64,000 bases of DNA from Flavimarina sp. Hel_I_48 (GTDB taxonomy: Bacteria; Bacteroidota; Bacteroidia; Flavobacteriales; Flavobacteriaceae), in assembly GCF_000733945.1 (NCBI RefSeq), contig NZ_JPOL01000002.1:754001-818000 (forward strand), given 5' to 3'. This document shows, one piece after another, positions 1 through 64,000 of the stretch. The notes under the pieces are model-generated. The model was not told where the DNA came from, made no database searches, and worked only from the letters and a program-made list of their open reading frames with translations. Position numbers and translations under genes: made by a program. The first letter of the stretch is position 1; each line of letters begins with the position of its first letter.

Positions 1-641
1 CACCATTGGATATTTCAATCTGGCATTCGCTCTGGTCACTGGAAAAGGCCAAAGAAGAAAAGATTACTGAAAAATCTGCCGTATTTGATTTTAATGTGGG
101 TTATGCCGGGACGATCCTTGTGGGCATTTGCTTTATAGGACTGGGTGCGCTGGTGATGTACCACACAGGCACTACCTTTAGCTCCAGCGGAACCGGTTTT
201 GCCAAACAACTAATTGACATGTACACGTCAAGCCTGGGATCATGGACATTCTGGATTATAGGGATAGCCGCTTTTACTACCATGTTCAGCACTACACTTA
301 CCACGCTGGATGCCTCGCCCCGGGCAATGGCAAAAACTACGGAACTACTTACTGGCGCGAAGATCAAACATATGTATACCCTCTGGCTCGCGCTTCTTAT
401 TATAGGAACCCTTAGCATCCTCGCGTGGCTCTCTACGGAAATGGGTACGTTAATCACCCTTGCGACCATACTTTCATTTCTGTCCGCACCTTTTTACGCG
501 TATGCCAATTACCGCGCAATGACCTCACCCGAAATTCCAGAAAGTGCCCGCCCGGGCAAAGGCCTTAGGATTTTGTGTTTTGTAAGTATGGCGTTGCTAA
601 TTGGCTTCTGCCTTTGGTATCTTTCCACGTTACTTTCTTGA
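1..641 (+). CDS. Nramp-like metal ion transporter, 3' part
   Basis: The reading frame is open from the window edge, so the start lies upstream and about 213 C-terminal residues are seen. They contain four or five hydrophobic segments typical of an inner-membrane transporter. The first visible residues (P-L-D-I-S-I-W-H-S-L-W) resemble the transmembrane-6 region of a divergent Nramp subfamily that lacks the classical Met-Pro-His metal motif; this is a family judgement from memory. The gene ends 12 bp inside the convergent Lrp/AsnC gene. Another divergent Nramp-fold protein lies at 45160-46383, but the two are not obvious duplicates. The substrate is not predictable from the fragment. Confidence 0.6.
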   Translation, partial: PLDISIWHSLWSLEKAKEEKITEKSAVFDFNVGYAGTILVGICFIGLGALVMYHTGTTFSSSGTGFAKQLIDMYTSSLGSWTFWIIGIAAFTTMFSTTLTTLDASPRAMAKTTELLTGAKIKHMYTLWLALLIIGTLSILAWLSTEMGTLITLATILSFLSAPFYAYANYRAMTSPEIPESARPGKGLRILCFVSMALLIGFCLWYLSTLLS

Positions 642-1085
642 TTCGCCACGGGTACGTATGGGCGCATTTTCCACCACGGTAGAAAGGACAATATGCGTCT
701 TGGTTTCCCCATAGGTTATTAATTTGTCTATGAATTCCTCCAGGTGAAACTGATCAAAAAGCACCACTTCCATTACAATATTTTCATTACCGGTGATACG
801 GTAACAATTGAGCACCTCGCTCAGGGAAGTCACTTTTTCCAGAAAAGGTTTTAACCTTCCCATAAACGCGCGCAAGGTAATGATCGCTTTGAGCTGATGA
901 CCGGTTTTAAAATGGGAAACTTCAGCTTTATACCCCAGCAAAACCCCGGCATCTTCCATTTTACGGATACGCTCCGCTACCGCAGGTGCACTTAACCCAA
1001 ATTGGCGGCCAAGTTCCGCATTGCTGATACGGGCATTTTTCTGTAATGCCTGGAGAATTTTCCAGTTTGTAGCATCTATGTTCAT
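630..1085 (-). CDS. Lrp/AsnC-family transcriptional regulator
   Basis: This 151-residue protein has the usual Lrp/AsnC size and layout. An N-terminal helix-turn-helix (residues about 20-45, with S-A-P-A-V-A-E-R-I in the recognition helix) is followed by a RAM ligand-binding domain (about 65-140). Such proteins assemble as dimers or octamers and respond to amino acids. Its 3' end overlaps the convergent transporter gene by 12 bp and it diverges from the small gene at 1191. A TATTTTTG -7 element lies 38 bp upstream of the ATG. The ligand and regulon cannot be read from the sequence. Confidence 0.88.
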   Translation of the reverse strand: MNIDATNWKILQALQKNARISNAELGRQFGLSAPAVAERIRKMEDAGVLLGYKAEVSHFKTGHQLKAIITLRAFMGRLKPFLEKVTSLSEVLNCYRITGNENIVMEVVLFDQFHLEEFIDKLITYGETKTHIVLSTVVENAPIRTRGESRK

Positions 1086-1123
1086 TCAAAAGTAATTAAG
1101 TGAAAAGTTTATGTTTCCGAAGG

Positions 1124-1183
1124 CAAAAATAGTATTTTACCTTAGAATCGAAATGTACGCTGACCAATTATCCACTAAATTTG
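1124..1183. promoter_or_regulatory. Divergent promoter pair
   Basis: Two matches to the Bacteroidota -7 consensus TAnnTTTG face away from each other. TATTTTTG (minus strand, 1124-1131) serves the Lrp/AsnC gene. TAAATTTG (plus strand, 1176-1183) ends only 7 bp before the ATG at 1191, so that transcript would have almost no leader. The -33 elements are weak. Confidence 0.5.
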
Positions 1184-1190
1184 ATACCAA

Positions 1191-1574
1191 ATGAATAGGA
1201 TACCAAAAAATAAACGTCTTTATAATCAAGCACTTGAGATACTGAAGCTTTCGCGCAGTATTTCAGGATTCCTGGCGTATGACCTATCTGAACTTGATGA
1301 AAAGGGCAATGAGCAGGAAGCGATTTATTTTACCGGCGATATGGTCATGCATTCTGATGCACTGGCCCCAAGTATCATAGCGGCAGAGAATGAACTATTT
1401 CAGGATGACCGCATGCGCCACGCGGTTTCAGTGGAACACGTGACCCAAAAGCTCCTCAATACCTGTGAGCGCCTGGAACGCGCCGAAAGTAACGGTAGGG
1501 AATTTTTATCCTTATTACGGAAAGAACTTAAAAAGTTCAACAGACTACAGCAAAAATGGGTACTTACCCTTTAG
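1191..1574 (+). CDS. Hypothetical protein, 127 aa
   Basis: No family is recognised. The protein has no signal peptide or membrane segment and is predicted to be mostly helical, with many charged residues and a basic C-terminal helix rich in Lys and Arg. It has its own promoter-like element immediately upstream and diverges from the Lrp/AsnC gene, so it may be a target of that regulator; this is inference only. It converges on the DUF423 gene with about 90 bp between them. Codon use resembles that of the neighbours, which supports a real gene. Confidence 0.6.
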   Translation: MNRIPKNKRLYNQALEILKLSRSISGFLAYDLSELDEKGNEQEAIYFTGDMVMHSDALAPSIIAAENELFQDDRMRHAVSVEHVTQKLLNTCERLERAESNGREFLSLLRKELKKFNRLQQKWVLTL

Positions 1575-1665
1575 TACTTATAGCGTTGTATTTTCGGTGA
1601 AAACGGGTAAAAATGCCTTATTTATAGCTCAGAAAAAGGTTTTTTAGGTCTTTTTTTCGTCGATT

Positions 1666-2055
1666 TTAGATCATATTCTTTATAAAATCATAGAACAGCA
1701 ATCCCCATCCCGCAGCCAGTGACAGTCCGCCAAGTGGCGTAACCGGCCCCAGCCATTTCCATTTCTTGCCAGAAGCCCCACCAAGGCATAGCCCATAAAT
1801 ACTGAATGAAAAAAGCACGACCCCTACGGTGATAAGTAAAGGTATTGTTCTTTGTATGCTTGTGGTAAAACCCAGGTTGTAACCCAGCACCAGAAGCAGC
1901 AATGCATGGTACATTTGATATTTCACACCAGTTTCAAATGATTCCATCTGCTGGGAAGTGAATTTTTTCTTAAGGGCATGCGCTCCAAAGGCTCCTATAA
2001 TAATTGCGGTAAAACCAAATAAACAGGCAATAAGTTGCGTTTCAAGAATTCCCAT
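1666..2055 (-). CDS. DUF423 membrane protein
   Basis: This 129-residue protein has four hydrophobic segments and the family hallmark G-A-F-G-A-H-A-L at residues 21-28 in the first helix. The length is normal for DUF423 (YwdK-like) inner-membrane proteins, whose function is unknown. It diverges from apt across a 76-bp gap that carries its TATCTTTG promoter element. Nothing is truncated. Confidence 0.88.
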   Translation of the reverse strand: MGILETQLIACLFGFTAIIIGAFGAHALKKKFTSQQMESFETGVKYQMYHALLLLVLGYNLGFTTSIQRTIPLLITVGVVLFSFSIYGLCLGGASGKKWKWLGPVTPLGGLSLAAGWGLLFYDFIKNMI

Positions 2056-2072
2056 AAGTAGATGTTTTGTGG

Positions 2073-2080
2073 CAAAGATA
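2073..2080 (-). promoter_or_regulatory. -7 promoter element of the DUF423 gene
   Basis: TATCTTTG on the minus strand matches TAnnTTTG and lies 17 bp upstream of the start codon. A weaker plus-strand TATATTTC lies at about 2120, directly before apt. Confidence 0.45.
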
Positions 2081-2131
2081 AAGTTTACTTAAAGCAGGTT
2101 TTGGTTTTCGGGGAAAATAATATATTTCGAT

Positions 2132-2644
2132 ATGGATTTAAAAGCTTTTATAAAAGACGTGCCCAACTTCCCAAAACAGGGAATTTTATTCAAAGATATC
2201 AGCCCTTTGCTCAAGAGCAATACGGCAACACGAAATGCCATTGAAAAACTCGCGGAACCTTTACGGGAACTGGGTGCAGATCATGTGGTAGGTATAGAAT
2301 CCCGCGGATTTTTACTGGGGATGTTGCTTGCGCAAGAACTGGGTGTGGGCTTTACACCTATAAGAAAACCCGGTAAATTGCCAGGCGAGATTATTGTAGA
2401 AACCTACGAACTGGAATACGGCCTTGATACCTTAGAAATGCAACAGAACGCCATAAAAAAAGGTGACAAAGTGATTTTGCACGATGATGTGCTGGCTACC
2501 GGCGGCACTGCGATGGCTGCATGTAACCTTATAAGAAAGTGTGGCGGGGAGATTTTAGAGTTTAATTTTTTACTGGAACTGGAAAATCTCAATGGTCGCA
2601 AGAAATTGCGTAATGTACCGTTGCGTACACTACTAACCTACTGA
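2132..2644 (+). CDS. apt: Adenine phosphoribosyltransferase
   Basis: Converts adenine and PRPP to AMP and pyrophosphate in the cytoplasm (purine salvage). The 170 residues match the family length. The PRPP-binding loop (V-I-L-H-D-D-V-L-A-T-G-G-T-A) lies at residues 114-127, and the N-terminal F-P-K-Q-G-I-L-F-K-D-I motif typical of Apt is at about 13-23. It diverges from the DUF423 gene and runs tail to tail into the small gene ending at 2647, two bases after its own stop. Confidence 0.96.
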   Translation: MDLKAFIKDVPNFPKQGILFKDISPLLKSNTATRNAIEKLAEPLRELGADHVVGIESRGFLLGMLLAQELGVGFTPIRKPGKLPGEIIVETYELEYGLDTLEMQQNAIKKGDKVILHDDVLATGGTAMAACNLIRKCGGEILEFNFLLELENLNGRKKLRNVPLRTLLTY

Positions 2645-2646
2645 AA

Positions 2647-2799
2647 CTAATCAAGTGCGTTCTTGGTTACCCATAACCTAAAACCAAAAACGGCCAACTG
2701 TATTTTGGAAGCTTTGGTAAGATCTAGATCCTGCTTGGTGTAACTGGGCAGGATTTTTTTATTCAGCTTGGCAAGGGACTTAAAGAATTTCTTTTTCAT
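2647..2799 (-). CDS. Small conserved protein, 50 aa
   Basis: A short ORF encodes a basic N-terminus (M-K-K-K-F-F-K-S-L-A-K-L-N-K) followed by L-P-S-Y-T-K, D-L-D-L-T-K-A and a hydrophobic C-terminal stretch ending in L-D. Small proteins of this kind occur in Flavobacteriia and are sometimes labelled SsrA-binding protein, apparently by annotation transfer, since it has no SmpB fold. The composition is clearly protein-like, and the gene sits tightly against the end of apt. The start is the only ATG. Function unknown. Confidence 0.65.
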   Translation of the reverse strand: MKKKFFKSLAKLNKKILPSYTKQDLDLTKASKIQLAVFGFRLWVTKNALD

Positions 2800-2841
2800 A
2801 GGTTAGGTTGAATAAAGATGATAATTACTTTAAAAATAAGG

Positions 2842-2866
2842 AAACGGCCGAAGATTTCGGCCGTTT
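2842..2866. terminator. Bidirectional intrinsic terminator
   Basis: An 11-bp perfect stem (AAACGGCCGAA with its complement) and a three-base loop, followed by TTTTTA on the plus strand and a T-rich stretch on the minus strand. It lies just beyond the stop of the M56 gene and can also stop read-through from apt. Confidence 0.85.
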
Positions 2867-2890
2867 TTATATGGTAATTAATACTTACGT

Positions 2891-4963
2891 CTAGTTGTTC
2901 TCTCCCTTTTTGAGTGTCACTTCAATCACGCCATTTTTTGCTTTGTCGCCGTATTTTTTCAATTCTTCACTATCCTTTACAACATTGACAGATTCAATAG
3001 TATTAGGATCTATAAGGTTCATTTCTTCCTGGGTTATTTCTTTCCCATTTACGAAATAAAGCACATTCTCTGGTAATTTTTGAGTGGCTGATTGATTCCC
3101 TACAGTTGGAACCGAATGAAGAGCACCCTCATTAGCTACAGAATCTTTCTGGCCGATTAGCACTTCTGCCCTATCCTCCATTTCCTTTCTTTTAATTTCC
3201 AGCATGGCGCGTTGCTTTTCCATATGAACACGTTGTTGTTCAATTGCTTCACGTTGCACCTCAAGAGCGGCTGCCTGTGCTTCTAAAGCGCGCTCTTGCG
3301 CAAGGAGCGCTTGCATTTTTCCACTTTCAGAGTTGCTTTGTTCGGTTATGGAACCTGTTCCAGAAATAGTGTTGCTGGTCATGGAATTAGTAGTAGTGGA
3401 ACTCGATGTAGAACCGGTCGTAAAACCCAGCGTACCTTCCTCACTCCTGAACATGATTATACTTCCCAGCCCCTCCTCATTCTTAAGATTGAGTTTACTA
3501 ACGTTTTTATTGCGAAGGTCTTTCATTTCCAGATTGATGGCTGTAATCAAACCAGAAGCATCGTAGGTAAGTTGGCTGTATTTAAACTGTACATTAAATT
3601 GTTCCTTAAGTTGGACAGCCAGGCCCTGCATCTCCGTCTCTGTGGTCTTTGGGCTTATTTCCAGGCGGAAGGCTTTATCCTTAAACTTTAGGGTTTTCGA
3701 AGTTGATTTTTCGCCGAAATTATTGTGTTCCCCATGCTTTGCCATTTGCATTTTAGTTCGGGTAATGAGAAAGTCCTGGCCATCTTTTCCCATTTCACTG
3801 ATCATCAATTTACCAGTTCCCAAATACTGTATTTTATAAGGGTTAAAAGGACCTTCTGAAGCACGTGTAAACCGCTTTTGAAATTCATTTCCTCTTGCAA
3901 ATTTCGTCTTGAAATCAAACATTAAGATATTTTGTTTAGTATCTCTTTTTTCAACCGTAATTTCAATATTCAAAGCTTCTATGTTCTTTCTGAAATAAGC
4001 AGTGATTTCATTTATTTCATCTGGTGTGGAATTCTGGGTTAGTGTAAAAACAGGATAACTGGTTTTGGAAGTTTCCCTATCACTATTCGAAATGAAGTGC
4101 AACTCTTCCTTCACATTAAAACTCCATAAAAATATTGCCAGAAATGGCAGCAATGCCAGGGCTTTGAGTCGGTTGCTGCTTTTGGATTGAACTGTGTTTA
4201 GCATAATGATTCGTTTTTTGATGAATGATTTATAAAAAGTTTGGGCAAAGGGTGGTACGCTGCTACCTGTGGCTGTATTGAGAATAGCCATCTGATACGA
4301 TCTGGATGTATATTTGTCTGCCTGTACCGAAGCATCTGCCAGATATTCAAGATTTTCTTCGATGCACCGAAAATAAAGCCAGCACAATGGATTGAACCAA
4401 AGTAGGGCACAACACAATCGTCCCAACAATACATCGATACTATGCCGTTGTTTTGCGTGGGCCTGTTCATGCTCTAATATCATTTTAAGCTCTTCTCCGT
4501 TATGCGCCTGTGGGTCATATACGATATAGTTCAGGAACGAAAAAGGAGCAGAGATACCAGCAATTTTGATGTATAATAGTCCGTTTTCTGCATAAAAATC
4601 CTGTTTGTTGAGGTATAAATACAAGTGAACCAACTGGTATAAGAAATACGTTGAAAAAGATAGCGCACCCACTAAATAAATGAGGAGCCCAATCTGCCAA
4701 AGATCAAAATTAAAGGCTGCTGCAGTGGGCATTACTTCCTCACCGGCGATTGCAACTGTGGTAAATTGCGATAGATCTGGCGCTGCGACCAGCACCTCAC
4801 GAGTAAAAATGATACCGGGGACCACAAAAGAACTTATCAAACCTACTCCAAGAAAATGCCGGTTAAAAGCATAAAAAGTGTCCCTGGAAAGCAAAAACCG
4901 ATAACAGGCCAAAAAAAGCATCAAAACCAGGCTGCTTTTTAATAAGTAAAGAAGGATTTCCAT
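2891..4963 (-). CDS. BlaR1-like M56 peptidase with coiled coil and TonB-plug-like tail
   Basis: A 690-residue inner-membrane protein. Hydrophobic segments lie at about 5-25, 36-55, 88-118 and 268-284. The zinc-peptidase motif H-E-Q-A-H is at 165-169, with a downstream E-E-N-L-E-Y-L-A-D supplying a likely third ligand. A large extracytoplasmic region follows, then an alanine/glutamine-rich coiled coil (about 560-615). The last 60 residues resemble a TonB-receptor plug (F-V-N-G-K-E-I, I-E-S-V-N-V, N-G-V-I-E-V-T-L-K-K-G). In BlaR1/MecR1 proteins the M56 domain triggers cleavage of the BlaI-type repressor, whose gene is immediately upstream. No beta-lactamase or penicillin-binding sensor domain is present, so the signal is unlikely to be a beta-lactam. 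Confidence 0.9.
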   Translation of the reverse strand: MEILLYLLKSSLVLMLFLACYRFLLSRDTFYAFNRHFLGVGLISSFVVPGIIFTREVLVAAPDLSQFTTVAIAGEEVMPTAAAFNFDLWQIGLLIYLVGALSFSTYFLYQLVHLYLYLNKQDFYAENGLLYIKIAGISAPFSFLNYIVYDPQAHNGEELKMILEHEQAHAKQRHSIDVLLGRLCCALLWFNPLCWLYFRCIEENLEYLADASVQADKYTSRSYQMAILNTATGSSVPPFAQTFYKSFIKKRIIMLNTVQSKSSNRLKALALLPFLAIFLWSFNVKEELHFISNSDRETSKTSYPVFTLTQNSTPDEINEITAYFRKNIEALNIEITVEKRDTKQNILMFDFKTKFARGNEFQKRFTRASEGPFNPYKIQYLGTGKLMISEMGKDGQDFLITRTKMQMAKHGEHNNFGEKSTSKTLKFKDKAFRLEISPKTTETEMQGLAVQLKEQFNVQFKYSQLTYDASGLITAINLEMKDLRNKNVSKLNLKNEEGLGSIIMFRSEEGTLGFTTGSTSSSTTTNSMTSNTISGTGSITEQSNSESGKMQALLAQERALEAQAAALEVQREAIEQQRVHMEKQRAMLEIKRKEMEDRAEVLIGQKDSVANEGALHSVPTVGNQSATQKLPENVLYFVNGKEITQEEMNLIDPNTIESVNVVKDSEELKKYGDKAKNGVIEVTLKKGENN

Positions 4964-4964
4964 A

Positions 4965-5327
4965 CTATTTGTTGTTTTTTTCGATCATATCCAGAATTTC
5001 CCGAAGTTCATCTGCTGATATTTTTTCCTCCTTGGCAAAAAAGGAAACCATATTTTTATAACTACTGTTAAAAAACTTCTGTGTAGCATCGTTCATGAAT
5101 TTTTTCCCATAGACATCCCTGGAAACCAGCGGATAGTACTGATGCGTTTTCCCATAGGCCTTATAGCCCACATAGCCTTTTTCTTCCAGGTTGCGTATCA
5201 TGGTTGACACCGTGTTGTAGTGCAGGTCCTGGCCAGAAAGTTCTGCCTGTACTTCTTTTACAAAAGCCTTTTCCAGCCGCCAGAGGGCATGCATGACTTC
5301 TTCTTCTTTATTGGTTAATTTTTCCAT
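4965..5327 (-). CDS. BlaI/MecI/CopY-family repressor
   Basis: A 120-residue winged-helix protein with the family start (L-T-N-K-E-E-E-V-M-H-A-L-W), a recognition region T-V-S-T-M-I-R-N-L-E-E-K-G-Y-V at about 39-53 and a C-terminal dimerisation helix. It is the second gene of the operon, with 8 bp between it and the exported protein upstream and one base between its stop and the M56 start codon. BlaI proteins repress their own operon and are inactivated through an M56 partner, which fits this pairing. The palindrome at 6040-6057 is the best operator candidate. Confidence 0.93.
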   Translation of the reverse strand: MEKLTNKEEEVMHALWRLEKAFVKEVQAELSGQDLHYNTVSTMIRNLEEKGYVGYKAYGKTHQYYPLVSRDVYGKKFMNDATQKFFNSSYKNMVSFFAKEEKISADELREILDMIEKNNK

Positions 5328-5335
5328 AGTGTAAA

Positions 5336-5971
5336 TTATTGTGGTTTTGAATTTGCCCCTTTGTTTGTATAAAATTGCATTTCTACCAGAAAATAATGGG
5401 GAATGTCAAATTCTTTGCCCAATAGTTCAGGAGTAACCCCAGACTGTGCAACTTCGCAATAAGAACCTGATCCATCCGGATTCATTTTTGGTGTGATGAT
5501 AGCGAGAAGATGAATCGGCTTAGTCAAGGAAACATGAAGGGTATTACTATTTAATGTAAAATCTTTCAACGCGTATCTTGATGTATCCTCATATAGTGGA
5601 AAAGTCAATTTTTTAGATGCAAAACGAGATGTACGTAAACCTATACTGAATTCACCATCGCTAATTTTTGTTATGATATTGAAAGAAGCAATGGAAGAAT
5701 CTAATTGAAAAATAGGACTTTCACTACCATCAAAAAGACGGTAGGTCTCAATTAGATTTCCATCCTTAAACTCTTTTATGTTCAACGCATAAAATGCATT
5801 TTGCAAATTTTTATTTTCAAAATTAAACTGGGTAAGATTAATCCCTTCAAAATCCATTATCTGCTGCATATTTTGATCGTTCACTTTTGTGCTTATGTGC
5901 ATTTTAACGTCATCCTGAGCATAAAGTAAAGGTGTGCAGAAAATAGCAAAAACCATATAGATACTTTTCAT
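5336..5971 (-). CDS. Exported protein of the blaI/M56 operon
   Basis: A 211-residue protein with a signal peptide ending near L-Y-A-Q (residues about 1-19). The mature part looks beta-rich, with no motif I can assign; a single cysteine lies in the C-terminal third (S-Y-C-E-V). It is the first gene of a three-gene operon with a BlaI-type repressor and an M56 peptidase. It may therefore be the regulated output or an envelope sensor, but this is inference from position. I do not recognise the family. Confidence 0.7.
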   Translation of the reverse strand: MKSIYMVFAIFCTPLLYAQDDVKMHISTKVNDQNMQQIMDFEGINLTQFNFENKNLQNAFYALNIKEFKDGNLIETYRLFDGSESPIFQLDSSIASFNIITKISDGEFSIGLRTSRFASKKLTFPLYEDTSRYALKDFTLNSNTLHVSLTKPIHLLAIITPKMNPDGSGSYCEVAQSGVTPELLGKEFDIPHYFLVEMQFYTNKGANSKPQ

Positions 5972-6011
5972 TCTTAAATCCGTTTAATTCTCAAACTATT
6001 AAAATGCCAAA

Positions 6012-6057
6012 CAAATATATAACTAAAAATAAAGTTGTAAAACTATTTTTATAGTTT
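6012..6057 (-). promoter_or_regulatory. Promoter and palindromic operator of the blaI/M56 operon
   Basis: On the minus strand a TATATTTG -7 element (6012-6019) lies about 40 bp upstream of the first start codon. An exact palindrome AAACTATTTTTATAGTTT (6040-6057, 7-bp arms, 4-base spacer) covers the expected -33 region. A dimeric repressor bound there would block the promoter. The link to BlaI is inferred; the palindrome does not match the TACAnnTGTA consensus of Firmicutes BlaI/CopY sites. Confidence 0.6.
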
Positions 6058-6205
6058 ATTATCATTTAATGCAATGTTTATCCTTATGAAAGAGTTCTCA
6101 TTCGATTAAAATTATTTAGTATTTGAACTAATATTTTAAGCTTACGAGGCACGTATACCTCAGCACTGAAAATTTTCCCTTATTTTTACAGAAACCATAT
6201 CTTAA

Positions 6206-6982
6206 TTGAACCTACTCGAAAATTTCAGAATTCTTGACATCATTGATATTATTCTGGTGGCCTGTCTGCTTTATTATCTTTATAAACTTGTCAAGGGCAC
6301 GGTTGCGATAAATATCTTTTTCGGGATCTGTATCATCTGGGTGATCTGGAAAATCACGCAATTACTGCAAATGGAAATGCTGAGCAGCATTCTCGGTCAG
6401 TTTATCGGTGCGGGTATGTTTGCCCTGATCGTGGTCTTTCAGCAGGAAATACGGAAATTTCTCTTGCTTATTGGTTCTACTAAACTAGACAGGAGGAGTG
6501 GTTTCTTAAAACATATTAAATTTTTGCAGGACGACGAGGTCACCATGACCAAAGTGGAGGAGATCATACGTGCTTGTGAAAGTATGGCGCTTACTAAAAC
6601 AGGTGCACTTATTGTCATACAGCGTAATACCAATCTGGAATTTGTCAAAAACACCGGGGATACGATGATGATAGAGGTCAATAAACCTATCCTGGAAAGT
6701 ATATTTTATAAAAATTCAACCTTGCACGACGGGGCCGCAATTATTGAAGACAACAATATCACCGCTACCCGCGCCATTCTTCCCGTTTCCAATGAACGGA
6801 ATATACCTTTGCGTTTTGGTCTTCGCCACCGTGCGGCTGTGGGCATTACCGAAAAAACGGATGCCGTAGCCCTCGTGGTAAGTGAAGAAACAGGACAGAT
6901 TAGTTACTTAAAGGACGGGGATTTTGCCTTGTTTAAAAACAATGAAGAGCTTATCGAAATGTTACGCACAGATCTTAGCTAA
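6206..6982 (+). CDS. cdaA: Diadenylate cyclase, CdaA type
   Basis: Makes cyclic di-AMP from two ATP at the inner membrane. The 258-residue protein has about three N-terminal transmembrane helices (residues 8-85) and a DisA_N catalytic domain with the two hallmark motifs, D-G-A at 175-177 and R-H-R at 207-209. The start is TTG: no ATG is available before the conserved L-D-I-I-D-I-I segment, and the TTG gives the usual CdaA N-terminus. It stands alone between divergent and convergent neighbours. No CdaR or GlmM gene is linked here, unlike in Firmicutes. Confidence 0.93.
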   Translation: MNLLENFRILDIIDIILVACLLYYLYKLVKGTVAINIFFGICIIWVIWKITQLLQMEMLSSILGQFIGAGMFALIVVFQQEIRKFLLLIGSTKLDRRSGFLKHIKFLQDDEVTMTKVEEIIRACESMALTKTGALIVIQRNTNLEFVKNTGDTMMIEVNKPILESIFYKNSTLHDGAAIIEDNNITATRAILPVSNERNIPLRFGLRHRAAVGITEKTDAVALVVSEETGQISYLKDGDFALFKNNEELIEMLRTDLS

Positions 6983-6992
6983 GTTCTTTTTT

Positions 6993-8762
6993 TCAAACCG
7001 CTTCTTCCTGCATGAACTGCACTTCGTATAGGTTTCGGTAAAAACCATCCTCTTTCTTGAGGAGTTCTTTATGGGTTCCCATCTCTACGATCAGTCCTTT
7101 GTCCATGACAATGATCTTATCAGCTTTTTTGATCGTTGCCAGTCGGTGAGCAATGACAATACTGGTACGGCCTTTTGTGATTTTATCAATGGCATTCTGT
7201 ATAAGTTGCTCGCTATTGGAATCTACGGAAGAAGTAGCCTCGTCAAGCACCAGGATACTGGGATTGCTCACATACGCCCTGAGAAAGGCAATAAGTTGTC
7301 GCTGCCCACTGGAAAGCATCGCACCACGTTCTTTTACATTGTAGTGATAGCCGTTAGGGAGCGATTTTATAAAATGGTCCACCCCTATAGCTTCTGCCGC
7401 GGCCGCTACCTCTGCTTCAGAAATATCAGGATTATTGAGTGTGATATTGTTTAAAATGGAATCTGCAAATAGGAAAACATCCTGTAAAACGACTGCGATC
7501 TCCTTACGTAGCGAACTGATTTTAATGTCTTTTACATCAATGCCGTCTACGCGGATAGTACCGCTGTCTATCTCATAAAACCTGCCCAGGAGATTTATAA
7601 TAGTGCTTTTTCCTGCGCCCGTGGCTCCTACGATTGCAACCGTTTCCCCCGCCTGAACCTCCAGATCAATACCGCGCAGGATTTCTTCCCCTTCAATATA
7701 ACTGAAACGGACTTTTTCAAAACGTATCGCCCCTTCAAGGGCAGAAAGCTCTTTGGTACCCTTATCTTCAATTTTGGAATCGGTATCCAGAATACCAAAA
7801 ACCCTGTTGGCCGCTACCATTCCCATCTGCAACGTATTGAATTTATCTGCGATCTGCCTTAGCGGTGTAAAAAGCATTTGGGCAAACTGGATGAAAGCCG
7901 TGACCAGTCCTATGGTGTACACATCACTTTGCACAGCCTTTAAGCCCCCGTACCAAACCAATAAACCTATGGTTATGGAAGTGGCCATTTCTGCTACGGG
8001 GAAGAAAATACTGTTGTACCACACCGTCTTGTTCCACGCTTTCATGTGCTTTTTGTTGATATCCCCAAATTTCTCGCGCTCTACTTTTTCCCGTGAAAAG
8101 ATCTGTACGATCTTCATACCCGTAACGCGCTCCTGAACAAAGGAATTTAAATTGGCCACCTGGGTTCGAACATCTTCAAAAGCAGATTTCATCGCTCGTT
8201 GAAATATGCGTGTAGCGTACATAATAAATGGAAGTATGGCAAAGACGATAAGCGATAGCTGCCAACTCTTAAATAACATTACCCCAATGATAAAGCCCAT
8301 TTTCAGCAGGTCGCTTATGATCATAAAGAGCCCTTCGCTGAATATACTTGAGATCGTCTCAATATCACTCACCGCGCGCGTGACCAACCTTCCAACCGAA
8401 GATTTGTCATAGTACTGCATTTTAAACTCCAACATATGCCCAAAGAGTTTTACGCGGATATCCTTAACGACTGTTTGCCCCAGCCAGGTTGCAAAATATA
8501 TAAAAAGGAGTTGAAAAAGCGACTCTCCCAGCAATACCGCCAGCATGAGCCATAGATAATAGATCAGGGAATCAAAATCCTTAGGGGTGATACCTTCATC
8601 TATTGCAAGTTCAAGATAGATGGGCCGCAGTACGGCAAAAAGGGATATCAATATTGCGGCCACGGCCACAAAATAGAGCCTTAACCGGTAGGGCTTTGTA
8701 AAGGTCATAAGACGTTTAAAAAGCTTAAAATCAAATGCATTCCCTTTTGAACTCTCTGCCAT
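6993..8762 (-). CDS. ABC exporter half-transporter (MsbA-like)
   Basis: A 589-residue fusion of a six-helix exporter domain (about 20-310) and an ATPase domain. Walker A (G-A-T-G-A-G-K-S-T) is at 379-387, the signature L-S-S-G-Q-R-Q-L at about 488, and Walker B with D-E-A-T-S-S-V-D directly after. It should work as a homodimer or with a paired half-transporter. The start codon overlaps the truA stop by one base (TAATG), so the two genes are translationally coupled. The substrate (lipid, peptide or drug) cannot be read from the sequence. Confidence 0.9.
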   Translation of the reverse strand: MAESSKGNAFDFKLFKRLMTFTKPYRLRLYFVAVAAILISLFAVLRPIYLELAIDEGITPKDFDSLIYYLWLMLAVLLGESLFQLLFIYFATWLGQTVVKDIRVKLFGHMLEFKMQYYDKSSVGRLVTRAVSDIETISSIFSEGLFMIISDLLKMGFIIGVMLFKSWQLSLIVFAILPFIMYATRIFQRAMKSAFEDVRTQVANLNSFVQERVTGMKIVQIFSREKVEREKFGDINKKHMKAWNKTVWYNSIFFPVAEMATSITIGLLVWYGGLKAVQSDVYTIGLVTAFIQFAQMLFTPLRQIADKFNTLQMGMVAANRVFGILDTDSKIEDKGTKELSALEGAIRFEKVRFSYIEGEEILRGIDLEVQAGETVAIVGATGAGKSTIINLLGRFYEIDSGTIRVDGIDVKDIKISSLRKEIAVVLQDVFLFADSILNNITLNNPDISEAEVAAAAEAIGVDHFIKSLPNGYHYNVKERGAMLSSGQRQLIAFLRAYVSNPSILVLDEATSSVDSNSEQLIQNAIDKITKGRTSIVIAHRLATIKKADKIIVMDKGLIVEMGTHKELLKKEDGFYRNLYEVQFMQEEAV

Positions 8763-9508
8763 TACCTAAAAATTGATTGGGGGTATGTTACCTGTGTAAG
8801 ATACAAACCGTGCGCTGGCGCTGAAGGCCCTGCCTGATTTCTATCCTGACTTAAAATTATGGACTGCAACTCCTCAAGAGTCATTTTATCCTGGCCTATT
8901 TCCATAAGCGTGCCTACTATTGCCCGTACCATATTGCGTAAAAAACGATCTGCGGTAATGGTAAAAACAAGCATATTTCCCTGATTTTCCCAAAGCGCAT
9001 GCTGAATATCACAAAAATACGTCTTAACTTCAGTTTTTGAACGGCTGAAACATTTAAAATCCTTGCGGCCCAGCAATAATTTTGCACCTTCGTTCATCAT
9101 TGTATAATCAAGCGGTTGTTCTACGAGGTACGATCTGTTGATCTGAAAAGGATCTTTTGCGGTAGTGATTAGATATTCATAACTCCTTCCCGTGGCGTCA
9201 AATCGCGCATGAGCATCTTCCTGCACTTCATAAATCGCAAGTACCGCAATTTCTTTTGGCAAAAAGCGGTTCAGCCTAAATTGGAGTTGGCTCGTATCAA
9301 TGGATTCCTTCAGGTCAAAATGAGCAAATAACTGTCGTGCATGTACACCGGCATCTGTTCTCCCCGCTCCAGTGAGCGCAATTTCCCTGCGCAATAAGGT
9401 GCTCAAAGCCGTCTCCAGGTTTTCCTGTACGGTTACCGCATTGGGCTGTCGCTGCCAGCCGTGGTAGGGCGTCCCATCGTAGGCGATTTCAATAAAATAA
9501 CGCAACAT
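8762..9508 (-). CDS. truA: tRNA pseudouridine38-40 synthase
   Basis: A 248-residue TruA that converts U38-U40 of the tRNA anticodon arm to pseudouridine. The catalytic Asp is D52 in G-A-G-R-T-D-A-G-V-H-A. The N-terminal I-A-Y-D-G-T-P-Y-H-G-W-Q-R-Q-P block and the C-terminal F-L-R-N-M-V-R motif are both present. It is the first gene of a two-gene unit with the ABC exporter and has its own TACCTTTG promoter element. Confidence 0.96.
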   Translation of the reverse strand: MLRYFIEIAYDGTPYHGWQRQPNAVTVQENLETALSTLLRREIALTGAGRTDAGVHARQLFAHFDLKESIDTSQLQFRLNRFLPKEIAVLAIYEVQEDAHARFDATGRSYEYLITTAKDPFQINRSYLVEQPLDYTMMNEGAKLLLGRKDFKCFSRSKTEVKTYFCDIQHALWENQGNMLVFTITADRFLRNMVRAIVGTLMEIGQDKMTLEELQSIILSQDRNQAGPSAPAHGLYLTQVTYPQSIFR

Positions 9509-9532
9509 GTACCCCGTTTGTAATTAAGTGCG

Positions 9533-9540
9533 CAAAGGTA
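9533..9540 (-). promoter_or_regulatory. -7 promoter element of truA
   Basis: TACCTTTG on the minus strand matches TAnnTTTG and lies 25 bp upstream of the truA ATG. Confidence 0.5.
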
Positions 9541-9610
9541 CATCTTTGCACAGAAATAGCGGTAATTTCCCATGGTTTAGGGAGATTATGCGCATGCTTA
9601 TAGAATGTAT

Positions 9611-10102
9611 ATGAAAAAAATACTTTTGCTCAGCGATACCCACAGCTATATAGATGAGCACATTTTAAAACACGCAGCGTGGGCAGATGAAGTATGGCAT
9701 GCCGGCGATGTGGGTTCCCTTGATGTTACAGATGCTTTAAAAAAAATAGCCCCACTCCGCGCCGTTTATGGAAATATAGACGCCACCGAAATACGTAGTG
9801 AATTCCCACTCAACAACCGCTTTTTCTGCGAAGACGTTGACGTATGGATCACACACATAGGTGGTTATCCCGGGCGGTACTCACCTGCAGTGCGTGAAGA
9901 AATAAACACCAACCCACCAAAATTATTTATCTGTGGGCATTCCCATATCTTAAAAGTAATGCCAGACAAAAAAAGAAAGCTGTTGCACATGAACCCGGGC
10001 GCCATAGGCAAACATGGCTTTCACAAAGTGAGAACCATGCTGCGCTTTACCATTGACGGAAGTAAAATTGACAACCTGGAGATTATTGAAGTAAAACGGT
10101 GA
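9611..10102 (+). CDS. YfcE/MJ0936-type metallophosphoesterase
   Basis: A 163-residue calcineurin-like phosphoesterase with all metal motifs in order: D-T-H near residue 8, H-A-G-D-V, G-N-I-D, G-H-S-H and N-P-G-A-I-G. Proteins of this size are cytoplasmic Mn-dependent phosphodiesterases whose natural substrate is usually unknown. The start at 9611 (M-K-K-I-L-L-L-S-D-T-H) fits the family better than the ATG six bases earlier. It diverges from truA. Confidence 0.9.
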   Translation: MKKILLLSDTHSYIDEHILKHAAWADEVWHAGDVGSLDVTDALKKIAPLRAVYGNIDATEIRSEFPLNNRFFCEDVDVWITHIGGYPGRYSPAVREEINTNPPKLFICGHSHILKVMPDKKRKLLHMNPGAIGKHGFHKVRTMLRFTIDGSKIDNLEIIEVKR

Positions 10103-10422
10103 TTATTGGGAAGTAAAAATTGTATTAAGTAAAATGTATATCGAATCGTTGAATAACAAGATTAATTTTTCGGAAGAAAACCGCTTCAGCCATGTCTGTT
10201 CATTCTCAAAAAATCTCCATATTTAAATTCGAAAATAGGCAAAAAGAATAGTCCTTAGCTATTAGAATATAATAAAGAAGGTATTGCACATCTTTTTACA
10301 TTTCAGACTTCATTCCTTCCCTACATAAACCTACAAGGAGGTTTCCTTACGTCTACGACACCTTGCAGATTAAAATTTCTAGTTTGCCTATTGACTTTTC
10401 ATTTACCACATCACCTCATATC
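10103..10422 (+). other. Gene-free gap between phosphoesterase and alaS
   Basis: These 320 bp between two converging genes show no convincing ORF, tRNA or strong hairpin. A weak stem (AAACCT with AGGTTT) at about 10328-10345 is too short to call a terminator. Confidence 0.5.
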
Positions 10423-13047
10423 TTAAGAAACATATGTTTCCACCTCCTGCAATACCTGTGGAATCCCATCAGGATTTTTACCGCCGGCCGTTGCAAAAAA
10501 CGGTTGTCCGCCGCCACCTCCCTGAATGTATTTCCCCAGTTCGCGCACGATGGATCCCGCATTCAGGTTTTTGGCTTTGGCCAAATCTTTATCAATATAA
10601 CAGCTCAGCAAAGCTTTACCTTCATAACGGGAAGCCAATAGCACAAAAAGATTCTCGACCTCATTGCCTATTTGATAGGCCAGGTCTTTCATACCGTTCG
10701 CATCCAGGTCTATTTCCTGGGCTAAAAAGTTGATTTTTATGCCAGAAGCATCGGTTTTTGACTCTATTTTGGTCAAAAGTTCCTTTTTCAGGTTACCTGA
10801 TTTTTCCTGTAGCAAACTTTCCATTTGCTTCTTGAGGGCGTTGTTTTCCTCTTGTAAATTATTTATCGCTTTTACCGGTTCTTGTGCGTTATTGAGAAGT
10901 GCGCTGATCTGTGCCAACTGCATATCCTGCTCGGCAAAATAGTGCATCACCGCATCACCCGTAATAGCCTCGATACGGCGTATGCCGGAAGCTACCGCAC
11001 TTTCTGAAGTGATTTTAAAGTGCCAGATATCAGCTGTATTGTTTACGTGCGTACCGCCACAAAGTTCCATGGATTTTCCAAAACGTATCGTACGCACCGC
11101 ATCCCCGTATTTTTCACCAAACAATGCGATCGCACCTTCTCCTAACGCCTGTTCATAAGGAATAGCGCGCTGCTCTTCAAGCGCAAGTTGCTCCTGAATA
11201 CGCGCATTGACAAAATGCTCTACTGCTACAATTTCTTCCTGCGTAAGTTTTGCAAAATGTGAAAAGTCAAAACGAAGGTACCCACTGTGTACCATAGAAC
11301 CTTTCTGTTCTACGTGTTTCCCTAAAATAGCACGCAGTGCCTGATGTAGCAAATGCGTGGCAGAATGGTTTGAGGCACTGCGCTTGCGCTGCTTTGCATC
11401 TACCACAGCCTTAAATGTACCTTCCACATCTTTAGGCAGGTTTTCGGTGAAATGTACGATCAGGTTATTTTCTTTTTTGGTATCCGTAATGTAGATCACA
11501 TCCCCGTTATCGGCCTCCAGATAGCCTTTGTCGCCCACCTGGCCACCACCTTCAGGATAGAAAGGGGTAATGCTGAAAACCAACTGGTAATGTTCGCCCA
11601 GTTTTTTACTGGTCACTTGCCGGTAGCGGGTAATTCGAGTAGGACTTTCAAGTGTATCATAGCCTACAAAGGACTCTTCATTTAGGCTAACATAAATCCA
11701 GTCGCCCGTTTCCACTTTTGTGGCAGCGCGGGAGCGTTCTTTTTGCTTTTGCAGTTCGGTTTGAAAGCCCTGCTCATCAAGCGCATATCCTCTTTCGCTC
11801 AGGATCAGTGCGGTTAGATCTATGGGAAAACCATAGGTATCGTACAGTTCAAAAGCTTTGCCACCGGAAACTTCTTTGTCTTCCGCTTCAGCGATTATCG
11901 TATCCAGCAAAACCAGTCCCTGATCTAAGGTACGCAAGAAACTTTGCTCTTCTTCCCTGATCACGTTATAGATTAAATTTTGCTGTTTTTTAAGTTCTGG
12001 AAAAGCCTGGCCCATCTCATCGCTCAGCACCTGTACCAACTTATAAATAAAAGGTTCTTTTATGCTTAAAAAGGTAAAGCCATACCGAATCGCCCTGCGC
12101 AAAATCCGACGTATCACATAACCGGCGCCGGTATTGCTGGGCAGCTGGCCATCTGCAATAGAAAACGCCACGGCGCGCACATGGTCTGCAATTACCCTTA
12201 TGGCTATGTCCTGATCTTTATTTTGGCCGTATTTTGTATTGGTAATGGTTTCAATTTCCCTGATAATTGGGGTAAAAACATCCGTATCATAATTGGATTT
12301 TTTGTCCTGTAGGAGCATACACAAACGCTCAAAACCCATTCCCGTATCTACGTGTTTTGCGGGAAGATTTTCCAGTGAACCATCAGCTTTGCGGTTGTAC
12401 TGTACAAAAACAAGATTCCAGATTTCAACAACCTGGGGATGGTCTGCATTTACGAGTTGGGCACCGGGTATTTCCGCTTTTTCGGCCTCAGAACGCAAAT
12501 CCACATGAATTTCTGAACAAGGTCCACAAGGGCCCTGATCGCCCATTTCCCAGAAATTATCCTTTTTATTACCGTTGAGGATTCGGTTTTCTGGCAGGTG
12601 TTTTTTCCAAAGGTCAAAAGCTTCGGTATCGCGTTCCAGTTTTTCACTGCTGTCGCCCTCAAAAATGGTTACGTACAATTTTGATTTGTCAACCTTATAG
12701 ACTTCGGTAAGCAGTTCCCACGCCCAGTCGATCGCTTCGGTCTTAAAATAATCACCAAAACTCCAGTTCCCAAGCATTTCAAACATGGTATGGTGGTAGG
12801 TATCCTTTCCCACTTCTTCCAGGTCGTTGTGTTTTCCGCTAACGCGCAGGCATTTTTGGGTATCGGTGACGCGGTTGTTCTTTGGTGTGCCGTTACCTAG
12901 AAAAAATTCCTTAAATTGGTTCATTCCTGCATTGGTAAACATCAGGGTAGGATCGTTCTTGATCACCATGGGCGCTGATGGAACAATGGCGTGATTTTTG
13001 GAGTTGAAAAATTGAAGGAACGTCTCGCGTATTTTTTGGGATTTCAT
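10423..13047 (-). CDS. alaS: Alanyl-tRNA synthetase
   Basis: An 874-residue class II synthetase of normal length. The N-terminal catalytic domain carries [10 protein letters not shown]. The editing domain has the zinc motifs H-S-A-T-H-L-L-H (about residue 560) and C-G-G-T-H-V (about 663). The C-terminal domain ends with the glycine-rich G-G-G-G-G-Q segment near K-Y-I-Q. It charges tRNA-Ala and clears Ser- and Gly-tRNA-Ala. It diverges from the M23 peptidase gene over a 136-bp gap. Confidence 0.98.
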
Positions 13048-13089
13048 GTGTGTTTTTTAAACAATTGGGGTCTATTTCCGTGACCTTAA

Positions 13090-13118
13090 TTGGTATTCTA
13101 AAGTATTTTTTATATTTG
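13090..13118 (+). promoter_or_regulatory. Promoter of the M23 peptidase gene
   Basis: A TTG (13090-13092) and a TATATTTG -7 element (13111-13118), 18 bp apart, fit a Bacteroidota promoter and place the transcription start about 60 bp before the ATG at 13184. Confidence 0.55.
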
Positions 13119-13183
13119 CAGGCTGCCTCATAATACCAGCCGGCGCCGTACAAAACTTAAACAAAAATAGCATAATTTAAACA

Positions 13184-14161
13184 ATGGCTAAGGTTAAATA
13201 TTATTATGACGAGGAGACCCTCTCCTATAAAAAGATTGGAAATCGAAAACGTAAAAAGTTTGGCATTACCGTTCTTTTTATTGTAGGTGCTTTTCTGGCG
13301 GGTTTTATCCTGCTGGTCGTCTACTTAAATATTCCCTATCTGGTCACACCGCGGGAAAAAGCGCTCCAAAGGGAACTTCAGAATACCAAAATTCAATATG
13401 ACGTGCTTGATAAGAAAATGGATCAGGTAGAGACCGTACTTGCTGATATTGAAGACAGGGACAACAACATTTACCGGGTATATTTTGAAGCGAACCCCAT
13501 ACCACAGGCACAGCGCAAAGCAGGTTTTGGCGGGGTGAACCGCTATAAAGACCTTGAAGGATATGACAATTCAGAAATGATCGTAGAAAGCAACAGGCGC
13601 CTGGATATCCTTACCAAAGAACTGGTGGTACAAAGCAAATCGCTTGACGAGATCGCCTTACTGGCCACGGAGAAAGAAAAATTACTGGTGGCCATACCTG
13701 CCATTCAGCCCGTGGCGAACAAAGACCTTAAGCGTGTAGCCTCCGGTTACGGACTACGTACAGACCCGTTCACGAAAGAGCGAAAAATGCACTGGGGGAT
13801 GGATTTCAGCGCACCGCGCGGAACGCCTATTTATGCCACGGGCAATGGTACCGTGACCCGGGCAGATGACAATTCTTCCGGTTACGGAAATCACGTGCGC
13901 ATTGATCATGGCTATGGCTATACAAGCCTTTATGGGCACATGTACAAATTTAACGTGCGGCGGGGTCAAAAAGTGAACCGTGGCGACCTTATAGGTTTTG
14001 TGGGCAGTACCGGCCGCTCTGAAGGACCACACGTTCATTATGAAATTTATAAAGATGGCGAGCGCATCAACCCTATCAATTTTTACTACGGTAATTTAAC
14101 ACCAGAAGAGTTCAACGTGATCCTTAAACGTGCTCAGATGGAAAATCAATCCCTGGATTAA
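13184..14161 (+). CDS. M23 peptidase (LytM domain), membrane anchored
   Basis: A 325-residue protein with a cytoplasmic basic tail, one transmembrane helix (about 29-52), a coiled-coil stretch (about 63-90) and a C-terminal LytM/M23 domain. Zinc ligands are visible in H-W-G-M-D (about 203-207) and H-V-H-Y-E (about 282-286). It is probably a periplasmic cell-wall endopeptidase, or an EnvC-like activator, acting in septation or peptidoglycan growth. Its stop overlaps the next ATG (TAATG), linking it to the MerR regulator, an arrangement common in Flavobacteriia as far as I recall. Confidence 0.92.
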   Translation: MAKVKYYYDEETLSYKKIGNRKRKKFGITVLFIVGAFLAGFILLVVYLNIPYLVTPREKALQRELQNTKIQYDVLDKKMDQVETVLADIEDRDNNIYRVYFEANPIPQAQRKAGFGGVNRYKDLEGYDNSEMIVESNRRLDILTKELVVQSKSLDEIALLATEKEKLLVAIPAIQPVANKDLKRVASGYGLRTDPFTKERKMHWGMDFSAPRGTPIYATGNGTVTRADDNSSGYGNHVRIDHGYGYTSLYGHMYKFNVRRGQKVNRGDLIGFVGSTGRSEGPHVHYEIYKDGERINPINFYYGNLTPEEFNVILKRAQMENQSLD

Positions 14162-14490
14162 TGCACGTAGAACTTCCTGAAAAATTATATTACAGTATCG
14201 GCGAGGTTGCCGAAGCCTTTGCGGTAAATACTTCCCTGATTCGATTTTGGGAAAAAGAGTTTGATGTGCTCAAACCTAAAAAAAACGCCAAGGGAAACAG
14301 GAAATTCACCCCAGAAGATGTTAAAAACCTCGAACTCATTTTCCATCTGGTAAAAGAACGCGGCTTTACCCTGGAAGGAGCAAAAACCCACCTAAAGGAA
14401 AGTAAAAAGGAAACGCTCACCAAGTTTGATATGATACGTAAGCTGGAAAATATAAAAGCCCAACTCGTAGCATTAAAAGAGAGTTTGTGA
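14161..14490 (+). CDS. MerR-family transcriptional regulator
   Basis: A 109-residue protein with a MerR winged helix (Y-Y-S-I-G-E-V-A-E-A-F at about residue 10, then I-R-F-W-E-K-E-F) followed by a short helical tail. It lacks a separate effector-binding domain and the cysteines of metal sensors. It is translationally coupled to the M23 peptidase gene by a TAATG overlap, so the two are co-expressed. Target and ligand are unknown. Confidence 0.9.
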   Translation: MHVELPEKLYYSIGEVAEAFAVNTSLIRFWEKEFDVLKPKKNAKGNRKFTPEDVKNLELIFHLVKERGFTLEGAKTHLKESKKETLTKFDMIRKLENIKAQLVALKESL

Positions 14491-14525
14491 ATTTTATGCT
14501 AGACTTAGGATCGCTTTGCTATGAG

Positions 14526-14755
14526 ACATAGGACAAATGACCATATTTTTTAAAATGCATGAAGCAGACTGTTTTGAATGCTAAATTTTAAATTTTGAAT
14601 GGTTTGATATTCGTGGTGTGACGGGAGGTATCTGCTGAAAATTTAAGACGGTTGCGTTTGGGACTTAGGACAAATGAGTGCATTTTGTGAAATGTAAAAT
14701 GTAGACTGTTTTGAATACTAAATCTTATATTCTGATCTGAATGGCCTAATATTCC
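14526..14755 (+). repeat. Two imperfect direct repeats of about 90 bp
   Basis: Copy A (about 14526-14614) and copy B (about 14663-14755) share the order AGGACAAATGA, a TTTTGTGAAAATG-like block, GACTGTTTTGAAT, CTAAAT and GAATGG, offset by 137 bp. They fill most of the 569-bp gene-free stretch after the MerR gene. No ORF with protein-like composition covers them. They look like decayed duplicates of an intergenic element. Confidence 0.6.
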
Positions 14756-14836
14756 TAGAATGATCACAAACAATAAACGCAAAACAGCTTTCACCTGTTA
14801 ACTTAAGACCAACTGTTTTCAAAGAAAACTAAAAAG

Positions 14837-14890
14837 CTCCCCTCCTTTTTTAAAGGAGGGGAAAAACCGCCAGCGGTTTGGGGTGGTTAG
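14837..14890. repeat. Intergenic double-hairpin repeat
   Basis: CCCCTCCTTT pairs with AAAGGAGGGG, followed by a second small stem AACCGC/GCGGTT and a GGGGTGGTT tail. It has no long T-run after the stem. I read it as one of the short palindromic repeats scattered between flavobacterial genes rather than a simple terminator. Confidence 0.6.
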
Positions 14891-15006
14891 ACACGCTTTT
14901 TGTTCAAAAAAAAACCTGTTCCTTGATAATTTTATTAGTTTTCAAATCAACAATTCCCTTGATTCAACCAATTTCCACAAGCCTCAATAATTTCATTCCA
15001 AAACTG

Positions 15007-15014
15007 TAACTTTG
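15007..15014 (+). promoter_or_regulatory. -7 promoter element of the lemA operon
   Basis: TAACTTTG matches TAnnTTTG and lies 45 bp before the lemA ATG. Confidence 0.5.
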
Positions 15015-15059
15015 TCAATCAATAAATGACCTATAAAGCACAAAAAACACGCTAAACCA

Positions 15060-15665
15060 ATGAAAAAATCACTTATACCCATACTCGTAATCGTAGGAAT
15101 TCTTGTTGTCCTCGGTTTTTGGATCGCCGGAATGAACAACACAATGGTAGAACTTGACCAGAGCGCCACCAGCCAGTGGGCCAATGTGGAAAGCTCATAC
15201 CAGCGCCGTTCTGACCTGATCCCCAACATTGTGAGCACCGCAAAAGGCTATGCCCAGTTTGAGCAAGAAACCCTTACCCAGGTGATCGAAGCACGTGCAA
15301 AAGCGACTTCCGTACAGGTAGATCCCACAAATATTTCACCAGAACAACTGGCCGAGTTTCAGCAGGCACAAAGCGGGGTTTCCTCTGCCCTTTCCAGATT
15401 GATGGTTACCGTAGAGCGTTATCCGGAACTTAAGGCCAATGAAAATTTCAAGGAACTCATCAATGAACTGGAACGTACCGAAAACCGTATCAATGTGGAG
15501 CGTAACCGCTTTAATGGCGAGGTACAATCCTACAATACGTATATCAAAAAATTCCCAAACACCGTTGCGGCAGGATTTTTAGGCTTTGACGACAAGGGTT
15601 ACTTTAAGGCTGATGAAGGCGCAAGTTCTGCCCCTAAAGTTGATTTTGGAACGAGCAACAGCTAA
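15060..15665 (+). CDS. lemA: LemA family protein
   Basis: A 201-residue protein with an N-terminal transmembrane helix (about 5-25) and the long helical LemA domain, including the hallmarks Q-R-R-S-D-L-I-P-N and E-N-R-I-N-V-E-R-N-R-F-N. LemA proteins are inner-membrane proteins of unknown function, often encoded with TPM-domain proteins as here. The next gene starts 5 bp after its stop, and the three form one operon. Confidence 0.95.
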   Translation: MKKSLIPILVIVGILVVLGFWIAGMNNTMVELDQSATSQWANVESSYQRRSDLIPNIVSTAKGYAQFEQETLTQVIEARAKATSVQVDPTNISPEQLAEFQQAQSGVSSALSRLMVTVERYPELKANENFKELINELERTENRINVERNRFNGEVQSYNTYIKKFPNTVAAGFLGFDDKGYFKADEGASSAPKVDFGTSNS

Positions 15666-15670
15666 ATCTT

Positions 15671-16111
15671 ATGGAAGCCACTGTAGAGGACTTTTTGACT
15701 AAAAATGAAGAAGAAGCGGTAGTGGAAGCCATCCGCCAGGCAGAATTGCGTACTTCCGGCGAAATACGCGTGCACCTGGAACGTAAGTTTAAAGGGGATG
15801 CGTTCAAACGTGCCAAAGTCCTTTTCCAAGAACTCAAAATGGACAATACCAAGGCCGAAAATGGCGTTCTCTTTTATGTGGCCATTGAAGATCGCAAGTT
15901 CGCCATTTGTGGTGACCGTGGCATCAACGAGAAAGTCCCGGCCAACTTCTGGGAATCTACTAAAGAATTAATGCAATCGCATTTTAAACAAGGCAAGTTC
16001 AAACAAGGTCTAATTGATGGGATTACAAGTGCAGGCGAGCAGCTACGCACTTTTTTCCCATGGAATACTGATGATAAAAATGAACTTTCCGACGAAATAT
16101 CCGTTTCTTGA
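15671..16111 (+). CDS. TPM-domain protein, cytoplasmic
   Basis: A 146-residue TPM domain (T-S-G-E-I-R-V-H-L-E near residue 28, then G-V-L-F-Y-V-A and G-D-R-G-I-N-E-K-V). It has no signal peptide or membrane segment, unlike the next protein, so it may work on the cytoplasmic side. TPM domains of this group are known from photosystem II repair and from the YgcG family; the biochemical role in bacteria is unsettled. It overlaps the next gene by 4 bp. Confidence 0.88.
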   Translation: MEATVEDFLTKNEEEAVVEAIRQAELRTSGEIRVHLERKFKGDAFKRAKVLFQELKMDNTKAENGVLFYVAIEDRKFAICGDRGINEKVPANFWESTKELMQSHFKQGKFKQGLIDGITSAGEQLRTFFPWNTDDKNELSDEISVS

Positions 16112-16917
16112 AACACCTAAAAAACCCCTCTTTTAAGCTGATTTTTGCCCTTTTCCTGACATTTTTTGTCAGTATCAGCGTAAATGCGCAGTTTGAAATA
16201 CCCGCTAAACCAGAGCTACAGACCAGCGTATACGATTATACCGGCCTGCTAAATGCTTCTGAGAAAGCGAACCTGGAAACCAAATTAGTTAAATACAGCG
16301 ACACCACCTCAACGCAGATGGTTGTTGCGGTTATCAGCTCCACAAATGGTGAGGATATCAGTATGCTAGGTGCAAAATGGGGACAACAATGGGGCATTGG
16401 TCAGGCAAAAGAAGACAATGGGATCTTAATATTACTTGCCAAGGATGATCGTATGGTAGATATCAATACCGGATATGGTATTGAAACCGTGATCACAGAC
16501 CGTATGGCAGAGCAGGTCATTAACCGCATTATGATCCCCGAGTTTAAAAATGGCAACTACTACGCTGGTCTAAACTCCGGTACAGATGCGCTCGCCGAAA
16601 TGTTGCTGGGCACCTACAAAGGCGAACGCAAACAGGAAGCTCCCGGCATACTTAATCTCATCAGACGCTTTGCCCCTTTTATCATTTTTGTAATCATCAT
16701 CATGTTTGTCCTTAACCGGGGCGGCGGTGGCAATGGCCGCAATGGTGGCAGACGCCGTGGCGGCGGCCTGCTTGACGCGATCATCCTGAGCAGCCTGGGC
16801 CGTGGCGGTTTTGGCGGTGGCTCCGGTGGAGGCGGCGGTTTTGGCGGCGGTGGTGGTTTTGGCGGCGGCTTCGGCGGTGGTGGCTTTGGAGGCGGCGGCG
16901 CTTCTGGGGGCTGGTAA
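16108..16917 (+). CDS. YgcG-type TPM-domain protein with Gly-rich tail
   Basis: A 269-residue protein with a signal peptide (V-N-A-Q near residue 28), a TPM domain (about 30-170), one transmembrane helix (about 190-207) and a C-terminal tail made almost wholly of Gly with Phe and Ser. It starts with TTG inside the previous gene's stop (TTGA), which implies translational coupling. The tail makes the DNA at about 16717-16914 unusually GC-rich. It probably acts in the periplasm beside LemA. Confidence 0.9.
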   Translation: MKHLKNPSFKLIFALFLTFFVSISVNAQFEIPAKPELQTSVYDYTGLLNASEKANLETKLVKYSDTTSTQMVVAVISSTNGEDISMLGAKWGQQWGIGQAKEDNGILILLAKDDRMVDINTGYGIETVITDRMAEQVINRIMIPEFKNGNYYAGLNSGTDALAEMLLGTYKGERKQEAPGILNLIRRFAPFIIFVIIIMFVLNRGGGGNGRNGGRRRGGGLLDAIILSSLGRGGFGGGSGGGGGFGGGGGFGGGFGGGGFGGGGASGGW

Positions 16918-16939
16918 ATTAAAACTCACTTATTTTATA

Positions 16940-17014
16940 CGTCATTCTGAACTCATTTTAAGATCGCATAATATCAGCGTACTTTTGAGAACCTGAATCA
17001 AGTTTAGCTTGGCG
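16940..17014. repeat. Intergenic inverted-repeat element, copy 1
   Basis: It starts CGTCATTCTGAAC and ends in the related inverted block AAGTTTAGCTTGGCG. Copies 2 and 3 lie at 17055-17133 and 21649-21762. Confidence 0.6.
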
Positions 17015-17054
17015 CTTCTCTATTCTCTTGTTACTCTCTTATTTTTTTAGTTAT

Positions 17055-17133
17055 TTCATTCTGAACTTGTTTCGGAATTTCATCATACGCGCGATCCAGT
17101 CCCACAACAACCTGAATTAAGTTCAGGTTGACG
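17055..17133. repeat. Intergenic inverted-repeat element, copy 2
   Basis: It starts TTCATTCTGAACTTG and ends AAGTTCAGGTTGACG. It is a tandem neighbour of copy 1, and the 3' ends of the two copies are about 80% alike (ACCTGAAT, AAGTT and CGCTTCT shared). Confidence 0.6.
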
Positions 17134-17242
17134 CTTCTATTTTTTCTCTTTGTTTTTTACCATTTTTGAGTAGTTTTTAGTTATTCTAGAGGTTTTTCTA
17201 TCTGATTATGGTTTTCCGTAAATAGTAATGATTTGGTTTTGT

Positions 17243-17250
17243 TATATTTG
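17243..17250 (+). promoter_or_regulatory. -7 promoter element before the interrupted ORF
   Basis: TATATTTG matches TAnnTTTG and lies 30 bp before the ATG at 17281. Confidence 0.4.
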
Positions 17251-17280
17251 AGAAGTTTTGATGTAATTAAAAATTAAAAT

Positions 17281-17349
17281 ATGGAAATCGGAATTGAGCA
17301 TGATGATGGAAAATATGTCGGATTTAAGATCGATAGCGAAATTATAAAT
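17281..17349 (+). pseudogene. 5' fragment of an ORF cut by the insertion sequence
   Basis: An ATG 30 bp after a TATATTTG promoter element opens 23 codons (M-E-I-G-I-E-H-D-D-G-K) and then runs into the left inverted repeat of the IS. An in-frame TAA two codons before the ATG makes this the real start. The break falls exactly between codons, and the ORF right of the IS (from 18579) continues in the matching frame, so the two pieces may have been one 487-codon gene. The fragment alone matches no family I know. Confidence 0.55.
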
Positions 17350-17417
17350 TGTAGGCTTCCCTAAAAATAGGACAGATGTTAATTCGAATTTACTAATTTT
17401 AAATTCAGACTGTCACA

Positions 17418-17684
17418 ATGAAAAACAGCAAGTTTAGCGAGAGCCAAATAATTAAAGCTCTTAAAGAGAATGAACAGGGAAGATCTGTAGGCGATCTATC
17501 CAGAGAATTAGGTATTGACAAGAGTACCTTTTATTACTGGCGCAAGAAGTATGGGGGTATGGAGCAAGAGCAGCTCAAGCGCCTAAAAGAGCTCGAGCAG
17601 GAAAATGCGAGGCTCAAGCAGATGTATGCCGATGTGAGCCTGGACAACAAAATGCTCAAGGACGTACTGTCAAAAAAGTTCTAA
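17418..17684 (+). CDS. IS3-family transposase OrfA
   Basis: An 88-residue DNA-binding protein with a helix-turn-helix (S-V-G-D-L-S-R-E-L-G-I-D-K-S-T-F-Y-Y-W at about 27-45) and a leucine-zipper-like tail (L-K-R-L-K-E-L-E-Q-E-N-A-R-L-K). It binds the IS ends and can also act as a regulator. Most ribosomes should stop at 17682-17684; a fraction slips at 17672-17678 to make OrfAB. Confidence 0.93.
   Translation: MKNSKFSESQIIKALKENEQGRSVGDLSRELGIDKSTFYYWRKKYGGMEQEQLKRLKELEQENARLKQMYADVSLDNKMLKDVLSKKF
17672..17678 (+). other. Programmed -1 frameshift site
   Basis: The heptamer A AAA AAG lies in the orfA frame four codons before the stop (AAA, AAG, TTC, TAA). A -1 slip enters the open orfB frame at GTT (17678) and gives an OrfAB fusion of about 381 residues, the usual IS3 size. 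Confidence 0.85.
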
Positions 17685-18562
17685 GGCCTTCCGACAAAAG
17701 AGTTCGGGTCAAGTATCTCATCAAGGAATTTATAGTACCGGTTGTACGGGCCTGTAATGTTGTAGGGCTTGCCAGGTCAATGTGGTACTACCGTAGTAAA
17801 AAGGACGATAGCGAAGTCATTGATAAATTAACTGAACTAGCCGAAGCCTATCCAACTCGAGGTTTTGATGAATACTATTACAAGATCCGTCGTGAAGGTC
17901 TGATATGGAACAGAAAGCGTGTATTACGAGTTTATCGGGAGATGAATCTCAGTCTTAGGCGTAAACATAAGAAGCGTTTAGTAAAACGCGTAAAACAACC
18001 TTTAGAAACACCTGCTGTACTCAATGAGTGTTGGAGTATGGATTTTATGAGTGATGCACTTACCGATGGCAGAAAACTTAGGATATTCAATGTAATTGAT
18101 GACTGCAACAGAGAAGCTCTTGCTATTGATACTGGGCTTTCTTATCCTGCCAGAGCAGTAGTAGAGACATTGAACAACCTTAAAGAAGAGTTGGGAACGC
18201 CAAGATATATACGGTGTGATAACGGCCCAGAGTTTATCTTGAAAACATTTACAAAATGGTGTGAGAAAAACTTTATTGAAATCAAGTATACCCAACCCGG
18301 TAAACCAATGCAGAACGGATATATTGAACGCTTTAACCGCTTCTTTAGAGAAGATATCTTAGATGCCTATTACTTTAATGACATCTATCAACTTCAAAAG
18401 ATAAGCGATAACTGGAGAGAGGATTACAACTTTAATCATCCTCATAAATCCTTAGGGAATAAATCACCCAAAGAATATATGCCCAGGTTTGATGAAGAAT
18501 TTAAATTCTTCATCAAACCTGAACTAAATAACAACTATTTATCGAATTTTAAGGTGTCCTAA
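17678..18562 (+). CDS. IS3-family transposase OrfB (integrase part of OrfAB)
   Basis: In the -1 frame, 294 codons carry an N-terminal HTH_21-like region (V-K-Y-L-I, V-V-G-L-A-R-S-M-W-Y-Y-R) and an rve integrase core. The D-D-E triad is visible in S-M-D-F-M-S-D, R-C-D-N-G-P-E-F and N-G-Y-I-E-R-F-N-R. No start codon lies near the frame's beginning (the first ATG is at 17780, past the conserved N-terminal part), so expression should depend on frameshifting from orfA. Confidence 0.92.
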   Translation, partial: VLRPSDKRVRVKYLIKEFIVPVVRACNVVGLARSMWYYRSKKDDSEVIDKLTELAEAYPTRGFDEYYYKIRREGLIWNRKRVLRVYREMNLSLRRKHKKRLVKRVKQPLETPAVLNECWSMDFMSDALTDGRKLRIFNVIDDCNREALAIDTGLSYPARAVVETLNNLKEELGTPRYIRCDNGPEFILKTFTKWCEKNFIEIKYTQPGKPMQNGYIERFNRFFREDILDAYYFNDIYQLQKISDNWREDYNFNHPHKSLGNKSPKEYMPRFDEEFKFFIKPELNNNYLSNFKVS

Positions 18563-18578
18563 AAAGGGGAAGCCTACA

Positions 18579-19973
18579 GATGAAAATATAAGTTTACTAA
18601 ATAAACTAATAAAAAACGCTAAAGACAAAAAGGAAAAAACAAAAGAAAAAGAAACAGTAAAAAAGATTATTGATTCTATTAATGACGAGAGATATAAAGC
18701 AATAACTACAAACATTAAAACTTTAAAGCAAGAATTAAACTCAATCGAGAATAGTAAAAAGAATTATAAATTATTACTTGATGATTTAAAAAGAATATCT
18801 CAAAATTACGAACCTGTTGAGAACTTAAATGATGTCGATATAAGAATACAAGAGATTGTATCTACAATCATCAGCTTAGATGAATTGCAAAAAAATAAAG
18901 AAGTTATTGAAATCATTCAAAAAGAATTCAATACAGTCAAAACGCGCATTGACGAAATTAATGCTGCTTTAGAAATTGAGACAAAAAATCTTCGTGACTT
19001 TTTTCAAGAAAAAGGAACTAATGAAGAAACAATTAAAGATTCACAAAAAGCCTCTGAAAATTTATCAAAAATTATTTCTGATTTAGAAAACATAGAAATA
19101 CTTGATACAAGATTGAAAGCAACATACAGAGAAAACAATCTAAACATTGACAATCTTCAAAGTTTATACGACAAAAACAATTCATTAATAGCGTCAAATT
19201 TGGCTGACATAAACAGCAAACTACAAGTAAATGACGAAAATGTACTTGATATAAATTTCACTTACGAGTTTGATGATCTAGAATACCAAAACAGTTTATT
19301 TATAGAGTTTTATAATAAGTTCGGTAAATATCATATCTCGGGAACATCAGAATCAAGAATTAAAGAAGTGCTATTTCTTATTGAACCGAATCTTGAATTA
19401 CTTAATATAAATTACAGCACCTTTAAAGAACGTTTAGACAATTTACTTGATGAAAAAAATATTCGTAAACAAAACAATTATGTAAAAGTAATCACGGAAA
19501 TTTTTAATAGTTCCGGCAATTATTTGATTTATCTTAACCTTATAAAAAAACATCGTTATAATCTATCGAAATACATTAAAATAAATGGATTCTATGGTAA
19601 TCGTGAACTAGAATCTTGTTCTTTTGGACAAAGATGTACCGCTGTTATAGTTACGTTATTGATGACAGGTGTGAAACCGTTAATTATTGATGAGCCTGAG
19701 GCACATCTTGACAATAAACTTGTTGCTGATTATTTAGTTTGTTTAGTAAAACGAAAGCAATTTGATAGACAAATAATTTTCGCAAGTCATAATTCTAATT
19801 TTGTAATTAATGGAGATTCCGCTTTAATACATATTCTAGAAATACCAAACAATGATATTTATACTCACAAAACTTCTACGACAATAGAAAATATTGATTA
19901 TAGAGAAAAACTATTGAAACTTGAAGGCGGAAAAGAAGCATTTTTAAATAGAGAAAACAAATATGGTATATAA
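18579..19973 (+). pseudogene. 3' part of an SMC/ABC-like (TrlF-like) ATPase, cut by the IS
   Basis: The frame is open from the IS edge for 464 codons. A long Lys/Glu/Asn-rich coiled coil (about the first 190 residues) leads to an ABC-type ATPase C-terminus: a signature-like S-F-G-Q-R, Walker B P-L-I-I-D-E-P-E-A-H-L-D-N, and an H-loop-like A-S-H-N-S-N-F-V. This order resembles the end of TrlF-type AAA ATPases. No Walker A is present here or in the fragment left of the IS, so the N-terminal half is missing or encoded elsewhere. The DNA is visibly more AT-rich than its neighbours, suggesting transfer. An internal TTG at 18885 could still start a shorter protein. Confidence 0.7.
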
Positions 19974-20260
19974 AAAGTAGAAAATACGATATAGATATAT
20001 TTCATAATACAAATTACTACCCGAGTCCCCAATCCCTCAGGTGAAATTTCAGAAACCTCGCACTCTTAAACTAGGTACCCCACCCAGAAATAAGCATCAA
20101 AGAAGTCTGCACTTAAAACTTCATTTTCATAGTTCTTAATAAATTGGTACTAAAATAAGAGTATAAAAATCTTGAAGACGCATAAAGTGCAACAAAAAAA
20201 AGACTACAAGAAAAATCCCTGATTTTGAAGTTCAGTGAAAATAAAAACCTTCTAAAACCC

Positions 20261-20644
20261 TCAAACCACCAAATCCTCAAATAGTTTCTCGAGCGTATCT
20301 TCTAAATCCTCACTAAAACCCGGGTGCGTTTTTGAAGTTTGAATAACCGAACTTCGGGTAGCGGTGAGCCACCTAAAGCGTTCGGCGTTTTCTAGTTGGG
20401 CGATAGGACCCGCATTTTTTCTGCCACAACTGATCGCCTTAAAAGCGTCCAGGTTTTTTTCTACTTGTGCAACATCAACTTCCGGACAAAAAGCTGCGAG
20501 CTTTTTTGAATCGAGTTGATATTTCATAGCGATAAACCGCGGGTTTTTGCAATAGACGATTACCCCCACATTAAAAAATTCCTCGCGCTCAACCTGAGGG
20601 ACGATGCGTATCACCGCATATTCATACAAGTGCTTCCCGTGCAT
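20261..20644 (-). CDS. DUF3037 protein
   Basis: A 127-residue protein that begins Y-E-Y-A-V-I-R-I-V-P-Q-V-E-R-E-E-F-F-N-V-G-V, the typical DUF3037 opening. It is soluble, with no enzyme motif that I recognise. Its first 23 bp overlap the end of the HipA-like kinase gene upstream, and the two families recur together in many bacteria, so they probably act as partners. Function unknown. Confidence 0.85.
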   Translation of the reverse strand: MHGKHLYEYAVIRIVPQVEREEFFNVGVIVYCKNPRFIAMKYQLDSKKLAAFCPEVDVAQVEKNLDAFKAISCGRKNAGPIAQLENAERFRWLTATRSSVIQTSKTHPGFSEDLEDTLEKLFEDLVV

Positions 20645-21416
20645 GCTTTGCTTCTTTAGTAAATACTTCTGCGTGTGCCAGTCGTGTGGTGAAAAAATTG
20701 AAATATACCGCTCTTATTTCGTCTGCCGTTATTTCAGAACCTTCCCATTCCAACCATTCCTGCGGAATCAGGTTTACGATCTCCTCTAAAATTGCTGGAG
20801 TTAAAATTGTGCTGAACTTAGTGTTCGCCGCTTCCAGTTGGCTTGCTTGTGGAAGCAGCACGTGATCTTTGATGAACGCAAACGGAGTTTGCGCACTTTT
20901 TTCCCAATTGGTGAAAGCGTGGTGAAAATACAACGAAGCACCGTGATCTATCAGCCACAATTCGCGGTTCCACATCAGCATGTTTGTATTGCGAAAGGTG
21001 CGGTCAATATTGGTCATAAAAGCATCAAACCATACCAATTCTGAAGCCAATTGCGCATCTACAGTGGTCACCACAGGGTCAAAATTAATGGCTCCCGATA
21101 AAAAATGAAGCCCGATGTTCATACCCTGACTCCCTTTTAATAGATCCTGAATTTCCTCATCGGCTTCGGTACGGCCAAAAGCTTCATCCAGGTTGGCAAA
21201 AACAACTTCGGGTACTTTAAAGCCCAAAAACCTTCCGATCTCACAACCCAATAATTCAGCAATCAACGCTTTGACACCGTGCCCGGCACCTTTAAATTTC
21301 ACCACATATTTAAAACCGTCGTCAGCATCAGCCACTGCAGGCAACGAGCCACCTTCACGCAATGGCGTGATGTAGCGCGTAACGTTCACCTGGCGAATTT
21401 CAATAGGATCGTTCAT
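20622..21416 (-). CDS. HipA-like kinase (HipA_2 type)
   Basis: A 264-residue compact kinase-like protein. Visible elements are K-Y-V-V-K-F-K-G with a glycine-rich G-A-G-H-G loop (residues about 31-48), the catalytic-loop-like N-I-D-R-T-F-R-N-T-N (about 136-145) and a metal-binding L-I-D-H-G. It lacks the HipA N-terminal domain and the HipB partner of the classical HipAB toxin-antitoxin pair; DUF3037 follows instead. A TATTTTTG promoter element lies 22 bp upstream. Target unknown. Confidence 0.85.
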   Translation of the reverse strand: MNDPIEIRQVNVTRYITPLREGGSLPAVADADDGFKYVVKFKGAGHGVKALIAELLGCEIGRFLGFKVPEVVFANLDEAFGRTEADEEIQDLLKGSQGMNIGLHFLSGAINFDPVVTTVDAQLASELVWFDAFMTNIDRTFRNTNMLMWNRELWLIDHGASLYFHHAFTNWEKSAQTPFAFIKDHVLLPQASQLEAANTKFSTILTPAILEEIVNLIPQEWLEWEGSEITADEIRAVYFNFFTTRLAHAEVFTKEAKHAREALV

Positions 21417-21437
21417 AAATCAATAACTAAGTGGAGA

Positions 21438-21445
21438 CAAAAATA
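21438..21445 (-). promoter_or_regulatory. -7 promoter element of the HipA-like/DUF3037 pair
   Basis: TATTTTTG on the minus strand matches TAnnTTTG and would give a leader of about 15 bases. Confidence 0.45.
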
Positions 21446-21648
21446 AGGTATTAAGAGAGTACCACTGGCATTAAATAATATGCCATTTTCTGCTAAAAAT
21501 CGGCAAATTGCGATTGATAATTAATAATTGGTTTACATTCATAAGTTAAAGATCATGTTCATTTTTAAGGTTGAATTTGAAAAAGCTATGTGTATCTTGT
21601 TTCCGCGTATGATAGTTGTAAATCCATTTAGCGGCGTACTACAATAAA

Positions 21649-21762
21649 CGTCACCCTGAATTTAGTTTAGGGTTTCAAAAGCGGCTAAAGTGTTGTTAAA
21701 CATAGCTTTCTAAAGCACTAGCAGTGCTACGCGTGCAATGCTGAAAGGAGTTCAGCAGGACG
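21649..21762. repeat. Intergenic inverted-repeat element, copy 3
   Basis: It begins CGTCACCCTGAATT and ends GAGTTCAGCAGGACG, an inverted, diverged version of its own start. It occupies much of the 407-bp gene-free stretch between the HipA-like gene and the FAD monooxygenase. The ends resemble those of the elements at 16940-17133. Confidence 0.6.
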
Positions 21763-21823
21763 AAATTTGCGTTGGGAACGATTCCGTAGAAACAAAAAAA
21801 ATCAAAATAAAAGAAAAAGTAAT

Positions 21824-23266
21824 ATGCATCATACCATTTGCCCTAACTGTAAGGGACGCGGCAAAACGAAACGGAGAATTCGTAAAAACGTTCGCCTTAC
21901 CTATAAGCGAGCGCTTGAAGCTTTTGAAAATAATGATTGCGTGGGCATTCCTCCCACAAAACCCAAAGCACATTTTGAGCTTTGTACCTTTTGTGGCGGT
22001 TCTGGGTTGGTTGCTTCCGCTGCTCCTGCCCTTCCAGATACGGGGAATTATCCTCATGTTGCGATTATTGGCGGTGGTATAGGCGGCACAGCACTGGCGG
22101 TGGCTTGTTTGCACCGTGGTATCCCTTTTACCCTTTATGAACGAGATGGCGGTTTTGACACCAGGTCACAAGGCTATGGCCTTACTTTACAACAGGCGCG
22201 CAAAGCGATAAAAGGTTTTGGGATTGATTCACTGGCAGAAGGCCTCATTTCCACGCGGCATGTGGTTCATACCACAGATGGAAAAGTGATTGGCGAATGG
22301 GGAATGCGAAAATGGCTGGAGGCACATGAAAAAACGGCCGCCAAACGCAGCAATGTGCACATCGCACGTCAATCCTTGCGCCTGGCACTTTTAAAGCAAC
22401 TGGGCGGTAACGATATTGTGCTATGGAACCATAAGTTCCTGGATTTTCAGGAAAACGAAGACGGAGCGGTATTGCTGAATTTTGAAGTTGATGGAAAAAT
22501 AAAAACCACCACCGCAGATCTTGTGGTGGGCGCTGATGGCATTCGCAGCGAAGTCCGTAAGTTGGTTCTTGGCGAAGCGCAAACCCCGTTGCGGTATCTG
22601 GATTGTATCGTGATTTTAGGTATTTGTCCGCTGGCGGCGATCAAGGGTGTTGAAAATGAATTATTGGATTCCGCAACGGTGTTTCAAACCGCCAATGGAA
22701 CGGAGCGCATTTATATGATGCCCTATGATGCGGAATCCATAATGTGGCAACTCAGTTTTCCGATGCCGGAAAAGGAAGCGAAAGCACTCAGTGAACAAGG
22801 CCCAAAATCCCTCAAGAAAGAAGCCAGTTCAAGAACGCAATGGCATTATCCCATTCCGCAAATCATTGCCGCGACCCGGGCAGAACAGATTTCCGGTTAT
22901 CCGGTTTATGACCGCGAACTCTTAAAACCTAAGACGCTTCAGGAAGTGGGCCCCGTCACTTTGCTGGGTGATGCGGCCCATCCCATGAGTCCGTTCAAAG
23001 GTCAGGGCGCAAACCAGGCGCTGCTGGATGCGCTGTCACTTGCCCGTACAATCTTTCTGAAATGCCAGCCGGGATCCAACTGGAGGGAAAAAGGCATCCG
23101 AAAATCTGTATTGACCGTTTTTGAAGCGGAAATGCTTGCGCGCAGCGCTTCTAAAGTAAAAGATTCTGCCGCAGCGGCACAATTTTTACATTCTGATGTG
23201 GTACTTGAAGAACACAATGCACCCCGCGGCAGCGCATTTAAAAATAAGGATCTAAATGATTCGTAA
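21824..23266 (+). CDS. FAD-dependent monooxygenase with DnaJ-type zinc knuckles
   Basis: A 480-residue protein starting M-H-H-T-I-C-P-N-C. Two C-x-x-C-x-G-x-G motifs (C-P-N-C-K-G-R-G at about 6-13 and C-T-F-C-G-G-S-G at about 54-61) look like one DnaJ-type zinc-binding module. An aromatic-hydroxylase FAD domain follows: G-G-G-I-G-G near residue 85, V-G-A-D-G-I-R-S, and G-D-A-A-H-P-M-S-P-F-K-G-Q-G. It belongs with TetX/salicylate-hydroxylase-like monooxygenases; the substrate is unknown. The start at 21824 is preferred because the residues before it look non-coding. Confidence 0.88.
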   Translation: MHHTICPNCKGRGKTKRRIRKNVRLTYKRALEAFENNDCVGIPPTKPKAHFELCTFCGGSGLVASAAPALPDTGNYPHVAIIGGGIGGTALAVACLHRGIPFTLYERDGGFDTRSQGYGLTLQQARKAIKGFGIDSLAEGLISTRHVVHTTDGKVIGEWGMRKWLEAHEKTAAKRSNVHIARQSLRLALLKQLGGNDIVLWNHKFLDFQENEDGAVLLNFEVDGKIKTTTADLVVGADGIRSEVRKLVLGEAQTPLRYLDCIVILGICPLAAIKGVENELLDSATVFQTANGTERIYMMPYDAESIMWQLSFPMPEKEAKALSEQGPKSLKKEASSRTQWHYPIPQIIAATRAEQISGYPVYDRELLKPKTLQEVGPVTLLGDAAHPMSPFKGQGANQALLDALSLARTIFLKCQPGSNWREKGIRKSVLTVFEAEMLARSASKVKDSAAAAQFLHSDVVLEEHNAPRGSAFKNKDLNDS

Positions 23267-23477
23267 TACGATGACGATACACCATTTTAATACGGAATAG
23301 CGACATAAACTTCAGTCGAAAAACGGACTGAAATAGCCGTTTTTTACCCTGTTTTAGCCGAAAATCGGGCGTTTCTCACTGAAAAATCAGCTGAAATTTA
23401 ATAGGGGAGTCTCCTTTTAAAAGGCTATTTCAGAACGCAATTATGTTCTCTAAAAATACCAAAACATATAAAACCAA

Positions 23478-23509
23478 AAATCCCCGAGAACAAGAGTTCT
23501 CGGGGATTT
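23478..23509 (-). terminator. Intrinsic terminator of tRNA-Phe
   Basis: A 14-bp perfect stem (AAATCCCCGAGAAC with its complement) and a four-base loop, followed on the minus strand by TTGG after the stem's own TTT. It starts 5 bp after the tRNA 3' end and could also stop transcription from the FAD monooxygenase. Confidence 0.85.
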
Positions 23510-23514
23510 AAAAG

Positions 23515-23587
<73 letters not shown>

Positions 23588-23743
23588 TCCTTAAAATGCT
23601 TCGGTCTCCATGCTTATCGCATTGCCAAAGCGGCTGCAAATATAATATCAAAATTGATATTGCACAACCTTAGAACGAAAAAATCTGAAAAAATTTTAGA
23701 AATAAATGATAACGTATTGATATTCCCTTACATGCACTTTTGT

Positions 23744-23751
23744 AAATTTGC
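23744..23751 (+). promoter_or_regulatory. -7 promoter element of the coaX operon
   Basis: TAAATTTG matches TAnnTTTG, about 80 bp before the coaX start. A small AGGGAT/ATCCCT hairpin lies in the leader. Confidence 0.45.
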
Positions 23752-23833
23752 CGGCCGTAAGCCATCCTAAAATAATAGGGATTGAGAAAATAAATCCCTC
23801 GAATTAGGGTTAATGGTTATAGAAGTTGCGCAC

Positions 23834-24565
23834 ATGACAAATCTTGCCATAGATATAGGAAATACCCGTTTAAAATGGGGTGTTTTTAAGGATCAAAACC
23901 TTATTTCAAAAGAAGATCAGTCCGTTACTGAAGGTATTTCAGTATTAAAAAAAGTGGTGAATGATCAGTCGTTTCAGCAAATTTTAGTTGCCGCTACTGG
24001 AAATTCACAAAATGTTGTCACACTGCTACAGGAAAACGGTCTTTCTTTTAAAATCTTAGATCACACAACGGGAATCCCTTTTAAAAACAGGTACAAAACA
24101 CCACATACCCTGGGGGTTGACCGCATCGCGCTGGTCGCCGCTGCGGTAAAGAACTATCCCGGTCAGCATGCACTTGTGATAGATGCGGGGACGTGTGTGA
24201 CTTTTGATTTTAAGAATCAACAGGAAGAGTATATGGGAGGTTCCATCTCACCGGGTTTATCGATGCGTTTTAAAGCACTGCATCATTTTACTGAAAAACT
24301 ACCGCTGCTAACTGCGGAAGAAGTACCGGATTATATCGGTAAAAACACTGCAGAAGCGATACAAAGTGGCGTAATACAGGGTATTTCTCACGAAATAAAA
24401 GGCGTAATCGAATGGTATACAGATAATTACCCAGGACTCAAGGTTATTTTAACGGGAGGGGACGCGCTATTTTTGTCTAAAACCTTAAAAAATGGCATCT
24501 TTGCGCATCAAAATTTTCTTCTCGAAGGATTAGATCACATAATGGTATTTAACACAACTCAATGA
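23834..24565 (+). CDS. coaX: Type III pantothenate kinase
   Basis: Phosphorylates pantothenate, the first step of coenzyme A synthesis. The 243-residue protein starts M-T-N-L-A-I-D-I-G-N-T, the ATP-binding D-x-G-N-T motif, and has G-V-D-R-I-A, V-I-D-A-G-T-C-V-T and G-G-S-I-S-P-G. Starting at 23834 rather than 23813 gives the standard N-terminus. The last four bases (ATGA) overlap the next gene. It heads a long plus-strand string of envelope genes. Confidence 0.95.
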   Translation: MTNLAIDIGNTRLKWGVFKDQNLISKEDQSVTEGISVLKKVVNDQSFQQILVAATGNSQNVVTLLQENGLSFKILDHTTGIPFKNRYKTPHTLGVDRIALVAAAVKNYPGQHALVIDAGTCVTFDFKNQQEEYMGGSISPGLSMRFKALHHFTEKLPLLTAEEVPDYIGKNTAEAIQSGVIQGISHEIKGVIEWYTDNYPGLKVILTGGDALFLSKTLKNGIFAHQNFLLEGLDHIMVFNTTQ

Positions 24566-25785
24566 TAAAAAGGTTTTTGCTTCTACTAGCGGTATTCCTT
24601 ACCGCTCCTATGTTTGCCCAAGAGGGAAATTCATCACCTTACTCGTATTATGGCATAGGACTCCGTAATTTTAAAGGAACCGTTGAAAATCAATCCATGG
24701 GTGGCATCAGTATCCTTGGGGACAGTATTCACGTTAATTTACAGAACCCGGCAGGTTTCGGTGCCCTGCGCCTTACCAATTTTACGCTGGGGGGAAGCCG
24801 TAAGGATGTAAGCTTAAAGAGTGACGCGGGTACCGGTACAAATACCTCTACAAACCTGGATTACGTGACCCTGGGTTTTCCCATAGCAAAAAATATGGGT
24901 GCCGGTTTTGGGCTCATCCCCTACACTTCCGTGGAATATAAGATAACGAATCGCACAGACGAGTTTTACGAACGCTTCATGGGCCGTGGTGGTCTCAACA
25001 AGGCTTTTGTGAGTTGGGGCTATGAGTTTTATAAAGGGATCAGGATAGGTGCAACCGCAAGCTATAACTTTGGTAATATAAGAAGGGAGTCCGTTCGTGA
25101 AGATCGTGGCCAGCAGCTGGGCATACAGGAGATCAACCGGTCTGACATCAGCGGTGTGTCCTTTAACCTTGGACTTCAGGCAGAGCGAAAAATTACCGAA
25201 AAACTGAACCTTTACGGCTCTGCCATGTACACTCCAGAGAGTACGATTAGTGCAGAAAACAATCGTGAAATCAGTACTGTGGGAACCGCAGTACAAACCC
25301 TACCTACACAAAGGGTCAAAACTGATTTTAAACTACCATCAGAATATACCTTGGGACTTGGTATAGGTGAATCAAGTAAATGGTTTACCGGTGTGGAATA
25401 CACCAGTGTACAGACCAGCCAATTCACAAATCCATCCTACAGTCTTCAAAATGTGAGCTATGATGATGACTCACAATTCCGCATTGGTGGATTTTATATA
25501 CCTCGTTTTAATTCTATAACAAGTTACTGGGAGCGAATGGTTTACAGGGCAGGATTCAGATATCAGGAGACCGGTTTGAACATTAATGGCGTAGGGATAA
25601 ATGAGTTTGGCATATCTTTTGGAATAGGTTTACCAATGGGTCGTGCATTTAGTAATGCGAACATCAGCTTCGAATACGGACAGCGCGGTACAGAGAATGC
25701 AAGTCTTGTTAAAGAAGACTTTTTTAAGGTTGGGCTTAGTTTATCACTTAATGATAAATGGTTTGTGCCTTTTAAATTTAATTAA
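24562..25785 (+). CDS. Putative outer-membrane beta-barrel protein
   Basis: A 407-residue protein with a signal peptide cut near M-F-A-Q and a mature part of alternating beta strands rich in Gly, Tyr and Phe, ending in F-K-F-N. The G-G-I-S-I-L-G-D and N-L-Q-N-P-A-G-F-G-A-L segments recall FadL-like outer-membrane transport proteins. It is translationally coupled to coaX and followed by a TPR protein. The cargo is unknown. Confidence 0.8.
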   Translation: MIKRFLLLLAVFLTAPMFAQEGNSSPYSYYGIGLRNFKGTVENQSMGGISILGDSIHVNLQNPAGFGALRLTNFTLGGSRKDVSLKSDAGTGTNTSTNLDYVTLGFPIAKNMGAGFGLIPYTSVEYKITNRTDEFYERFMGRGGLNKAFVSWGYEFYKGIRIGATASYNFGNIRRESVREDRGQQLGIQEINRSDISGVSFNLGLQAERKITEKLNLYGSAMYTPESTISAENNREISTVGTAVQTLPTQRVKTDFKLPSEYTLGLGIGESSKWFTGVEYTSVQTSQFTNPSYSLQNVSYDDDSQFRIGGFYIPRFNSITSYWERMVYRAGFRYQETGLNINGVGINEFGISFGIGLPMGRAFSNANISFEYGQRGTENASLVKEDFFKVGLSLSLNDKWFVPFKFN

Positions 25786-25820
25786 AATTGCTAATATTGT
25801 TTTTTTAAAAACCAATTAAG

Positions 25821-27194
25821 ATGAAAATCAAATTTACACTACTATTATTAACCATGTTTGCTGGCGCGAGTACGATCAGCGCGCAGTCTTCAGTAGATTG
25901 TGTTACCACTGGTTCTATTTTTACTGAAAATGCCAAGGTAAAAAATTATGATGCGGCTTACGAGCCTTTCAGAAAACTGATGGAAAATTGCCCTAAATGG
26001 TCATATGCACTCTATCAATATGGAGAGCGCCTGTACCGTGACAGATTAGAAAAGGCTCCTGAGGAAGAGAAAAAAGCTGTTGTGGCAGAATTTATCCAGA
26101 TGTATGAGCAGAAATATGCGAGTTATCCAGATCGTGTTTCTAAGGGAGAAAATCTTACTGATATTGCCCAGTTGATGAGCGATAACAACGTAGGAACAAA
26201 AATGGAGCAATTTCAAAAGTTCAATGAGGCCTGGGAAGCAGACAAAGATTCTTTTACGAGTCCACGCGCACTTTACAACTATTTTGTTTTGGGAGTAGAA
26301 TTGCAAAGTACAGGCGATATGGACCTTAATGAAATCTTTGTTCTTTATGACGACGTACAGGAAAAAATCACCGAAGAGCAAAACGCAGCAGCAGAAAGTG
26401 CAGCACCGTTGTTAGAAAAAGAAGAGGCTGGCACAGCGCTTACCCAAAAAGAAGAGCGTGCTAAAAACGCGGCCAATGCCAATCTTGAAAACTATTCTAA
26501 GGTTATTGCCGGTATGAACGAAAAACTGGGTAAACTGGCAGATTGTGATAACCTGATCCCACTTTATCAGAAAGACTTTGATGCTAAGAAAGATGATATA
26601 GACTGGATTAGACGTGCTGCTGGCAGAATGTCTTCTAAGGAATGTACCGAAGATCCTTTCTTTGAAAAACTTGTTGTTCAGTTAGATAAATTAGAGCCAT
26701 CAGCACAGACCGCATATTACTTAGGTCAGTTGGCAGATAAAAATGGAGACAACACAAAAGCGGTTAAATATTATGAGGAATCTGCAAACCGTGAGACAGA
26801 CCCAAGTAAAAAAGCAGTGGTATTCATGCGTTTAGGAGAGAAAATGCGCGCTCGTAAGAGTTATTCTCAAGCACGTTCTTTTTATCAAAAGTCGCTTGAA
26901 GCAAAACCCTCTAATGGTAGAGCTTATTTAATGATCGCTAACATGTATGCTTCAAGCGCAAATAGCTGTGGGGAAACACAATTTGAAAAACGTGCGATTT
27001 ACTGGTTGGCTGCTGATTACGCTTCACGTGCAGCGAAAATCGATCCTTCGATTTCTTCAAATGCAAATGAAACAGCCGCAAGCTATCGTGGCCTTGCACC
27101 ATCTAAAACCGAGATTTTCCAGAGTGGAAAAGCTGGTCAGAAGATCAACTTTAGCTGCTGGATAGGTGGAGGCGTTACCGTTCCCAATCCTTAA
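25821..27194 (+). CDS. Exported TPR-repeat protein
   Basis: A 457-residue protein with a signal peptide (T-I-S-A-Q near residue 22), a helical middle rich in Glu and Ala, and clear tetratricopeptide repeats in the C-terminal half (A-Y-Y-L-G-Q-L-A-D-K-N-G-D, S-Y-S-Q-A-R-S-F-Y-Q-K-S-L). Cysteines near both ends may form disulphides. It is likely a periplasmic or outer-membrane scaffold. The stop overlaps the lptC start (TAATG). Confidence 0.88.
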   Translation: MKIKFTLLLLTMFAGASTISAQSSVDCVTTGSIFTENAKVKNYDAAYEPFRKLMENCPKWSYALYQYGERLYRDRLEKAPEEEKKAVVAEFIQMYEQKYASYPDRVSKGENLTDIAQLMSDNNVGTKMEQFQKFNEAWEADKDSFTSPRALYNYFVLGVELQSTGDMDLNEIFVLYDDVQEKITEEQNAAAESAAPLLEKEEAGTALTQKEERAKNAANANLENYSKVIAGMNEKLGKLADCDNLIPLYQKDFDAKKDDIDWIRRAAGRMSSKECTEDPFFEKLVVQLDKLEPSAQTAYYLGQLADKNGDNTKAVKYYEESANRETDPSKKAVVFMRLGEKMRARKSYSQARSFYQKSLEAKPSNGRAYLMIANMYASSANSCGETQFEKRAIYWLAADYASRAAKIDPSISSNANETAASYRGLAPSKTEIFQSGKAGQKINFSCWIGGGVTVPNP

Positions 27195-27784
27195 TGCAGA
27201 ATAAAATAAAACATACAATTTTAAAAGGGGTCGCAGCATTTGCTGTGACCCTCTTTTTTGCTTGTGGGAACAATGCAGAAGAACTGCAACGGTTCAGCCA
27301 GCGTACAGACGGCCCCGCCGCAAAAGGCGAAGGCATCGTTTTGAGATATACAGACTCCGGCAAGGTAAAAGCCACCCTCAAGACTCCTTATATGCTTGAT
27401 TATGGTATATCAGAATTTCCCTATCAGGAATTTCCAGATGGTATAGATGTAACCTTTGTGAGTGATGACGACAAAGAAAATTACATCACTTCAAATTACG
27501 CAAAGCTCTTTAAGCAAACGAACCTTGTTGATCTTCGGAATAATGTGGTATTGATCATGAGCGATTCCACTATTTTGAGAACTTCCCAACTTTACTGGGA
27601 TCAGCGTAACAACTGGGTCTTTACAAACAGGGCGTACACCATAAATTTTCAAGACGGGTCTTTTAATAACGGAAATGGATTTGACAGTAGTGAGAATTTT
27701 AAAAATTTCCTATCTTCTGGCAATCAGAGCAAAATGTATATTAAAGAAGGCAAAAACACTAAAAGCGACAGTTTAAATGAGTAA
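27194..27784 (+). CDS. lptC: LPS export protein LptC, lipoprotein form
   Basis: A 196-residue LptC-like protein of the LPS transport bridge. A lipobox (F-F-A-C at 21-24) predicts a lipid anchor in place of the transmembrane helix of enterobacterial LptC, as is common in Bacteroidota. The body has the expected beta-jellyroll pattern (Y-I-T-S-N-Y-A, V-D-L-R-N-N-V). It is coupled to the TPR gene upstream and overlaps the following small membrane protein by 8 bp. Confidence 0.88.
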   Translation: MQNKIKHTILKGVAAFAVTLFFACGNNAEELQRFSQRTDGPAAKGEGIVLRYTDSGKVKATLKTPYMLDYGISEFPYQEFPDGIDVTFVSDDDKENYITSNYAKLFKQTNLVDLRNNVVLIMSDSTILRTSQLYWDQRNNWVFTNRAYTINFQDGSFNNGNGFDSSENFKNFLSSGNQSKMYIKEGKNTKSDSLNE

Positions 27785-27974
27785 GTACTTTAAATATTTT
27801 GAATACGCCTATCTGATCATTGTTATTCTGTTTTTGCTGAAAGCATACGACTCGTGGCCAGCAGAACCCAACCAGACCTATATTTCGCTGTTTTTTGTTG
27901 CCCTTGCGCTGGGCATGTTCTTTTTCAAAAGACATTTTAGAAAAAAGATTGAACAGAACCAACGGGACAATTAA
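27777..27974 (+). CDS. Small two-helix membrane protein, 65 aa
   Basis: Two hydrophobic helices (about 10-24 and 36-50) flank a short D-S-W-P-A-E-P-N loop, and the C-terminus is very basic (F-K-R-H-F-R-K-K). No family is recognised. It overlaps lptC by 8 bp and abuts the CorC-like gene with no gap, so it is surely translated in this operon. It may assist one of these neighbours at the inner membrane. Confidence 0.8.
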   Translation: MSKYFKYFEYAYLIIVILFLLKAYDSWPAEPNQTYISLFFVALALGMFFFKRHFRKKIEQNQRDN

Positions 27975-29261
27975 ATGGAAACCGAAATCATTATTATAAT
28001 AATTTCATTATTGCTTTCCGCTTTTTTTTCGGGAATGGAAATTGCCTATGTATCTTCAAACAAGATCCATATCGAGATCGAGAAAAAGCAAAATGACCTA
28101 ATCGCAAAGATTTTGACACGGCTCACGCAAAAGCCGTCAAAATTTATAGCGACCATGCTCGTGGGCAATAACCTGGCACTTGTTGTGTATGCCTATTTTA
28201 TGGGTGCCCTTTTACAAAACTGGCTTACAGGTTTTGATTTTGGATATGCGTGGATCAATGAATTCCTTATTCGGTTTAGTCTGATTACACAAACCATTAT
28301 TTCTACGCTTATAGTCCTGCTCACGGCAGAATTTTTACCCAAGGTGTTTTTTCAGATCTATGCCAATTCGCTTTTAAAGATCTTTGCCATCCCGGCCTAC
28401 ATTTTTTATCTCCTATTTTATTTCATATCCAGTTTTGTTATATGGATTTCAGATATGGTGCTCAAACGCTTTTTTAAGACCGAAGGTGACGAGGTGCAGC
28501 TTGCATTTACAAAGGTGGAACTGGGTAACTATATTTCTGAACAGATGGAGTCTATTGAAACCAATGAAGAACTGGATTCTGAAATACAGATTTTTCAGAA
28601 CGCCCTTGAGTTTTCTGAAGTAAAATCGCGCGAAGTGATGATCCCCAGGACAGAGATCGTTGCCGTTGAAAAAGATACGCCCCTTTCAGAATTAAATTTG
28701 CTGTTCACAGAAACCGGACTTTCTAAAGTGCTGGTTTATACAGAATCTATTGATGATATTATAGGTTATGTTCATTCTTTTGAGCTCTTTAAAAAACCTA
28801 CACATATTGAAGAAGTCCTCATGCAGGTTATCTTTATACCAGAAACGATGCTGGTAAAGGACGTCCTTAACATCCTTATTAAAAAAAGGAAAAGTATCGC
28901 TGTGGTCATTGATGAATATGGCGGTACCAGCGGCATGATGACCGTTGAAGATATTGTGGAAGAACTTTTTGGCGAGATCGAAGACGAGCATGACAGCGTA
29001 CTGCTCATCGAAGAAAAAATTGATGAGAACACCTTTAAGTTTTCCGCCCGGCTCGAAGTGGATTACATCAATGAAACGTACAAACTGGACCTTCCGGAAA
29101 GTGAAAACTATGAAACCCTGGGCGGTCTGATCGTGAATAACGAGGAAGGTATCCCAGAGGAAAATGAAATCCTTGAGATTGAAGGGTACCAGTTCCATAT
29201 CTTACAAACATCAAGCACAAAAATTGAACTTGTGCAGATCAAGAAGATTGAAGAAGATTAA
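27975..29261 (+). CDS. DUF21/CBS/CorC-HlyC membrane protein
   Basis: A 428-residue CNNM/CorC-type protein: a DUF21 membrane domain with four hydrophobic segments (about 1-150), a CBS pair (about 205-330, with R-E-V-M-I-P-R-T and V-V-I-D-E-Y-G-G-T-S-G) and a C-terminal CorC_HlyC domain. Family members export Mg2+ or other divalent ions. The gliding protein GldE is a relative, but no gld genes are seen here. It follows the small membrane protein directly. Confidence 0.92.
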   Translation: METEIIIIIISLLLSAFFSGMEIAYVSSNKIHIEIEKKQNDLIAKILTRLTQKPSKFIATMLVGNNLALVVYAYFMGALLQNWLTGFDFGYAWINEFLIRFSLITQTIISTLIVLLTAEFLPKVFFQIYANSLLKIFAIPAYIFYLLFYFISSFVIWISDMVLKRFFKTEGDEVQLAFTKVELGNYISEQMESIETNEELDSEIQIFQNALEFSEVKSREVMIPRTEIVAVEKDTPLSELNLLFTETGLSKVLVYTESIDDIIGYVHSFELFKKPTHIEEVLMQVIFIPETMLVKDVLNILIKKRKSIAVVIDEYGGTSGMMTVEDIVEELFGEIEDEHDSVLLIEEKIDENTFKFSARLEVDYINETYKLDLPESENYETLGGLIVNNEEGIPEENEILEIEGYQFHILQTSSTKIELVQIKKIEED

Positions 29262-29450
29262 ATTCGTTTCTTATCTCATAAGCAGTCCCTTTGGCTTATC
29301 TTATTTAAGCGATTTCAGTTTTATCTTTTGATATAAAATAGTATTTTCGCCCTTTATTGCGGTAGAGGTGGTTAAAAATCACCCAAAAAGCTATAAATAA
29401 CGCAGAATTTAATTTAACGCAGGTCTTTCCCTGCATATTAGTAGTATATC

Positions 29451-31577
29451 ATGGCAGTTTTAAACAAAATCAGGCAACGTTCGGTATTTTTGATCATCAT
29501 CATTGCCCTGGCCCTTTTCTCCTTTGTACTTGCAGATTTGTTCAAAGGTGGCGGTTTCAATACTCAAAAATCGCAGCGTGTATTAGCCACGGTAAACGGG
29601 GAAGATATTGACAGGGATGATTTTGCCAAGAAGGTAGAGTTACAGACCAGCCGCTATGGTGGTCAAATGAGCACGACCCGAGTCCAGAATATGGTATGGC
29701 AACAAGAACTTAATGATGTTCTACTGGGCGAACAGATGGATGAACTTGGCATTACCGTAGAAGAGGACCGCTTGAACAGTATTCTTAAAGAAGCATTGCA
29801 AAACGAGCCTCAATTTCAAGATGCAAATGGGGTTTTTAGTGAAGGTAAGATGCGCGAGTATATTGCGACATTGCGTTCTACTAATGAAGCGGCTTACAGC
29901 CAGTGGGTAGATTATGAGCAGGGACTTGCAAAAAATGAAGAAGAACTGATCTATTTTAACCTTATTAAAGCAGGAATGGGCGCAACCCTTAGTGAGGGCA
30001 AGCAAGCTTATGAAATGCAAAACAGCACACGCGATGCACAATTTGTGAACATCCCTTTTAGCAGCATTCCAGATGATCAGGTAAAAGTTTCTAAATCAGA
30101 TATTGAAAGCTATATCAAAAAACACCAGAACAAATATCAGGTAGAAGCTAACCGCAGCCTTCGTTTTGTGAAGTTTGATGAAAAACCTACCCTTAAGGAT
30201 GAGAAGGAAGTTGAAAAAGAAGTTGCAACGTACTTGAATGATAAAGCAGGTTATAATGCTGCTACCAAATCAAACGACACCATCGCCGGACTATCAAAAA
30301 CCGATAATCCTGAAGAATTTGTAAATGAATTTTCAGACCAGCGCTACACAGATCGTTTCTATTTCAAGAACGAACTACCTACCGCTTTCCAGGACCAACT
30401 TTTTGCATTGAATGAAAATGAGGTTTATGGACCTTATAAAGACAACGGGGCTTACAAAATATCAAGGGTAATTGCGGTAGAACAAATACCAGATTCAGTA
30501 AAATCATCACATATTTTGCTTCCTTTTGCAGGTCTACAGAATGCAGGAGCGGTAACACGATCCAAAGCAGAAACAAAAAAATTAGCAGACAGTCTTGCGG
30601 AAGTACTTCGCAAAACGCCTTCAAAAATGGCTGAACTTGCTACCGAATTTTCCACTGATCAGGGAAGCGCCGAAAAAGGCGGTGATCTTGGGTATGTAGC
30701 AAAAAATACATTTGTAAAGCCTTTTAATGATTTCGTGTTCATGCAGAACACAGGGGATATTGACGTCGTGGAAAGTCAATTTGGATATCATGTTATCAAA
30801 ATTGAAGATCAAAAGGGTGAGCAACGTGCTATCAAACTTGCTACGGTTTCTAAAGAAATTGAGCCTTCTCAACAAACTGTAAATGACATTTTCACCGCGA
30901 CCACTAAATTTGAAATGGCAGCAAACGCTGATCAGAAAAAATTTACTGAAGTGGCAAAGAAAGATAACTATACCGTAAGACCGGTCAATAACATCAAGGC
31001 CTTAGATGAAACCATTCCAGGAGAAGGGAGCCAGCGCGAAATTATTCGCTGGGCTTTTGAAGAAGAGACCGAAGTGGGCGATATTAAGAGGTTCTCATTA
31101 AATGGTGGTTATCTTGTGGTCCAACTTACTAAAAAGAGCCCTGCCGGACTTATGCAGGTTGATGAAGCATCAGCAAGTGTGACTCCGCTGGTTCGCAATG
31201 AGAAGAAAGCTAAGATGATTCAGGATAAGATCTCTGGTAATGATCTTACCGCCATCGCCAGTGCCAATAATGTACAGGTACAAACGGCATCAGCGGTTAG
31301 CCTTAAAAACCCTACCCTTGCCGGGGCTGGTCGTGAACCTAAAGTTGTAGGTGCGTTGTTTGGACTGAAAGAAAACACGGTCTCAGAACCTATCGTGGGT
31401 GAGAAAGGAGTTTATCTTGTAAAACCTACGGCTATCAATAAAGCGAAGGAAATGGATAATTACTTAAGCTTTACCATGCAACAAACAGCTACCAATAGAA
31501 ATTCGGTCAATGCAAATGTGACCAAAGCATTAGAAGATGCAGCAGAAATCGAAGATCAAAGGGCAAACTTTTACTAA
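29451..31577 (+). CDS. ppiD: Periplasmic peptidyl-prolyl isomerase, PpiD-like
   Basis: A 708-residue protein with an N-terminal inner-membrane anchor (about 12-32), a SurA-N-like chaperone region, and a parvulin domain (S-S-H-I-L-L-P-F at about 350, D-Q-G-S-A-E-K-G-G-D-L-G-Y, F-G-Y-H-V-I-K). A second, degenerate parvulin-like region precedes the C-terminus. It helps fold outer-membrane proteins, in keeping with the barrel and LptC genes upstream. A 190-bp gap suggests its own promoter. Confidence 0.93.
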   Translation: MAVLNKIRQRSVFLIIIIALALFSFVLADLFKGGGFNTQKSQRVLATVNGEDIDRDDFAKKVELQTSRYGGQMSTTRVQNMVWQQELNDVLLGEQMDELGITVEEDRLNSILKEALQNEPQFQDANGVFSEGKMREYIATLRSTNEAAYSQWVDYEQGLAKNEEELIYFNLIKAGMGATLSEGKQAYEMQNSTRDAQFVNIPFSSIPDDQVKVSKSDIESYIKKHQNKYQVEANRSLRFVKFDEKPTLKDEKEVEKEVATYLNDKAGYNAATKSNDTIAGLSKTDNPEEFVNEFSDQRYTDRFYFKNELPTAFQDQLFALNENEVYGPYKDNGAYKISRVIAVEQIPDSVKSSHILLPFAGLQNAGAVTRSKAETKKLADSLAEVLRKTPSKMAELATEFSTDQGSAEKGGDLGYVAKNTFVKPFNDFVFMQNTGDIDVVESQFGYHVIKIEDQKGEQRAIKLATVSKEIEPSQQTVNDIFTATTKFEMAANADQKKFTEVAKKDNYTVRPVNNIKALDETIPGEGSQREIIRWAFEEETEVGDIKRFSLNGGYLVVQLTKKSPAGLMQVDEASASVTPLVRNEKKAKMIQDKISGNDLTAIASANNVQVQTASAVSLKNPTLAGAGREPKVVGALFGLKENTVSEPIVGEKGVYLVKPTAINKAKEMDNYLSFTMQQTATNRNSVNANVTKALEDAAEIEDQRANFY

Positions 31578-31603
31578 GAACAATTTGTTTTCAAAATAAT
31601 AGC

Positions 31604-31634
31604 AAGACCATTTTCAATTTTTGAAAATGGTCTT
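31604..31634 (+). terminator. Intrinsic terminator after ppiD
   Basis: A 14-bp perfect stem (AAGACCATTTTCAA with its complement), a TTT loop and a following T-run. It ends the ppiD transcript 15 bp before murF. Confidence 0.92.
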
Positions 31635-31648
31635 TTTATATTTATACC

Positions 31649-32953
31649 ATGACTATAAATGAACTCCACGATATTTTTCTGAAATCTTCAGGAATTTGTA
31701 TAGACACCCGCAAAATCAGTCAAAATAGCTTGTTTTTTGCCCTTTCCGGGGAGAATTTCAATGGGAATACCTTTGCTGATAAAGCACTGAAGAGCGGTGC
31801 CTGTAATGTCGTAATTGATGATGATGACTATGAACAGGAACATACTCTTCTGGTAAAAGATTCGCTGAAAGCACTTCAGGATCTGGCGCATTTTCACAGG
31901 AAATTCCTCGGTTTGCCTATCATTGCCCTTACCGGAAGCAATGGGAAGACCACGACAAAAGAATTGATCAACGCGGTGCTTTCTAAAAAATACAAAATCA
32001 CGGCCACCCAGGGCAATCTCAATAACCACATAGGTGTACCCCTTACCCTGTTATCCATGAATGAAAAAACGGAAATAGGCATTGTGGAAATGGGTGCGAA
32101 TCATCTTAAAGAAATAAAAAACCTGAGTCAGATCGCAGCACCAGATTATGGCTACATCACAAACTTTGGCAAGGCACATCTCGAAGGTTTTGGCAGCGAA
32201 GCTGGCGTAGTAAAAGGTAAAAGTGAACTTTACGATTATATTAAGGCAAACGGTGGTACACTTTTTATAAATGCTGATGATGAGAAACAAAGGGCACGAA
32301 CCGCTACTTCAGACTTTTATAGCTTTGGGACCAATGCCAATAATAATCTTGTGGTAACCTACCCTCCTGCGCTGCCTTTTGCTGAAATTATATATCAAAA
32401 AGAGCCATTTACGAGCCAACTAACCGGTTTTTATAATGCTTCTAATATGGCGGCTGCGCTAAGTATGGGCGTTTTTTTTGAAGTGGAGCCTGAAAAAATC
32501 AAAGAAGCGCTGGCCGGGTATAAACCGGCAAATAACCGTTCGCAACTTATGCAAGTGGAACAGTTAACGCTCTTGCTTGATGCCTACAATGCAAATCCCA
32601 CAAGTATGGAGGCTGCCCTGACCAATTTTAAAGGTTTGGGTGCCAAACATAAAATCGCCATTCTCGGCGACATGTTTGAGTTGGGCGATACAGCCGAAAG
32701 TGAACATATGCAGATTGCAACGTTGGCACTAGCGCAAGCGTATGATTCCGTTGTACTTATAGGAAAGAATTTCGCGAAAACCCACATAAATTCTGAAAAG
32801 CTCTTCTATTTTGATGATGTTACCGCTTTTGAACAAAACGTACCAGAACAGGTAAAAAGTCTTTTAAAGAAAGAAACATTAGTACTTATAAAAGGTTCTC
32901 GTGGGATGGCGCTAGAGCGACTTGTACCCACGCTAAAAAAACTATCTTCTTAA
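31649..32953 (+). CDS. murF: UDP-MurNAc-tripeptide:D-Ala-D-Ala ligase
   Basis: A 434-residue Mur ligase that adds D-Ala-D-Ala to the UDP-MurNAc tripeptide in peptidoglycan synthesis. The N-terminal domain has I-D-T-R-K-I, the ATP site is A-L-T-G-S-N-G-K-T-T-T-K-E at about 91-103, and M-G-A-N-H-L-K-E-I, Y-N-A-N-P-T-S-M and L-G-D-M-F-E-L-G follow. The length is normal. It is separated from ppiD by a terminator only 15 bp upstream, so its promoter must overlap that hairpin or rely on read-through. Confidence 0.96.
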   Translation: MTINELHDIFLKSSGICIDTRKISQNSLFFALSGENFNGNTFADKALKSGACNVVIDDDDYEQEHTLLVKDSLKALQDLAHFHRKFLGLPIIALTGSNGKTTTKELINAVLSKKYKITATQGNLNNHIGVPLTLLSMNEKTEIGIVEMGANHLKEIKNLSQIAAPDYGYITNFGKAHLEGFGSEAGVVKGKSELYDYIKANGGTLFINADDEKQRARTATSDFYSFGTNANNNLVVTYPPALPFAEIIYQKEPFTSQLTGFYNASNMAAALSMGVFFEVEPEKIKEALAGYKPANNRSQLMQVEQLTLLLDAYNANPTSMEAALTNFKGLGAKHKIAILGDMFELGDTAESEHMQIATLALAQAYDSVVLIGKNFAKTHINSEKLFYFDDVTAFEQNVPEQVKSLLKKETLVLIKGSRGMALERLVPTLKKLSS

Positions 32954-33037
32954 AAAAAAATCCTTCTATTTAGAAGCATCTTTTAAAAGTTCATAACGAT
33001 ATATTTTCAGTAGAAAATCACTAATTGAGCATAAAAA

Positions 33038-33067
33038 ACGCCCGAAAAAAACTTGTTTTTCGGGCGT
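33038..33067. terminator. Bidirectional terminator between murF and tRNA-Val
   Basis: A stem of ACGCCCGAAAAA with its complement and a short loop, with T-runs on both strands. It serves tRNA-Val on the minus strand and probably murF on the plus strand. Confidence 0.88.
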
Positions 33068-33087
33068 TTTTGGATGTTTATAAGGTG

Positions 33088-33162
33088 TGGACCATGTTGG
33101 ATTCGAACCAACGACTTCCACGTTGTCGACGTGACACTCTGAACCAACTGAGTTAATGGTCC
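33088..33162 (-). tRNA. tRNA-Val (GAC)
   Basis: A 75-base cloverleaf: acceptor GGACCAT/ATGGTCC with discriminator A, D-arm ACTC/GAGT with a 10-base loop, anticodon stem TCACG/CGTGG and T-arm GTTGG/CCAAC with TTCGAAT. The seven-base loop reads TCGACAA, giving anticodon GAC, but with C rather than U at position 33. CCA is not encoded. Confidence 0.88.
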
Positions 33163-33268
33163 CACAATGGGTGAGCAAAAATAAGGGATTTATACACACC
33201 CGCCAAATGCTTCTTTTCAAGCATCAAATCAAAATAAGGTTTGTTTAAGGACAGCTTTTCTAAACCAA

Positions 33269-34867
33269 CTATAAAATATAATCCGTACTTACAAAATTCG
33301 ATTTTTTGGCATCCATTAATTCCTGTAAAATCGCGTTGTTGTAAGCGTTGTCTTTAGAAGCCACAAATGTACGTATAGAGAACGAACGCAGTGCATCGTG
33401 CACGCTCAGTGTACCCACGGCAGAATCTTTACGACCGGTAAAGGGATAGACATCAGGGCCACGTTGACAGGAACTGTTCAGGTTTACGCGGCATACCAGG
33501 TTTACTAAAGTATCTATCAGCGGCGCAAGGGTTTTGACTTCTTTACCGAATAAGCTCACCTGCTGACCATAATTGGATTCCGCCATATCATCTAAGGGCT
33601 CATCTATATCTTTAAAAGTAAGCACAGGAATTACCGGGCCAAATTGTTCTTCTTTATAAACCCGCATTTCTTTGCTCACTGGAAACAAAACAGCTGGGAA
33701 AATGTAGTTTTTACTGCGTTCCCCGCCCTTTTTGTTTAATATTTTAGCACCTTTTTCCGTAGCATCATCTATCAATTCCTGAATATAATCTGGCTTATCA
33801 GGTTCTGGCAAGGGAGTTAATTTGACGCCATCCTCCCACGGGAGTCCGAATTTTAATTTATCAACCTGTTCCGAAAACTTTCTATTAAAGGTTTCGGCAA
33901 TGTTTTCATGTACATAAACCACTTTTAGCGCCGTACAGCGTTGACCATTAAAAGAAAGTGTACCCGCAATACATTCGGAGACGGCAAGATCCAGATCTGC
34001 ATCAGGCAGTATTATTGCCGGATTTTTTGCTTCAAGTCCTAAAACCAAACGCAAACGATTCTTTTTAGGATGCAGGTTTTGAAGGGCATTTGCTGAAGAG
34101 CTGTGCCCTATAAGCGCCAGCACATCTACATTACCGGTCTTCATAATAGGCGCGGCCACTTCCCTGCCCCTCCCATAAACGATGTTTACCACACCTGCGG
34201 GAAAACTCTCCTGAAAAGCTTCCAGGAGTGGGGAAATCAATAAAACACCATGCTTCGCCGGTTTAAAGATTGCCGTATTTCCCATAATAAGCGCTGGGAT
34301 AAGTAGGCAAAATGTTTCATTTAAGGGATAGTTGTAAGGACCCATACACAACACCACCCCTAACGGACCACGGCGTATGTGCGCATGAATACCGTCCTGT
34401 TTATGAAACTTTGCACTGTCACGGTCCATGTTTTTGTAATCCTCAATCGTATCGTAGATATATTCTACCGTACGGTCAAATTCCTTCTGGGAATCAGGAT
34501 AGTTTTTACAGATTTCCCACATGAGCAGATTTACGACCTCCTCCCGTTTGGTTTTCATCTTGGTCACAAAGGTTTCCATACATTTGATACGGTCTGCAAC
34601 CTTCATCGTAGGCCATTCCCCCTGTCCTTTATCATAGGCCTTCATCGCCGCATTGAGGGCATCCAGACCTTCTTTTTCGCTTAAGCTGGGAATGGATCCC
34701 AGGCGTGTAGGTTGTAATTCTCCTTCCTGCTCTGTTTCAATGCTAGAAAACACATCAGTTGTTTTACCTTTCCAGGGAATCAGTTTACCATCTATCAGAT
34801 AGGTGTTTTGCTCAAGGGGTTTTACTTGAAATTGCTGGGGTATATCAGAAGTTTTAGAAGAAATCAT
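33269..34867 (-). CDS. Aldehyde dehydrogenase, GapN-like
   Basis: A 532-residue NAD(P)-dependent aldehyde dehydrogenase. The catalytic Cys lies in [10 protein letters not shown] and the general-base Glu in [15 protein letters not shown] and F-K-P-A are also present. These features resemble the non-phosphorylating glyceraldehyde-3-phosphate dehydrogenase (GapN) group, which makes NADPH and 3-phosphoglycerate, but substrate cannot be fixed from sequence alone. It stands alone, 119 bp from ilvA and on the same strand. Confidence 0.85.
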
Positions 34868-34985
34868 TCAGTGTTCTTTGTAAAAATTAATAGTACATTT
34901 TTTTAAATAGAGCGAAATACGGTTTTTCAAGGTTTTCAAAACCATTTAAATGGCAAGTAAACGGATTGAAAGCAAACAGTACAAC

Positions 34986-36260
34986 TCAGATCAAAAACTC
35001 AAACAAATTGGGTTTGTCATTAAGGTATTCACCGAAGAAATTTCGGTTTTTCATACGTCTGATCAACGGTTTTAAATCATCCTGGGCTTTCAATTCAATC
35101 CCAACAACCGCCGGACCGTCTTCGCGATTGGTTTTTTTGGAATACTGAAAAAAGGTGATATCATCATCAGGACCCATAATTTCTGCAACAAATTCTTTCA
35201 AAGCTCCGGCCCGCTGCGGAAAACGGATTATAAAATAATGTTTTAGTCCCTGATAGAGTAACGCACGTTCCTTAATTTCTGCGGTACGCGTGATGTCGTT
35301 ATTGCTTCCGCTGATCACGCACACGACATTTTTGCCTTTGATTTCTTCGGCATACATATCAAGCACCGAAAGCGTTAACGCTCCGGCAGGCTCAACAACA
35401 ATCGCATCTTTGTTATACAAATCAAGAATCGTCTGGCAAATTTTCCCTTCGGGCACGGTTACCATCTCACTGAGATATTCACTACAGATAGCAAAATTGC
35501 GGTCGCCCACACGCTGTACGGCCGCACCATCCACAAACTTTTCAATCATGGAAAGCTTGGTATTTGCCTTCGCCATGATCGAGGTACGCATGGAGGGCGC
35601 TCCCTCAGGCTCCACGCCAATAACTTTTGTTTCTGGTGAGAGCAGGTGAAAAACCGTGCTCAGGCCAGAGGCCAGACCACCGCCGCCCACGGGTACAAAA
35701 ACATAATCAATGGGATCTTCGGTCTGCTCCAGAATTTCAAGTCCCACCGTCGCCTGGCCCTCAATGATTTTTTCATCATCAAAAGGATGCACAAATATCT
35801 TCCCTAGAAGTTTGCATTCCGCCTGGGCAGCCTTACTTGCATCATCAAAATTATCGCCGGTGAGTATAATATTTACCAGATCTTCCCCAAACATTTTAAC
35901 CTGCTCAATCTTCTGTTTTGGCGTAGGCGAGGGCATATAAATTGTCCCTTTGATATTCAGTTTTGCACAGGCGTAAGCTACGCCCTGCGCGTGGTTGCCC
36001 GCACTTGCACACACGATCCCCTTTTTACGATCTTCTTCGCTAAGCGAACTAATTTTGTTATAAGCGCCCCTAATTTTGTAAGATCTAATCTGCTGCAAAT
36101 CTTCCCTTTTGAGCATAATATTTGCGTCAAACTGCCTTGAATAATGAATATTTTGCATCAAAGGCGTGCGGGCTGCGACTGATTTTAATGTTTCTGCAGC
36201 CTGCCTAACAGCGTCTAATGTGGGATAGTATGTGCTCTTCGTTTGGGTCAAACTTGTCAT
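34986..36260 (-). CDS. ilvA: Threonine dehydratase (biosynthetic)
   Basis: Deaminates threonine to 2-oxobutanoate, the entry to isoleucine. PLP-binding S-Y-K-I-R-G-A-Y-N-K lies near residue 57 and the glycine loop V-G-G-G-G-L-A-S-G near 195. A single ACT-like regulatory domain (about the last 90 residues) suggests isoleucine feedback. The start at 36260 (M-T-S-L-T-Q-T-K) gives 424 residues; an upstream in-frame start at 36302 adds an odd hydrophobic segment. It is the last gene of the ilv run. Confidence 0.93.
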   Translation of the reverse strand: MTSLTQTKSTYYPTLDAVRQAAETLKSVAARTPLMQNIHYSRQFDANIMLKREDLQQIRSYKIRGAYNKISSLSEEDRKKGIVCASAGNHAQGVAYACAKLNIKGTIYMPSPTPKQKIEQVKMFGEDLVNIILTGDNFDDASKAAQAECKLLGKIFVHPFDDEKIIEGQATVGLEILEQTEDPIDYVFVPVGGGGLASGLSTVFHLLSPETKVIGVEPEGAPSMRTSIMAKANTKLSMIEKFVDGAAVQRVGDRNFAICSEYLSEMVTVPEGKICQTILDLYNKDAIVVEPAGALTLSVLDMYAEEIKGKNVVCVISGSNNDITRTAEIKERALLYQGLKHYFIIRFPQRAGALKEFVAEIMGPDDDITFFQYSKKTNREDGPAVVGIELKAQDDLKPLIRRMKNRNFFGEYLNDKPNLFEFLI

Positions 36261-36340
36261 TTTATTATCTATTACAAAAACCTTAGAATATAAAAATCCC
36301 AAGGTTTGGCAAAATTTAGACTGAATTGTCTACAATTGAA

Positions 36341-37843
36341 TTATGCAGTAACCGCCTCCTGTTCTTCAACAGCAGTTCTGATTTCTTTCATAGAAGTCAT
36401 GGATTCGCGCAACCAGGCGCCCACTTCTTCAACGGGATGATTTCTAATCGCATCATTAACCGCTATGAGTTCGCGGTTATCCACACCATTATCTTTGGCA
36501 AAATCAGCGCCTATTACTTTCTTATCAATATTCTTCATAAAATCCTGAAGCAAAGGTTTTGCGGCGTGATCAAAAAGATAACAACCATATTCCGCCGTGT
36601 CCGAAATGATACGGTTCATTTCAAATAACTTCTTGCGCGCAATGGTATTGGCGATAAGCGGCGTCTCGTGGAGAGACTCATAATACGCCGACTCTTCAAT
36701 GATACCTGCAGCGGTCATGGTCTCAAAAGCAAGTTCTACGCCCGCTTTTACAAAAGCGACCATAAGCGTACCGTGATCAAAATATTCCTGTTCGCTTATT
36801 TTTTGCTCCTGTGCGTCTGTTTTTTCAAAGGCGGTTTCTCCGGTTTCAGCACGCCATTTGTGAAGGTTTTTGTCATCGTTTGCCCAGTCTTCCATCATTG
36901 TTTTTGAGAAATGCCCAGACATGATATCATCCATGTGCTTTTCAAAAAGAGGACGAAGGGTTTGTTTCATCTCTTCGGCAAGGTGGAAAGCTTTGATTTT
37001 TGATGGATTGTTGAGCCTGTCCATCATGGTAGTAATCCCGCCATGTTTTAAAGCTTCGGTAATGGTTTCCCATCCATACTGAATCAAACGTGCGGCATAG
37101 TTTTTATCAATGCCTTCTTCTACCATTTTGTCGAAACAAAGAATGGAACCGGTCTGTAACACCCCACATAAGATGGTCTGTTCGCCCATAAGGTCACTCT
37201 TTACCTCAGCGACAAAAGAGGACTCCAGCACACCCGCGCGGTGCCCACCCGTGGCGACCGCATAGGCTTTCGCCTGCTCAAAACCTTTTTGTTCGGGATC
37301 ATTTTCAGGATGTACGGCCATTAACGTAGGTACACCAAAACCGCGTTTGTACTCTTCGCGCACTTCAGAACCTGGACATTTTGGCGCTACCATGATCACC
37401 GTAATATCTTCACGGATTTTGGTTCCTTCTTCCACGATGTTAAAACCGTGACTGTAGGAAAGGGTCGCCCCATTTTTCATCAAAGGGACGATCGCTTCAA
37501 TCACTGAGGTGTGCTGCTTATCTGGCGTAAGATTGCAAACCAGATCTGCCGTAGGAATCAATTCTTCATACGTTCCCACGTTAAAACCATTTTCGGTGGC
37601 ATTTTTATAAGATGCGCGTTTTTCTTTTATGGCGCCCTCGCGTAGCGTGTAAGAGATATCGAGGCCAGAATCACGCATATTGAGGCCCTGGTTAAGCCCT
37701 TGTGCGCCACAACCTACAATCACCACCTTTTTTCCTTTAAGCGCCTCTACTCCTTCACTGAATTCATCAGCTTCCATAAAACGGCATTTGCCCAGTTGGG
37801 CCAATTGATCTCTAAGTGAAAGCGTATTGAAGTAATTTTTCAT
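36341..37843 (-). CDS. ilvC: Ketol-acid reductoisomerase, class II (long form)
   Basis: A 500-residue enzyme converting acetolactate or acetohydroxybutyrate to dihydroxy acids with NADPH. The Rossmann motif is [15 protein letters not shown] near residue 38. The length matches the long plant/E. coli class with a duplicated C-terminal knotted domain rather than the 330-residue short class. It lies 72 bp after ilvN and 80 bp before ilvA, all on the minus strand. Confidence 0.96.
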
Positions 37844-37915
37844 TCTAATTGGTTTTGTTCCTAAAAGGGCAATTTTTCACCCTTTTTGGGTCATTATTTG
37901 GTTAATTTGCTTTGT

Positions 37916-38443
37916 TTATTCTTTGAATTCAGCCAATAAGGTTGAAATTTTCATTTCATCTTTTGTTACTGCAATACGGCCACTGCGTACAAACTGCATG
38001 ATACCGAAAACGCTCAGTTCCCTGTAAAGCAACTCGATCTCGCTACGGCGACCGGATTTCTCCAACACAAAAAACTCTTTGTTTACGGTAACAATACGCG
38101 TATTGCTTTCCTTAATGATGTTCTGGATCTGCGGTTCTTCAAAAAGCAGTGAAGATTTGATCTTAAAAAGACAACTTTCCAAGAAAATAGTTTGCTCGTC
38201 TGTATGGTAGAACGCCTTGATCACCTCGACCTGTTTTTCCAACTGGCCAATTATTTTTTTGATACGTTCTTCGGTAAGGCTGAGCACAAGCGTAAACCTG
38301 GATACGCCTTCAATTTCTGAAATGGACGTGTTCAGGCTTTCTATATTTATATGCCTACGTTGAAATATGGCCGAGATTCTGTTCAACAAACCGATATTAT
38401 TTTCGGTATAGATGGAAACGGTATATGTTTTTTCTTCGTTCAT
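37916..38443 (-). CDS. ilvN: Acetolactate synthase small subunit
   Basis: A 175-residue regulatory subunit with an N-terminal ACT domain (Y-T-V-S-I-Y-T-E-N-N-I-G-L-L-N-R-I-S, residues 6-23) that binds valine. It partners the large subunit encoded just upstream, whose stop codon overlaps its start by one base (TAATG), so the subunits are translationally coupled. Confidence 0.95.
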   Translation of the reverse strand: MNEEKTYTVSIYTENNIGLLNRISAIFQRRHINIESLNTSISEIEGVSRFTLVLSLTEERIKKIIGQLEKQVEVIKAFYHTDEQTIFLESCLFKIKSSLLFEEPQIQNIIKESNTRIVTVNKEFFVLEKSGRRSEIELLYRELSVFGIMQFVRSGRIAVTKDEMKISTLLAEFKE

Positions 38444-40176
38444 TATTCTAATCTTATATCTGAAACTGAAGCTCCTGACGGAACCATTGGGAATACGTTA
38501 TCTTCTTTTTCTACTTTAACTTCAAGGAAATAGGGCCCATCACAAGCAATCATAGTTTCAATGGCCGCGGTAAGATCTTCTCGCTTTGTTACTTGCTGCG
38601 CCTCTATGGAATAACCTTTTGCGATAGCGACAAAATCAGGGTTTACCATTTCTGTAGAAGCATAGCGCCTGTCAAAAAACAACTGCTGCCATTGACGCAC
38701 CATCCCTAGGAAATCATTATTAAGTACCACGATCTTTACAGGTACTTTGGTCTGAAAAATAGTACCCAATTCCTGAATGGTCATCTGGTAACCACCATCC
38801 CCTATTATGGCCACCACTTCACGTTCTGGAGCGCCCATTTTAGCACCTATCGCCGCGGGAAGTGCAAATCCCATGGTTCCCAACCCGCCAGAGGTGATGT
38901 TGCTCTGCGTTTTATTGAATTTTGCATAGCGGCAGGCGACCATTTGGTGCTGACCCACATCAGAAACGATTACCGCGTCCCCTTTAGTTACTTCGTTGAT
39001 GCCTTCTAAAACCTCGCCCATGGTCAGGCCCTCTTTTGTAGGGTGAATATCATGGGTTATGATTTTATCATATTCAATTTTATATAAATCCTTAAACTGC
39101 TGGTGCCAGGCCTCATGTTTATTTTCTTTGACCAATGGCAATAGTGCCGCCAGTGTTTCTTTGCTGTTGCCTAAAACGGCCACATCTGCATTGACGTTTT
39201 TGTTGACTTCTGCGGGATCAATTTCAAAGTGAATGACTTTGGCTTGTTTTACATAGGTATTTAAATCTCCGGTTACGCGGTCATCAAAGCGCATCCCGAT
39301 AGCGATAAAAACGTCACATTCATTGGTCAGCATATTGGGCGCATAGTTTCCGTGCATACCCACCATACCCACATTAAGGGGATGATCTGTAGGGATTGCG
39401 GAAACGCCTAAAATGGTCCATGCGGCCGGAATTCCGGTTTTTTCAACGAGCGCTTTAAATTCTTCCTCGGCTTTGCCCAGAATTACACCCTGACCCCAAA
39501 CGATGAAGGGTTTTTTTGCATTATTGATCAGTTCCGCAGCTTCGGCAACCTTGTCCTTATCCATCACCGGTATGGGTTTATAACTGCGGATACCGGTACA
39601 CTTATTATAGGTGAAATCAAATTCCTCAAATTGTGCATCTTTGGTAATATCAATAAGTACCGGCCCCGGTCTGCCACTTTTGGCGATATAAAATGCTTTG
39701 GCCATAATCTCCGGAATTTCAGAAGCGTGCGTGATCTGATAATTCCATTTAGTGACCGGTGTGGAAATACCGATGATATCAGTCTCCTGAAAGGCGTCGC
39801 TACCCAATAAATGGGAAGAAACCTGACCCGTAATGCAGACCATGGGAGTAGAATCTATCTGCGCATCGGCAATTCCCGTAATCAGGTTTGTCGCACCGGG
39901 ACCAGAGGTTGCAATGGCTACGCCCACTTTTCCGCTTACACGGGCATATCCTTGTGCGGCATGCGTGGCACCTTGCTCATGGCGGGTAAGAATGTGGTTG
40001 AGCTGATCCTGGTATTTATAAAGTTCGTCATAAACAGGCATGATCGCTCCACCGGGATAACCATAAAGCGTGGTAACACCTTCAGCCAGAAGACATTTTA
40101 TAATTGCCTCTTTTCCCGTTATACGTTCCGTAACCTGATTCTCGTTAGGCTGCAATTTCATCGTTTGTATTTCCAT
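38443..40176 (-). CDS. ilvB: Acetolactate synthase large subunit
   Basis: A 577-residue ThDP enzyme that condenses pyruvate with pyruvate or 2-oxobutanoate. Visible are G-Y-P-G-G-A-I-M-P with the catalytic Glu in R-H-E-Q-G-A-T-H-A-A, and the ThDP/Mg motif G-D-G-G-Y-Q-M-T ... N-N-D-F-L-G-M-V. It ends in a one-base overlap with ilvN and begins 9 bp after ilvD. Confidence 0.97.
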   Translation of the reverse strand: MEIQTMKLQPNENQVTERITGKEAIIKCLLAEGVTTLYGYPGGAIMPVYDELYKYQDQLNHILTRHEQGATHAAQGYARVSGKVGVAIATSGPGATNLITGIADAQIDSTPMVCITGQVSSHLLGSDAFQETDIIGISTPVTKWNYQITHASEIPEIMAKAFYIAKSGRPGPVLIDITKDAQFEEFDFTYNKCTGIRSYKPIPVMDKDKVAEAAELINNAKKPFIVWGQGVILGKAEEEFKALVEKTGIPAAWTILGVSAIPTDHPLNVGMVGMHGNYAPNMLTNECDVFIAIGMRFDDRVTGDLNTYVKQAKVIHFEIDPAEVNKNVNADVAVLGNSKETLAALLPLVKENKHEAWHQQFKDLYKIEYDKIITHDIHPTKEGLTMGEVLEGINEVTKGDAVIVSDVGQHQMVACRYAKFNKTQSNITSGGLGTMGFALPAAIGAKMGAPEREVVAIIGDGGYQMTIQELGTIFQTKVPVKIVVLNNDFLGMVRQWQQLFFDRRYASTEMVNPDFVAIAKGYSIEAQQVTKREDLTAAIETMIACDGPYFLEVKVEKEDNVFPMVPSGASVSDIRLE

Positions 40177-40185
40177 AGCATTAGT

Positions 40186-41862
40186 CTAAAATTCATCCGT
40201 CACGCAACCCTGAGAGGCCGAAGAAACGGTCTTTGCATATTTGTAGAGTACGCCGCGATCAAATTTGAGCTTTGGCGCATTCCATTTTTCTTTTCTTTCT
40301 TTTAATTTTTCTGCGGAAACGTCAACGGTAATAGAATTGCTTTCCGCATCAATAGTGATTATATCGCCATCTTCTACAAGCGCGATATTCCCGCCTTCCT
40401 GAGCTTCTGGGACAATATGACCCACCACAAATCCGTGCGTACCGCCGGAAAAGCGACCGTCTGTGATCAACGCCACATCTTTGCCCAGACCAGCGCCCAT
40501 AATGGCGGCAGTTGGTTTAAGCATTTCGGGCATTCCGGGGCCACCCTGCGGACCTTCATAGCGAATGACCACTACATTTCCTTTTTGTACTTTACCGTCC
40601 CTAATACCATCATTTGCCGCATATTCGCCGTTAAATACTTTCGCAGGCCCGCTAAAGCGGAGTCCTTCTTTTCCGGTAATTTTAGCTACGCTGCCCCCTT
40701 CAGCAAGATTCCCGAAGAGAATGCGCAGGTGGCCTGTTTCTTTAATTGGCTTTTCTTTTGGCATAATGACGTCCTGCCCTTCTTTCAAATCGGGCACATC
40801 TGCAAGGTTTTCAGCAATGGTTTTACCCGTTACCGTTAGACAGTCCCCATGCAACATGCCTTCCTTGAGCATATATTTCATCACCGCCGGGATTCCGCCT
40901 ACATTATGCAGGTCTTCCATAAGGTATTTTCCACTGGGTTTAAGATCAGCCAGAAAGGGTGTAGAATCACTGATACGTTGAAAGTCGGCCAGGGTAAATT
41001 CAATGTTTGCCGCTTTGGCAATGGCCAGAAAGTGCAATACTGCATTTGTAGAACCTCCCAGAACAATCACTAAACGAATGGCATTTTCCATCATTTTTAG
41101 CGTGACAATGTCAGAAGGTTTAATATCTTTTTCTATAAGGTTTCTAAGCGCATCGCCCAGACGTTTGCACTCTGCTTTTTTATCATCGCTCACCGCTGGA
41201 TTGGAAGAATTATACGGCAAGGACATGCCTAGGGCCTCAATCGCAGACGCCATGGTATTTGCAGTATACATTCCGCCGCAGGCGCCAGCACCGGGACAGG
41301 CTTTGTTGATGACCTGCTTGAATTCGTTTTCATCTATAGTACCCGCAACCTTGGAACCCCAGGCTTCAAAAGCAGAAACCACGTCAAGTTTTTTACCCTT
41401 ATGGCAACCGGGGGCGATCGTACCACCATATACTAATATAGAAGGACGATCCAATCGCAACATGGCCATTAGCGCACCAGGCATATTTTTATCACAGCCC
41501 ACTACGGTAACCAGACCGTCATAACTCATCGCCTGCACCACGGTTTCCATACTGTCTGCAATTATATCGCGGGAGGGCAATGAAAAACGCATTCCAGGAG
41601 TACCCATGGAAATACCATCACTTACACCAATGGTATTAAAAATAAGGCCTACCATATTCGCATCATCAATCCCGGTCTTAATATCAGCGGCCAGGTCATT
41701 GAGGTGCATATTGCAGGGATTGCCCTGATAACCGGTGCTTGCTATCCCTATTATAGGTTTTTTAAAATCTTCATCCGTAAGGCCGATGGCATGTAGCATC
41801 GCCTGTGCGGCCGGCTGTGTGGGATCTTGAGTAACTGTTTTACTGTACTTGTTTAATTCCAT
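40186..41862 (-). CDS. ilvD: Dihydroxy-acid dehydratase
   Basis: A 558-residue iron-sulfur enzyme forming the branched 2-oxo acids. The cluster cysteines are in [14 protein letters not shown] and [14 protein letters not shown]. It is the first gene of ilvD-ilvB-ilvN-ilvC-ilvA. A rare strong Shine-Dalgarno (GGAGGT on the minus strand, 41875-41880) precedes the ATG. ilvE and leuABCD are not in the window. Confidence 0.97.
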
Positions 41863-42481
41863 AAGTTATATTGTACCTCCGAAAATAAGAAGATTAAATG
41901 CTTTTCTTTCCGTTATGTTCTAAGGCCATTAATTGCTAACAGGTAACTTAGCTTTTTAATTCATTGAATATCATCTATTTAAATGTGTTTTTGTTACTAT
42001 AGCCAATTTTTTAAGATTTGTTGAAAATAGTATTTTCAGGTGTTTAGCGCTAAAATTTCCACATTCCAGCCCACATCTTTGAACTTTGAATGTTTTACCC
42101 ACAATCGTAGAATAATTCCACACATTGCTATTCTTTAAATCCCAATCAACATAAATTTTATATGTAGCTGCCACATTTTTTTGCAATATTTAGAGAATTC
42201 ATAACTACCCATCAATAAACTGTGAATTGTAAAAGAATAGGCTGTAAAATTCATATTATCAATATCTTATAATATTTAACAACGTTTCTCCAAAGCAAAA
42301 TCCTAATAATTTTTAGCAGAATGATCTCTAGAAAATGTTCGGCTAAATCTTAAATAATATCTGGTGCTTGCTACGACAGCACGCGCGGTATTGTAATTGC
42401 TCCCTAAAATGAAGGATAAAAAGAGGGTAACCCAACTCATAAACTGATTTTAATAATATATACCAATTAGATTAACATCGC
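41863..42481. other. Gene-free region upstream of the ilv operon
   Basis: The 619 bp between divergent genes are AT-rich apart from a GC-richer block at about 42361-42400 with no gene in it. I could not find a leader peptide with runs of Ile, Leu or Val codons, a terminator/antiterminator pair, or a clear TAnnTTTG element for ilvD. Control of the ilv operon is therefore unresolved. Confidence 0.5.
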
Positions 42482-42754
42482 ATGAACACAACGTTAGAAG
42501 ACAAGAATGTCAAGAATGCAAAATTAAAACTAGAGCGCATACTTTTTAAAGCTGATGAAATGGGCTTTATAAGCAAATATGATGGTAAGGATTATCCAGA
42601 ATACATTCATGACCTTTGGAATTCAATTATTCACCAGCCTATATTAATGACAGAAGCTCTTGCGGTAGAAAGCAAGTTGGGCAACGGGGATACGATTCAA
42701 TTGGTCAGTGATGCTATGTTTGAATCATTTCACAGACATCTTGAAAGTTATTGA
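42482..42754 (+). CDS. Hypothetical protein, 90 aa
   Basis: A small soluble, mostly helical acidic protein with no family I can name (K-L-K-L-E-R-I-L-F-K-A-D-E-M-G-F, then W-N-S-I-I-H-Q). Its last 30 bp overlap the convergent end of pxpC. Composition and codon use look protein-like, and it has a long free upstream region. Confidence is limited by the lack of a recognised family. Confidence 0.55.
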   Translation: MNTTLEDKNVKNAKLKLERILFKADEMGFISKYDGKDYPEYIHDLWNSIIHQPILMTEALAVESKLGNGDTIQLVSDAMFESFHRHLESY

Positions 42755-43582
42755 TTTTCCCGGCATTTGCTGGGAGATCGTATTGATTCCCATTTCATTT
42801 AATTGTAAAATACGAGGATAACCACCTGTTATTTGACAATCCCGCATAAGTACAAGTAGCTTGCCCTGGGGCGTTAATTGAACCGTCCCAGGCATGGTTA
42901 CCGAAGTTGTAATACCCTCTAAGCTATTTCTTATTTCTTCTTTAAACTGAATTGCCATGCGGTTGCTTGTGGGCAACAGCGTAAAAGGAGTTTCAAATAG
43001 TTGCCTTTTCTGTTCTGATTGAAGCAAATCATACTCGGGTCCTGGTATTACTTCTATCGATTTATCCTTACCCTCCTTATTTTCAAACTGAACGCGCGCA
43101 GAGGTATTTGGAAATGTTGGTTTTAGATCAAATAATGGCAATATTGCTCCTTTTTTTAAGCGAAAATCTGACGTAATTCCTGCATATTGACTCCGGCTAT
43201 TAAGTATTAATGGGGTATTTATTCCACCAGAAATTGCCAAATACGCTCTAAAACCGACTTTTAATGCTCCAAAATCTAGTTGGTCTCCCGGATTGACCAC
43301 ATACGGTTTATCGTTTTCAAAACGTTCACCATTGCACCTGAGCTCAAAAGCTGCCCCGCATACGCAGATAGTAGTCTGCGTACTAAATCTTAATTTTGGC
43401 CCTGAAAAGGTAATTTCCAATACGGCATCGTTCGGTTTATTACCAAGTAATAAATTTGCCTTCTTTGCCGAAAAAGAATCCATAACTCCCGCTTGAGGTA
43501 CGCCAAAGCCGGCGATGCCAAATCTGCCCAGATCCTGAACACTCGTATAAAAACCGGGGGAAATAATTTCTATATTAGCCAT
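42725..43582 (-). CDS. pxpC: 5-oxoprolinase subunit C (KipA-like)
   Basis: A 285-residue biotin-dependent-carboxyltransferase-like subunit. The N-terminus (G-F-Y-T-S-V-Q-D-L-G-R-F-G, G-V-P-Q-A-G-V-M-D) and the end (C-Q-I-T-G-G-Y-P-R-I, L-N-E-M-G) are typical of PxpC. With PxpA and PxpB it hydrolyses 5-oxoproline with ATP to glutamate. The start at 43582 overlaps pxpB by 8 bp; an earlier in-frame start at 43591 is less likely. Confidence 0.93.
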   Translation of the reverse strand: MANIEIISPGFYTSVQDLGRFGIAGFGVPQAGVMDSFSAKKANLLLGNKPNDAVLEITFSGPKLRFSTQTTICVCGAAFELRCNGERFENDKPYVVNPGDQLDFGALKVGFRAYLAISGGINTPLILNSRSQYAGITSDFRLKKGAILPLFDLKPTFPNTSARVQFENKEGKDKSIEVIPGPEYDLLQSEQKRQLFETPFTLLPTSNRMAIQFKEEIRNSLEGITTSVTMPGTVQLTPQGKLLVLMRDCQITGGYPRILQLNEMGINTISQQMPGKSITFKMSVK

Positions 43583-44300
43583 TTTCCTCAATATTTAGCT
43601 CATAATTGCCATTTTCTACCGCATTTTTGATGCGTGCATGCGCTTCGATATCTACTTCTTTAAACCGGATCTGATCGCCGGCCTTCAATAAACAAGGTTC
43701 TGGCACGTTCGGATCAAATAGCGTTAATGGACAATTACCGATGATCTGCCATCCTGCCGGACTCGCAGTTGGATAGATTCCGGTCTGGTTTTCGGCAATG
43801 CCCACGGCTCCTTTTTCAATCCTGGATCTCGGCTCTTTTTTCCGTGGAAACGCCAAACGTTCATCCAGCCCGCCCAGATAGGGAAAACCGGGCAAAAACC
43901 CGATAAAATAAACAGTGTAAACCGGTGCGGTATGCAACCTTATTAATGAATCTATGCTTTGCTTCTTTTCTTTTGCCAGAAATTCCAGATCCAGCCCAAA
44001 ATGCGAATCATAGCATACCGGTAGTTCTACGACACGTTGTTCCACCTCAAAATCCTTTGTGGGATCAAAGTTTAGCTTTTGCAGCGCTTTTAAATCGGTA
44101 TCGCGTGAATTTATAATGTGGGGATAACGCACTAAAACCGATGTATACGTGTTCACAACTTCGACTTCCGGCTGCAGCAACGATGCAATTTTTGCTTTAG
44201 CGGAAAGCAGGATTTTCAAATTTTCAGGACTAAAATCAAAATCCCACTGCATTAGGATCCCACGATCACCAAAACGTGAAATTTGGGGTTTTTTAGCCAT
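43575..44300 (-). CDS. pxpB: 5-oxoprolinase subunit B (KipI-like)
   Basis: A 241-residue PxpB/KipI protein with F-G-D-R near the start, the hallmark G-F-L-P-G-F-P-Y-L-G-G-L (about 142-153) and S-P-A-G-W-Q-I-I-G. It overlaps pxpA and pxpC by 8 bp each, showing tight translational coupling of the three subunits. The B. subtilis relative, KipI, also inhibits the sporulation kinase KinA; no such role is expected here. Confidence 0.95.
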   Translation of the reverse strand: MAKKPQISRFGDRGILMQWDFDFSPENLKILLSAKAKIASLLQPEVEVVNTYTSVLVRYPHIINSRDTDLKALQKLNFDPTKDFEVEQRVVELPVCYDSHFGLDLEFLAKEKKQSIDSLIRLHTAPVYTVYFIGFLPGFPYLGGLDERLAFPRKKEPRSRIEKGAVGIAENQTGIYPTASPAGWQIIGNCPLTLFDPNVPEPCLLKAGDQIRFKEVDIEAHARIKNAVENGNYELNIEENG

Positions 44301-45048
44301 TTTTCACCTTTTTTAAGAGGTTCTTCTCGCCCAGCTTTTCATGCAGGAATTTCAGCAGGGAAACGGCATTTGCAGAATCCCCGTGCACACAGACTGTATC
44401 TACGCGTGTATCAATTTCTTTGCCTTCAATTGTTTTTATTTTTTCATCAAGCAGCATATGCGTTATATGACGGAGTATTTCCTCCTGATCTGTGCGCATG
44501 GCATTGGCCTCTTTGCGGGAAACCAGGCTATGATCATCGTTATAATTACGGTCTGCAAAGCCTTCAAAATGAACCTCAACAACACCTTTGGCAATTTTGG
44601 AAATAACCGAATCGTATGGAGCATAAAGTATTGTTTCCGGAAAATATTCACGGATCAGGTTTACCATCATGGTAGCATACTCTTTGTCTACCGCACAGCG
44701 GTTATATAGCGCGCCATGAGGCTTTATATGGTGCATTTTCACACCCTCGCGCGTACATTGCGTAGCTACAAGATTGATTTGCTCCAGCAGACTTTTACGC
44801 AATAGCGTTATGGGCATGGGAATAAATTCCCTCCCGAAGTTTTTCTCATCTGGAAACGAGGGGTGCGCGCCTATTTTTACCTTGTGTTCTTTGGCCAGTG
44901 AAACCACCTGCGCCACCGATGCCAGCGAACCCGCATGGCCGCCACAGGCAATGTTGCAAGCAGTGATAAAGGGCATAAGCGCCTCTTCATTGCCCATGCC
45001 CTCGCCCGTATCACAATTCAAATCTATTTTACGTTTCGCTGCTGTCAA
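44293..45048 (-). CDS. pxpA: 5-oxoprolinase subunit A (LamB/YcsF family)
   Basis: A 251-residue LamB/YcsF protein with the family start I-D-L-N-C-D-T-G-E-G-M-G, N-I-A-C-G-G-H-A-G, G-A-H-P-S-F-P-D and H-I-K-P-H-G-A-L-Y. It is the catalytic subunit for 5-oxoproline ring opening. It follows the Nramp-fold transporter gene by 111 bp on the same strand and overlaps pxpB. Confidence 0.96.
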   Translation of the reverse strand: MTAAKRKIDLNCDTGEGMGNEEALMPFITACNIACGGHAGSLASVAQVVSLAKEHKVKIGAHPSFPDEKNFGREFIPMPITLLRKSLLEQINLVATQCTREGVKMHHIKPHGALYNRCAVDKEYATMMVNLIREYFPETILYAPYDSVISKIAKGVVEVHFEGFADRNYNDDHSLVSRKEANAMRTDQEEILRHITHMLLDEKIKTIEGKEIDTRVDTVCVHGDSANAVSLLKFLHEKLGEKNLLKKVKNG

Positions 45049-45159
45049 TTATTGGGTTTTTGGTTATGGACGCTACTTTTATTATTCCTTTGAAACAGTT
45101 GAAATCAGCCAAAATTGGTTGTTTTTCGGTTATTTTTCGGTTAATTTTTCGGTTTAAAA

Positions 45160-46383
45160 TTATAAAATTCCAAGCACATTGAGTATCGTTCTGGCACCCA
45201 GGACGATGGTGATCGCGAGGATCACAATACTCACCCCATTTTTGACCCAGCTATTGCTGTAATCCCCCAGCAGTTGGCTGCGATTGGCCAGCCAGATTAA
45301 AATCCCTGCGATAACCGGTAATAATAATCCATTGGCAATTTGCGCAAACTGAATGATCTCTATGGGTTTTATGCCCAGACTGGCAAAGACCGTCCCTGTG
45401 ATCAGAACCAGCATCCATGCCGACTTAAATTTCACAGATTTCATTCCGCCAGAAAACCCAAGACATCCTTGCGCCACATATGCAGCGGCCAGTGGAGCGG
45501 TTATTGCTGAAGTCAATCCGGCTGCAAAAAGACCCAGCGCGATAAAATAATTTGCCCATTCCCCATAAAGCGGTTCCAGGCTTTTTGCCAGGCCGGTAAG
45601 TCCATCAACATTTTCACCGGGAATCGCCGCCGCCGCAATGACGACGCACATAGAAACAAAACCGCCCAGAATTATAGCCAGATACGTATCTGTGCGCGCA
45701 TGTTTGAGATCGCTTGTGTCTTTCCATTTCTGATTGACAAGCGATGCGTGCAAAAAAAGATTGTAAGGAACTACCGTAGTCCCCACCAGCGCAATGATCA
45801 TAAGCAACTGATCTGTATCAAAACTGGGCAGCAGTGCATTTTGAAAGACCAGTCCCCAATCTGGTTTGGTAAGGATGGCGGTAATCAGGAACGAACAGCT
45901 CATTAAAATCACGAGACTCAGTAAAATACGTTCCAGCACCTTATAATTGCCCAGATAGAGCAGAAAAAAGGCCAGCGCGCCTAGGAGTAGACTGAGCACA
46001 TTAATGGAAACCCCGCCTGCTGTGAAAACACCAGATAAACCAGCCAACTGAATCCCCAGCACGCCGCCACTAATATTACCCGCTTCATAGGCCGCGTTGC
46101 CAAAAACAATGGCAACCAGTACAAGCCCAAGTATCATTTTTTTCAGTAGCGGATTATGCAGTTCGTCGCGCAATACCTGTGCCAACCCTTTTTGCGTGAC
46201 CAGCCCTATACGCGCCGATGTTTCCTGCAAAACTATCGTTGCAACAATTGAAATACTGAGCGCCCAGAGCAGCGCATACCCAAACTGAACACCGGCTAAC
46301 GTACATACCGTGACCGTCCCGGGCCCAATGAATGCCGCAGCAACAAGAATTCCCGGACCTATATTCTTAAACGGATTTTTCAA
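45160..46383 (-). CDS. Nramp-fold transporter linked to 5-oxoprolinase
   Basis: A 407-residue inner-membrane protein with about 11 hydrophobic segments and an Nramp-like order. The classical metal site is altered: the TM1 motif D-P-G-N reads G-P-G-T (residues 20-23), and the TM6 M-P-H reads V-P-Y (205-207, in V-V-P-Y-N-L-F-L-H-A-S-L). It is the first gene before pxpABC, as YcsG is linked to ycsF/kipI/kipA in B. subtilis. Loss of the metal ligands plus the context suggests it imports 5-oxoproline or a related solute rather than a divalent metal; that is inference. Confidence 0.85.
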   Translation of the reverse strand: MKNPFKNIGPGILVAAAFIGPGTVTVCTLAGVQFGYALLWALSISIVATIVLQETSARIGLVTQKGLAQVLRDELHNPLLKKMILGLVLVAIVFGNAAYEAGNISGGVLGIQLAGLSGVFTAGGVSINVLSLLLGALAFFLLYLGNYKVLERILLSLVILMSCSFLITAILTKPDWGLVFQNALLPSFDTDQLLMIIALVGTTVVPYNLFLHASLVNQKWKDTSDLKHARTDTYLAIILGGFVSMCVVIAAAAIPGENVDGLTGLAKSLEPLYGEWANYFIALGLFAAGLTSAITAPLAAAYVAQGCLGFSGGMKSVKFKSAWMLVLITGTVFASLGIKPIEIIQFAQIANGLLLPVIAGILIWLANRSQLLGDYSNSWVKNGVSIVILAITIVLGARTILNVLGIL

Positions 46384-46585
46384 AGAAGTTGGTGTTTATA
46401 TGTTTTATCATTTGCTGTCAGACTATTTTCTTTGCTATTTCCGAAGAAAATTGATAAAAATGGCCATAAAATGAGATAAAAAGAGCGTTTTTCAAGGTTT
46501 TTTTCAAATAAGATTGAATTGCAGGGCAATAAAGTTCTTTCTTTTTTTAGGAAATTTACTCAAAGAACGATCTCGAAACTAAAAA

Positions 46586-46616
46586 AAGCCTCACCGTTTT
46601 TTAAACAGTGAGGCTT
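46586..46616 (-). terminator. Intrinsic terminator of the M16 peptidase gene
   Basis: AAGCCTCAC pairs with GTGAGGCTT around an inner GTTT/AAAC stem, followed on the minus strand by a run of seven T (including the stem's last two). It lies 38 bp beyond the stop codon. Confidence 0.88.
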
Positions 46617-46653
46617 GAATTTTAAGTATAAAACTAATTTTTAGCTTAAATAG

Positions 46654-49524
46654 CTATTTTTTGAGGGCGCTCAATTCGATTTCATTGCCTTCTTTATCCA
46701 GCAATTGCACTTCATCAAAGCCCATATTCTTGAACTGCTGAAACTGGGTTGCCGCATCGCCCACGACCAGATAAGCCATTTTTGAAGCATCCAGGTATTT
46801 ATTGGCAAGCGCTTTATGTTGCTCTAATGTCATCGCACCAATGGTCTGCTCCTCCTTTTCGATATAATTGGGATCAAGGTCATAGGCACTGCGTTCTTCA
46901 AGCATGTTGAGCAACGAACCCTGTGTTTCAAAACGACGTGCATTTGATTTGATCAGCGCATTTTTTGTAAACGCAAGATCTTCTGGGGAAATGCCTTCTT
47001 TATACTTTTCGATCTCATTTTTGAAAATTTCTACAGATTCTCCCGTGGTATTGGTTCGCACACTTGAAGATGCCGTAAAGGTACCGGGGATTTTTGAACC
47101 GTTGAAACCGGATCGTGCTCCATAGGTATAGCCTTTTTCTTCTCTCAAAATAAGGTTTACGTTACCGGAAAAAGAACCGCCCAACTTGTAATTCATCACC
47201 TCAGCTGGGAAGAAATCTTCATCTGTGCGTGGCAGGGCGATATAGCCAATGTTTATGACCGATTGTTTCGCATTTGGGACATCCACAAAATAAAGGGAGG
47301 CTTTATCCCTGTCGTTTGTAACATCAAAACTTGGGATTTTTACGTCTTTGGCTTTCCACTTCTCTTCAATTTCATCAAGGGCTGCAAGGGCTTCATCCTT
47401 ATCCACATCGCCTACAACATGAAAATTAGTAACCGAAGGGGAAAAATTCTTCGCGTAAAAATCTTTGAGGTCCTGCATAGTAATTCCTTCAACAGATTCT
47501 ACGGTTCCTTTAGTGGGTTGCGCCAGTGGATTGTCCTCACCATAAAGGACTTTGTTATATACACTATTCGCAATTACGTTAGGATTAGAAGCATCACGCT
47601 GAATGCTGTTTACCGTACTCAGCTTAATACGCTTCAACTCGTCCTCATCCCAGCGCGGTTGCAACAAAATCTCCTGAACCAGTGCCATGGTCTTGTCAAA
47701 ATTGCGTTTTAACGTATTCCCACGAACCACAATTGATTCATCTGTGGTATATATGTAAATACTGGCGCCCAGCAGATCGATCGCTTCTTCAAGTTCCTCA
47801 GGGGTTTTGTTTGCTGTGCCTTCCATAAGGATATCAGTCATGAGATTTGCCACGCCATTTTTTCCTTCTGGGTCCAGCAAATGCCCACCATCAATCACAA
47901 GACTGAAATTCACCAGCGGAAGCTCATGCTGTTCAATACCGTAGACATCTAAATCATCATCAAGTTCTGCAGTCCAGGAATCTGGGATGCTCAATTTTGG
48001 CGTTTCGCCCATTTCCGGTGGTGTGGAACGGTCAAAGGAAGAAGGTGTTTTCTTGATTTCCTGCTCGGTTTCCGCGACAGCTGTTTCTACATTTTCGGTG
48101 ATTTCTTCTTCTACAACATCTGCTTTTTCTGAATTTTCAGCGATCAGTTCCATTTCGCCCTTGGGCACAAAACTGGTCAATATAAAAGGTTTTCCTTTTA
48201 TATATTTCTCATAAACGCCCACAACATCTTCTTTGGTCACCGCTTTGATATTCTCGATATCCTGAGTTATAAATCCGGGATCACCGGTAAAAACATCATA
48301 GGAAGCTAACTGGAACGACTTGCCCAGCACACTGCTTATTCCATTATAAAAATCAGTTTCCAGTCCGGCTTTTATGCGCTCTATGTCATTATCGGTCACG
48401 CCTTCTTTTTCAAAAAGTTCAAACCCCTCTTTAATTCCGCTTTCCACGCTATCCAGATCAACGCCAGAATTTGCGGTAACCCGTATAGTAAATTTTCCGG
48501 CAATCTGGTCAGAACCGCTATAAGCATCCACTCTGGAGGTCAGTTCTTTCTCTTTGACCAAAACTTTATAAAGCGGCGCTTTTTTTCCGTCAGATAAAAT
48601 TTGACCAAGAACGTCTAGCGCGTAGGCGTCTTCTGTATACTGCTCTACCGTGGGCCAAACCATATTAAGTTGGGGCGCGGTGGCAAAATTATCTTCGTGA
48701 TATAATCTTTTTGTCGCGTCCAAGGTCACGTTCTGAACTTTTAAAGGTTTTACCTCCTGACGTTTTTTGATCTCACCAAAGTATTTTTCTACCATATCAC
48801 GCGCAGCAGTTTCCTCAAAATCACCGGCAATAACCAGTGTGGCGTTATTGGGACCGTAAAAACGGTCATAAAATTCCTTTACATCAGCTACCGTGGCGTT
48901 CTGAAGATCTTCCAGCTCACCAATGACCTGCCAACTGTAGGGATGTCCATCAGGAAACAGGTTTTTATCAATTACCCAGCTCGTGTGACCGTAGGGATTG
49001 TTGTCCACACGCTGTCTTTTTTCATTTTGTACCACTTCCTGCTGGTTTGCAAAAGCGGCTTCGGTAATCGTGTTTTCCAGATAGCCCATACGGTCAGATT
49101 CCAACCATAAAACGGTTTCCAGCGCATTGTTTGGCACGACCTCATAATAAACGGTCCCATCCTGCCAGGTACCGCCATTTAGCGTACCGCCGGCATCTTG
49201 GATCGTTTTGAAAAATTGATCTTCGGGCACGTTTTCAGATTGCTGAAAAAGCATGTGTTCAAAAAGGTGCGCAAAACCGGTACGCCCTTTTTTCTCCCGG
49301 TTAGAGCCTACACCGTATTGTATGGCCACGGAAACCACAGGATCAGATTTATCCTGGTGTAGGATGACGTTGAGACCGTTATCCAGTTCGTACTTTTCAT
49401 ATTCGATAGAAAGGCTGGCATCTGCCGTATCGCCTTCATTTCCCATATTCTTATCACAGGAAACAAGGCCTAAAATAAGAAGCGTAAACCCGAAAAAAGC
49501 AGGTCTAAGGTTAATTAGTTTCAT
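46654..49524 (-). CDS. M16 zinc peptidase, lipoprotein, two-domain
   Basis: A 956-residue pitrilysin-family protein with a lipobox (L-V-S-C, Cys23), so it is anchored in the envelope. The N-terminal half has the inverted zinc motif H-L-F-E-H (86-90) and a downstream Glu in V-Q-N-E-K-R-Q. The C-terminal half repeats the fold without the motif, as in typical clam-shell M16 enzymes. An acidic linker (about 460-510, rich in Glu and Val) joins the halves. Probably degrades peptides in the periplasm. Monocistronic. Confidence 0.94.
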   Translation of the reverse strand: MKLINLRPAFFGFTLLILGLVSCDKNMGNEGDTADASLSIEYEKYELDNGLNVILHQDKSDPVVSVAIQYGVGSNREKKGRTGFAHLFEHMLFQQSENVPEDQFFKTIQDAGGTLNGGTWQDGTVYYEVVPNNALETVLWLESDRMGYLENTITEAAFANQQEVVQNEKRQRVDNNPYGHTSWVIDKNLFPDGHPYSWQVIGELEDLQNATVADVKEFYDRFYGPNNATLVIAGDFEETAARDMVEKYFGEIKKRQEVKPLKVQNVTLDATKRLYHEDNFATAPQLNMVWPTVEQYTEDAYALDVLGQILSDGKKAPLYKVLVKEKELTSRVDAYSGSDQIAGKFTIRVTANSGVDLDSVESGIKEGFELFEKEGVTDNDIERIKAGLETDFYNGISSVLGKSFQLASYDVFTGDPGFITQDIENIKAVTKEDVVGVYEKYIKGKPFILTSFVPKGEMELIAENSEKADVVEEEITENVETAVAETEQEIKKTPSSFDRSTPPEMGETPKLSIPDSWTAELDDDLDVYGIEQHELPLVNFSLVIDGGHLLDPEGKNGVANLMTDILMEGTANKTPEELEEAIDLLGASIYIYTTDESIVVRGNTLKRNFDKTMALVQEILLQPRWDEDELKRIKLSTVNSIQRDASNPNVIANSVYNKVLYGEDNPLAQPTKGTVESVEGITMQDLKDFYAKNFSPSVTNFHVVGDVDKDEALAALDEIEEKWKAKDVKIPSFDVTNDRDKASLYFVDVPNAKQSVINIGYIALPRTDEDFFPAEVMNYKLGGSFSGNVNLILREEKGYTYGARSGFNGSKIPGTFTASSSVRTNTTGESVEIFKNEIEKYKEGISPEDLAFTKNALIKSNARRFETQGSLLNMLEERSAYDLDPNYIEKEEQTIGAMTLEQHKALANKYLDASKMAYLVVGDAATQFQQFKNMGFDEVQLLDKEGNEIELSALKK

Positions 49525-49751
49525 ATTGCTTGAGATTATTGATTGCTATTGAATGCTGTTAAATATAGTGGAAATTCAATAGATCTATAAAAGACAAGCG
49601 ATTCTTATCGATTATCGGTCAATTTAGGGTCAAAATCAGTCGTTTTTGGAGCTAAATTCGACATTATTGGTTTTTCCTTACGCGTCAATCACGAAATAAT
49701 CCAACCCTCAACAACGATAAACCCACCGCCTATAATCTGAAAACAAACTTT

Positions 49752-49834
49752 GCGTTAGGGATTGCAGCAGAAATCCTTTTTGAGAGGCACGAGCAAAAAG
49801 ATTGTAGCGTAAAGCCCGACCCGCAGGGTAACGC
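49752..49834. repeat. 83-bp cloverleaf-like element, copy 1
   Basis: Ends GCGTTA and TAACGC form an outer stem. Inside are GGATT/AATCC, TTTTTG/CAAAAA and CCC/GGG arms. Confidence 0.75.
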
Positions 49835-49997
49835 CCAAAAAATATCAATTTATACCAAAAATCGGTTATTTTAGTGCTTAAATCAGTCGTTTTTACCAGT
49901 TAAAGCAGCATTATTGGCTTGCCCTCCTCTTTAGTCGGGAAATAGACCAGCTACTAATAACGATCAGCGCACCTCCTTTGATCTGAAAACAAACTTT

Positions 49998-50102
49998 GCG
50001 TTAGGGATTGCAGCGAATTTGTTAGCCCCTTAGGGGAGAAGGCCTTTTTGAGAGGCACTAGCAAAAAGATTGCAGCGCAAAGCCCGACCCGCAGGGTAAC
50101 GC
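49998..50102. repeat. 83-bp element, copy 2, with a 22-bp insertion
   Basis: Same ends and arms as copy 1, but the first arm is interrupted by 22 extra bases carrying the small palindrome CCCCTTAGGGG. Confidence 0.75.
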
Positions 50103-50267
50103 CCAAAAAATATCAATTTATACCAAAAATCGGTTATTTTAGTGCTTAAATCAGTCGTTTTTACCGGTCAAAGCGGCATTATTGGCTTCTTCCTTCCGCT
50201 TTAAGCGCGAAATAGACCAACTCCCAATAACGATCAGCGCACCTCCTTTGATCTGAAAACAAACTTT

Positions 50268-50350
50268 GCGTTAGGGATTGCAGCAGAAATCCTTTTTGAG
50301 AGGCACGAGCAAAAAGATTGAAGCGTAAAGCCCGACCCGCAGGGTAACGC
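50268..50350. repeat. 83-bp cloverleaf-like element, copy 3
   Basis: Nearly identical to copy 1 and lying 49 bp downstream of the EamA stop codon. The same arms are conserved. Confidence 0.75.
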
Positions 50351-50398
50351 CCAAAAAACATAAATTTATATCAAAAATCGGTTATTTTAGTGCTTAAA

Positions 50399-51283
50399 TC
50401 AGTCGTTTTTACCAGTTAAAGCAGCATTATTGACTTGCTCCCTCCGCTTTAGTCGGGAAATAGACCAACTCCCAATAACGATCAGCGCACCGCCCAGGAT
50501 CATATTCAAGGTCAGCGTTTCGTCCAGAATAAAATAACCCAGTGCAATGGCGCTCACCACTTCAAGGTACATCAGGGAAGTCGCGGTAGCCGCCGGCAAA
50601 TATTTAAGCCCGAAGAAAAAGAGTTTAAAAACACCAATACCGATGACAAAACCATAAAGCACACCCACGCCCAAATGGTCAATTTCCGCGGAACCAATAC
50701 CTGCCAGAAATGGAAGAAAAACGACTGCTCCAGCGATATTCTGATAAAAAATAAGTTGGTTTTTAGAAAAATTCTGCGCTTCGGTCTTAAAGAGAATCAC
50801 GGTGATCGCGTAGCCAACCGCAGAGCCCAAAGCCGCCAGCATCCCCACAAAATCATCTGATTCAAAACTAAAAGACTTGCCCGCGTAGGCCACAATAATC
50901 CCTAAAAATGCCATCAATAAAAAGAGCAGCTGTTTTCTGGGAATGGGCTGCTTGAGATAAATGGATTCTATCGCAGCGACAAACAGCGGGTAGGTATAAA
51001 AGAGCACCACCGCGTTGCCTATTGAAGTGTAGGTAAATGCGATCAGGTATAGATACATGCGCCCGGCATTGATGAGCGATGCCAGCAAAAGGGTCTTGTA
51101 ATTCCCCTTAAATTTGAGTTCGTTTTTTCTGTAAAGGGTAGGCAAAACAAAAAGCAAAGGCACAATAGCCCGAAACCAGCCCATGGTACCGGTACTCAAA
51201 CTGGTCATATACTTGATCAAAATACCATTTGTACCCGCAATTAGCGCACAAAGGATTACGGCATAAATAGCCTTTTTAGTCAT
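50399..51283 (-). CDS. EamA/DMT-family transporter
   Basis: A 294-residue inner-membrane protein with ten hydrophobic segments in two EamA halves (about 5-140 and 150-285), as in RhaT/YdcZ-like drug/metabolite exporters. The start M-T-K-K-A-I-Y at 51283 is preferred; the longer ORF from 51343 adds an unrelated polar stretch. Its last 31 codons are the parent of the tail copies lying downstream. Substrate unknown. Confidence 0.9.
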   Translation of the reverse strand: MTKKAIYAVILCALIAGTNGILIKYMTSLSTGTMGWFRAIVPLLFVLPTLYRKNELKFKGNYKTLLLASLINAGRMYLYLIAFTYTSIGNAVVLFYTYPLFVAAIESIYLKQPIPRKQLLFLLMAFLGIIVAYAGKSFSFESDDFVGMLAALGSAVGYAITVILFKTEAQNFSKNQLIFYQNIAGAVVFLPFLAGIGSAEIDHLGVGVLYGFVIGIGVFKLFFFGLKYLPAATATSLMYLEVVSAIALGYFILDETLTLNMILGGALIVIGSWSISRLKRREQVNNAALTGKND

Positions 51284-51416
51284 AAAAATTGATAATTGGG
51301 TTGAAGGTTGAGAACGTTGCAGGTTGCCGGTTACAGATCGCACATAATTGAATAAAGTAAAAGATTTTCCATTCTTCAGTTTTCATTTCTCTCTTCTCTT
51401 TCTTCTTTGCTTTTCA

Positions 51417-52028
51417 CTATTCAAAAATAACTTCAGAATGCATGATCTTTCCACCTTTTTCAAGGATCTCATTTTTCGCTTCGTCGAATTTTGAAGCGTC
51501 AATCGCACGTGTGGCATCTTCAATCAGACACGCCGAAAAACCCTCCTCAAGCGCATCTAAAATGGAGTAAAACACACAAAAATCGGCTGCCAGACCGCAA
51601 AAATAGAGCTCTTTTGCGCCTTTTTCCCTTAAATAGCCGGCCAATCCGGTGGATTTTATATGCGCATTGTCATAAAAACCACTGTAACTATCCACGCTAT
51701 GATCGGTTCCCTTTCTGAAAATGGCTTCGATCTTTGAAGTTTGTAATTCGGGGTGCAATTCTGATCCCTGCGTGTTCTGCACACAATGAACCGGCCACAA
51801 TACCTGAGCTTGACCATTAAGGTCTATGATTTCAAATTCTTTGCCATTGGGGTGGTTTTCGGCAAAACTAGAATGGTTTTCAGGATGCCAGTCCTGTGTG
51901 GCAATCACGAGATCAAAATGCTTCTGTAATTTATTAATGATGGGAACGATCTCGTCTCCCCGGGGAACGGCAAGCGCGCCACCGGGCATAAAATCATTCT
52001 GAACGTCTATGATCACAAGGGTTTTCAT
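51417..52028 (-). CDS. pncA: Nicotinamidase
   Basis: A 203-residue isochorismatase-fold amidase converting nicotinamide to nicotinate for NAD salvage. The catalytic Asp is in D-V-Q-N-D-F-M-P-G-G and the Cys in F-C-G-L-A-A-D-F-C-V; metal-binding D-W-H-P-E-N-H is present. The ATG at 52028 is chosen over a TTG two codons upstream. It follows pncB, the enzyme that uses its product, by a few bases. Confidence 0.95.
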   Translation of the reverse strand: MKTLVIIDVQNDFMPGGALAVPRGDEIVPIINKLQKHFDLVIATQDWHPENHSSFAENHPNGKEFEIIDLNGQAQVLWPVHCVQNTQGSELHPELQTSKIEAIFRKGTDHSVDSYSGFYDNAHIKSTGLAGYLREKGAKELYFCGLAADFCVFYSILDALEEGFSACLIEDATRAIDASKFDEAKNEILEKGGKIMHSEVIFE

Positions 52029-52030
52029 GT

Positions 52031-53437
52031 TCAATTATTTTTATGGAGCGCGATAAGGCGGTCACGTTCTGCTTTTAGTCCGGCACTTATACCTACTTTG
52101 TAAATATGCGGATTGTCAAAACGTTTATATTCATAGGGCAGTTGTTGTAAACGAGCCTTACTGTATTCCGCGATTTCGGTAAGGCTTCTTTTTGTAATGG
52201 AAAGCGTTCCGTTTTCCATAACTTTTTGCAGCAAAGCCTCTTGTTTTAGGGAAGAAATATCCAGTTCTTTATGCGGCTCATGGGGATGGTGCATAACTTT
52301 AAGGGTTTCTTCATCGCGCATGCTTATGGCATCTGCACCTACAAATTTGCCGCTCTCATCGCTTATTCTAAACACTTGTTTTTCATGCGGCAGCGTTGTT
52401 TTAGTAAGTGTTTCCGAAAGTTTGATACGCGGTTTATCTTTAAAATAAGCCAATTTATAAACCCCGTCAAGGGCCGCATCTGGATTACCGGTGACCAGGT
52501 TTGTCCCCACACCAAAAATATCAATGGGCGCGCCCTGATCGTGCAGGCTCTTGATCACATATTCATCCAGCTGGTTGGAAACCGCAATCTGAACATAGGA
52601 TAGCGAGGCATTGTCCAGAAACGCCCGGGCTCTTTTTGAAAGATAGGCAAGGTCGCCACTATCTAGCCGTATTGCCAGCAGTTTTTGTCCCTTTTCCTCC
52701 ATTTCTTTGGCAACTGTAATCGCATTCGGAATACCGCTTTTCAACGTATCATAAGTATCTACCAGCAACACACAATTTTTTGGCCTTACGGAAGCAAAAT
52801 CCCGAAAAGCGGTGAGCTCATCGTCATAGCTCTGAATATACGAATGTGCCATGGTACCCGAAATGGGAATCCCAAAATCCCTGCCCGTAATCACATTACT
52901 GGAACCATTAAAACCACCCACCATGGCCGCTTTTGAAGCCAAATATCCTCCCGGACCTTGTGCCCGGCGCAAACCGAAATCAAGTAAAACCTTGTCTTTT
53001 GCGGTAAGCCGCATACGGCTGGCCTTCGTAGCAATGAGCGTCTGGAAATTGAGCAGGTTAAGCAAAATAGTCTCTACCAACTGTGCCTGAATAATGGGCG
53101 CTTTTACCTGTAAAACCGGTATGTTTGGGAATATTAGATCCCCTTCCTGTACCGCACGTATCGTTCCCTGAAACTTAAAATCTTCCAGATAGTTCAAAAA
53201 ATCAGGGTTAAAATCCTTTGTTTTAAGGTAGTCCAGATCTTTTTTGGTAAAACGCAGATCCTGTAAAATTTCCAGCAAATCTCCCAGTCCGGCAAAAATC
53301 GCATACCCTCCTTTAAACGGTAGTTTCCTGAAGAAATAATCAAAAACAGCAACTTCTTCGTGCTGCTGTTTCCTAAAATAAACCTGAGCCATGCTCAGTT
53401 GGTATTGATCTGTATACGTGCCGGTAAAATCAAACAT
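52031..53437 (-). CDS. pncB: Nicotinate phosphoribosyltransferase
   Basis: A 468-residue enzyme making nicotinate mononucleotide from nicotinate and PRPP. Typical motifs are T-D-Q-Y-Q-L-S-M-A near the start, G-L-R-R-A-Q-G-P-G-G and S-G-T-M-A-H-S-Y. The start at 53437 is supported by a TAACTTTG promoter element at 53453-53460, which would lie inside the gene if the longer frame from 53632 were used. It forms an NAD-salvage pair with pncA. Confidence 0.94.
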   Translation of the reverse strand: MFDFTGTYTDQYQLSMAQVYFRKQQHEEVAVFDYFFRKLPFKGGYAIFAGLGDLLEILQDLRFTKKDLDYLKTKDFNPDFLNYLEDFKFQGTIRAVQEGDLIFPNIPVLQVKAPIIQAQLVETILLNLLNFQTLIATKASRMRLTAKDKVLLDFGLRRAQGPGGYLASKAAMVGGFNGSSNVITGRDFGIPISGTMAHSYIQSYDDELTAFRDFASVRPKNCVLLVDTYDTLKSGIPNAITVAKEMEEKGQKLLAIRLDSGDLAYLSKRARAFLDNASLSYVQIAVSNQLDEYVIKSLHDQGAPIDIFGVGTNLVTGNPDAALDGVYKLAYFKDKPRIKLSETLTKTTLPHEKQVFRISDESGKFVGADAISMRDEETLKVMHHPHEPHKELDISSLKQEALLQKVMENGTLSITKRSLTEIAEYSKARLQQLPYEYKRFDNPHIYKVGISAGLKAERDRLIALHKNN

Positions 53438-53452
53438 TGTGGTTGTTTTGCA

Positions 53453-53460
53453 CAAAGTTA
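53453..53460 (-). promoter_or_regulatory. -7 promoter element of pncB-pncA
   Basis: TAACTTTG on the minus strand matches TAnnTTTG, 15 bp before the chosen ATG. The rest of the 357-bp gap up to 53794 shows no gene. Confidence 0.55.
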
Positions 53461-53794
53461 AGGTTTGTGGGAGTTTAGAGCAGAGATAAGAGAGTAAAGA
53501 TTTTTTGGGGAAGAATGTAGGAGATAGAACATTTTTTGTCATTTCCACGGAACGAAAAATGAATGATGAGAAATCACACTTTACTTTGATTTTTGCTACA
53601 GGTGTGAGACTTCTGATCAAATAACACCGCACGCTTCAGGTGCGATTTTGAAGCAGTACAACTATTTAGTAAAATAATTTAAAAGCATAAGAATTTCTCA
53701 ACCCCCAAATAAAATTAACCTTAACCATAATCACAACTGGTTGAAATATCCGGATAATAAGAGATAACAGTTCCACCAGAACCATAGAATAGGT

Positions 53795-54004
53795 CTATTT
53801 CTCATCTTTCTCTTTATTGTAATTATCATATAAGTTTAGAGGTTTCCACCTGAAAATATTAGCAACCTGCACAAAACATTTTGTTGCACTTTCCCTTTTA
53901 TTCTTATTCACTAAGATTATTACAAGAAATATAAATCCCAATAATCTATAAATTGAACCAAAGAAAAAATCCGCTATATCTTTTAATATTTCTATACTCT
54001 CCAT
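53795..54004 (-). CDS. Possible small membrane protein, 69 aa
   Basis: From the ATG at 54004 the frame gives an acidic start, one hydrophobic helix (about 14-30) and a basic/charged tail ending K-E-K-D-E-K. No family is recognised. A longer frame from 54115 adds residues that look non-coding. The surroundings are AT-rich and gene-poor, so the call is weak. Confidence 0.35.
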   Translation of the reverse strand: MESIEILKDIADFFFGSIYRLLGFIFLVIILVNKNKRESATKCFVQVANIFRWKPLNLYDNYNKEKDEK

Positions 54005-54115
54005 AATCCTATATTTTACCGAAGCAAATTTAAATTGAATAAAACCTATATTGGATAAATAGTGGTAATCATCCAGAACAAACCTACTGAAGGTGCAGGA
54101 TAGAAAAAAGGACAT

Positions 54116-54533
54116 CCCTTTACATCTATCTAAGAGTGATAATTAACTAACTCATCAGCAAAGAGAACTAATAATAATAGTTTATCTATCGTCATTATGT
54201 AGACAAAATTTCGTTACATTATTTATTCCTGCATAAGAAACGGAAACTGCTTAATTCTGTTTCAAAAATAGAAGTACGTAGGGTAATAAATTCTTATTTA
54301 CAGTTTTTAAATCAGTAGAGAGAGTGATAAAATAGGATGTACCGAGAGCTTAAGTTAATCCGTATTTGTTTTAGCAATAAAAATTTTGAATTAAACACTT
54401 CTCGATACATTTTTTATTTCCGCTGTCGCTTCAATAAAAAACACTCGAAGTGCCAAATGGCATAAATTCAAAATAAATACCTCCGCCCGAGTAAGAGTTC
54501 CCCCTTCGGGGGTTAGGGGGATTTCAAGGGGAA
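54116..54533. other. Gene-poor stretch with hairpin repeats
   Basis: No ORF with protein-like composition was seen in these 418 bp. They hold a hairpin element at 54396-54452 and, next to the comM stop, a CCCCC-TTC-GGGGG stem (54500-54512) followed by more G-runs. That stem has no T-run and looks like a dispersed repeat rather than a terminator. Confidence 0.5.
54396..54452. repeat. Intergenic hairpin element
   Basis: CACTTCTCGA at one end is matched by CTCGAAGTG at the other; between them TTTTTTATT and AATAAAAAA pair. It resembles short palindromic repeats scattered in Flavobacteriaceae genomes (from memory). Confidence 0.55.
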
Positions 54534-56069
54534 TCACCCCAACCACCCTTCACGATCCAGACTCCTGTACTGTATCGCTTCGCTAATGTGCATCCCACTA
54601 ATATTCGCAGCTCCTTCCAGATCGGCGATAGTGCGGGCGACTTTAAGGATGCGGTCGTAGGCGCGTGCGGAGAGGTTTAAGCGTTCCATAGCGGTTTTTA
54701 GCAGGTCTTTAGAAGATTCTTCAAGGGCGCAGTATTTTCTGATCTGTTTTACATGCATCTGCGCATTGTAATGCGTACTGCTTTCCTTAAAGCGTTCGGT
54801 CTGAATATCGCGCGCTTTTGCTACACGCTTTCGTATGGATTCGCTGTTTTCGGCGGGGCGCTCGTCAGAAAGTTTATCAAACGGCACCGGAGTCACTTCA
54901 ATATGAATATCGATACGGTCCAGCAATGGCCCGGAAACTTTGCCCAGATACCGCTGCATTTCCGCAGGACTGCTTACCACGGGCGCATCGGGATCATTAA
55001 AATAACCTCCCGGACTGGGGTTCATACTCGCCACAAGCATAAAACTACTGGGATAGGTCACGGTAAATTTTGCTCGGGAAATAGTCACTTCGCGATCTTC
55101 TAAGGGTTGGCGCATCACCTCGAGCACGGTACGTTTAAATTCTGGCAGTTCGTCAAGAAAGAGCACGCCATTATGCGCCAGCGAAATCTCGCCCGGCTGG
55201 GGATACGCTCCGCCACCCACGAGGGCAACATCGCTAATAGTGTGGTGTGGTGAACGAAATGGACGCTGGGCAATCAATCCTACATGCTCCCGCATCCTGC
55301 CGGTAACACTATGGATTTTTGTGGTTTCCAGTGCTTCGCGCAAGGTCATGGGCGGCAAGATGGAGGGCAGTCTTTTAGCAAGCATTGTTTTTCCAGCTCC
55401 CGGCGGACCGATTAAAATAATATTATGTCCGCCGGCCGCGGCAATTTCCATACAGCGCTTAATAGATTCCTGACCTTTGACATCAGCGAAATCAAAATCT
55501 GGGTTTTGCAGGCTGTTTTTAAATTCCTCACGCGTATCAACCACAAAGCGTTCAAGTTCGGTGCCCTTTTCAAAATGATCTATTAGTTGGGCGATATTTT
55601 CCAGTCCATAGATTTCCAGATCTTTTACGATCGCGGCCTCTTTGGCATTTTGAATGGGAAGGAAAAACTTTTTAAAACCATCTTCCTGCGCTTTTATGGC
55701 AATGGGCAGCGCGCCACGAATGGGCTGTAGGCTTCCATCCAGTGAAAGTTCGCCCATAATAAGAACCTCCTCCAGATTTTCAGCTTTAATTTGTCCGCTG
55801 GCGACCAGAATACCTATGGCAAGCGTAAGATCATACGCCGAGCCTTCTTTGCGCATATCGGCCGGAGCCATGTTGAGGGTTATCTTTTTTCCGGGAATTT
55901 TATAACCGTTGTTTTGAAGTGCAGCGGCGATACGAAAATTACTTTCCTTGATCGCATTATCTGGCAAACCCACCAAATGATACCCAATGCCTTTATCTAT
56001 ATTCACCTCAACGGTAATCGTGGTCGCTTCCACCCCAAAAACGGCTGAGCCATAGACTTTTGTAAGCAT
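54534..56069 (-). CDS. comM: YifB/ComM-family AAA+ ATPase
   Basis: A 511-residue Mg-chelatase-like protein: an N-terminal Lon-protease-like domain (about 1-165), an AAA+ domain with Walker A G-P-P-G-A-G-K-T (about 221-228) and a C-terminal Mg_chelatase_C domain. ComM is a hexameric helicase promoting branch migration during natural transformation. No other competence genes are adjacent. It is complete and apparently monocistronic. Confidence 0.94.
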
Positions 56070-56131
56070 AGTTTAAGATTAAGTTGTTTACGAATCTAAA
56101 CTATTTTAAATAAAATGGTATAAAATCATAC

Positions 56132-56168
56132 AAAAACTGCCATTTTCTCTATGAAAATGGCAGTTTTT
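56132..56168. terminator. Strong hairpin terminator after the DUF5615 gene
   Basis: A 16-bp perfect stem (AAAAACTGCCATTTTC with its complement) with a five-base loop and T-runs on both strands. It lies between the DUF5615 gene and comM and ends the former's minus-strand transcript. Confidence 0.92.
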
Positions 56169-56229
56169 CTGATGAATTGTAATTTCACAGTATAGCACAA
56201 TGCAATTCCAGGTCAAAAACGTTTTTCAT

Positions 56230-56574
56230 TTAGAATTGAGATTCGCGAATAATTGTTATTCCACTTGGTAGTTCGGTTTGCAATAACATTTCTAATTGGG
56301 ACATTAAAATTTTCAAATGAGCATAGGTCAATTTGAAGGTATGTAAAATGATAACCGGTAATTGATAATTTTCAAAATTTTGCTGATGCCCTATATTTTT
56401 ATCCGCAGTAATCAAAACATCAAATTTTTCGTTTAGCATAAGTTTTAAAAGTTCACCATTTTTCGTTCCCTTCCACTCCTGATCTGCAACCGTATAAACT
56501 TCATGTTGCGCTTTAAAATTAAGAATGTCCCTCTTTAGCTTGATAGGAATATTTTCATCAAGGAGCAATTTCAT
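56230..56574 (-). CDS. DUF5615 PIN-like protein
   Basis: A 114-residue PIN-like protein with the family opening L-L-D-E-N-I-P, a middle D-V-L-I-T-A-D-K-N-I and acidic residues at PIN positions. DUF5615 proteins are putative ribonuclease toxins, normally encoded after a DUF433 protein, as here. The two genes overlap by 17 bp. It might instead be a degenerate, non-toxic PIN protein. Confidence 0.88.
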   Translation of the reverse strand: MKLLLDENIPIKLKRDILNFKAQHEVYTVADQEWKGTKNGELLKLMLNEKFDVLITADKNIGHQQNFENYQLPVIILHTFKLTYAHLKILMSQLEMLLQTELPSGITIIRESQF

Positions 56575-56794
56575 AAATACGCTGAATTTTATCTGACGTA
56601 AAAAAAGTCCCAGCTAGTTCCAAAACCTCAACAACCTGCCCTTTGTTTACTGTCGGAAAGTCTGTCAAAAATTCATCAATGGCAATGCCGCTTTCCAAAT
56701 GATCAAAAAGGGTCTCAACAGGCACCCGTGTGCCTTTAAAAACCGGTGTTCCCCCTAATATTTCTGGATTGACTTCAATGATTTCAGTTTTCAT
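56558..56794 (-). CDS. DUF433 antitoxin-like protein
   Basis: A 78-residue DUF433 protein from M-K-T-E-I-I (start 56794; an in-frame ATG at 56812 is possible). The hallmark G-G-T-P-V-F-K-G-T-R-V-P-V is at about residues 14-26, and the rest is a small DNA-binding-like helical domain. It overlaps the DUF5615 gene, giving the antitoxin-first order typical of toxin-antitoxin pairs. Confidence 0.9.
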   Translation of the reverse strand: MKTEIIEVNPEILGGTPVFKGTRVPVETLFDHLESGIAIDEFLTDFPTVNKGQVVEVLELAGTFFTSDKIQRIYEIAP

Positions 56795-56866
56795 GACTTT
56801 GATTTTCATCATCTTATTAAAGTAAATTACATCATAATCCCGAATTCACAAAACAAATATCTTTTC

Positions 56867-56949
56867 GCGTTAGGGATTGAAGTGAAAATCCTTTTTGGGA
56901 GGCACGAGCAAAAAGATTACAACGTAAAGCCCGACCCGTAGGGAAACGC
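56867..56949. repeat. 83-bp cloverleaf-like element, solitary copy
   Basis: Same length and arms as the copies near the EamA gene, but diverged at several loop positions and with no gene-tail copy beside it. It lies between argH and the DUF433 gene. Confidence 0.75.
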
Positions 56950-57034
56950 CCAAAACCAATAAAACAACAGAAAATCAAAATAAATTATAGATATCAGTCT
57001 TTTCAATAGAAGAAAGCCGAAAAAAATTTTCCTA

Positions 57035-58318
57035 TTACTTGGTGAAATGTTTCATTTTCATCCTAATTTGCTCCAGGCCAGGATTATGAATACTGCCCAT
57101 ATGCGTGTGGTTTTTGCCCTTTTTAGGCGAATAATTACCACTTTCTACCTCTTTTCCGATAATCTGATAGGCTTCGCGGAAGGTTTTTCCGTCCATTACC
57201 AAATCATTGATGCTGTCTACCGTAAACAGGTATTTGTATTTTTCATCCTGAAGATCAATTGCTTTTACCTGTACCTGAGCGATACTGTAATCAAAGATTT
57301 CCAGGATATCTTTCATCGTTTCTACAGCACTGATCGTGTTTTCCTTGAGCACTTGATAATCGCGGTGATAACCGCTGGGAAGGTTGTTTGTGATCAGGAT
57401 CATTTCTGTGGAAAGCGCCTGGATTTTATTGCATTTTCCGCGAATAAGCTCAAAAACATCAGGATTTTTCTTGTGGGGCATAATGCTGCTGCCGGTAGTC
57501 AGCGCGTCTGGGAAGCTCACAAACCCAAAATTCTGACTCATATACAGGCAGATATCCATCGCAAAACGTGCCAGGGTATTTGCTAATCCGCCAAGGGTGG
57601 AAGCCAGTGTGCGCTCACTTTTACCGCGGCTCATCTGGGCAGCGACCACATTGTATTTCAAGGTCTGAAAATCCAGTTCAACCGTTGTGTATTCCCGGTT
57701 GATGGGAAACGAACTACCATAACCTGCTGCAGAGCCCAGCGGATTTTGATCTACGACTTTTTGTGTGGCGTTGAGCATGATCATATCGTCAATGAGCAGT
57801 TCCGCATACGCGGAAAACCAAAGTCCGAAACTGCTGGGCATCGCCACCTGCAAATGCGTATAGCCAGGAAGGAGTTGGTCTTTATGCGTTTCGGCAAGCT
57901 GCAGTAAAGTTTCAAAAAGGGAAAAGGTGCGCTCTTTTATCCCCTGAATATTTTCTTTAAAATAAAGTTGGAGAGCAACTAAAACCTGATCGTTACGGGA
58001 GCGCGCGGTGTGTACTTTTTTTCCGGTATCGCCAAGAATCAAAGTTAGCTCCGCTTCAATTTTACTGTGGATATCTTCATATTCCGGTTCGATGACAAAA
58101 TCTTCACTGGCCGCTTTTTCTTCCAAAACATCCAACTCCGGTAAGAGGGAATCCAATTCCTCCTGGGTTAGAATACCAATTTTCTGTAGCATTTTTACAT
58201 GGGCACGCGTGGCACGTACATCATATTTTGCGATATGTACATCGATCTCGCGATCGTTACCTACCGTAAATTCCATGATTTTATCGTCTATGTTGGTTCC
58301 TTTTTCCCAGAGTTTCAT
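57035..58318 (-). CDS. argH: Argininosuccinate lyase
   Basis: A 427-residue lyase that splits argininosuccinate to arginine and fumarate. The superfamily signature G-S-S-I-M-P-H-K-K-N-P lies near residue 280, with T-A-R-S-R-N-D-Q earlier. It is somewhat shorter than the 460-residue E. coli enzyme but complete. It has its own promoter and is separated from argB/argE by the arsenic operon and a metallopeptidase gene. Confidence 0.95.
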   Translation of the reverse strand: MKLWEKGTNIDDKIMEFTVGNDREIDVHIAKYDVRATRAHVKMLQKIGILTQEELDSLLPELDVLEEKAASEDFVIEPEYEDIHSKIEAELTLILGDTGKKVHTARSRNDQVLVALQLYFKENIQGIKERTFSLFETLLQLAETHKDQLLPGYTHLQVAMPSSFGLWFSAYAELLIDDMIMLNATQKVVDQNPLGSAAGYGSSFPINREYTTVELDFQTLKYNVVAAQMSRGKSERTLASTLGGLANTLARFAMDICLYMSQNFGFVSFPDALTTGSSIMPHKKNPDVFELIRGKCNKIQALSTEMILITNNLPSGYHRDYQVLKENTISAVETMKDILEIFDYSIAQVQVKAIDLQDEKYKYLFTVDSINDLVMDGKTFREAYQIIGKEVESGNYSPKKGKNHTHMGSIHNPGLEQIRMKMKHFTK

Positions 58319-58380
58319 AAATCTTTGTTTTGCCTTTTAAAATGGCTTTGTTTTTAAATGTTTAGCGTTTGGCTTACTTT

Positions 58381-58388
58381 CAAATATA
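58381..58388 (-). promoter_or_regulatory. Promoter of argH
   Basis: TATATTTG on the minus strand, with TTG 18 bp further upstream, places the transcript start about 55 bp before the ATG. Confidence 0.55.
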
Positions 58389-58524
58389 CTTAATATGGAC
58401 TGCTTGCAATCCAGAAGATATTTCTGGATAGTATTTTAAAGTAAGACTACTCAAATGAAATTCCAGCGGTATTACTATTCCGAAGTATTTCTAAACTCAA
58501 CCTGACAAACCCTAAAAATCGTTA

Positions 58525-59412
58525 TTAAAGAGACTCCGCGTTGAACGTATCGCCCTGCGAAATATCCCCGGTTTCAAAACCTTTTTTAAACCATCGCATG
58601 CGCTGTTCAGACGTGCCGTGGGTAAAGGAGTCAGGAACCACCCTACCGCTTGATTGTCGCTGCAATCTATCGTCACCAATGGCGTTTGCGGCATTGAGGG
58701 CTTCCCGTAAATCCCCTTCTTCCATCATTTGCGACCTGTTTTGCGAGCGATTTGCCCAGACGCCTGCCAGAAAATCGGCCTGAAGCTCCAACCGCACGGA
58801 GTATTTATTGAATTCTGTCTCACTTAATTGGCCTCTGAGTCTATTTACCTTGTCAGTAGTCCCCATCAGTTTTTGAATGTGATGACCCACCTCGTGCGCT
58901 ATGACATAAGCCTGTGCAAAGTCACCGGGGGCATTCATCTTGTTTTCCATATCCTCAAAAAAACTAAGGTCCAGGTACAACTTCTCGTCCCCGGGACAAT
59001 AAAAAGGGCCGGTTGCACTAGAAGCATATCCGCAAGCGGAAGATACCGAACCTGTAAAAAGAACCAGGGTTGGCTCGCGGTACCCATCCAGGACTTTATT
59101 CCATACGTCTTCGGTACTGGCTAATATGGTGGCGCTAAAAGCTGCCTCCTTGTTCTCTTTGTCCGTTCCCTGATAAGGTTGGGAAGAAACGCTTTGACTG
59201 CCACCACCAAGAAAATCACCTATAAAAGTCAACGGGTTATTACCGGTCACAAATGAAAATACCAGGACGAGCCCCACAATGATCAAACCTACTTTTGAAA
59301 AAAGAAGTTTTATCAATGGCGCAAGAAGCATGGGACTTAATCCCCCTCCAGAGCTGGATTGTCCCCTACGGTCATCTACATTTGAACTTTGACGTTTGCC
59401 TCTCCATTTCAT
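58525..59412 (-). CDS. YpfJ-type zinc metallopeptidase
   Basis: A 295-residue protein with a glycine/serine-rich N-terminus, one transmembrane helix (about 36-54) and a periplasmic domain with the zinc motif A-H-E-V-G-H-H-I-Q near 168-176. Q-A-D-F-L-A-G-V-W-A-N supplies the likely third ligand, and the end S-D-x-H-G-T-S-E-Q-R pattern appears as T-H-G-T-S-E-Q-R. Members of this putative neutral zinc metallopeptidase family are uncharacterised. Its position between ars and argH genes seems incidental. Confidence 0.92.
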   Translation of the reverse strand: MKWRGKRQSSNVDDRRGQSSSGGGLSPMLLAPLIKLLFSKVGLIIVGLVLVFSFVTGNNPLTFIGDFLGGGSQSVSSQPYQGTDKENKEAAFSATILASTEDVWNKVLDGYREPTLVLFTGSVSSACGYASSATGPFYCPGDEKLYLDLSFFEDMENKMNAPGDFAQAYVIAHEVGHHIQKLMGTTDKVNRLRGQLSETEFNKYSVRLELQADFLAGVWANRSQNRSQMMEEGDLREALNAANAIGDDRLQRQSSGRVVPDSFTHGTSEQRMRWFKKGFETGDISQGDTFNAESL

Positions 59413-59567
59413 TTGAATACAGTATTTATTTCAAAAAGTTAAACTATACTATTTAGCGCGATAATTTGATTGAATTATTGATTTTTTTGATCTCCATAAT
59501 CCCTGAGTTCTTTTCTTTTTAAACTTCGGAAACCAGCAATAAATCGGTATAAAAAGCATGTAAAATT

Positions 59568-59593
59568 ACCTAAAAACCAAGTAATTTTTAGGT
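59568..59593 (-). terminator. Likely terminator of the arsenic operon
   Basis: ACCTAAAAA and TTTTTAGGT form a 9-bp stem that includes the acr3 stop codon, followed on the minus strand by AATTTT. Confidence 0.6.
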
Positions 59594-60637
59594 AGGAAGG
59601 CTATCAAAATACTTTTTCTTTAACCAGAAAGCGACGCGTACCAGAACAATGAGTGCCGGGACTTCCACCAGCGGACCAATAACCCCGGCAAATGCCTGTC
59701 CTGAATTAAGTCCAAAAACAGCGATGGCAACCGCAATGGCGAGTTCAAAATTATTCCCGGCAGCCGTAAACGCCACCGAAGCGGTTTTGTCATACGTAGC
59801 CCCCAGCGCCCTGGTCATAAAAAATCCAATGAGGAACATAAGCGCGAAATAGATCAGTAAAGGCACCGCAATGAGCAGTACATCCATAGGTATTTCCACA
59901 ATTAATTCGCCTTTTAAAGAAAACATGACCACAATGGTAAAAAGCAGCGCAATAAGCGTTAGCGGTGAGATGGCGGGAATGAATGTTTGAGTATACCACT
60001 CTTCACCTTTTAGTTTTACCAAAATATACCGACTCAAAATGCCCATGACAAACGGAATCCCCAAATAGATGGCGACACTTTCTGCGATCGTGGCAATGGA
60101 AATATCTACAATGGCACTTTCAAAGCCAAAATATGGAGGCAGCACCGTGATGAAAATCCACGCATAAAAACTATACGCAAACACCTGAAAAATACTGTTA
60201 AGCGCGACTAAACCGGCACCATATTCACTGCTGCCTTCCGCGAGGTCATTCCATACCAGCACCATGGCAATGCAGCGTGCCAGGCCTATAAGAATCAACC
60301 CTACCATATATTCTGGATAATCCCTTAAGAAAGTGATCGCGAGAAAAAACATGAGTACAGGGCCAATAATCCAATTCAGGATTAAAGAGATCGAAAGGAT
60401 TTTAGTGTTTTTAAAAACCTTTGGCAAGAGTGTATAATTCACTTTCGCCAGCGGTGGGTACATCATTAAAATAAGACCGATCGCTATGGGAATATTGGTC
60501 GTGCCGCTATTAAAGGAATTGATAAAAACCGGAAATCGAGGAATAAAATAACCCAGGCCCACCCCTATCGCCATGGCCACAAAAATCCATAAGGTCAGGT
60601 TTCTATCCAGAAAATTCAGCTTTTTTGCTTGTGCCAT
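59588..60637 (-). CDS. acr3: Arsenite efflux protein Acr3
   Basis: A 349-residue inner-membrane carrier of the BASS fold with ten hydrophobic segments. The conserved essential Cys is in [11 protein letters not shown], and [12 protein letters not shown] is the other hallmark. It exports arsenite or antimonite. Last gene of the minus-strand arsR-DUF6428-arsC-acr3 operon, starting 3 bp after the upstream stop. Confidence 0.96.
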
Positions 60638-60640
60638 TGT

Positions 60641-61273
60641 TTAGGGTTGAATTTGGGAGAAAACATACAACAGTTCCGTAGCGATTTCAAGGCTTCGCTC
60701 GTTATATTTTTCTGCCTGTTCAGGTGTTTTATCGAAAATCTTGGGATCGTCAAAGGGCATTGAAATGCGCTGCGCTGCCCCGGCAACTATAGGGCAATCC
60801 CCATCTGCCTTCGAACAGGTGAGAACGGCAGCAAATTCAGTTTTTGGATTAAAAGTATCATCCAGCGTTTTTGAAAATGCAATTACGGGGTGCGCATTAT
60901 CAGCATAAGTCACGCTATAAACAGGATTTTCACCGCTAGAAAGCGACGCCACCTGAAAACCTGAATTTTGCAAGGTTTCCATAATCATGGGAAAAACAGC
61001 CGTAGCCTCGGTACCGGCAGAATAACAATACACATTTTGCAGGCTGAAATGCTGGGCGATTGCCTGTGCCCAGATCTGGGCCAGATGGCTTCTTCTGGAA
61101 TTGTGGGTGCAAATAAAATTGATCCTGATCTCCTGGCGCCTGGTACATTTTGACTGTATGAAATTCACCAGCGGCTGTAAATTTATTTTGCGCTCTTCTG
61201 GGAGCTGCTTTGGTTTTAAACCATTAAGCACTTTGATGATCTCAGGAAATAACGGACTTTTTTTTGACGCCAT
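60641..61273 (-). CDS. Arsenate reductase-like low-MW phosphatase
   Basis: A 210-residue protein whose core is an LMWPTP/ArsC fold with the P-loop F-I-C-T-H-N-S-R-R-S-H-L-A-Q (C-x5-R, Cys near residue 54) and further Cys in T-C-S-K-A-D-G-D-C-P. It probably reduces arsenate to arsenite for Acr3. About 45 extra N-terminal residues precede the usual start. It sits directly before acr3. Confidence 0.9.
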   Translation of the reverse strand: MASKKSPLFPEIIKVLNGLKPKQLPEERKINLQPLVNFIQSKCTRRQEIRINFICTHNSRRSHLAQIWAQAIAQHFSLQNVYCYSAGTEATAVFPMIMETLQNSGFQVASLSSGENPVYSVTYADNAHPVIAFSKTLDDTFNPKTEFAAVLTCSKADGDCPIVAGAAQRISMPFDDPKIFDKTPEQAEKYNERSLEIATELLYVFSQIQP

Positions 61274-61291
61274 TTTATATTTTTTTTTAAG

Positions 61292-61759
61292 CTAGCAGCA
61301 GTTTCCGCCAGGAGAACACACCGGCTTTTTATGTAGATCCTGAAGCTTTACTTTAGGTTTTTCTTCTGGAATACCGCATTTCTCTTTTGCCAGGCAATCG
61401 GTTTGTGTTGTGGTCAATAAAAACTTCGTTCCGTCAAAATCCAACCCGAATTTCGCAATGGTTTCTGCCTGATATTCAACTTCAATTTCTAAATCGCCCA
61501 GTTCTAAAATTCGTTCTGAAAGTGTAACGATTTCCAACAATTTATCAGGATGCAACCGGTGATCATAATCGCCTGCTTTCCACAATTGCAGGCTTATTAC
61601 TTCTTCATTACGCACCGTACCGCCACAATCGATGAAATTCTTGGTTATTTTCCCAACTTCGGTGACATGAAAATGGCTGGGGACCAAGTGACCATCCGGT
61701 AATTGAAACGCAATAGTTTCTAATGTTTCAAGCTTGTTTTTTAATTCTGAAAGTCTCAT
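61292..61759 (-). CDS. DUF6428 protein of the arsenic operon
   Basis: A 155-residue soluble protein of a family found with ars genes. Its C-terminus is cysteine-rich: two Cys near T-D-C-L-A-K-E-K-C, one in K-P-V-C-S and a final N-C-C. Histidines in S-H-F-H-V also stand out. These suggest metalloid or metal binding, perhaps as a chaperone or sensor, but no function is established. It lies between arsR and the reductase gene. Confidence 0.82.
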   Translation of the reverse strand: MRLSELKNKLETLETIAFQLPDGHLVPSHFHVTEVGKITKNFIDCGGTVRNEEVISLQLWKAGDYDHRLHPDKLLEIVTLSERILELGDLEIEVEYQAETIAKFGLDFDGTKFLLTTTQTDCLAKEKCGIPEEKPKVKLQDLHKKPVCSPGGNCC

Positions 61760-61800
61760 ATCTGTTAAACTTTACAATATCACGATTAAAACGTATTCTT

Positions 61801-62130
61801 TTAGCAGCATTCTTGATTGATCGCATCTTGATCTAAAAATTCAGTCATCACCGCTTTCATTGTTAACCAATTTTGCGCATTAATACAATAACAAACGCTG
61901 GTGCCTTCAATTGTACCCTTTATCAAACCTAATTGTTTTAATTCTTTTAAATGTTGGGAAATCGTGGGTTGTGCGAGTCCGATCTCGTTGACCAGATCTC
62001 CACAAAAACAAGTATTGATTTTAAATAAATGCTGCAAAATGGCCACACGCGCAGGATGCCCGAACGCTTTTGCAAAACGTGCGATTTCATTTTGCTTATC
62101 CGTAAAGATTTCTGTTTTGACTAAACCCAT
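61801..62130 (-). CDS. arsR: ArsR-family repressor
   Basis: A 109-residue winged-helix repressor (H-P-A-R-V-A-I-L near residue 24; recognition helix L-A-Q-P-T-I-S-Q-H-L-K-E-L). Cysteines in C-F-C-G-D and a C-terminal C-C are candidate arsenite ligands. The start at 62130 (M-G-L-V-K-T-E) is chosen because the longer frame from 62184 would run through the palindromic operator. It controls the operon that it heads. Confidence 0.93.
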   Translation of the reverse strand: MGLVKTEIFTDKQNEIARFAKAFGHPARVAILQHLFKINTCFCGDLVNEIGLAQPTISQHLKELKQLGLIKGTIEGTSVCYCINAQNWLTMKAVMTEFLDQDAINQECC

Positions 62131-62143
62131 TTTATATTTGTAT

Positions 62144-62159
62144 ATCGCAATATTACGAT
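62144..62159. promoter_or_regulatory. Candidate ArsR operator
   Basis: ATCGCAATATTACGAT is a 16-bp near-perfect palindrome (one mismatched pair) 13 bp upstream of the arsR start, where an autoregulating repressor would bind. Confidence 0.6.
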
Positions 62160-62248
62160 GATAAAGGCAATATTCCAATTTCAATTCAAAAAAACCAAAT
62201 CGGTTTTAGCTAGAAATCAGCTTACCCAATCCAGTTTTAGAAAGATTT

Positions 62249-63319
62249 TCAGCGTAAAATCCTATGCAGCAATTCAATGTAAATTTCAATCCCTTCCTCA
62301 ATTTCGCTAACATAGATAAATTCATCTGCACTATGCGAGCGCGTGCTGTCACCGGGACCTAGTTTTAGCGATGGACATGTAAGGGTGGCCTGATCGCTGA
62401 GCGTGGGCGAACCATACGTTTTCCTACCTAGGGCAATCCCCGCTTTTACAAGTTCATGATCTGTGGGAATGGAAGACGAATTCAAGCGCAAACTACGCGG
62501 TATTAAGGTATCGCAAGGTGATTTTTCGATCAATATATCGGCTATTTCCTGATTGGTGTATTTATCATTGACGCGTACATCAATGACAAGCGCCACATCT
62601 GCAGGTACGGCATTGTGCTGCTTACCCCCATTGATCTGGGTTACGGTCATTTTCACTTCGCCCAGGGCTTCGGAAACCTCTTCAAATTTAAAATCCCTGA
62701 ACCATTCCAGTACCGGGATACAGTTATATATCGCGTTGTAATCATTGGGGTGTGCGGCGTGTGACGGCGTGCCTTTTACCAGCGCATCAAAAACCACCAG
62801 CCCTTTTTCTGCAACGGCGAGGTGCATCTGTGTAGGTTCGCCCACAATGGCAACATCAATCTTAGGGATTATGGCCAGCATGCTGTTCAAACCATTGGGA
62901 CCGCTACTTTCTTCTTCCGCGGAAGCGACCAGTACCAGATTATAGTTCAGGTCTTTTTCCGCATAAAAATAAGTGAACGTGGCAATCAGTGAAACCAGGC
63001 AACCGCCGGCATCATTGCTGCCCAAACCAAATAACTTACCATCTTTGACAAAGGGTTCATAAGGATCGTTTGTATAGCCATTATTGGGCTGTACGGTATC
63101 ATGATGACTGTTCAGTAACAACGTAGGTTTCTTCTCATCAAAATCCTTATTTACCGCCCAGATGTTATTTTTCTCCCGTTTATAGTCAATTTTATGGCTT
63201 TTAAACCAGTTTTCCAGGTGCAGCGCGGTGCCTTCTTCCTGTGAGGAAAAAGACTGCGTGGCGATCAGGTTTTTTAAAAGTGCTAAAGCTTCGGTTTGTA
63301 AAGTAGTTATCTCGATCAT
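62249..63319 (-). CDS. argE: M20 deacylase of arginine synthesis (ArgE-like)
   Basis: A 356-residue M20 zinc peptidase with N-S-H-H-D-T-V near residue 76, G-S-N-D-A-G-G and A-S-A-E-E-E-S-S-G. It would release ornithine/citrulline from an N-acyl derivative. In Bacteroidota the pathway is known to use N-succinyl in place of N-acetyl intermediates, so this may be the succinyl form. The ATG overlaps the argB stop (ATGA), so the two genes are coupled. Confidence 0.92.
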   Translation of the reverse strand: MIEITTLQTEALALLKNLIATQSFSSQEEGTALHLENWFKSHKIDYKREKNNIWAVNKDFDEKKPTLLLNSHHDTVQPNNGYTNDPYEPFVKDGKLFGLGSNDAGGCLVSLIATFTYFYAEKDLNYNLVLVASAEEESSGPNGLNSMLAIIPKIDVAIVGEPTQMHLAVAEKGLVVFDALVKGTPSHAAHPNDYNAIYNCIPVLEWFRDFKFEEVSEALGEVKMTVTQINGGKQHNAVPADVALVIDVRVNDKYTNQEIADILIEKSPCDTLIPRSLRLNSSSIPTDHELVKAGIALGRKTYGSPTLSDQATLTCPSLKLGPGDSTRSHSADEFIYVSEIEEGIEIYIELLHRILR

Positions 63320-64000
63320 AGGCTAAGGCTTGTAAATTCGGTTTCGTTGGGATTCAACATCGCGGGTTTCCCCAGTTGTACACGGTGAACCCCTCCCTCC
63401 AGGGCATAAAAACAATTCTGAAGTTTGGGCAACATGCCTTCGGAAACGGTTCCATTTTCAACTAATTTCCTATATTCTTCTAAATTAATTTCTTTAATTA
63501 CTGAATTTTCATCGGAAACGTTTTTTAAAACACCCGCTTTTTCAAAGCAGTAAAACAGCGTCACTTCATGATTTTCGGTTAGGGAACGAGCAATTTCACA
63601 TGCGATAGTATCAGCATTGGTATTGAGCAACTGTCCATTTTTATCATGGGTGATCGCGCAAAAAACAGGTGTCAATCCTGCAGAAAGCAAACTTGTTATT
63701 ACTTCAGTATTTACCGCAACCACATCGCCCACAAAGCCAAAATCTACATCTTTTACTGGCCGTTTTACTGATAAAATAGTATTCCCATCAGCACCTGAAA
63801 GTCCGATAGCATTGCATTTTTTAGCCTGTAATTTAGCGACAATATTTTTATTTACTTTGCCGCCATAAACCATGGTGATCACATCTAAGGTCTCGACATC
63901 TGTAATACGTCTTCCCTGGGTCATTTTTATCGGAATATCAAGTTTTTTTGCCATTTCGCTGGCCAGTTTACCACCGCCATGCACCAATATTTTGGGCTCT
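63316..64000 (-). CDS. argB: Acetylglutamate (or succinylglutamate) kinase, 5' end cut
   Basis: The frame runs to the window edge; the first residues seen are P-K-I-L-V-H-G-G-G-K, the phosphate-binding loop close to the N-terminus, so only about 30-40 residues are missing. The amino-acid-kinase motifs G-L-S-G-A-D-G-N and L-L-N-T-N-A-D-T-I-A are present. It phosphorylates N-acylglutamate in arginine synthesis; the acyl group may be succinyl, as in other Bacteroidota. Confidence 0.94.
   Translation of the reverse strand, partial: EPKILVHGGGKLASEMAKKLDIPIKMTQGRRITDVETLDVITMVYGGKVNKNIVAKLQAKKCNAIGLSGADGNTILSVKRPVKDVDFGFVGDVVAVNTEVITSLLSAGLTPVFCAITHDKNGQLLNTNADTIACEIARSLTENHEVTLFYCFEKAGVLKNVSDENSVIKEINLEEYRKLVENGTVSEGMLPKLQNCFYALEGGVHRVQLGKPAMLNPNETEFTSLSL

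Follow-up and report, generated by a model that had tools for sequence, protein, structure and literature searches.

Directly beyond the stop codon of an EamA-family transporter gene in Flavimarina sp. Hel_I_48 lie further copies of that gene's own 3' end, which raises the question of how spare coding ends came to be stacked behind the gene to which they belong. The locus was analysed within a stretch of 64,000 nucleotides of contig NZ_JPOL01000002.1, here called the window, to which all coordinates in Table 1 refer.

Anatomy of the repeat units

The EamA stop codon is followed by three units in head-to-tail order, each 246-270 bp long (spacings 246-248 and 268-270). Read in the direction of EamA, each unit consists of about 46 nt of post-stop sequence, then a 97-119 nt core and finally about 31 codons copied from the gene's tail, including the stop codon. 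All three tail copies are on the strand of EamA and end in the gene's AAAAACGACTGA, and the junction between core and tail has the same position in every unit. On its far side, near the start of an M16 peptidase gene, the array finishes with the decayed tail Tc, the fourth tail when the live one (T0) is counted. The spacers match the live tail and its flank with E values of 1.6e-45 and 8e-44, and the left and right outer flanks match each other over about 139 nt (E = 1.2e-17); with values this low, chance resemblance of the tail copies is excluded. Spacings, alignment and E values confirm what had been noticed in the sequence beforehand, namely three head-to-tail units with same-strand copies of the EamA 3' end. 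In being direct head-to-tail units at a fixed locus, they are laid out like an intergenic tandem-repeat (VNTR) array.

The original prediction was largely right about the tails, but it missed that some 100 bp in every unit belong to a core of Flavo-1 (Rfam RF01705). Cores 1 and 3 exceed the gathering score of this family (42 bits), as does a single copy about 6.5 kb from the array (56850-56955, forward strand; Rfam match 56862-56940, 55.1 bits). Core 2 differs by its extra nucleotides with their palindrome, and a CCCCTAGCCCCTCTCGAGAGGGG-like motif is repeated in another genome (loci L179 and L182).

Table 1. Features of the EamA locus, with positions in the window
Feature	Position	Strand	Remarks
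EamA-family transporter gene (PF00892)	50399..51283	-	ATG at 51283, stop 50399-50401; open reading frame and Pfam match, E 5.7e-35
Live tail T0, last 31 codons and stop of the EamA gene	50399..50494	-	
46-nt stretch from EamA stop to core 3	50353..50398	-	Far copy similar for ~30 nt past the stop
Flavo-1 core 3	50256..50352	+	Rfam match 50263-50341, 50.9 bits
Nearest tail copy Ta	50151..50255	-	Frame open to the stop; joins the core at GATC
Unit 2 post-stop stretch	50105..50150	-	
Flavo-1-like core 2	49986..50104	+	22 extra nucleotides including CCCCTTAGGGG palindrome; below Rfam reporting threshold
Middle tail copy Tb	49883..49985	-	Lacks two bases; probably a mosaic, in part like Ta and in part like T0
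Unit 1 post-stop stretch	49837..49882	-	Identical to that of unit 2
Flavo-1 core 1	49740..49836	+	Rfam match 49747-49825, 51.6 bits; one mismatch to core 3
Farthest, decayed tail Tc (49636-49739) and ~30 nt post-stop	49606..49739	-	No core beyond

Flavo-1 as a dispersed and tandem repeat

Flavo-1 has so far been catalogued as a structured RNA without an assigned role, and its Rfam type is sRNA gene; here it behaves as a dispersed gene-end repeat that is often tandem. A DNA search of this genome gave 73 matches and the Rfam model 82, compared with 1-19 model matches in 12 Leeuwenhoekiella congeners (at most 150 candidates were scored per genome, and the count of one comes from a congener whose genome is 81% complete). 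The assignment to Leeuwenhoekiella follows the named relatives. Matches were present in 96 of 149 sampled genomes of the bacterial family. According to simple ORF calls, at least one gene end faces the repeat in 33 of 35 Flavo-1 groups, and 18 of the 35 lie between converging genes. RNA folding of eight single copies gave z-scores from -3.54 to +0.26. The passages of a published account that concern Flavo-1 place its hits sense or antisense to transcribed regions, with many in none (PMC9723704). The jump in copy number, the placement at gene ends and the tandem groups are indicative of a DNA repeat.

From copy number and dispersal we infer that Flavo-1 moves. Its positions can nevertheless be stable, since each of the six Flavo-1 loci in G003 is homologous to one of the nine in G009, the two genomes forming the closest congener pair (96% identical around EamA), and this comparison of sequences speaks against frequent movement in the pair. 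Between G004 and G005, six homologous pairs were found among the Flavo-1 loci fetched (11 of 19 and 9 of 19, respectively). G009 has three loci beyond those shared with G003, two of them weak matches. At one extra locus (L131) the difference extends over the entire intergenic stretch and the adjacent gene, and no clean empty site is seen; its counterpart in two related species is a short, unrelated intergenic stretch. In L131 itself, three copies of another intergenic repeat with GTCATTTCGAC adjoin the Flavo-1 copy at about 1140-1540.

Among the 40 core groups examined, 26 consist of a single core and 14 are tandem, with 2-8 cores; four of the latter are pairs, two of which (L071 and L079) include a partial core. 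The spacing of cores is similar inside a group and ranges from about 113 to 270 between groups, and the spacers are locus-specific. Cores are more alike inside tandem groups than between loci (mean likeness 0.917 and 0.869, respectively), and the groups therefore grew locally. Three of the 14 groups fall below the between-locus mean, namely L071, L079 and the EamA array, in which cores 1 and 3 have a likeness of 0.99 and each has 0.75 to core 2 with its extra sequence.

Comparison with 800 nt of flanking sequence covered 35 groups. Among these, a recognisable coding end serves as spacer in the EamA array only, and only there do both outer flanks share a long match; the L103 array, for which short stretches were compared, had no flank match. 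Capture of flanking DNA is not unique to the EamA array, however, since at least one spacer in each of L061 and L064 is similar to flanking DNA over 76-91 nt and the right flank of L070 holds another copy of a short spacer. In most other tandem groups, no spacer clearly matches the flanks. The EamA array is special by where the duplication ended, not by taking flanking DNA. A rule by which units start at the left edge of the core and take up right flank only was not upheld: similarity to the right flank was found in 5 of 14 groups and to the left flank in 3 of 14, with the EamA array included on both sides, at a nominal P <= 0.01 in at least one spacer with many comparisons made, and part of the similarity on the right may reflect an A-rich extension that belongs to the element. 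In L064 a second repeat (cgccacccattacgatttggcac...) is present in both spacers and in the right flank, where the spacer matches three places.

Outside this genome, G008 has one array (L148) with three cores and a period of about 201. In five high-copy genomes of other genera (21-126 matches), inspection by eye gave no pair of cores closer than about 1 kb among the matches listed. Forty loci taken from the best-scoring matches of these genomes (20 of 126 in G154, 10 of 45 in G098, 5 of 75 in G060, 3 of 67 in G071 and 2 of 21 in G118) had no second core nearby. A flank repeat was absent in 38 of the 40; the two loci with one are both from G060 and share the same motif, which looks like another dispersed repeat. 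Neither Flavo-1 arrays nor captured gene ends are reported in the literature found on Flavo-1, on Leeuwenhoekiella and on repeats in flavobacteria, among the matches listed. As far as this literature search goes, the tandem arrays and the captured coding end are apparently new, whereas the motif itself is known.

The tail copies and the live gene end

The closest relative genome (G012) encodes an EamA protein 84% identical to the one in the window, and has no array and other neighbouring genes at this locus. The live tail is recognisably orthologous to the tail of this relative until near its end, a part which is poorly conserved among orthologues.

Within the final 30 sense codons, ten positions distinguish Ta from T0, seven synonymous and three conservative (R/K, Q/E and V/A), and a further synonymous site (GGC/GGA) lies one codon upstream of this stretch. 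The eight synonymous and three conservative changes counted in the original prediction, in an open frame, are reproduced in this way. It had been proposed from them that the nearest tail diverged while coding. The synonymous excess is present but modest: three or fewer replacements among ten randomly placed changes were obtained in 0.6-1.8% of simulations (P 0.006-0.018), and the binomial P is about 0.02-0.06 if some of the changes fell in a constrained live gene. Tb, with five mismatches, is indeed nearer to the live tail than Ta with its ten, as had been stated, but it lacks two bases rather than one. The heavy decay ascribed to Tc was borne out by an identity of 70-72% to the live tail, an in-frame stop and a net loss of one base.

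G012 and Tc served as outgroups for polarising the sites, with the reservations that Tc itself belongs to the array and that the G012 alignment beyond the stop codon is little certain. Three sites are decided by both, and at all three it is Ta, not the live gene, that shares the base of the outgroups; replacements account for two of them. With G012 as the sole outgroup, the change falls in the live gene at six of nine sites and in Ta at three. In orthologues including that of G012, KE- or KEE-like residues stand in place of the REQ of T0, so that Ta keeps the older state at this position.

The middle copy has a composite appearance. Tb matches Ta at sites 5-10 and 134-146 and T0 at sites 46-91, save for four sites private to Tb and site 69, at which T0 alone differs among the tails. 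The eight Ta-like and eight T0-like sites fall into five runs (P about 0.03 by hand calculation). Judged by both outgroups, Ta and Tb have derived bases in common at sites 6 and 134, and T0 and Tb at sites 50 and 60; Tc only adds site 10 to the former pair, and G012 only adds site 65 to the latter. Tb is probably a mosaic, Ta-like at both edges and T0-like in the centre, with the modest backing of about three polarised sites per side. That the tail copies have recombined is well supported but not proven, and exchange of sequence between the live EamA gene and the array is probable, in one direction or the other, as judged from these alignments. The earlier suggestion that the copies exchange with the gene by conversion gains some support from the mosaic, which is modest since the sites are few.

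Origin of the array

We consider it likely that a tandem array of the dispersed repeat Flavo-1 captured the end of the EamA gene and that recombination then reshuffled the copies. In the first step, a Flavo-1 copy lying some 45 bp beyond the EamA stop codon would have undergone tandem duplication, with breakpoints at the core's edge and at a GATC within the EamA gene. EamA would have kept its own end while the spare ends remained downstream; the oldest of them, Tc, would have decayed, and the core expected beyond it would have been lost. Unequal homologous recombination or gene conversion may have produced and rearranged the younger units, probably involving the live gene end at least once, and no dedicated recombinase would be required. 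Tandem duplication is supported by the anatomy of the units, the dispersed core, the 14 tandem groups among 40, the greater likeness of cores inside groups, the flank capture in L061, L064 and L070, the mosaic look of Tb and the confinement of the tail copies to this locus, and a common junction in all three units is expected if they are copies of one event. It is awkward for this explanation that at its far end the array closes with a tail where a core would be expected, which implies either that a core was lost or that the first step was different, such as an insertion with a long target duplication. The synonymous excess between Ta and T0, which is unlike plain decay, the divergence of core 2 from its neighbours against the within-group rule, the many tandem groups without a clear spacer-flank match and the failure to find this array in any relative also count against it.

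An insertion of Flavo-1 near the gene end that duplicated a target of about 139 bp on both sides, followed by unequal crossing-over that multiplied core and tail, would need no lost core, and the array does begin and end with a tail and post-stop stretch, the two matching over that length. This origin appears rather unlikely, however, as a direct repeat is absent in 21 of 22 single-core groups with 800-nt flanks (the match in L080 is weak, E 0.005), the loci of the five other genomes also mostly have none, and so long a target duplication is unusual for small elements. It is possible, though we rather doubt it, that Ta or T0 was imported by homologous recombination from a strain with an EamA allele that had diverged as a coding sequence, and that the tail it displaced stayed behind in the array. 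Such an import could account for the synonymous excess, and is compatible with either tandem duplication or target duplication. The siding of G012 and Tc with Ta at three sites, the KEE-like residues retained in Ta and the mosaic look of Tb are in its favour; against it, the changes are few and their excess shrinks if the live gene is constrained, G012 alone divides the sites between live gene and Ta, and the tail end is poorly conserved in orthologues. A protein database search (5.8 billion entries) gave no donor strain, the nearest EamA protein among the matches listed, other than the window's own, being 87% identical. Tandem repeats are prone to misassembly, but an assembly artefact is barely credible for a 3.67-Mb contig of a genome in 4 contigs, with units that differ at many sites, unlike a collapse or false duplication.

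Integrative elements can insert at gene 3' ends and restore them, and the original prediction had put forward, as one of two alternatives, an element of this kind, supplying a new end, pushing old ends downstream and relying on an integrase in trans. Spare ends stacked behind the EamA gene, with the farthest the most decayed, resemble such a system. In contrast to it, however, the EamA unit holds neither integrase nor cargo, and its ends would be stacked by repeat duplication. No integrase was found in the unit or among the four neighbouring genes tested by Pfam (a peptidase, the EamA transporter, an isochorismatase and a nicotinate phosphoribosyltransferase). In this genome the tail and post-stop stretch occur four times, all at the EamA locus; elsewhere in 13 Leeuwenhoekiella genomes, where a search for other elements carrying the 31-codon tail had been suggested, only the G012 orthologue (52 nt) and matches of 23-34 bases were found. 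The order of the tails does not follow their likeness, given that the middle one is nearer to the live tail than the nearest one, and the repeated DNA is a Flavo-1 core that is tandem at 13 other loci without a recognisable gene tail. With no further copy of the tail found in the 13 genomes, a live tail that is orthologous and a repeat that is a dispersed one, restoration of the gene end by an integrating element is left unsupported, and we regard it as very improbable. We see in the EamA array an ordinary process with an uncommon result, not a new integration system.

The EamA locus is an example of a repeat copying a coding end and leaving the copy where recombination back is possible. Going further, Flavo-1 would be a non-autonomous DNA element and not an RNA gene, amplifying in place here together with flanking DNA, and the spare coding ends would keep exchanging with the live gene; this extended reading is a long shot, and if true, the C-terminus of the transporter would evolve by a cassette-like route. 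Among known systems, mycobacterial interspersed repetitive units and the like are short intergenic repeats that form direct tandem arrays at many loci. By description the EamA array may be likened to them, with the differences that its unit holds a copy of a 31-codon gene end and that the period differs by locus.

Flavo-1 also resembles REP/REPIN sequences with their RAYT (TnpA-REP) enzymes in being small, dispersed and mostly near gene ends, but differs from them in that no cognate Y1 (RAYT) transposase was found in this genome, nor a copy of the repeat beside the Y1 gene loci scanned. The one match to the Y1 transposase family (PF01797) in this genome scored 21.4 bits, under the cut-off of 23. 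A RAYT from a relative (L101) was matched in 10 of 18 genomes searched, including G154, which has the highest copy number (126 Flavo-1 matches), and had no match in this genome, G098 or G118 (82, 45 and 21 Flavo-1 matches, respectively). No Flavo-1 was found near Y1-family genes at 15 loci (6 + 9), and three cores gave chance-level matches only (E 0.1 or more) against 26 Y1-family loci. A Y1 transposase or RAYT as the mover of Flavo-1 is unsupported by these results, and together with the tail search of 13 genomes they point, at the level of sequence comparison, to neither a candidate enzyme of the Y1 class nor a second site. The expansion of Flavo-1 to 82 matches in this genome occurs without any RAYT-type enzyme found there. 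In the passages of PMC6006769 on the Bacteroidetes TnpA-REP subclass 2.6, the genes are flanked by atypical structures that are copied elsewhere in the genome. Two open reading frames, neither with Flavo-1 nearby, resemble this subclass (L191 of G154, 1444-1992, and L101 of G008, 1231-1794), and both contain the motif YIHNNP.
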